Shown piece by piece: positions 1 to 64,000 of a stretch of DNA of 64,000 nucleotides (its first letter is position 1; every line of letters begins with the position of its first letter). The position numbers were made by a program, and so were the translations under genes. The notes under the pieces are model-generated. The model had not been told where the DNA came from. It did not search any database and saw only the letters and a list, made by a program, of their open reading frames with translations. Origin of the DNA: Dysidea avara. Taxonomy: Eukaryota > Porifera > Demospongiae > Dictyoceratida > Dysideidae. Where the stretch lies: contig NC_089280.1 of the NCBI RefSeq assembly GCF_963678975.1, positions 1,997,001-2,061,000 on the forward strand, in the 5' to 3' direction.

Positions 1-3000
1 TTCTTCTTCATGTTTAACCTCTACTACAGAAAACATCTGTAAGTCAGCTAGTATACAGGTTCAATATACAACACATAACGATTATTTTTTAGGCAAGTCG
101 TACATGCTTTATTTACATTGGTCCACGTTACCAAAGACATATGGCCATGTAGCTACACACATGCATAAAGTTAAAAGTTGTTTTAATAGGCTGTTATATT
201 ATTATATTGTGTACTGTGTAGAAATCATGTATGATATAATGCATAGGTGTAATTATATAAGTCTTTAAACTCAGGGAGTATAATTGTTATGACAAGGGTA
301 GCCTGGTTAAGTGAACTTTCCACTGTCATTACTTAATGGAGATGTCTCAATAGCTTCTTGAATATTCATCATATTCACAGCAAACTTGGTATGTGAATTC
401 ACCTTTATATGCTCTTCATTTGTCTCAAAGAACAAGGCAATCGAGTTACATGCTTGCATTTTATAGCAATTTTTGTAAAGTGTGCGAAAATAAATTAAAG
501 CCCCCTGTAGCCCCCTACAGCATAAGAAGGAAAAAATGAGGAAATTAAATTGAATCTTTGAATGCTCATATCTCGCAAATGGCTGTTGTGAATTTAATCA
601 CATTTGCTGTACCCTACCTGGTAGACAGCTATAATGCAAAAATGGTGTGTATTGGAGAAGGAGCCATGGAGCTATGCATGCATGAAATAGCTGTTTTCTT
701 TCTTCCTGTCGATATACTCACGGTTTGACGTGCCAGCTTTCTTGGCCACACTACACACTACCGTGTGCCTTGATAGTAGTAAATTTGTACATGTTTTGAT
801 TTCTATCTACTTTGCTAATTCTTACTATAAAGTAATTCCATCCTTATCTTGTGTAGTACCTAGATTATCTTTGCTATAAGTACTTTTTATTCCTTTAGAG
901 TTGTAAGGAAAAGCAGTTACCGACTCAACTCACTGATTTTAGTAGCAGTGTTTGTAGGGTTTGTTGGTACCCTCCTACATGTTATTAAACTAGATGATGA
1001 TATGTCTGAAGTTGTCACTACAACTATTTGCAATGTAAGTTAATTCACTGATAATAACCTGTTTAACCAGTTTATGTAACACAGTGCATGGGCAAGTCAA
1101 AGGAGCCACCTAGCATATATCCAAATGTAGACCGGCTACTACAGCTAGCTAATTATATGAAAGTTAAGACTGAAATCAATTGTGCTAATGAATTAACAAC
1201 AGGAGCTTATGAGCTGCCAAAGGCAGTAAAGGAACATGGAACTTACACTGCCTGCCAGGTGCCATCACAATCCAAATCAATCGCCGATTAGTTTCCATAT
1301 AAGGAAAGTAAAATTTCATTATTCGAATCTATACAAAATTACGAGTGACCAGTGACACATGGCAATGGTAAAGTTGGCTGAGTCTTCCTCAAGGTCTTTC
1401 TCTTCTTCAATGGTGGCGAACTTGTCTCTACTTTGTGTGGCTGGAGTGTCATTTGCGCATGACATAAAACAAACACAGTGACGTAATTTGGATTGTCATG
1501 GAACTCAGTTTCATGCTCCTTCGCCGCTTTTGGCGGCTCATAAGCTCCTGTTAGTACTTAACAACCATAAAACCATTCACATGATCCAGGTGTTTTGTTA
1601 TCCTTGTTATCCTATAAGTTGGGAAACATTTGGTACTGGTGTTACAAGCTTATTCACAAGCATTTATACTTGCAAATGATGACTCAACAGCCTTGATTAA
1701 AACATTTCACTCACTTACTGCACATTTTCAGTGATATCCCTAGGATATGTCTGTTCATATTGATAAACATAGCAGGACCTATATCAGCTGTAGACCTATA
1801 ATCAATTGTTTTAGGCAAAATAAATCCATTGGATGAACTTGTAGGTGATTGTTTGCTTGAGTGAGCTATTAACCTGCTATGCAAGTGTTACATATTAGCT
1901 ATAACATGGGGTTTCCTGATACATATTAGTGATGGCCAATATTGATACTTTGCTATACGATTAATTATCGTCATAACAATTACCATGATTATCACGAGTA
2001 TTGTCCACTCAACTCTTTGTAATAAAAAACACTAAACACATCATGAATTGTCAATTAATGATAAAATTACATTGAATTTTTACAAATATTTCTCTGACTA
2101 TCGCACAATAATTGCCGATTTTGATTATCACTAGTCAATGGAAAGTACACGACCTCGATTATTTCCAATAAAATTACGATTATCATGGTAAGTGTATAAT
2201 TTCCCATCCCTAATACGTATTCCAGTATACCTCGGGCCTGTACCTCTTGGGAATTTGGCATGTATATCAGGCAAAGCTCTCATCACTGTGTTACAAGTAT
2301 TACATGTACACAGGCAAGAAACTGGACTAACAATTTAGCATTTGTAGTTGCTTTTGGTACACTATTTGCTAAAATTTGGAGACTTTACAAAATCTTTGCC
2401 AACAAGACATTAACAAAACGTGTAAGTGTTGCATTAGCAATGTGATTTGGTATATATTTATGTGATTCACTATACTGCACAGAAACATTTGGATGATCAA
2501 TATTTACTTCTGATGGTAGCAGTTATAGTAGCACCAATCTTAGTAGTATTAATTGTCCAAGTTGCAGCATTTCCACTAAAGTTACATCGACATGAGATTA
2601 TAAATGAGGTAATGTTTTCATTTTTGTGTAATATAATTAGGGTTACACCGATTCTAGTATCGGTATTGGTATCAGGCCGATACTGCTGTTTTCATGAAGT
2701 ATCAGAATCGGCCATTATATTGTTGCAGATACCGATTCTTATCACATGCAAGAATAAAATAACGTTCGTTTGTACTTGCTTATTTTACTAGCACAGTGGA
2801 TGCCTAAAAGCATCAAGTATAACACTAATAGCTAACTACCAGCAAAATTACTGATCTATGCTGAAACCTACGTGTGAAAACGCTTTACTGAGAAAAAGAT
2901 CAATATACTCAAATAGAACAGTCAATAACTCTAATAGAGCAATCAGGTAGAAGTGACTGTTTCAGTAATAGAATATTTTTGTGTTTTTGTAAACACCATT

Positions 3001-5129
3001 ATGATATTATCTACACTTCTCCAGAAGAATACTGGAATATCCACTGGTTTGCATTTCAGTGACTTCCTTCTTTGTAAATCTTGATTAGCTACTTCATTAT
3101 AAACATGAATCATACTGAAAACGTGTACAAGAATACCATGAAATGCACTATATAATAAACGTGTGCACTATGAAGTAGCTACTTTACGGTACTTGGTATC
3201 AGTACTTGTACTTGCAGATACTTCCCAGCTGAGTACTTGGTATTTGAAGTATCGGTAAAAGTGGAATCGGTGCAGCCCTACGTAAATATAATTTGCGAAA
3301 ATGCATGGATATCAATCTTGATATTTCACAAATGTAACTAGCATTGTTGATTCCTTTATATTATTCCAGGATGATTTTATGACAGTAGAAATTTATGAAG
3401 ATTGCAGTGGAGATCATGAGTTCATATTCTTAGGAGTTTGTTGCATTGAATATGTTCTACTAGCATTGTTTAGTATACTAGTAACTTATCAGACTCAGAA
3501 AAATATTGGTGTTTATCATAAACATCTTGAATCAGCTGTGATCAACCTGACAACTATACTAGCTGTCCTGTTGTCCTCTGTTTGTCAAGTTGTTGTGATC
3601 ATTTTTCATTTGAATGACCAACAAGAAGGAGTATTATTGGTGATTACACTTCGTGATTGTCTGTGGATGTTTCCAATAATCTATTTGTTGTTTATTCCTA
3701 AGGTACATTTGCTACTCTGTACAGTGGGTAATATAGCTGGGTATTTTTGAGGGGCACCATCCAAAATGCTGCCATTAAAAGCTATCATATATAGAAATGT
3801 GATCCATGACAAAAATCACTTTTTACAGAATGATCTTAGTGCATCTAACGTTCAAGTATACAGCATTAGGAACATTATATTTGCAAACAGCCAAGGCCAA
3901 AGCTAGATATTTAGCCCCCACCTACCCCACCCACTTGCCTGCCTGCCTGCCTGCCAGCCAGCCAGCCAGCCAGCCAACCAGTCTCTGTGTGTGAGGCAGC
4001 ATAGTAAAGTGGATAAAGCATCAGTGCGGTAATTAAAAGGTTCACGGTTTAATGCCCAGTTACGTCAAATTGGTACTGTCATTGTTTCCTTGAGCAAGAA
4101 AACTTTATTCACATTGCTCCAGGTTATCCAGCTGCTTAAGTATGGATCTAGTGACCTGGTATCAACTGGGAAAGCAGCCCACCCACCTGTAACATCAATG
4201 GGTACCTGGTATAACTGGAGAAGCAAATGCCAATTGTCCATGGCTTGTATTGTGGGTGAAGGTCCAGGTGGGACTTTGGGTGCCTAAATCTTTGGCACAG
4301 CCTCCTGGAGGTTACTAGTCCCGCCCCATGGAAATAATCAAAGTCATAAAGATTTGTTGAGATTCCATTTATCCAGAGATTTAAGATTCTTGACCAAGAT
4401 TTGGGATATCAAATTGCTTTTGTTGGATTCCAGTTTGTATTGAGCCTCATTCCTACTGTACAGTACTACCAACTGTGTGATAGTAAATTTCACAATACTT
4501 TCTCTGAAAATCAGTGCCAGTGTCTAATAGCCAGAGTCTATATACAGTATAATTTATTATATGAGAAAGTGTTGTTGCCTACTAGTAGTTAGTTAACAGG
4601 GATGTCTTGTTGGTATAGTATTGACAGCTGTTAAGCTAAATGTGGCTAAAGCCTCACAAGTTCTACTAATGTATACAGAAACTGAGAGAATGTAACTTGT
4701 ATGATAGGACAGGTTCCAGTCCTAAGTATATAATAATATATAAGTGAACCACTATAATTAGTTACTCGGTGAAATTACAACTACCTTTATCGATCATACT
4801 ATTTCTTACAGGTATACAGAGTGAAGGAAATGTCCCAGTTCATTAATAAAGTTAATGAGTCTGTAGCAAATACTTTATGGAGTAGGAAGAGTGTAGAACT
4901 ACCAGACTTTGAGCTCCACAGAAGAATTTCAGATGTTATTGTAACACACAATGAAAAGACACAGGAAACATCTCTCGATTCAATTTCAAATTTGTATCCT
5001 GAAACTAAAGTAACATTTTCAACTGTGTTTGAGAATCACAGTGCTCCATATGGAATAGACCAGTATACATTGAATGTGCCATATCATTTGTGTAACACTG
5101 ATACACTAAATGGTGTTCAGTTACAGTAA
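1..5129 (+). CDS. GABA-B-like class C GPCR, gene A (3' part only)
   Basis: This is the membrane half of a metabotropic GABA-B-type receptor; the ligand-binding half lies before the window. Exons placed by splice sites and alignment to gene B are 1-38 (end of TM1), 899-1034 (TM2), 2314-2421 (TM3, ARNWTNN...FGTLFAKIWR), 2483-2608 (TM4), 3370-3702 (TM5-7, ending LLFIPK) and 4812-5129 (cytoplasmic tail, stop TAA). The TM3 pattern Cys-x-Ala-Arg-x-Trp followed by AFGTLFAKIWR is typical of GABA-B receptors. About 90% of residues in the 111-residue TM5-7 exon match gene B (11 differences by eye), while the tail has diverged more. All visible exons splice in frame, so the gene looks functional. Ligand and G-protein coupling cannot be read from the sequence. 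Introns have grown by hAT-like and SINE insertions that gene B lacks. Confidence 0.9.
480..800 (+). repeat. Member of a dispersed repeat family (TM1-TM2 intron of gene A)
   Basis: The segment shares its order of short blocks with 35880-36250 and with the repeat interrupted at 40643-42140. The blocks are a run resembling gcaatttttgtaaagtgtgc, then gctcatatctc, then tttctttcttcctgtc, then a final block with cacactaccgtgtg followed by cttgata. A short piece recurs near 49380. No coding potential is evident and the family is not identified. Confidence 0.6.
1927..2212. mobile_element. hAT-like MITE in gene A intron
   Basis: This 286-bp insertion begins tagtgatgg and ends ccatcccta, which are imperfect inverted termini. 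It is flanked by 8-bp duplications, atacatat at 1919-1926 and atacgtat at 2213-2220 (one mismatch), the length typical of hAT elements. The same intron of gene B (around 49910-49970) lacks the insertion while the flanks align, so it arrived after the A/B duplication. The interior is AT-rich with imperfect inverted symmetry around gattatca. Confidence 0.75.
2638..3280. mobile_element. hAT-like non-autonomous element in gene A TM4-TM5 intron
   Basis: The corresponding gene B intron is only 87 bp (50308-50394), against 761 bp here. The excess is a block starting tagggttacaccgattc and ending gaatcggtgcagcccta, imperfect inverted termini of a kind seen in hAT elements. The flanks show a rough repeat of gtaatataat, but no clean 8-bp duplication can be drawn. 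No transposase is encoded. Confidence 0.7.
3937..3980. repeat. (GCCT)n/(CCAG)n tetranucleotide microsatellite
   Basis: Tandem cctg units switch to ccag units, giving a self-complementary tract in the last intron of gene A just before a SINE-like sequence. Confidence 0.9.
3990..4345 (+). mobile_element. tRNA-derived SINE
   Basis: The left part resembles a degenerate tRNA: an A-box-like tagtaaagtggataaagc around 4002 and a B-box-like ggttcacggtt at 4039-4049. It is followed by a body with blocks common in animal SINEs: ttgagcaagaaaactttatt, cacattgctccagg and ggtacctgg. Such elements are transcribed by RNA polymerase III and moved by LINE enzymes. The family and exact ends are uncertain. The gene B tail intron has no counterpart at this place. 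Confidence 0.6.
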
Positions 5130-5278
5130 AATCTTTTTTATTCATTCTAGTTTTGCAGTTTGTGTTGAACCTCAGGCTTGTACATGTGTGCTTTAGTTTT
5201 GTATATTTCATGCTTAATTTTTATATATAAAACACTGTCTTACACACTTCAGTTACGAAATGTTTGCAAAGTGGGGTA

Positions 5279-5710
5279 ACAATGACGGATTCCAGGATGG
5301 GGCATTTGCTCCAAATGCCCCCTCATCTTGTGGAAGCCAGCCATACTTCTGAATAAAACAATAAACTGTATGTCAGGCCAAGATCAGTTTTAAAAATATG
5401 CATATTTTACTAGCATTATTACAAATTCACCTGAAACCAAAGTCAAACTAGCTGTGAAATTGTCACCCAGCACCTTCGTGTGTACTAAGCGCCTCTAAAA
5501 TAATTATTGGGTTGCTGCTTTTAAAAGACATTCAGAGCCATTTAAACAGCTTTTAATACTTCTGCAAAGGCCAAATGGCAAAAATCAAAAGTTAGACACT
5601 ACTAAGAGGTGATTATTTGCTGCAAAAATGCAGCAACTAACAAGAGAATTCAGCTCCTACAACTTAGCCTGTTTGTGCCCTCCCCTTGCCAGCTCCTGGA
5701 TCCGCCCCAG
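5279..5710 (+). mobile_element. Non-autonomous DNA element just 3' of gene A (copy 1)
   Basis: The ends carry short inverted motifs, cggattccagga near 5284 and tcctggatccgcc near 5693. The matching site downstream of gene B (52640-52660) reads straight through as gtggggtatgcataac, so this block is an insertion made after the duplication. A second copy lies in opposite orientation at about 6937-7360. No protein is encoded. Confidence 0.65.
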
Positions 5711-6936
5711 GGTATGCATAACACCGATCTCTGAATTACTTTACATAGCTGCACAGCAGCCATTATGTATACAAGTTTTATAAGCACTTTTTGTTAGTAT
5801 AAACATTATACCATTTGTTTGATAACATGTTAGTGCTAAACCTTATAAGTGACTATTGCTATTGGTTTACAACATTATAACTGGTAGATGCATACAGTAT
5901 ATGAACACATTCTTTTTTCCAGTATGACCAGTCAAACTGTAACTATTATGTATTGCATATGAACTTATGTGTACTGTGCTTGTGCATGCTTATGTGTGTG
6001 TGTGTGTGTGTATGCGTGTTAAGCATTAAGACTACCGCTCCCAATACTGTATAAACACATGGCCAAGGACTTGGTCCTACTAAATGATATGACCTCTATA
6101 ACATTTCATTCTTTAATTGCAAAATCAAATCAAATTTATTATTTTTGCAATTAACAAGATTCAGTTAGTTAAATCTTGCTAATTGCAAAATTATAGAATT
6201 AAAATGTAACTTATTAAGTGTCTACCAGATAAATAGAAGTTGATAAGCAAGAGTTAATTTATAGCTGTCTCTCATGATCAAAGAATGTAGGACCAGCTCA
6301 GGAACAGAATGACATGCATGACCTCCAATGCAAACTAGTGACCCGATGCACTTGACACATAATATCTCAACAGAGCATAACAGGAAGTAGCACTGTCAGT
6401 AAACACAGAGGTGAGTTTCTGGTAGTAGAAGATACCTGTCATGATTATATACTACATTACACACACCACTAGTTATAAACCACCCAAAGAGCTATAGTCA
6501 TAAACATGTTTGGTTAAATTATGAACTCTCTCTGTCTAGCATTCAGAAGCTATCTGGAGCAGAATTTGTTGTTTGCTATATAATTATGATGAAGCCAAGG
6601 GGTAATCCCCCTTACTTTTATTGCAAAATGCTTGCAGGAAAGACAATAGAACAGCCAACTACTCTATTAGAGCAGTCACCTTTTCTTAAAGCTGTAAGTA
6701 CTTACTTGATTATATTGTTTGCAATATAAATACTTTCAGAGCTTCTATATTTTCGTTGGGGAATCGAAAGCCCTCAGACCCCCGATCCATAAATTACATC
6801 CACATATCTGTTGTATCATTAGCTACAATTCCATGCACTGCATAAGTTTTACTGCCAACTCACAGTGCGCCACCGGCCTCTGTTGCACAGAGTATTACAT
6901 ATACTAATAGCTAGGCAATCACGGACAGTTCCATCA

Positions 6937-7360
6937 CAGGGGCAGATCCAGGACCTGGCAAGGGGAGGGCACAAACAGGCCAAGTTGTAGGTGGTTGGGG
7001 AGAGCCAGCTGCAGATTTTCTTGTTAGCTAGTTGCTGCATTTTTGAAGCAGCAAATAATATACCTTTTAGTAGTATCTCACAGTTAATTTTTACCATTTT
7101 GGCCTTTGCAGATGGTTGTGAAGTCTTAAAAGCTGTTAAAAGGCTCTGAATGCTTCATATGATAATTATTTTTAGAGGCGCTTGGTAAGCACGAAGGTGC
7201 AGAACGACAATTTTATAGCTAGTTTGACTTTGGTTCGCTTTAATTTCAGGAATATTTATAATAAAATGTGCATATTTTCGTGAATTATGTAAGCTGATCT
7301 TGGCCTGACATAAAGTTTAATGTTTTTATAATCAGAAGTGTGGCTCCTCCACAAGGAGTT
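6937..7360 (-). mobile_element. Non-autonomous DNA element (copy 2, inverted)
   Basis: This is the reverse complement of most of 5285-5712. Shared blocks include gcagatccaggacctggcaa against its partner, the stretch around aggcgcttggtaagcacgaa, and ttggcctgacat. The pair is separated by about 1.2 kb and could fold together, but the copies look like independent insertions of one family. Confidence 0.6.
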
Positions 7361-7678
7361 AGTATGGAGAATTACTATCTATGGTATTTGTATTTTAAGG
7401 ATAAAGGCTTATGCCTGTACATCCATAAAAAAAATTTAATTATGTACTTAGCTATTCTAATTACCATACAAAATCAAATAAGCAATTAATGTAGTGTAAT
7501 CAACAATAGATTGGGTAATGAATTCCAGTTATTGATTACTCTGTTACTATAAAAATAAGATCTTGTATACGAATTAGTGTGGTGCTTAAATAATTTCCTT
7601 GTGTGACCTCTTGTTACAGTAGAAGTGGATGGGGTAAATAAAGAGGGAGGGGGGCATTTGCCCCAAATGCCCCATCAC

Positions 7679-8147
7679 TACTGGACAATAATTAATGCTA
7701 TTACCATGAAATTCCCATGATCCTATGAAATACCCATGAAAGGTGCATGCAGTTGGTTTTTTTTTTTCATGGGTAATGAAATACCCGTGAAATGCTGGAG
7801 TAAAATAATGTACCCATGAACAACCCATGAGCGAGTGAGTTTTCATGGGTTTGGCATACTGTGAAAATCTGTGAAATCATGGCCATGAAAAACCTATGAA
7901 TAATATTCATTGGCTTTCCAGAGGTTTTTCATATAGGTTTGAATTCACAGTTTTTCATGGGTTGTACATATCGTACATATGGTACATACAAACCCATGAA
8001 AACTCACTCGTTCATGGGTTGTTCATGGGTACATTATTTTGCTCCATGTATTTCATCAGCCATGAAAAATACCAAGTGCAACTTTCATGGGTATTTCATG
8101 AGGATCATGGGAACTCCATGGTAATAGCATGGATATATTGTCCAGTA
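7679..8147. mobile_element. Fold-back MITE built from repeated catgggta/tacccatg words
   Basis: The ends are inverted (tactggacaata at left, tattgtccagta at right), and the arms continue as imperfect inverted repeats for roughly 200 bp each. The arms contain many short catgggt or acccatg words, for example around 7725, 7765, 7810, 7835, 7990, 8020 and 8085. The open reading frames here arise from this repetitiveness and are not genes. I see no clear target duplication. Confidence 0.7.
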
Positions 8148-8481
8148 GCTAGTGCATCCTGGATCCGCCATTGCATCATAGATTTATAAACCCCAGCTGC
8201 GTGCAAATGGTGTTAAAATAAATTCTGTAAGGGGGATAAAATATTTCAGAGTGGGTCCAATCGGTCCATTTTTCAAACAGCTTTGTTCCGGGGGATCCAA
8301 ACATTTCGATACACCGGTATTACGACCCGGGGGGACCGGAATTAGGGGGTCCAAATTATTCGTGACAGTCTCCCAATTAGGGTTTCGTAACTTTCACATC
8401 GTTTGATGCCCTACGTAAAATTACGTAACAACACTGCGCTATAGGCGCTTTTATAAAATAATAATTATTAAGCAACACACT

Positions 8482-9262
8482 GCCAGGGACATTGATAGAC
8501 TAGAAGCAATTCAGAGACGAGCTGCACGCTGGGTGTATGGTAGCAGATGGAATCCTCATTCACATAACTGGTCCAAATCTTCTACACAGTCTTGTTTGCA
8601 GGACCTAAGATGGCCTGCGCTCCATACTCGTCAGTCCTATTTTACTATCACGCAAGTACACGATATTTTACATGACAGAGTTTCTATCCCATTCAACTCA
8701 CATTTCAAGTTTTCAAGTACCAATACTAGATCCCATTCACTTTCACTTACCACATCATCATCTACCATGAACGAGATGAACTCATTAAATAGCTTTAAGC
8801 TAAGTCATATTTAGTTAATTGTGTGTATATATGTACCTATATTGTTTTTGTATGCTTGTTCAGGGCACAGCTGAAAAACAGCTTTTGCTGATGCTGTCTC
8901 CCTGTCTAAATAACATTTAAAAAAAAAAAAAAAAAAAAAAAACGCCTACCGTTTCAGTTTCTTTTTTATAAATTCTCCATTTCTTTGGAACTCAGTACCT
9001 GTCGAAATTTTACAAATTTACAAAGCAATTCCTTTTCGGATGGCACTTCGTCAACTTCTGCTCAGCTAACCTGATTTTGTAATTTTCTCTTTGTTTTTTG
9101 TATAGGTATGTAGTTGTCGTGTGTCATGTTTTTGCTGTATGTTTTATTTTGTACTTGTAACTGTATGTATGTATGTATGTCTTTGTAAGGGGAGCACGTT
9201 TGCAGGCTTTGCCTTTTGTGTGACCCTTGTCTTTTGACAAAAATCGATAATCTAATCTAATC
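8482..9262 (+). mobile_element. 5'-truncated LINE (reverse transcriptase C-terminus and 3' tail)
   Basis: From about 8490 to 8814 the reading frame gives DIDRLEAIQRRAARWVYG followed by a basic tail, the typical end of a non-LTR reverse transcriptase ORF (jockey/CR1-like wording). After the stop come a run of A at 8919-8941 and then a 3' region with caggctttgcc, ending in repeated aatct units at 9246-9262. The flanks carry similar words (aagcaacacactg before, aagcacactg after) that fit a target duplication, because the opposite arm is uninterrupted here. It may be one insertion or a poly-A LINE placed inside an older aatct-tailed one. The 3' region resembles 59262-59480. Confidence 0.7.
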
Positions 9263-9600
9263 TAAGCACACTGACACGCTTTATCAAACCTCGATTCTGG
9301 GGAGAGGTGACAGCAGCCAGTGGCCTGTGATGACGTGCTACTAAGGGGTCTGCCAGGATAACTGAAGTGAGTTATGTATGCATGAGTATGTATCACATCA
9401 CCACCAAGATCACCACTGTTTGCCTGGTTGCAATGTTTTATGCTACAATGCTATGAACAGAATTCTTAACATAGACATGGTGATAATTCCAATATATTTC
9501 AACTTGCCAGTAGAGGGGCAGAGGTTTAGATTGTCCCATGCAGTTGCAGTGGTGTTGATGGTTTTGCAGTGTTGGTAGTTAAACTAGACCTATAGAATCC

Positions 9601-12600
9601 CCCCCTTCCCCTTAGAATTGCCTGTGAGCATAACTACGTAGCTATTGGATAATACTATAGTACAATTTCTGAAACAATATTAACTGTAAATTTACAACAA
9701 GAAAATTTTTACAAAAGTAAAATTTGACAAATTGGTTAATTTGTCCAATAAGCACCTCAAAAGTCAGTGTTTAGACCTGTTATTTTTTGCTTTTCGCCAA
9801 ATTTTATTTCGTCAAAGCTGATTAATAATATTGTGAATTCTTCAAATTTTTCTTTCGTCAGTACTTCCTGTTGTATCTGTAAAACTTTGTTAAATATCTG
9901 CATACCTAATCATCTGTGCAGCGCTGTCTGCCTTTCATTTGTGACAGTTAGCTATAGTGTGTGGGTCATGCCATTCCACAAGTGTATGTTATATATTACT
10001 CCACCATTACTGAAGCTCAAAGCAGCCACTGAAATCAATTTATTGTCATGCACAGTGCTGTATAGGTTGAGTAGCTGTATTGCTTGATTAAACACCTTAA
10101 ATTAATTTTTAATATTTCATTGAATTAGTTAATACAGAAATATTGGCATTAAATTACATTTGCAATCTTTGCTGATAGTACAGTCTCGTGCAAGGTTTTG
10201 TATCCTGCCCCATGTTGTGCGTGCAGATAACCTTTGTTATTGTATACAATTAGGCACGAGCAGCTGTTACTTCATAACATAAACACAATGGACTGCTTAT
10301 GTTGGGACTGGTGGGATACAGGGAATTGGGGGATTCACCCATTCACCATAGGGACCTGCAATATATTAGTACAGACTGTCCCAATATTAAGTAAACTCAA
10401 GAGGGTTATCATTTCTGCCATTTGTTATCCAGCGTGTGCAAGTTCAACTCTTGCTCGTGATTAGATATAATTGAATCACTCCAGTCTAACAGTTAAATTT
10501 CAAGTACATTTACTGCAAAATGGTGTTACACTGCACACAATCAGTAGCGTCTGAGTTAAAAGACAAACCAAGTGAATCGCCTCAGTTGGTAGGTATCAAA
10601 TCATCCTCCATAATCAATAGCAAACAAATTAAGGTACAGCAACATGTGTGTGCCTTCAAAATACCAACTATACTGTTACAGTATGTACTAAATTGAAATT
10701 GTTTACAAGAACTTTGTCCTGTACACTGTCATTGTAAGGCATACCCACAGAATGTGGACCATGTCAGCGTGTCCAAGTGTGAAGTAATTTATTTAGCTGG
10801 TCTGCACTATATTTAGCAGTGACAATTCAGCACGTGCACTATTCTCTTTCCCTACATCAGGACCCTTTCCCCCTTCACTAAGGCTTGAAACATGCTATTA
10901 CTATGTAAAGCTGCTCCTGTACAACTGTGACTACTGTATTTATTAGACCAAAATGTTGTTTAAAAATCCATTGCTTTCGTATCATGTACAGCACAGCGTG
11001 TTTTGCACTGCTAGGGACATTAAGTATGTATAGGCTTCAGATGAAGTGATCCAATTCATGTATGGTAACCCAGGGGTTTAAATCAAAGGTAAAGTGCAGT
11101 TGTGATTCTGTGTACAGTGAATATGTATGGGGTTTGTTGGAGAGTCAACTACGGAAAGGTTGTGAATAATACTTAATGGTGAAATCGTACTTAGAACAAG
11201 TAATGTCCCCTCTGTTGGAGAAGCGACAAGTTCCTGGTGATAACAATCTGACTGAGTGTACAAATGATAATTATGAAGTTGTAGATAATGACACTCTTGA
11301 ACTGTCTAAACTTACATGAACATTATTGTTAGTGTCTCTATTGATTATGCATTCCCCCTCCCCCCACTGGATGCATCAATAATTACAGACTGTCCAGTAT
11401 AATAAATAAAGACATAATGGTTTGGTTCCAAATTCAGAAAAGAAGACCAAATGGTGTGTTTCCTAGTACATATAAAACAGTGAAATTGTCGGACCACATA
11501 GGACATTTGAAATAAAAGCTTCAGGGTGTTTTAGCAGGTCAAGCATTACTACGAATAAGCCACATTCCATTCATAAATTATTAGGGCTACCATCTGAATG
11601 TAATAGAGGTAACATACTGTACATGTTCTGTTACAGAAAGAAGTTACGGTAATATTGGATCTACTATAAAGATGTGATAACAAAGGGTTAGTTATTTGTA
11701 AATAAAAAGATGTGATAATTAAACAACAATAATATGATCAGTTACAGCATGTACATAAAACTTGGAACAAAAAGTTATTGAGCGATGTACCACAGTCTAG
11801 CATCACATTATTGCAAATGCTGCAGCTCTTCAGCAAAAAAAGTCACCCTTGATGATAGAGTTCTATGTACAATATGAGAAGATACTGGCCAATTTCACCT
11901 GCTGTGCGAGTAGTCATGATTGACCCACAATTAGACGATGAAATCATTGCTACCTGCATTAACAAACACATACAAAACAATTACTATTGTATTTCATTTT
12001 ACAGAGTATGTCTAAAAAAAACTTTGCAAAATGACATTTGTATTAGGAGAACGGCAGAATTCTACATGGAAAGTCACTACTGTCATCAAAATGAAGAAAT
12101 GAACACATACATAGCTACAGAAAGAAACTCAGTCATTACTGATGTGCGTAACATGCGTATGTGGGTAAAACCCAGTGGGTTTTTCCCTGAATCATCTTGG
12201 TGCTGGATGGTTCAAAATTTTTACGTTTTGATTTCTTGTTGCTAGCCCTCACTCTCCATTGTTGTATTTAGTCTTTCATTATTTTCTATTCACTTATGAA
12301 TGTAAGTTTTCAGGTAGTCGTGCTCCTGGACTTACGTATGGTTATTGTCTTGTATCTATGGTTACTAAGTATGTTGTTGGTTGTTTGGTAACAATGATAG
12401 ATAGCCTGCTACAGTTGCTAGTGGTGCAAAACCCAGATGTTATAGATTACAATGGGCAAACAGGGTGTGGGTTATTTGGAGTATGGTGGAGGGGTTAGAC
12501 TGTGACTTCAGAATCACCTGTTTAATTGTAGTGCTAGGCTTATAAAACAAAACACTAGGGGTATCACGTATCACTTGCTAAGTCAATCTCAATCTGTGAT

Positions 12601-14029
12601 TGTGGTCAAACTTACAGTCAACAGTCAAGACTACAAAATATCACTACAGTGGGAGATGGGAAGAAGTGTTAAAACTCAGAGTTACCTATAAATAAATATT
12701 AAAACTTACGAGATAGAAAAACTTAAAATGTTTCAAAGCTCTGAAACAATTTCACTGTGATTTCAATGATGTATCTTTCACAGTTGTAGATCAGAGAGGT
12801 AAGACAAGATCACGTGCACTACAAAGCACTAACAAAAATATTTTATTAAACCATAGTCATACTACCTGTTGAAAGTAATAGATCATACAACAACGATTGT
12901 ATTGTAATCATTGATGCCTACTGTTACTGTTGACATGAAAGTCATGAGACAAAGTGGCAGTAAAGAGGGATTTCTAGGGTCTGGGCATACTCCCCAAGAA
13001 TTTTGAAACATAATAAGTGTGCCATGATTGAACCTGGAAATGATTTTAGAGAATGAGTGAGATCTGGAAATAATTAGCAAGCTGAAGGAACAAAATAACT
13101 ATGTATATAATTATGTGCATGAAAGCATTGATTTGATGAATGTGTTGATTTTCAGTTTATAGTGAACTGTAAGAAAGAAATTAAAACTAGTAAGGTAATT
13201 TTAATCAGAGTAGTAGACCATGAAATAGAAAATTTTTGAAAATGGCTATCTCAAGATGTATCTTTAGACTTTTAGTCAAATCCCTGTGGTAAATTGTAAA
13301 AGAGTTAAGAGGTACAATACGTAAGTATACTTTCCTGTGGTAAACCTGGCTATTTTGTCTAAATTTTAGAACTAGCCCAATCACCATTTGCAACTAGCCA
13401 AAAATCATTTACAACTAGCTTTTTGGCCCCCTTTTTAGCCCTTGCCATAACAGCAGCATCTTTCCAATCATGAATCACACCATTGCAAGCAACGAACTAA
13501 ATAGAGCAAAATATGTATCAAGCCCCTTCCTCTACTTTTTGTACAGGGTCTATTCAGTTCACATGGAATACTTTAAGTACTTGTGCAACATTATTACGCA
13601 TTCACGTGGTCTTGTCCTACTCCCCTGGTTATATAGATAGGATGTATTAAGAAATTTTAAAGCACAGGACTGGTGTGTTTGGTAAATGGATATAATAAAC
13701 CTAAATAGCTTCAACACTTAAATAACAATGAAGGTGTACGGATTTATATCTAGCTGGCTCACATGGCCCAGACAGCAGCTTTCTTGGTTTACTATAGCTA
13801 GTTATACTAACTTTTAAAAATGCTAAATGGCCACATCCAATGAAAACCTAACAATTAAGCCTAAAACAGCAGACAAAATTTCAGGAAGATGCATTCAAGT
13901 CAGGTCAAAAGCTATAAGCCAAAGGCTAAGGTAAATTTTGTCTTTGATGCAGATCATCCAATAGTGAGTGCTTGTGTGACACCCCAGTGAAACAAACGTA
14001 CACTAGATCCCTATTAAAAGATGGTCACC
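9601..14029. other. Core of the inverted-repeat element, no gene recognised
   Basis: AT-rich sequence with only short open frames and no motif of a known transposase, reverse transcriptase or host protein. The longest frame (11865-12245) has no recognisable domain and unremarkable composition. I see no tRNA or strong tandem repeat here. Confidence 0.5.
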
Positions 14030-14345
14030 AGTAGGTTGAAATATCCCTGAAGTAAATTATCACCATGCTTGTGCTAAGAATTCTGTTCATAGCATTTTTA
14101 AAACAGTACACTCAAGGATAATGGAAGGTAACAGAGGTGATGTGATACATAATGCATACATACCTCTGTTATCCTGGCAGACCAATTAGTCGCACATCAT
14201 CTTCAGTCATCACAAGACTGGCTGCTATCACCTATTGAGTTTGACGTGTTTCAGTGCTTTATCAATGTGCCTATAATGTAGTGTTGTTACATAATGGTAT
14301 GTAGAGGTGCATCAAACAATGTGAAAGTAACAAAAACTGTTTCAG
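14030..14345 (+). repeat. Extra partial copy of the right arm
   Basis: The order of blocks matches 14530-15960 without the MITEs: aggttgaaatat, gttctgttcatagca, gaggtgatgtgatacata, ctctgttatcctggcagacc, gctttatcaa, gtgttgttacat and gcatcaaacaatgtgaaagt. It supplies an empty site for the 14729-15045 insertion. Confidence 0.7.
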
Positions 14346-14728
14346 AAATTGTAAGATTATGTGAGTTTCAGACCCTTGGGCAAGAGGCTACAGTATTACC
14401 CATTAGCTACAGTTATGCTATTCCTCTAGTAAAGAATACTTCAACTATGAACCTCGCTATGAACACTGCTGCAAAACCATCAACACCACTGCAACTGCAT
14501 CGGATAATCTGAGCCTCTGGCCTTACTATAATTGACCAAGGCAGGTTGAAATATATCTGGAGTGAAGGAAATTGTTACCATGTCTGTGTTAAGAGTTCTG
14601 TTCATAGCACTAATAGCGGTATTGCAGCATAAAACATTACAACCAGGCATATTAAAGTGATCTTGGTGGTGATGTGATACATACTGCTGCATACATTACT
14701 TACCTCTGTTATTCTGGCAGACCCCTTA

Positions 14729-15045
14729 TGCACCTATCAATGTTAAGCCCCACTACCCCCTCCCGGGCTTACTAGGGGATTAGTGGGGGGTTTTGACCTG
14801 ATTTGATCTGAAACTCTGCCCCTAGTGGGCATTTGACCGCTCGAAATTTTAGGCGTTTGTTTTAACTTGCAAGCTAAATGAATTGACCTGTTTCCTAAAG
14901 TGCCTAACAGCCATACTACATGGAGATTTGACCACTAGTCGTTCCCCCATGGGTGGAGAATTTGATTTTTCAAAAAGTCAAATCCCCACCATTTCCCCCA
15001 CTACGCCCGGGAGGGGGTAGGTGGGGGATAACATTGATAGGTGCA
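14729..15045. mobile_element. PIF/Harbinger-like MITE with TTA duplication
   Basis: This 317-bp fold-back starts tgcacctatcaatgtta and ends taacattgataggtgca, flanked by tta at 14726-14728 and 15046-15048. The sister arm at 14180 and the opposite arm near 9350 read through the site without the insert. The arms contain ccccctcccggg and cccgggagggggt. The 3-bp TWA-type duplication suggests PIF/Harbinger; this assignment is inferred. Confidence 0.75.
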
Positions 15046-15138
15046 TTAGTCACACATCACTAGCTGGCTGCTGTTACCTCTCCCCATTAGATTCTATGTA
15101 TCTGGTTTGATAAAGCGTGTCCTCGCGTGTCTCAGTCA

Positions 15139-15667
15139 TAGTCTCGTGCCCAGCCGGGCTCGCGCTAATGCGCAAACACCGTCTGGTGACAATGCTCGAG
15201 TTTCTTGGGCCCGGAAGTGCGATCCAGCCAAAATATTGGCTGGCCAATCAGAATCGAGGAGTTGCATAATCGTTTTAAAACAGTGAAAAAACCATTCGAA
15301 ATTGGCTAGGAATAAAGTAAAACTCAGAATAGGGAATTTACTAGATGCGATCTCTTCATTCATTGTATTAGTAGAGGACGCGTTTCATTTCTGGTTAAAC
15401 GTCGAGTCACGATTCATAAGTTGAGATCGGAAAAACAACTTGACAACAAACATCTTGGACAACCTAGGTGAGTAACTTCTGATAAAATGGCTTTAAATAG
15501 TCTGCCTTTTCGTCTACTTCCAATACATTCATGCGATTATGCAACTCGTCGATTCTGATTGGCCAGCCAATATTTTGGCTGGATCGCACTTCCGGGCCCA
15601 AGAAACTCGAGCATTGTCACCAGATGGTGTTTGCGCATTAGCGCGAGCCCGGCTGGGCACGAGACTA
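15139..15667. mobile_element. Mutator-like MITE with long terminal inverted repeats
   Basis: Arms of about 130 bp (15139-15272 and 15534-15667) are nearly perfect inverted copies, starting tagtctcgtgcccagcc. They enclose about 260 bp of unrelated sequence. A perfect 9-bp duplication, tctcagtca, lies at 15130-15138 and 15668-15676. Long arms with 9-bp duplications are the Mutator-like pattern. Its ends do not match those of the large MULE next door, so it would depend on another transposase. Both arms are GC-rich compared with the surroundings. Confidence 0.85.
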
Positions 15668-15698
15668 TCTCAGTCAGTGCTTAATAATTATTTTATTA

Positions 15699-15888
15699 CA
15701 GTCTATTTCAGGTTGGTTGTCCACGTAAGCCAAATGCAAAAATATCACGTGAATAGAAATAACCAATGAAATTTCACACCAGGCGGATGGCGCTAGTTTA
15801 AACTGAAGGCTGCTGATCTCATTGGCTACTTTCAAGCACGTGACTTTTAACACTTTGTCTCTCTTGTCAACGAACCGGAAATAGACTG
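15699..15888. mobile_element. Tc1/mariner-like MITE with TA duplication
   Basis: This 190-bp insert has ends cagtctatttc and gaaatagactg, flanked by TA on both sides (15697-15698 and 15889-15890). It interrupts the right arm of the large inverted-repeat element, whose left arm is uninterrupted at the matching place. Confidence 0.7.
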
Positions 15889-16439
15889 TAAAGCGCCTCT
15901 AACGCAATGTTGTTACGTAATTTTACGTGAGGCATCAAACGATGTGAAAGTAACGAAACCCGTCTCATGATAGTCTCGTCCACCAGACCCGAGACCAGAC
16001 AAGCGCGATTATCTATTAAACGCTTGAGTGGGAAAGGTCTCGGGGGGACAAGTCCCATGAGATGATTCATGTACGATGCCGCGGGCACGGAAGAGCTGAA
16101 TCGTATTCATAGTGAATCTTGTTATACGCAGAAATCCTACGACCTTTGAACTTCCGGTACCGAAATCACGTGATCACATTTCGGTTCCTCGGTCATCCGG
16201 CACACGAGTTCCTAAAAGTGAGATTCTTCTTCTTTGGTGCTTTGGTGTTTTATCTGTTATTCTCACCTCAAGTAGTTACTTCGAACTGATGCTACGCGGC
16301 TTCTACGGTAAACCATAAAATGCTTTTAGTTCAGTTTTGCATCGACTGATTGTGGATCTTTGAGTGCTACTAAAAGAGCTGCAGGTAAACAAATGATGCT
16401 AGACTGACTACCTACTGAATGCAACTGATTATCTCTGTA

Positions 16440-17881
16440 TTCGTGAAGAGTACAAGGTTTGGATATATAGAAACTACATCATATCATTGTTACATTTTCA
16501 CCTATGTGTTGATGCAGTGTCAAATAGGACAATTTCACAGATGGAATCAACTGCCACTCGTTATCTGAAGAAGTGGTTGGACAGAACATGTCCGGCTGAT
16601 GTCTGGTTTTCATCCTGGGCAGTTGTTATTTCTTTTGTGGGCTGCTTCAGATACCTTACCAACTGCAGTTAACTTTAGGCGTTGGTGTGTTCAATCTGAT
16701 GTTAAGTGTACATTGTGTGACTCGACTCATCCTACCACAGCTCACATCCAAGGAGGCTGTCCTGTTGCCTTAACGCAACAGAGATATACATACCGTCATG
16801 ATCAAGTTCTTCACTTTCTGGCCTCTAAACTCAAAAGAAATATTTAGTGACAATCCATCTATCCATGTTTTTGCTGACCTTCAGGGTTTACGAGCTAGTG
16901 AAACACCTCAAGCCACTATTCTATCTACCTTACTAATCACACCTTACAGGCCAGATATTGTTGTATATAACTCAGGCAAACCCTCTGTTGCTTTACTTGA
17001 ACCATAGATAATAGACACCCCATACTGGATTGGAAACTTCTAAGCGCCACCTAATCTATCCGCGCTTCGCGCCCCTTATACTATACACAGTACCGGGAGT
17101 ATATTTTATAAGAACATGTTTTGCTTACTGGTGAGTAGTAAACCTACCGCTATGGAATATAAGGTTTGGCCTATTCATAGTGGGTGTACTGATGTGTATT
17201 AGGTAGAAGTTTGACAAGCGCGAAAGGTGATACTTGACTAAACTGGAGCGAATATACCATGAAACACATACCAGTACACGTAGCATTAGTTAGTAATAAG
17301 CATCAGCCTTAAACTAAACTTGTTCACCCCGCCATTTTTACAAACATGTTCATATACTTTTTATACGGAAAGCGCCTATACCAGTAGTAGGCCAATCGCC
17401 ACCCAAGAAACAATCTACTAAACTTACTAGTTAAAGCAACCAAGCTGTATCCAGACAGTAAAACAGAATCTTCGAATGAAAAAGAGTGCTTGAAAACTTC
17501 AGGCGCGAAACGCGGATAGAACAGTAGTTTTGTATGGGCACTATACGTGTGCTTCCAATCCAGGTAGGGGTGTCTATTATCTATGCTTGAACTAACCTGC
17601 CCTCTAGACTCAGAACACAACATTCAATCTGCTAGGTCTAGAAAACAAAATAAGATTGAATATCATCGACTGCTTGCAGAATTTGATCACTTAAAAATCC
17701 CAAACTATTATGAAACTATTGAAATTAGTGTGCTAGGTCACTACCTACCTTCTTCCATTCAGAACATCAAGAACTTTATTGACTTTGTACAACTTTGTGT
17801 AACCACCAAATCTTCCATCCAAAAGATCCTCGACAATGCTGCTCGTCAATGTATGACATGTTCGCAAAAGATTTTTTTGTA
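16440..17881 (+). pseudogene. LINE 3' part with restriction-like endonuclease (R2/CRE-type)
   Basis: The end of a non-LTR retrotransposon ORF is preserved. A segment near 16450-16590 (YKVWIYRNYI, then TISQMESTATRYLKKWLD) resembles the region after the reverse transcriptase. From about 16660 follow a zinc knuckle CTLCDSTHPTTAHIQGGC, then RYTYRHDQVLHFLASKL, RPDIVVYNSGKP and LLELTCP with a downstream K-x-x-EY. This is the CCHC plus PD-(D/E)XK arrangement of R2-like LINEs, which cut their target with this nuclease. A frame change occurs near 16620-16660, and a 583-bp MITE splits the nuclease motif at 17003. The copy is 5'-truncated and dead. A T/G-rich 3' region runs to about 18050. Confidence 0.8.
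17003..17585. mobile_element. MITE inserted in the LINE endonuclease, 7-bp duplication
   Basis: The ends are perfect 17-bp inverted repeats beginning catagataatagacacc, extended imperfectly for about 60 bp (ggattggaa and ttccaatcc). The target cttgaac is duplicated at 16996-17002 and 17586-17592. Removing the insert restores the local reading ALLELTCP of the LINE nuclease, which confirms the borders. The 7-bp duplication does not decide the superfamily. Confidence 0.85.
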
Positions 17882-18050
17882 GTGATTGGTCAACCGAGCA
17901 CTTAACTTAATTTTTGTCTTGTAATTATTGTTGTTGCTGTTGTTGTTAGTCTTTTTTTTTTGTTTGTTTGTTTTCTTTTTACATGTACACAACTTGCCGT
18001 GCCCACAAGATCTCATTTTGCTTGATCTGACTGTGGTCGCACAAGACCGA

Positions 18051-19512
18051 GGACTAATAATGTATTGTATGTATCATCTTATTATTAATGATGGTTCTCT
18101 CTCTGGACTAAAAGTGAGTAAATCATAAGGTGTTCAGTGCTATCAGTTAATCACAAAATAGTTATGCATTCTATTATAGCTGACAAGATAATCTGCACAT
18201 CATGCCAATAATCAGTTCAGTCATCACAGGATAGGGCAGAGTTTGCCTCTCTGTCCACAGCTTGTATGTGAAGAGTGAAGACTTTTTTTAGTATTGTAGC
18301 TGTTGTAAACTTGTGTGTGTGTGTATTTGTAATGTGATTTTTGTTTTGTATTGTGTGTTCATCAGTTCAGTTGATGGGTGCTTGTAGATCTAGAAGTTGC
18401 TTGCACAGAGTGCAATTCCCCTGTTCCCACACATGCAACTGGCATAATGTTGCGCTATAAAGCTTATTAATAGATAACAAAGCCAAAAATAATTAAAATT
18501 CACACTGCCACATAATGTACTTTACCATGAAATTTATATACGGTTAGTCCAAAATTGCAATTTTAAGGTTAAAATTCTGCTACATTATTATACTGAATTG
18601 TATTGACCACATTTGGAATGGATAAAATTACAAGAAAGAAGGCACAGCCTATATAAGTCCTTTCCACTTGTACGCTTACACAAAATGTTGTTACTGTAAC
18701 AGCTACTTATGTACATATCAATGAAGAATAAATGCTCCAGCAGCCATGTGATCCACATTGAGTTCTATAGCAGAAACAGATCTACAGCCATGCTGGTAGG
18801 CTGCATGTGTTTCAGAAATTGCAACAACAGAGGAACTGGCCGACATCACAGAGCTGGAACGATGCAATTACTTACCTAGCTAATGCTTTAATTATTTTTC
18901 ATATCCTGCTTATTGTGTTGTAAAACTATTTTGCTGAGTATTATAGCAAGATGACACAGAATCCACCAGTTTGAGATTTGGTGTACAGTAAGTGTGACGT
19001 GTTTATGAATTTGCTATAATAGACCATCTGAGATGTGCAATCTTGGATGTGGTTTTGTAAAAAGTTGAAAGCCTCGGGTAATGTATTGCAAATGGTAATG
19101 ATTGTCAGCCACGTATGTTGTCGTCAGGTATGTTTAGTACAAATTCATGGTCTTGGCTGGCAGAGGAAATTATTAAAACTTTTACCTTAATGCTATCCTG
19201 AGGTTTGCTTGTTATGACTTTCCACTGTCTGTATGAAGGTAAGTTTACAAGAGGGCTGGAGAGTGGCTTGTCCCAGCAAAGCCAGGTCAACTCTCAAACT
19301 ACCATAAGCTTACCTTCAAACACCACTAGTGTGTCAAGTAAAATGAATACACTGCCAGCTGTTTAACCATTCTCGCTTGAAAACTGGCGCCGGATTCAAG
19401 CAAGGATTTTTTTTAAAGAAAAGATTCACAATGACATAGGTATAACAAAGATATTTAAACTGCATGCAATATAATCAATATTCCTAGTGGTTGTCATAAT
19501 AATAATAAGAGA
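18051..19512. other. Non-coding interior of the MULE, 3' of the transposase gene
   Basis: No open frame with recognisable protein similarity and no inverted repeat was seen. The stretch holds the expected 3' untranslated region and polyadenylation site of the minus-strand gene, which I could not pinpoint. Confidence 0.4.
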
Positions 19513-20079
19513 CTAGTCAGATATCTCGATCAGTTCACTGGATACTCCTGATAATAAAGGCTGGTAAATGCACACCCTTCCTGTATCCACAGATACTATT
19601 GCATCATAATGAGAATTTGTGTAGTATAACAACTCAAAATGTGTTGGCCTCAACAAAGTACATTCTTCCATCTCAGGAATGTGAGGATACTTGAGTGTGG
19701 GGTTGTGCAGTGGGTATATAGTATTCCACTTGTGCTCATTTCCTGACTGCTCTATGAAAAATATCGGTACTGCAAAAACTGTTGCTGCAGCTACTACTTC
19801 TACCTGAGTGGCCCATGCACCTGACGGCCAGTTTTGCTCACAATGTTTTTCAATTGTATCCACATCTTTCCTTGGAATAAAATAAGGTCTGAAAATACTT
19901 TGGTTTTTTTTAACCATACTGGTTACCACGTGTCGAACTTCAAAGTCTTCATCTTGTGTACCGAATAGTTGAAAGGAAAGTGATGCATAGAAACAGTTTC
20001 CGTCCCATTTAATCTTTATTACTTTACGACTTTGTGTGGTTAAATATGCATCACATGATAACATCAACTCCTCGGCTAC
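19513..20079 (-). CDS. OTU cysteine-protease exon of the transposase gene
   Basis: The 188-codon last exon begins VAEELMLSCDAYLTT after an AG acceptor. It contains KWDGNCFYASLSFQLFG, the OTU catalytic Asp-Gly-Asn-Cys block, and near its end THFELLYYTNSHYDAIV with the catalytic His. Between them GAWATQVEVVAAATVF matches the usual G-x-W-x-x-x-x-E-hydrophobic stretch of OTU folds. Length and spacing fit a complete domain. Known OTU enzymes remove ubiquitin; a role in protecting or processing the transposase is only inferred. Confidence 0.88.
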   Translation of the reverse strand, partial: VAEELMLSCDAYLTTQSRKVIKIKWDGNCFYASLSFQLFGTQDEDFEVRHVVTSMVKKNQSIFRPYFIPRKDVDTIEKHCEQNWPSGAWATQVEVVAAATVFAVPIFFIEQSGNEHKWNTIYPLHNPTLKYPHIPEMEECTLLRPTHFELLYYTNSHYDAIVSVDTGRVCIYQPLLSGVSSELIEISD

Positions 20080-23000
20080 CTAAAATAAACATTCAGGCAG
20101 CATATCAAATACAATTTTAAATATTACTTTAGCAAAAGATTATAATAAAATTTGTTGTAAATGTGACTTACACCATGTTGTGTCTTAGGCTGTTTGTTTT
20201 TTCCATTGTTACTACCTGCATATGTTAAGTATGTCTGTATATTGTTTCGATTTGTTTGTTCATATACCTGATATAAAATTGTCAGTTAATTTCCTCGAAA
20301 TTGTGTCGTCAACAGGCTGAATATTTTCCTAAACACATTGTGGTGCATTGGTATGTGTTAATATTACAGTAGTTCAATCATTATCAAACCTTTCTAGCAG
20401 TGTTCAGTGTATCAGTTTCCTGTGTTAATCTGTGTGTGAAAAACGCAATATCTCCATATCATTAACAATAAATTTGTATCGACCTTTCACATTTCCGTTC
20501 ACTGCATGGCCTCTTCTTCTTTCCTGGCCCTCCATATTTTGGCATGTCTTGACAGTTGACGCACTTCTCACAATTTACTCTAGTACAGCCTTTGCAAGTG
20601 TCACATCTCTTTCGCTTTTTTCCTATTTGTATGGAAACAATGCAGACGTGTAATTGTAAAATATACTGTTTACCAATAACTTGTGGCTGTTGGTCTTTGA
20701 CTGTACAAATGTTTGTTTCTCTGTCAACGTAAAGCTGATTGCTATAAATACATGTACGTTGTGTTTATCACCTTTTATGTACATATGCTTTATTTAGCTA
20801 CCTGTTTGATGCTGTCTGCTGAGATCCAGATATCACTGACATTATCTTCAACTTGTCATCGTTACTAGGCTTCCTAGAAGAGAGAAGATGGTAATTATAC
20901 TACGTACGTACAGTAGCTTTGCCTATAACTGTGCATGCATGTGTACAGTACACAACAAACTTCATTGGAGGGTTAGAGGGTTTTCTTCCAGGATCTTTTG
21001 ATGTTTTCCATAATCGTAATTGTATTTCATTCTTTTGTGCCGGTGCAAATTTCTCCTTAACTTCAAAATTACACAATTCATTTTCTGGTAAAGATTGGGT
21101 AACAGCCTTCAAAGCTGCAGATGCTTGCGTCAGTAAACACAACACACGTTCTAGGACATTTGAATCACAGGTGTGGTCACATGATTCACTTATGGCTTCT
21201 AGCATTTTCCTAACTGCTTCCTTGCGTCCATTGATGTCTAGTAATTATAGTAATTTGTAAATCACATTATATTAAGTACCTGAAGATTTTCACTTGTCTT
21301 GTGATGGGGTACACATGTATACAGTAGACGTCTCTGTTGTCTCAGTAGGTTCATCCTCTATAATGGACTGATGATTGATTGGTTTTAAGTCTTCCACCTG
21401 TGTGTTCACTACCAATGCTCTAACCTACATACATATTAAGTATTAAAGTTTCCCTCATACTGCATGTACATATGCAGAGTATGAAAGATGACCTTATGGG
21501 TATGCTTGCATATGTGTCCACATTTGTAGTCAATGCACGAACACTCCATGATACACCGACACAAATGGGAACACTCGGGGGCTATGCAGTGAGGGACACA
21601 CTTGCTTCCTAGTGCACATTGCTCAGCATAAACATGAATAGTGTACTCCTTCTCTCTGCTTGTAGACACAACTTTAAAGATATCCTCACTGACCATCTAT
21701 TGTAGAATGACAGATTATCACTAAGTATGAGTATATAATCTATACCTGTATTGACTCATCAGGAATTTCCATCCCACGGGTGTGCCTGTCAGTACCCTCT
21801 TGTTTTAGTGATACCTCACTGCTGTCTCTCATGACCTCCTTACGCATGCGATCAAAAAACAAATCTTCTTCAATTTGTAGGAGTGTTCCAACCAGATCAT
21901 CAATTCTTTTGTTAACTTGATGTGCCAGATATCTTGGATTCATCTTTAGCTTGTTATGAAAACTACAGATACATGCAGTAGTATATATGATGTGTAAATT
22001 GCATCTTAACCTCTTACTATTATACACCTACCTTTCTACAAGCATATTAGTGTCTGTGCTCTGGTGATCAAAGTGACGGTAACACATGGCCCACTTTTCT
22101 ATTAAATTGTAAATGAACATTTTCAGTAAATATGTGCACAAGTGTTATTACAAGTAATTGCTACAACTGGTCCCCCAAAAGTTGGTCCTCCTGACCACCT
22201 ATATCAGCCACTGATGGTTCCGTAGACCACTTACAGTGCCACAAATGGTCCCTACGGACCATTTACAGCACTATGGATAGTTTCCATTTAACATAACAAT
22301 AACCCATGTAACAAACATGAGTTGTATAATCAGCAGAGTTTGTCACTTTTCACTTATGATTGTGTACAGTAACTATACCATGTATACATACCACCAATAA
22401 CAGAAGCCAGTCCTTATTATAAGTTTTGCTTCACTCAACATGTATCTTTTCTAAAAGGTAAAAGCTATGGTAAATCTTTTAAGTATCACAATCATGCTGG
22501 TTGAGAACATATCATATCACCCGTATCATTGTGGTTTGAGTCATTAGCTAGCTACCATATTATAGCTAGATAGTTAGGCAGGAGGAAAGTTGTAGCAGTA
22601 GGATTCTGGTGAGAAAATTTTTGGTGAAATTGTTACAGATTTGTATTGGACAAATGATTTGGCAGATTTTAGTTTGTTGAAATACCACACAGTTGCCAAA
22701 CTTTCTACAGTATTGTGTGAGTGGGTGGGGATCACTTGTAACAAGGAACCAATTGAGACAACATTATATGCTCTGGCCAAACCATTAGAAGTACTGTTGT
22801 TGGCCTGGCCAGACAACTTGGAATGTGGACCACTTACATCATGACAGTACCTGCTCTGGATCTATACTCATTGTTGTAATACTCTATAAACTTCGGCTGT
22901 CTGGTAGACCAATAAGTTGTGAAAGTTTCCTCCTTATCTTTAAATGTGTCGCTGTCCTCTTCGTTCATTAGTATCCATAAACATGCATATAGGTTTGCCT

Positions 23001-26000
23001 TCTGTTCTGAATCCTTCACTAGGGCTTTCAATTTTCTCTGCCATGCTCTAAGTGTTTTGTATAAATACATGTTGTGATAAAAACAAATTGAGGTAGCACA
23101 TTAACCTGTACCTATCAATATGCCATTTACAAAGCAAATGTCTCACTCCTGGATATACAGTACTACATCCATTGACTCCAGCCAAATCTACAAACATCAT
23201 TGAAAATATGAAATAACACATCTTGTCATTGTGACACAATAGCTAGATACATACCGTCATCTGTCATCAAATTAGTAATCTTTGCTTTAGGACATCGTTC
23301 ATGAACTACTTTGAAAAACATAGTTAGTGTAGCTTCATCTTCTCTATTAGAGATCAACCAAGCCACAGGACATCCTGGGTGTATATAAGCATAAGTATGC
23401 AGGGCAGGTTCTAACGATATTAAGAATTGTGATTTGGATTATACAAATGATTAGCTGTTCATAGAAATACAAGTGTGCACACTATCTTGTAATGTGATTA
23501 CTGGCAGCCTGGCATGACATGTAATTTTTATACCAAATACATTTGTAATACAATGCCAACCATTAAACCTGCATGTATAGCAGTACGTAGTCAGTACAGG
23601 GTACAATATGGGACTCACAGCCAAGAAATCATAATAATCAGGGAGGGGGGTTATTTCAAACTCCTTATGTATTGCTACTGCTATGTTACTGATTGTTATA
23701 GATGGAAAGAAATTACATACATGAAAAGTTATCTTTAAAGATGGGCAAATAAATGTTAACAAATGTAATGTGAAAGTAGCATCCCTTAATTCTGTATATG
23801 CATGGGGATGTGCATTTCAAGGTCTTATACTCATTAGGCCATGCATACCTATCTGATCTCATGTTGTGCAGGCCCGACCAACTGCATTTTTCTTCAAGTG
23901 AAATAATTTTGAAAATCATGTGTGTGGATGGCATGTTCCAATTAAAAGACCATACAATTGTGTTACAGCCAAAAGGGCCCATTGAAGATTGTCCAACAGT
24001 CTAAAATTGTACAGATATAATGGGAAAGCTCAAAGTGGGGAGCCTAGCTGGCAAACAGGCAGTGTGATAATATGAAACCTGAATTTTTAACTGTGTATGT
24101 AAAATATAGCTACTGCATTTTGTATGAAAATTGCTATCATTTTCAAACTGATCTACCTACCCAAATTTAAAATAATTTTGCTCGTGCAACATAAGATCAA
24201 ATAGGTATGGTCTAATGATTATAACAACAGATTAATAATTAATACAGTGCAGTTTAATGTTGTCTTACCATTACGAAACTCATCTGGGACTACCAGTGTT
24301 ACTAACTTATGTTTATACTGGTTTGTCCGGTGCGTTGAATCCAGGCACACAATTTTGGCTGAAAATTCTTCAAATATATTCATCTGAAATTCTGTCATGA
24401 TAGCCAAAAAGAAACTATCATCAGGTAGTAGGTACTGGGCATTGGTAATCCCTTGCTGCTTATATGCTATAATTGGTGATGGTGATTCTTGATTTAGTTC
24501 ATTGACAAGACGATCTACAGAAATGGCATCATCTGTGTGTCGATGTTTTATAAATTCATTTAGTTTTCTTCGTATGTTTCTGCAATCTTGGCGAGAAACG
24601 AAGTGCTTTCTGCTTGCAGTTTCTCTGAAATATTGTCTCTTTACACGACTACCCACACTACCACGGATGTCTGTGTGGTTGAAAATAACTTATGTAAAAT
24701 AGCATTCAGAGACGAATATTACATCTCACAGTAGACCCATGCCATGTGCAGGTTTGACCAGCCTTAATGTTCTTTTGAACAAGGTAAAGTTGTACACATT
24801 AAATTTCAACTATTTAGATTATTCACTGACCACTGCTGATGAAGACTAACAACTATCACTCAAAATTGGCCTGAAACACCCTCCAGAATGTAGCATCTCC
24901 TAGCAACGAGGGCCACATATACTACATCCCTTAGTCTGCATCCTTTTTTTTTGTCTGTATGCATTCACACAGTGCAGAATATGTATGTCTGACCAAACTT
25001 GATTGTGGTCAAACATGCAGCCCATATAATTTACGTGGATGTCTGGTCACGAACTTTTATGTTAATAGTTAACAAGTGCAATGCATACAACATAAGGGTA
25101 ACTGTGGTTAGTGTAGTGTTAATAATGCAGAAGTGTGTGTGTGTATGTGTGTGTGTGCTATATAGGTAGTATGTACATATTAGTACGTATGGTATACATA
25201 CATGTTGAGCTGAGCCATTGAATACATCATACTGATGAAAAATTACACTAGTTCTTCAATTTGTAATATAATCTATTCATTCAAAATCTGACATGTTATT
25301 TATGACCAAAGTTGTCACTGTACATTTCCATAAAAGAGCATAGTCTATTTCCAGGAAGTCAAATCGCACATTATCTGTTTTGCTCTGTATTGTCATCAAT
25401 AATGGTTGAATAATCTGCATTCTTTTTGCTGTTTTCTCAGGGCTCAGCTCAACGCATGTGTACATGATTGTTGTGTAATTGTTGCATGCTGCAATTCCAA
25501 ATGAATACAAACAATTATGTGCACTTCATACCATCCATTATTGTTTCCATTTCCACGCCATTTGCTAACATGGTCTTCACCCTTTCTATGACGGCCTTGG
25601 GCAATGGCAGATGTTTACATTCTTTCAAATTCAGTTGGTGATTAGTGTGTGTTGCCGTGTAACAAACAGTGACTTTCCCTGATACCAAATTCTCAGTTGC
25701 CGTGATTGATGCCAAACAAAACTTCTCTGGTGTGAGTTTGCGAGATTCTTTGGAAGACCTCTGTTTATCAGTCTTGCATTGCTTAGTACAGCCTCTGTAC
25801 CCACCATCCCGACAGCACGTATAAACTACTATACGCTTTTCCTCTGTAATTGAACAGATGTGTGTGTATTGGTCACTGATAAACTATTGCAGTGTCTCTT
25901 ACCATTAGTACGTTGCTTCTCTCCTGTAGGTTGTACAAAGTAGTAATGCAAGCTTTCTTCTTCTTGATCTTTCCATGATTCAAACTCAGTCCAGCTGTTG

Positions 26001-26585
26001 AATTCTTTCGTTTCTTGTGCTATTAAAGAGTACACCTGATATAATGTTGTATCATCAGTACCTCACCTATATGAATGCTGTGTTCAGTTTGTAAGTGTTT
26101 TATCAGTTCAGTACGATGGAAGTAACACTGTTGGCAATCATGGATGTGACACTTAAACCGTCCACTTTTTGTAGCTGGGATCTGGTGGTCTCGTTTCAAG
26201 TGTTGAAGTAAATTGTCCTTTCTGTTGTAGGACTTGCAGCACTCATTCTCAGGGCATTTGAACACCTGCAGCTGGTTATATACACACACAATTACATACT
26301 GCCTTCTTGGAATGGCCCCATATACAAAAACAACTGTGCATATCATAATACCAACTAGCAAACGCTTTATGTTATGGGTAACAATTAGTCTATAAAATAT
26401 ATAGGTACCTATAAGATTAAACTTGTCATTTCAGTACTGATTTGTTGGCTTTGTAATGAGCTACTGATTCGATTAGAAGTGCAATCAGTGAGTTACTTTA
26501 CCTTTTCATGATCAACATGAGAGTAACCGTTTCTTTTACAATCCGTGTCAGGGTCACTGTCAAACACGATTTCCCTGGAAGCCAT
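19513..26585 (-). CDS. MULE transposase with C2H2, SWIM, CXXC and OTU domains
   Basis: Exons in coding order, high to low coordinates: 26585-26502 (ATG, MASREIVFDSD), 26265-26062 (two C2H2 fingers), 26035-25903, 25843-25532 (Cys-rich, then CYTATHTNHQL, WRKY-GCM1/FLYWCH-like), 24670-24269 (CLDSTHRTN, first catalytic Asp), 23374-23255 (MTDDD, second Asp), 23187-23112 (CKWH, the MULE CxxH), 23047-22851, 22098-22032, 21962-21746 (the junction of these two gives VESFHNK, catalytic Glu), 21696 to about 21493 (SWIM, CSCIDYKCGH), about 21422-21292, about 21251-20973, about 20873-20781, 20622-20484 (CXXC), about 20433-20393, about 20262-20171, and 20079-19513 (OTU, stop). About 1,100 residues. Phases agree from the ATG to the SWIM exon; splicing from there to the CXXC exon is tentative. 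It would cut and paste the element in the nucleus; the OTU domain is a predicted deubiquitinase. Confidence 0.8.
20484..20622 (-). CDS. CXXC zinc-finger exon of the transposase gene
   Basis: The frame reads KRCDTCKGCTRVNCEKC, then VNCQDMPKYGGPGKKKR and PCSERKC. This has the CxxCxxC, second Cys cluster, DMxKxGGPG and final CxxxxC of the CXXC domain found in CFP1, MLL/KMT2, TET and DNMT1 proteins, which in those hosts binds unmethylated CpG. The loop before the last cysteines contains the basic KKKR. The exon joins the downstream exons in phase (AG plus A gives Arg); the upstream junction is unresolved by one frame, possibly bridged by a micro-exon near 20670-20690. The fold assignment is strong; DNA binding is inferred. 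Confidence 0.85.
22130..22850 (-). other. Intron of the transposase gene
   Basis: Short frames on both strands (for example 22641-22844) have no recognisable motif. A small tandem pattern of ggtcc and accac words occurs at 22170-22260. Confidence 0.4.
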
Positions 26586-26814
26586 TTTTCCGCCAAAACT
26601 CAGTGGATGACGGAAGAAATTACGTGATTTTTGTAGAAACAGGAAGTTCAAAGGTCGTAGGATTTCTGCGTATAACGAGATTCATTTATAGTGAACCGGA
26701 AATTTTTTTGCAAGGTGTCGGATGTGCTATATGGCGAGCGTAATACTGTTGAATAACTGTTCCCAGTTGCTGTATTTGCTGATGTTGATAAACCAATCAC
26801 TGAAGGACAGGATC
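26586..26814. promoter_or_regulatory. Shared head-to-head promoter interval between MULE transposase and receptor gene B
   Basis: Only 229 bp separate the two divergent start codons. The interval contains the right MULE end (26642-26683), its 9-bp target duplicate (26684-26692) and about 122 bp of host sequence before the gene B start. No convincing TATA box was identified. That the interval drives both genes is inferred from spacing alone. Confidence 0.45.
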
Positions 26815-52489
<25,675 letters not shown>

Positions 52490-55400
52490 ATCAAACAATG
52501 TTTGAAGACTTTTTATGTATTTCTACATGCTGGTACTTCAGATGTTACCTTGAACCTTGTTTGCAATATCTTTTGTATATTATTTAATTTTATAGAACAC
52601 TATCTGACTGACACACTTCAGAATGCTCTAGTCCACAAAGTGGGGTATGCATAACACTAACCTTTGAATTACTTAACCTCAGCTATCCAAATTCTTGGCT
52701 GACCAAACTACGGAAATGACTGCTCTATTAGAATGGTGACTGTTCTATTAGGGTAATTGATAATACTGAAATTTTTACATTGGCTATTTATACACAGTTT
52801 CAGGGATGTGAAGTTTTCAGTCTTATGGGGATCACCCCCTGATCCCAAGGGATTCAGTTTCAATCTTTGTAGCTGCACAGCAATCGTATACTATAACAAC
52901 AAGTTTTATAAAACACATTTTGTGAGTTTAAACATTACCATTCGTCTGATAACATGTTAGTATCTTATAAGTGACTATTGTTGTTGGTAGGTGCATTCAG
53001 TATATGAACACAATGTTTGACCGGCCTATGACTGTATCTGATGCTTAGTCGCACGGACAATGCTGAATGGACATACAAATGCCCTATCTCTGTAAATATG
53101 TACATATTTGTACATGTAAATATTTGAGGCCTCTATACTATGAATGAACCTCAATGAAATTACAAAAATTGATTGAGTGTATCCATTGTGCAGGTTAATG
53201 ATTGTACTCTTAGTAAATATGTTTGTCAGTCACAATGTCCATGCATTTGCTATCTATCACTTGATGAATTTATGTAGCTAGCTACTGCAAAAATATCTAA
53301 ACTATAGTTTCAAAACTGCATAGGTTAGGTGCGACCAGTGAGGCCAGAGCCTCACCACTTTTTGGCTTAAATTAAAAAGCCTTCAAACTTGAAACTAAAG
53401 CAGTGAACATCCAATACGTAGCATTTATTTAATAGCAATAATTAAAAGAAACAACACTTATCTGTCACCCAGAACAGCTTTGTGTCCATTTCATCTGTAT
53501 TAAGCACCTCTAAAATAATTACTGTTTTATATCCTTTGGCTTTGTTTCTCGTTGTAACTACTTTAGAAGCATTCCTTGTAGTTTATCTCAATACACTCAA
53601 ATGGTAAAGTTAAACAATTTTATGAAGATACTTTTTGGTTAGTGTGTACTAACTCTGCACAACACCGACTGTTGCAAGGCAAGAATGTTTTGTCCATGCA
53701 TTGGTTCTTCCAATCATGTTCATGGGACTTCAGCTTCTATGAGCTAGAGTACTTGTTTTTGTGAACTAAGCTTGTTATAATTATCACTCAATTGCAACAC
53801 ATCCATGCATACAACTATTTGACTGCATTATCACCACTTCCCTAATATGTGCACACCATAGCTAATGATCATTGTGTTATCATATTGTAAACCCACAATC
53901 ACTTTCTACATTGCTATATATAAAAGAAAGCTTGCTGATCTGCTGTGCCTCCTGAGGGAGGCATAGCAGGTCAGTGATCAATAGTGAGATCCGCAATGCT
54001 ACTCAGCACATCAGTGATCATTAGTGAGGTGTGCTGTGTGTGTTGACTCCCTCAACTGGAGATAGGAGGTCTCATTTTAGGGAACCTCTCCAGAGGTCTA
54101 TTAGGGATTTAAAGACCTCATTATCTCTAGGATTTTATGCATACCATTTTCTAATTTTCCTTAGTAAATCTGCTAAGCGCAGCTGATAAAAGCACAACAT
54201 AAAATGCACCGGAAGCAAAGGAAGGAAATTACACCAGATATATAGCTGTTGACTGTATTATACTAAGATCTGCTGCAACAAGCTCGATCTAAATGGTTAG
54301 CAACATGCCAAACATCACACTGTGACAAGATTGAGTTGTTTATCTTAACCTTTACTGAAATAGCTAATTGTAGACTATTATAATGTCTGATCACTCTAGT
54401 ACACATACACTGTAGCTAGTACCAGCACTGATTATGGTCTTAGCTAGTTATACAGTGTGGCTACCTGAGATAGATCAAACAATAGACCACATACATGCAC
54501 AATTGTATTAACGTAACTTGTAGTATGGACAGTCTACTGAGTGCTATAGAGTCCTCAGAGGTCATAGCTATGTGGCCTTTAGTTGTATTATTCTGTGCAG
54601 AGGAACGGCAAGTATTTGGAGTCTAAATGAACCTTTTTGAACATCTTGCTAGATTCTTAATTCATCCAGTAATCAGTAACTATTTCATCTTACATAAGGT
54701 GTAAATTACTAATCTGTATGTAAGGATACTAGCTAGTAACATAGCTATTATTATTAGCCTTATATAATTGAGGGGTCAGTGGAAAGGAGTAACTTAGAAA
54801 CAACAAATCAAATAGAGTTATTATGCAGACATGACTGAATTGCCACATCCTAATGCAAATTTATAAATATAACTAAGTGTGATGTGATTTTTGTTGTTTA
54901 ATTTGTGAAACATTATACAAGCAACTACAAAATGACACACGTACAACTCAAAATATGGCATAGCTAGGTTACCCACTGACCCCTTCATGATCAACAGTTG
55001 TTGTATATAATGTGTTTCAATATATAGTTCCAGGGAAATGTTTAACACCAGTAAATTATATATGTATTATTGTGTGATACTTAACCACTATAATATGGAA
55101 TGATGCTTAAAGGCATTTTTTTTCTTCCTGGTAGTTGGTATCAGGTTATGAGAACTCACTCACCCCTAGTGCTTGTTGACAATGCTGGTCACTGCAAAAA
55201 TGGTATGGCTTTCCATTGGCTTTTTGAAGGATGGAAAGATGATGGAAATGTCAAATTTCCATGTATAACTCTTAGCTTTCCTAGAGTAAGGAAATATTGT
55301 ATTTACAGAACTTTCCTATTAAGATTCAGCCGTTTTTCTTTGGCTTTGCTTTTGTGGAAGCACAAGGAAAGATAATGGAAATTCCACCCTATATGCATAT

Positions 55401-58400
55401 TTCCAATACGCCCCTAATTATGTAAAATAATTTAGACATAATACATTGATAGTTTACACCATACAAGGCAATATTATATAACTACATGTAAAGTGCAATG
55501 TTCAGTGTCAGTCTCTTTGTCTTACTCCAGGAGTCCATAGAGAGAGACTTTTACTAAGAGCAGACCAGGAGTCTTTCACCGGAGCCCATAACGAAGTCCA
55601 GCAGGAGCTCATGGAGGAGGGAGTCTTTTTACCAGGAGACCCTTTGTCTTTCACCAGGTGCCTTGCAGCCGATATGGATCTCATTCAAAAACTTGCTGAA
55701 ATAAATTACATAACTGAGTATGAATACATAAGCATAGAACTACATACAGTTGTACTATACAATAGCAGCTGCCTCTTTAACATTGGACCACAGTGCTAAT
55801 GGCAATAAGGATACTTTTATCTGATGTGTAGTAAACAATGATGTGTATGCAAAAGCTCAGATTTTGAAGCCACCTTATGAATTTTTGTTGGATTATAATA
55901 TAGATAGCTCCTTTTTCACATCATTGTACCTACAAACAATTGAACCCTATGTCACAACATGGTGAATACTACAAATAAACTATACATTAGCATCAGAGAT
56001 GTCAAACAACTGATTGACACTTGAGCCGTGGGTATGTGTCATTGTTATTACAGATTTTTTTTGGATCAAGAACAGGATTACAGGAAACAGATACACAAAA
56101 TACCATATCAAGGCACACAGTCCACACTAACAACCAATACAGATTTTCTTGGATCAAGAATTGGACAGATACACAGTGCCATATCATTTCCACTTAGAGG
56201 AGACACACTTATTGACATACATTCCCCACTAACAACATTAACAAAAGCTACTAACCTGAAACTTTAAAAGTTCTCATGTGGTTAGTCCATTCTTGACTTG
56301 TGTCTCATCCCTAAAAACATCAATGCAAAGGAGTACGTGCAATATCTCATACATAAAACTTACCTCAAGCATAACCCTCAGTCATTCGCTTAAACTGCGG
56401 TCTGAAACTCCTAGTTCATAAATCTCGCGATCCGTGTTGCTACACAAAAACCAACTATAACAAACAAACACAGGCAAATTAATGCTTGCCTCTATTGTAC
56501 TTGGGTGTCAAAAGCTGAAAATCGGGAAACAAGGTAATGGCACCACAATAGTAGGCATTCCAGCCCAATTTATAAATTTTGGAAGAATGGGCTTTTTATA
56601 TGCTCAATAGATAGAGTATTGGTTGCCGATCTCAGTATAGTTTGTTGGGCTGGAATTAGCTACTTTGGCATGCACAGTGCTTAAAAACTGAAAAAAGGTA
56701 CATTTTTTTCTCTGGGGTTCCCCATACATTTTAAAGGGAAAAATGGCACAATTAAATCAGGAAGCCATCTAGCAATCTGGACTATCTTGAAACTGCAGTT
56801 GCTTCTAGCTGCAAGTTTGTACATATAATGAGAGTAACTTCCAATTGTATCAGATCTCAGCGATCTTTGTATGCTTTGTGGTGAGCAAATATGTTTCACC
56901 TACTGCACACTTCTCAATACAATGGTACATACCCATATAGGCAAAAGGTTATGTCAAGTAAGCAAAAACATCAAGTTAACAACTTATAAAGGTAAACAAC
57001 TACTGTGGAGGTGCCACAATGATGCAACAATACCTAAGGTGGAGTTGTGGTTTCAATTATGGCATTGTTATGCCGACTTTGAAGTGGTTTATAATTTTGA
57101 GCTGATGACACAGCCATCAGAAAATTGCTCTGGAGCTGAAAATCGCTAACCCGAGCACCGGAAGTAACTACGCACTTTAAAGTAAGCACCAGTGACTACC
57201 TTCCACCCGACAGTACATTTTTTAAAGTTTTAAAGTATTCTACATACATTACAAGGCTTGAAAAGATTACAAAACAACACAAAACTTACTTATATGTAAT
57301 GCGCACGATAAAACTAAGATTTTCATGATGATCAGCGTGTGGACAAACCCCACAGCGAGTTTCATCCTCATTGGAGCTCGGATGACGGAGCAATCCCAAG
57401 TTAAACATGTTATTTTGTGCCAGGGTTCTATTGGGGAATATACGAAGATTTTTTTTAAATTTAAAAATCTTGGATACTGGAATGCCTAACAATAGTCTGA
57501 AGGCAATGGCAGGATTTCAGGTCAGCACGAGTTAGCAAGCTCTGTAGGTGTAGGGATAGGCTAAACCTATTTTATAGAACATCTTAGCGTAGAGTAGAGT
57601 GCGGTGGATGGGAGCGCCAACTAGGGCCGGTTCTTCTTTCTTAAAAAAAAAAAAAACTTAGCTAGCAAGCTGCAATCTTTCTCCTCCATCCATGCGTGCC
57701 ACCATCACGCTATAGTTCAGCGTTAAGCCTGAGCGTTAACTGCTCTGCTTGTATCACACATGATCACCGTCAGCAGCTTCTTTGTTCAAACTATGGTTCA
57801 CAATTACAACTTCCATAAATTATAATAATCCAACATTTCCTAGAAGCATTAGCGCAATGATGCGCTGCTGCAAGTTTTGCAGTGAGGATAGGTTACTCTG
57901 CGATGGCAATATTTAAACGACTTCAACTAGACTACCTGGTAATAATAGACAAATAGGTAGACTAGATGGCCATGCAGAGAGCCCTGTTCCAGCAATCGCT
58001 GGCATGGCTGCTTGACGTCTAGCAGTCTATAGCTCGCGCGTTGTAGCCATAGTCAGTCTCATTCAGTTGACCAGTATTAAATTCTTAGCTAAATAACTTG
58101 AACTTCTATTGCATACATTCAAAAACTTAACAACTTTACATATGTTTACTGTGCAATGTAAATATATGGAAAGTTAGAGGGCTTGAAAAATCGTCTTTCC
58201 ATGAGTTTCCTGAAACAAGGAAATATATGTAAATCCAATCTGTTTTTGTAGTGTGGTGTTCCATCTACTCTGTGTTTTACTTTGTGTATTTTGTGTCATG
58301 TACGTAGGATCACTATAGTCTGGTAACTGTAATGTACTGCTCAATGTTCAACTGGCTCTGTATATTATGTAGCTACCTTGTAATTGGGTGCCAGTTATTT

Positions 58401-59261
58401 AACTCTAATGTTTAACAAACACCGGTAAATAGTTAATTCCAGCTGTCTAGAGCCTGACAATAAGCCAGACTTTCCTCCCAGCCTAGAAAATGAAGCTTGC
58501 AACTTAGCTTATCAATAACCTTCAGAAGCATATTTTTAATGAACCAAAATACCATAATAATGCTTTAATTTATTTTACTCAATGAGGATGTGAGAAGACT
58601 TCTTTATTAGCTGTTTGCAATATTTATATTTGGTTGTTATGTGCTTATACCTTCCAGTATTTGCAATTGCTTTTTATACCATGTGGTAGGAATCTCCCAA
58701 CAACACTACATTGAACACTTGTAAGGAAGCTAGCTAGCACATATACCTTGCATGTAGCAGACTAGCAGTATTACAGCCCAAAATTGCCTCCAAACAGCAT
58801 TTCAAAATGTGTAATTTTCCTGGGGGAGCATGTCCCTAGACCCCATACTCTAGAACTACATGTATACTTTACAATGAATCTGGTGGTCAGCTAAGTGTGA
58901 TACAACAATAATATAAGTGAGCACCATCCATGTATTATGACGTTTTATTAAACCCACAATCAATTCATCTATCTACTAGTATAAATATACCCACATTATT
59001 TTCTAAGTCAGTTAGAGACCGCCCACTCAGATCTTCGTGGCATTAAAAAACCTTAGCTTTGCCTTGGGTTTTTTAAATCATGAAGATCCTTGTGGTAGGT
59101 CTTTAACTATTACTTAGCTACCATCCTCCCTGGATACAAGCTCAGGCCACTGAATAGTGCTGCTTGCACTGAGTATAATCACTACACTGTACAGACAATT
59201 TAGACCTATAATAAGCGATGGTCACAGTTAGCTATGCATGTTTGTCTAACAATACTATAAT
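52490..59261. other. Intergenic region, no gene recognised
   Basis: Only short frames without recognisable motifs. Local points: two tgctctatta-type motifs at 52716-52752, a small hairpin with gcctcctgagggaggc near 53946, repeated gaccaggagtcttt-like wording at 55525-55650, and an A-run near 57640. The start (52490-53000) still aligns in part with the region 3' of gene A. Confidence 0.5.
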
Positions 59262-59480
59262 TATACAGGGATTTATCTAATCCATAGGGTGGCACCAAAG
59301 GGCAAAGCCTGTACAAGGGTGCTTTCCTTAACATACAATACAAAACAAAAGGCAAACATGATACAAGACAAAGGATAATTTACACACAAGGTAGCTACAA
59401 AAAACACACAATAGCACAATTTAACAAAACAACACAAAACACATAACCAATAGCTATACATGCAAAGCAAGTGATAAATG
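59262..59480 (-). mobile_element. LINE 3'-end fragment
   Basis: The reverse complement gives gtgctttcc-like wording, caggctttgccctttggt, and a terminal ggattagataaatccc, resembling the 3' end at 9180-9262. The frame at 59273-59470 comes from this T/G-rich tail. It is strongly truncated. Confidence 0.5.
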
Positions 59481-60783
59481 GCATGATGAAAAGAATTAAC
59501 AGACTTGATAGTAGCTAAGTTTATCTATTGATGCATTGGTCCACAACAAGAATGATATGTATTGATATAGTAATCAGTAAAGAGATGTTCTAGGTCTCTT
59601 ATTGAGGATAACGACACAGACAGGTATTTATGACAATTAGTGAGACTAGGCCAAGACAATCATTAGAAAGATGATTTACTCCACTTCCTAACTGGGAAAT
59701 ACCAGCTCCCACATGCCCACTTAACAGCATTATCATGACATTGTACATCCTCTAAAGCAGAGATGTCATGATGGACACAGGTGTTCTCAAGCTAGAATTT
59801 AAAAGCCATAGATTTTGTAGCTGTGAAGCTAGGTGATCATTTGGCCTTGACAGAAACATGGTAAGACCACATGACAAATTAGATTGGCCCAAGATATTTA
59901 ATGATTAAATTCCATGAGATAGTTGCATAAAAGTGAGAAGTATTTTCTTCTAAAATGCTTAACACTTAGCTGGATGCATTTAGACAAAGTTACAGCTTGA
60001 TAATCCAATAGTAGATGTTATTGAGTAGTCTTGCCAGCCCAATTGATAACTAGTCACTGATAGTCTCACCCGCCAGCCAGCCTGTGGTTTTCTTTCCCTT
60101 CAAATGGCAGGTCTTGCTGTGGTAACAAACAATCAGCAGAACTTTTAACTTCTCTACACAATGCAACGTCATCAGCAAAAATAATAATTAAAACGTAGAG
60201 TTGCTTACAGCATTTTGCAAATCATCAATGCAGAGCCCTGTGGCACGTGAACCCACCAAACTAGGTCAATAGCTGATTCAGTCTTATCAGCGGGTACAGT
60301 ACAGGCTGGTATTACGGGCCAGGATAGCGGGCGGTAATATGGGTCGCATAGCTTAAAACAAGTTTATTAGGTTAAATCCCGCAGATTTATGAGTAAAGGG
60401 ATAATATTTAGATCATCATAGGTAGTGATTATAAGTAAGCCACAATTTAATTAGGAAATCGTAGCTGTATAGCTTCTTTTGTACTGTCAATGATTGCCTT
60501 TGCTATGTGGTAAAGAGTACAGATATAAAGTAAATAATGAGGTCAGCTAATCTGTTTTGACTGTCTACAGTGTCCCTGCATGTTACCCTTACATATGAAA
60601 TAAAATATGAAATAGTCAACATAGCTACAAGCATGGTGTCCTCATGTATGTGTCATACAGTGTTCCAGAAAATGATCATACAGACAGACTACCACCTGGT
60701 ACAAAAATATTCTGATCTGTGAATGCGGCTATTCACTAGTAAGTCCAGACCTGTGAGAAGTTTATGGGTACACTGGCTTTTCC

Positions 60784-60843
60784 TAGTCTGGCGGCGCCCA
60801 CCCCTTTGCAAGAAAAAAACAAAAATGAAGGGTATTCTATATG
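60784..60843. repeat. Inverted GC-rich repeat flanking the 1.5 kb fold-back
   Basis: The word tagtctggcggcgcccaccc here is matched in inverse at 62904-62925 (gggctggcgccgccaaacta). It appears to be the terminal region of another element into which the 60844-62328 fold-back inserted. Confidence 0.45.
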
Positions 60844-62328
60844 TAGGGTCCGCAATCCGATAAATCAACTTTCACAAATCGATCCCCCTACCATTGTGGG
60901 ATGTTCATTGTAGTATCCCATTGCTAGATCCACCATGAAACCGGAGGCACGGTAGTTGTCTTCACAGAACTATCGATTTTAGTATTTCGTGAGATGCAAA
61001 AATTATTTTTAAAATTTCGGGCTCCACACAAAGAACAGGATAGAACTTGCTGCTTAGCTAGATATTATCTAGAGTTAATGTAGTTAAAAAGTACGCACAG
61101 TAATAAGCAAATGATTCACTGGGTTACCGGTACAGGGTTGCTTTCTCCCAAAAAGCAGAAAACGAAACACGAATTTTCGAATTCAAACTGCCCTACCAGC
61201 CAAGACAAGAAAAGCCAACTCTTCCTCATAGTGATGTGATAAGGTTGGATGCATAGTCTGTCTATGCTGTTAGTTTGGAAAGGATCTGAGACTTCTCACC
61301 ATCTGGGTGAAGAACGTCAAAATTTTCGTGCGTCATTTCAAGGGATTCTCTCAATGGTACCAAAGTGCTTTCCGGTACTTCTGATGCCACACTGGTGACT
61401 TAATTTTGTTTAGAATGATGATAAATGATGGTTCAAAACGTTTGGTAGTAGTAGTAGTTGGTGTTTCTGTGATTTCATATGATGCAGTATGCCAGCAGCT
61501 CACCAGGAGCTCCACCCAGCTCGGATAAAAAAATGAAAGATTTTGTGCATTTTTCGGTTTGTTTTGGGATGTTTTGCAGCATAATAGTGATGTAGGGTGA
61601 TCTAGTGAAGATTTGAAGCTGCTGTGGAGCATTAGAGGTGAAGTCAAATTTGGACGATTTTGCTGCCTCCCTTCATGCATAGCTTAGAGCGAGGCGTGGA
61701 AGCTATGGATGAAATAATAATTGACAACCGCTGTTACCAAACGTTCAGGGACATCTTTTGCCATAGTTGTAGTCCATAATTGATGATTGTTGTGGCTGCA
61801 GAAGCGCTGGAAATGGGTAGAATTCGCAACACAATTCTTTGATGCTGCAAAAAATTTTGACGCTCGTCACCCAGATGGTGAGAAGTCATCTTTTCCAAAC
61901 TAACAGCATAGACAGACTATGCACCCAACCGTATCGAAACACTATGAGGAAAAGTTGGCTTCTCTTGCCCTGGGTGGTAGGGCAGTTTGAATTCGAAACT
62001 TCGTATTTCTTGTCTGTTTTTTCAAAGAAAGCAACCCTGTGCCGGGCACCCAGCAAACCATTTACTTATTTCTGTGCGTAGTTTTCAACTACAACAACTC
62101 TGGATACGATTTGGCTAAGTAGCAAGTTTCATCCGGTCCTTTGTGTGGAGTACGAAATTTTAAAAATAAATCTTGCATCTTGTGAGATACTGAAAATGAT
62201 ATTTCTGTGAAGACAACAATCGTGCCTCCGGTTTCATGGTGGATCAAGCAATGGGATACTACAATGAACATCCCACAATGGTAGGGGGATTGATTTGTAG
62301 AAGTTGATTTTTCGGATTGCGGACCCTA
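60844..62328. mobile_element. 1.5 kb fold-back element with 7-bp duplication
   Basis: Arms of about 480 bp (60844-61325 and 61845-62328) are inverted copies starting tagggtccgcaatccg; a spacer of about 520 bp lies between them. The target ctatatg is duplicated at 60837-60843 and 62329-62335. The arms contain accgtgcctccggttt-like wording. The frame at 61351-61680 in the spacer has no recognised domain. Superfamily unknown; the 17003-17585 MITE also has a 7-bp duplication. Confidence 0.85.
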
Positions 62329-62335
62329 CTATATG

Positions 62336-63218
62336 AGAGCAAAAGATGGAGGTACTCCGAGGTAGTAAAAAGCCTTGTAAATGGAACTGATGTGCTTAAA
62401 GAATAGAAAGTACCTTTGGTCGTTGGTCATGCTGTACTAGCAGCTGAACTGCTTACTTTGCATGGGTGTTAATGCCAGATACCTCAACTCTCACGCATTA
62501 CGCGTGAGACACACTCATTGGATTGTCACGTTGTCTCACGCATGGTTTTGCATTGCAATTCCTGGAAAATTAAGCTGTTTATTTCACTTCAAACCTCTTG
62601 GAAAAGTACTAAACAGTGCTCTAATGGCTAAAAATGGAGAAGTATAACTGAAAATAGCCAAAGTTGCTAATTTTGCAATTTTTACAAGAAATTTTCTACT
62701 AAGACGAGATCTCACACAAATCTCACTCACTTTAACCGGCTCAGGTCTCACTCCTAGTGCACTTTACAGGTTGAGGTCTCTGGTTAATCGTGTGCCATTC
62801 TCCCGGCCATTATTGTGATGACATCGCTTAATTGCATCCATTGTTACAACTGCATATAGTTACCAGACCTCGGACCAGACCCTACCTCTTTTTCGCGAAA
62901 GGGCTGGCGCCGCCAAACTAGCCGGCCTTTCCTAGCAGTGTGAAACACCAGGGTTACAGTTTTAGGTAATAGTAATCACTTATGCTTTGTCTCAACAGTC
63001 AACACAAACTATGTACCACCAGTTACTTACAATACAGCGCCTGGACACTGGTGTTAAAAAAAAAAAATTTAAAAAAAATGAAGATTACACGGAAGAATCC
63101 GATGTCAAAAGAGTATCGGAGAGAGAACTTGATCGCTGAATGCGAACTGCGGGACATAGCTAGCTAAGTTACTGCTGTTGCAGATGGTTGAAGATTTTAA
63201 TAAATGTATGACATTATC
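62336..63218. other. Upstream region of receptor gene C
   Basis: It contains the inverse partner of the GC-rich repeat (62870-62925), tandem-like ctcacgca words near 62490-62535 and an A-run near 63055. No core promoter element is evident, and the sequence is not alignable by eye to that upstream of gene B. Confidence 0.4.
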
Positions 63219-63485
63219 ATGACCAAGCTCCTGATTCTATTGCCTGTCATCAGTACGACTTTGAGCTCGACTTTCAGTGCTGTTTGTAGAAGAAATGAAT
63301 CAACTGATATTCACATAATCGGATTTTTCGCCTGCACTGCCAGTAACGATACTAGAGGTATTAGAGGGGATAATTGTGATGGGATAGACAGAATACCCAT
63401 TATGAAGTTAGCTCTAGAGGAGATCAATGAGAGATGTGACCTACTACCAGGATATCGACTAGTCGTCGACTATGCTAACTCCGCG
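63219..63485 (+). CDS. GABA-B-like class C GPCR, gene C (first exon only)
   Basis: The exon encodes a signal peptide (MTKLLILLPVIST) and the start of the Venus-flytrap domain (TDIHIIGFFACTASNDT, KLALEEINERCDLLPGYRL) and ends at GCG before gtgagt, exactly as in gene B. Upstream of TDIHIIGFF the two proteins differ, including by a short length difference. From there on only five base differences from gene B are seen in about 190 bp, and the last 115 bp or so are identical. The rest of the gene lies beyond the window; 63486-64000 is its first intron. Confidence 0.9.
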
Positions 63486-64000
63486 GTGAGTATTTAATAG
63501 CAGTTGTGCAGCTACTTGTTAACTGTTTAGCAGCTAGGAGTAGCTACTGGTTAATTGTTTTTCTGAGGCCATCACAAATTAATTTTATGTTTCTCGGATG
63601 CGGCAGGTCAACAATTTCACTTTTCTAAAAAAAAACCCACCTGATTGGCTCACGTGAACTCACATGGCAGATGAAGCCATAGATATTCATGATGAAACTG
63701 ACACCACAGCTTCATGAATCGTTGAGTATTGTTTTGAAACGAGGTGTAGTCATCATTAAAACAGAACACAATAGTGAAGTGCTCCTGCGAAGAGACAATT
63801 TGGGTCGCTGGTTAGAAAAGTCACTCTGGAATTTCAAGAAGAAAGAGTCAGATAATGGGAATATAGCTTACAGTGGCTACTTGGCTTTAGTAATCCGACA
63901 TGCTAAACATACATGTTAATGGAGTTTAAACATATAAATAGTGAGAAGGGATATCAGTGGTATGTATAAAGTCTGTCTTCAGCTTTGTAGTCACGACAGG

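What the first reader, a model, noticed from the sequence alone, without database searches (positions are those of the whole stretch)
19513..26585. A MULE transposase fused to CXXC, SWIM and OTU domains
Seen: one minus-strand spliced gene holds two C2H2 fingers, a WRKY-GCM1-like Cys/His region, a MULE core (CLDSTH, MTDDD, CKWH, VESFHNK), a SWIM finger, a CXXC finger (RCDTCKGC, QDMPKYGGPG) and an OTU domain (DGNCFYASL, SHYDAIV). Known: MULE transposases often carry SWIM fingers, and CXXC domains bind unmethylated CpG. A MULE carrying both a CpG reader and a ubiquitin protease is, to my knowledge, not a standard arrangement. Inference: the element may steer insertion to unmethylated promoters and guard its transposase from degradation.
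Basis: partly seen in the sequence, partly recalled or inferred. Interest (0 to 1): 0.88.

Follow-up and report, generated by a model that had tools for sequence, protein, structure and literature searches.

The report
Mutator transposon with CXXC and OTU
An intact-looking, recently copied animal jumping gene carries in its predicted transposase a CpG-binding-type zinc finger and a deubiquitinase-type domain, and many related jumping genes in the same genome carry the same pair, which suggests (not yet shown) that they read or manipulate the host's DNA methylation.

Summary
Window 19513-26585 (minus) reads as a 20-exon gene of 1150 aa with Pfam MULE, ZSWIM1-3 RNase H-like, zf-CXXC and OTU over cut-off. 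It lies in a 10.57 kb element, 16114-26683, whose inverted ends recur in other copies, with 9-bp target duplications at 3 of 6 two-ended copies. The pair is not private: of 142 CXXC loci taken from a capped genome list, 92 have an OTU within 3 kb downstream (0 reversed) and 87 a MULE core upstream (1 reversed), in several distant MULE lineages. Zinc cysteines and OTU catalytic residues are largely kept. Eleven insertion sites average 8.7 CpG/200 bp against 2.3 and 3.1 in background tiles. That fits targeting of unmethylated CpG, but no CXXC-less MULE control could be fetched, methylation was not measured, and the window copy has Arg where known CpG readers have Gln. The role of the OTU is untested. 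New variant of a known kind.

The parts
16114..26683 (-). whole MULE element, 10,570 bp
   Evidence: ends shared by copies on C9, C12 (two) and C3 (two)
16105..16113 (.). left target-site duplication ATTCATAGT
   Evidence: 8 of 9 match to the right one; same register exact in copy C3a
26684..26692 (.). right target-site duplication ATTTATAGT
16113..16158 (+). left terminal inverted repeat (46 nt, 96% complementary)
   Evidence: similarity of the two ends extends to about 61 bp
26639..26684 (-). right terminal inverted repeat
19513..26585 (-). 20-exon gene, 1150 aa predicted transposase
26062..26265 (-). exon 2: two C2H2-like fingers
   Evidence: spacing read directly; relative L061 Pfam C2H2 2.6e-5, just under cut-off
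25532..25843 (-). exon 4: WRKY-GCM1/FAR1-like Cys/His region
   Evidence: relative L061 FAR1 7.3e-4, below cut-off
21746..24670 (-). exons 5-10: MULE DDE core
   Evidence: Pfam MULE 1.6e-14; CLDSTH/MTDD/VESFH
21493..21696 (-). exon 11: SWIM-like CxC-x9-CxH with extra cysteines
   Evidence: motif only; no Pfam match in this protein
20484..20741 (-). exons 15-16: CXXC zinc finger
   Evidence: Pfam 2.7e-10; KMT2B 6.3e-10 and DNMT1 4.9e-8 in PDB
19513..20079 (-). exon 20: OTU cysteine-protease domain
   Evidence: Pfam 3.4e-10; profile of six such OTUs best to OTUD5/OTUD1

Best explanation
A complete, recently active Mutator-like DNA transposon whose single gene encodes DNA-binding fingers, a DDE transposase core, a SWIM-like finger, a CXXC finger and an OTU deubiquitinase-like domain (structure shown by sequence; single transcript inferred). 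It is one of a broad set of MULEs in this genome that carry CXXC followed by OTU. Most likely mechanism (inferred): the CXXC finger adds affinity for CpG-rich, unmethylated DNA, so the transposition complex assembles on or inserts into open, promoter-like chromatin; the OTU removes ubiquitin at that place, from the transposase itself or from chromatin.
For: Gene model and domains. Inverted ends, copies with the same ends, 9-bp duplications in one register at 3 of 6 two-ended copies. Copies C9a, C12a and C12b have no stop and no frame-breaking indel in aligned exons, and GT/AG borders throughout (C9a is a segmental duplicate of the window copy). OTU downstream of CXXC at 92 of 142 CXXC loci, 0 upstream, 0 on the opposite strand, about 0.05 expected if placed at random; MULE core upstream at 87 of 142, 1 downstream, 4 opposite. 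All eight Cys in 48 of 51 CXXC read; D26-G-N-C29, H157 and D159 invariant in six OTUs, the others 23-32% identical to the window's. CpG-rich insertion sites; CpG observed/expected 0.385 and TpG 1.36 in the window; DNMT domains at three places, and one partial match each to DNMT1-RFD and SRA.
Against: No transcript. The Gln that aligns in KMT2B/DNMT1 is Arg here; over the 51 read it is Gln in 30, Lys in 16, Arg in 5. Two of seven own-family sites (C3a, C3b) are not CpG-rich and C12a only moderately. No CXXC-less MULE control; background is one window plus a few TE-rich loci. 3 of 6 two-ended copies show no duplication in that register; the L054/L055 family showed no inverted ends or duplication.
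Confidence: 0.5

Rival explanations
1. Anti-silencing module: CXXC holds the protein on the element's own CpG-rich ends and the OTU strips ubiquitin marks (for example the histone ubiquitin that recruits maintenance methylation), keeping the ends unmethylated and usable.
For: Terminal 300 bp have CpG observed/expected 1.06 and 0.98 against 0.33-0.38 inside six copies; partial DNMT1-RFD and SRA matches exist in the genome.
Against: The right end is also the gene's promoter, which alone could explain CpG richness; its 10 CpG per 300 bp are reached by 6.7% of background tiles (left end 2.2%); older copies have ends of 0.71-0.79; OTU targets are unknown.
Confidence: 0.2
2. The CXXC is a general or altered-specificity DNA-binding finger; CpG-rich sites reflect the usual MULE preference for open genic DNA or survival of insertions there.
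For: Lys or Arg in place of Gln in 21 of 51; MULEs are reported to insert in low-copy or genic sequence (PMC3903597, passages) and Muta1 shows no apparent sequence preference (PMC5225508, passages).
Against: Eight Cys in 48 of 51 and the aromatic-G-G motif in most; 30 of 51 keep Gln.
Confidence: 0.25
3. The CXXC-OTU exons are a separate transcript, either an accessory gene of the element or a captured host gene.
For: No RNA; 31 of 92 CXXC-OTU loci lacked a MULE or DBD hit in capped lists.
Against: Exon phases join (sites chosen by hand); same order and strand in many MULEs; copy L051, in which no core was seen, still has the DNA-binding part, CXXC and OTU in one direction.
Confidence: 0.05

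Closest known systems
Mutator-like elements (MULEs; Muta1 of Aedes as a characterised animal member, PMC5225508 passages)
   Same: DDE MULE core, inverted ends, 9-bp target duplications; C2H2/WRKY-GCM1-like and SWIM parts supported through relatives
   Different: carries a CXXC finger and an OTU domain at the C terminus
ZSWIM1/ZSWIM3 (MULE-related host genes)
   Same: RNase H-like domain, Pfam PF21056 2.9e-11
   Different: here inside a mobile element with ends; no CXXC or OTU known to me in ZSWIM1/3 (recalled)
Helentrons with OTU cysteine protease (PMC4067079, passages)
   Same: a transposon that carries an OTU protease with conserved residues
   Different: rolling-circle element, additional ORF, no CXXC mentioned in the passages seen
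KAONASHI MULEs with ULP1-like protease (recalled)
   Same: MULE with a cysteine protease of a ubiquitin-like system
   Different: ULP1 is another protease family; plant; no CXXC known to me
Centipede retrotransposon with captured methyl-CpG-binding domain (de Mendoza et al. 2019; title seen in a reference list; text not held)
   Same: a transposable element that captured a DNA-methylation reader
   Different: retrotransposon, methyl-CpG reader; here DNA transposons, a finger of the type that binds unmethylated CpG, plus OTU

Membership tests
Mutator/MULE superfamily | MULE DDE domain | tested here: met
   Pfam MULE 1.6e-14; DDE motifs
Mutator/MULE superfamily | terminal inverted repeats shared by copies | tested here: met
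Mutator/MULE superfamily | 8-11 bp target-site duplication | tested here: met
   9 bp exact in C3a, 8 of 9 in the window copy and C12b, one register; not seen in C9a, C12a, C3b
Mutator/MULE superfamily | SWIM finger (common, not universal) | tested here: inconclusive
   CxC-x9-CxH in exon 11 but no Pfam match; SWIM over cut-off in L054, L056, L058, L060
Mutator/MULE superfamily | transposition activity | not testable with these tools
   near-identical copies imply recent activity only
zf-CXXC (CpG-binding) | eight zinc cysteines and K-F/Y-G-G | tested here: met
   window copy:
zf-CXXC (CpG-binding) | Gln that contacts CpG | tested here: not met
   Arg in the window copy; Gln in 30 of 51 read in this genome; that this Gln reads CpG is recalled
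zf-CXXC (CpG-binding) | binds unmethylated CpG | not testable with these tools
   needs a binding assay
OTU deubiquitinases | catalytic Cys and His with Asp | tested here: met
   invariant D26 G27 N28 C29 H157 D159 in six OTUs
OTU deubiquitinases | ubiquitin cleavage | not testable with these tools
Phantom (animal Mutator clade, recalled) | FLYWCH-type N-terminus and clade membership | not tested
   no reference sequences held; paper not held
KAONASHI (MULE with ULP1, recalled) | ULP1-type protease | tested here: not met
   the protease matches are OTU and the related Peptidase_C65; no ULP1 match

The most novel reading that the evidence does not exclude
CXXC-OTU is a reusable counter-silencing cassette of animal MULEs: it docks on unmethylated CpG and removes histone ubiquitin laid by the host (the UHRF1 path to DNMT1, or Polycomb H2A ubiquitin), so that element ends and target promoters stay unmethylated and open. 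It would be the mirror image of host CXXC proteins that bring ubiquitin ligases to CpG islands.
Probability: 0.17. Interest if true: 0.9.

Novelty: new variant of a known kind. Interest (0 to 1): 0.73.

Why it matters
Transposons are known to pick up single parts of the methylation or ubiquitin systems, but a CpG-type finger and a deubiquitinase-type domain joined to a transposase core, with key residues largely kept in many lineages of one genome, would make the transposon side of the methylation arms race directly testable in an animal. It gives clear bench tests (methylation-sensitive binding, ubiquitin cleavage, insertion profiles) and a ready natural comparison between MULEs with and without the module.

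Tried and rejected
Rejected: a separate host gene (the exons lie inside the element and recur with it). Rejected: chance neighbours (orientation and order controls). Rejected as host background: the CXXC pair at C3:17.37 Mb (L052), which I read by eye as PHD+CXXC, CFP1-like, without a profile call. First taken as a family without transposase, then corrected: L051 shows no core, but apparent sister copies (judged from the hit lists, not aligned) have one upstream.

Led nowhere: relatives of the MULE core in prokaryote genome contigs and viral contigs, by single-protein queries that find close relatives only (27 and 2 pattern matches, 0 confirmed). No inverted ends or target duplication found for the L054/L055 family. 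dN/dS between near-identical copies has too few changes per domain to be decisive; C3b overall 0.51, MULE 0.27, CXXC 0.47, OTU 0.46, and C3b has single-base indels and one stop. A first CXXC pattern missed 9 of 50 loci; they were then read by tblastn. Literature: no paper joining MULE or transposase to a CpG-type CXXC domain, or MULE to OTU, in the listings of searches (held open-licence papers only). I saw the listings, and passages of seven papers: PMC12460157, PMC11292947, PMC11244446, PMC4067079, PMC5225508, PMC3903597, PMC8086355 (in the last, CxxC is only a cysteine spacing). Babu 2006, Marquez and Pritham 2010 and de Mendoza 2019 (centipede element; sponge methylome) were not held, so absence in print is not established.
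Full report
What is there. On the minus strand, 26585 to 19513, twenty exons with GT..AG borders join in phase into 1150 residues without a stop. I chose the splice sites by hand, so phase agreement is partly by construction; the same borders hold at every exon in copies C9a, C12a and C12b, while C3a has AT at the donor of exon 13, one of the uncertain junctions. Pfam finds MULE (1.6e-14), ZSWIM1-3_RNaseH-like (2.9e-11), zf-CXXC (2.7e-10) and OTU (3.4e-10), all over cut-off. The DDE residues are read in CLDSTH, MTDD and VESFH. The C2H2, WRKY-GCM1/FAR1-like and SWIM parts are not found by Pfam in this protein; the relative at C1:45.01 Mb (L061) gives C2H2 just under and FAR1 clearly under the cut-off, and SWIM is over cut-off only in other lineages.

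It is a transposon. A 46-nt inverted repeat brackets the gene. Comparison with six other copies of the same genome and DNA searches with each terminal 300 bp put the ends at 16114 and 26683. In one register, 9-bp flanking duplications are exact in copy C3a (GTATCAAAA) and 8 of 9 in the window copy and in C12b; C9a, C12a and C3b show none, and C14 has only the left end. I scanned several lengths and registers, so only the agreement in one register counts. C9a, 85 kb away, shares the window copy's right flank and is a duplicated segment, not an independent insertion. C9a, C12a and C12b have no stop and no frame-breaking indel in the aligned exons (C12a lacks one codon in exon 10; the first two bases of exon 13 were left unaligned in C12a and C12b); C3a has one stop, C3b one stop and single-base indels, C14 lacks many exons.

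The module is widespread. In the 551 Mb genome I searched for the CXXC exon, the OTU exon and MULE cores or DNA-binding parts. Most of these lists are capped at about 150 scored candidates, so counts are lower bounds. After leaving out second pieces of the same locus, 142 CXXC loci remain. An OTU lies within 3 kb downstream on the same strand for 92 of 142; upstream 0, opposite strand 0; about 0.05 expected under uniform placement. A MULE core lies upstream on the same strand within 15 kb for 87 of 142; downstream 1, opposite strand 4; all three parts at 57. Of the 92 CXXC-OTU loci, 31 had no core or MULE-type DNA-binding exon in these lists, and 20 CXXC loci had no partner at all; one such place is the PHD+CXXC pair of L052, read by eye as a host gene.

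Several MULE lineages carry it. L054, L056, L057, L058 and L060 show MULE, SWIM, CXXC and OTU in order in their frames (L060's OTU frame breaks off early), with Pfam ALS2CR8 4.7e-27, MULE 2.3e-11 and SWIM 5.6e-6 for L054. L059 has MULE and CXXC without an OTU hit. L061 is of the window type. L051 has the DNA-binding part, CXXC and OTU, but no core was seen, while apparent sister copies have a core upstream.

Are the added domains kept? I read the CXXC of the window and 50 loci. A pattern that itself asks for several of the cysteines and for F/Y matched 41 of 50; with the window these 42 (35 distinct) have all eight cysteines and the aromatic residue. The 9 missed were read by tblastn: 6 have all eight (5 with the first pair one residue closer, as also in L055), L062 and L099 lack cysteines and L085 has a stop in place of one. 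So 48 of 51 have all eight; not all 51 lie next to a MULE. The residue that is Gln in KMT2B and DNMT1 is Gln in 30, Lys in 16 and Arg in 5 of 51; the window copy has Arg. Six OTUs, five of them 23-32% identical to the window's, keep D-G-N-C and H-x-D, and their profile matches OTUD5, OTUD1 and OTUD3 structures best (2.1e-20 to 7.5e-16).

Methylation context. The window has CpG observed/expected 0.385 and TpG 1.36, as expected of a methylated genome (inference from one window). DNMT domains lie at three places; DNMT1-RFD and SRA have one partial match each, over cut-off but with a stop inside the matched stretch, which an intron could explain. Both terminal 300 bp of the element are near 1.0, while the inside of six copies is 0.33-0.38; 2.2% (left) and 6.7% (right) of background tiles hold as many CpG. 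The 200 bp outside the ends at 11 insertion sites (7 of this family, 4 elements known only by one related end, taken where the match began at the end base) hold 8.7 CpG on average, against 2.3 in 255 window tiles and 3.1 in 246 tiles of other loci (rank test p about 9e-7 and 9e-6; for the 7 alone, mean 8.2, p 1.7e-4 and 9.5e-4; tiles are not independent). C3a and C3b are not enriched. The window insertion is 132 bp before the first ATG of a frame I take, from recalled features, for a family-C receptor gene; Pfam found nothing in its first exon alone.

Reading. The element and the recurrent CXXC-OTU module are well supported. That CXXC steers insertion, or protects the ends, and that OTU acts as a deubiquitinase, are inferences. 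OTU proteases in Helentrons (PMC4067079, passages) show that a transposon can carry such a domain; in the listings of my searches no held paper joined it with CXXC and MULE (searches named under tried and rejected).

Noticed in passing
17003-17585: A miniature inverted-repeat element nested in the window copy; absent from copies C9a, C12a, C12b and C3a; by eye a similar sequence flanks the element of L055.
   Followed up: partly
16569-17882: Open frames that look (by eye) like the C-terminal zinc-finger and endonuclease part of a non-LTR retrotransposon, split by the miniature element; copies C3b and C14 lack 16320-18103.
   Followed up: partly
27093-27546: Another small element with 35-nt inverted ends (97%), inside the receptor-like gene.
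   Followed up: no
L051 (C9:6217001-6226500): Copy with DNA-binding part, CXXC and OTU in open frames, in which no transposase core was seen.
   Followed up: partly
16103 versus C9:1.929 Mb: A duplicated segment 85 kb apart whose left border falls within about 10 bases of the element's left end, as if made by an aberrant transposition.
   Followed up: no
L059, minus-strand frame from base 1818 of the reverse complement: A MULE-CXXC copy with a long degenerate repeat of about 10-12 residues (of the kind TQHGDTTRHGDV) before the CXXC.
   Followed up: no
L054, L058: The ALS2CR8 (CaRF) DNA-binding domain, known to me from a vertebrate transcription factor, is the N-terminal part of these MULEs (4.7e-27 in L054; weak and under cut-off, 0.0025, in L058).
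   Followed up: partly
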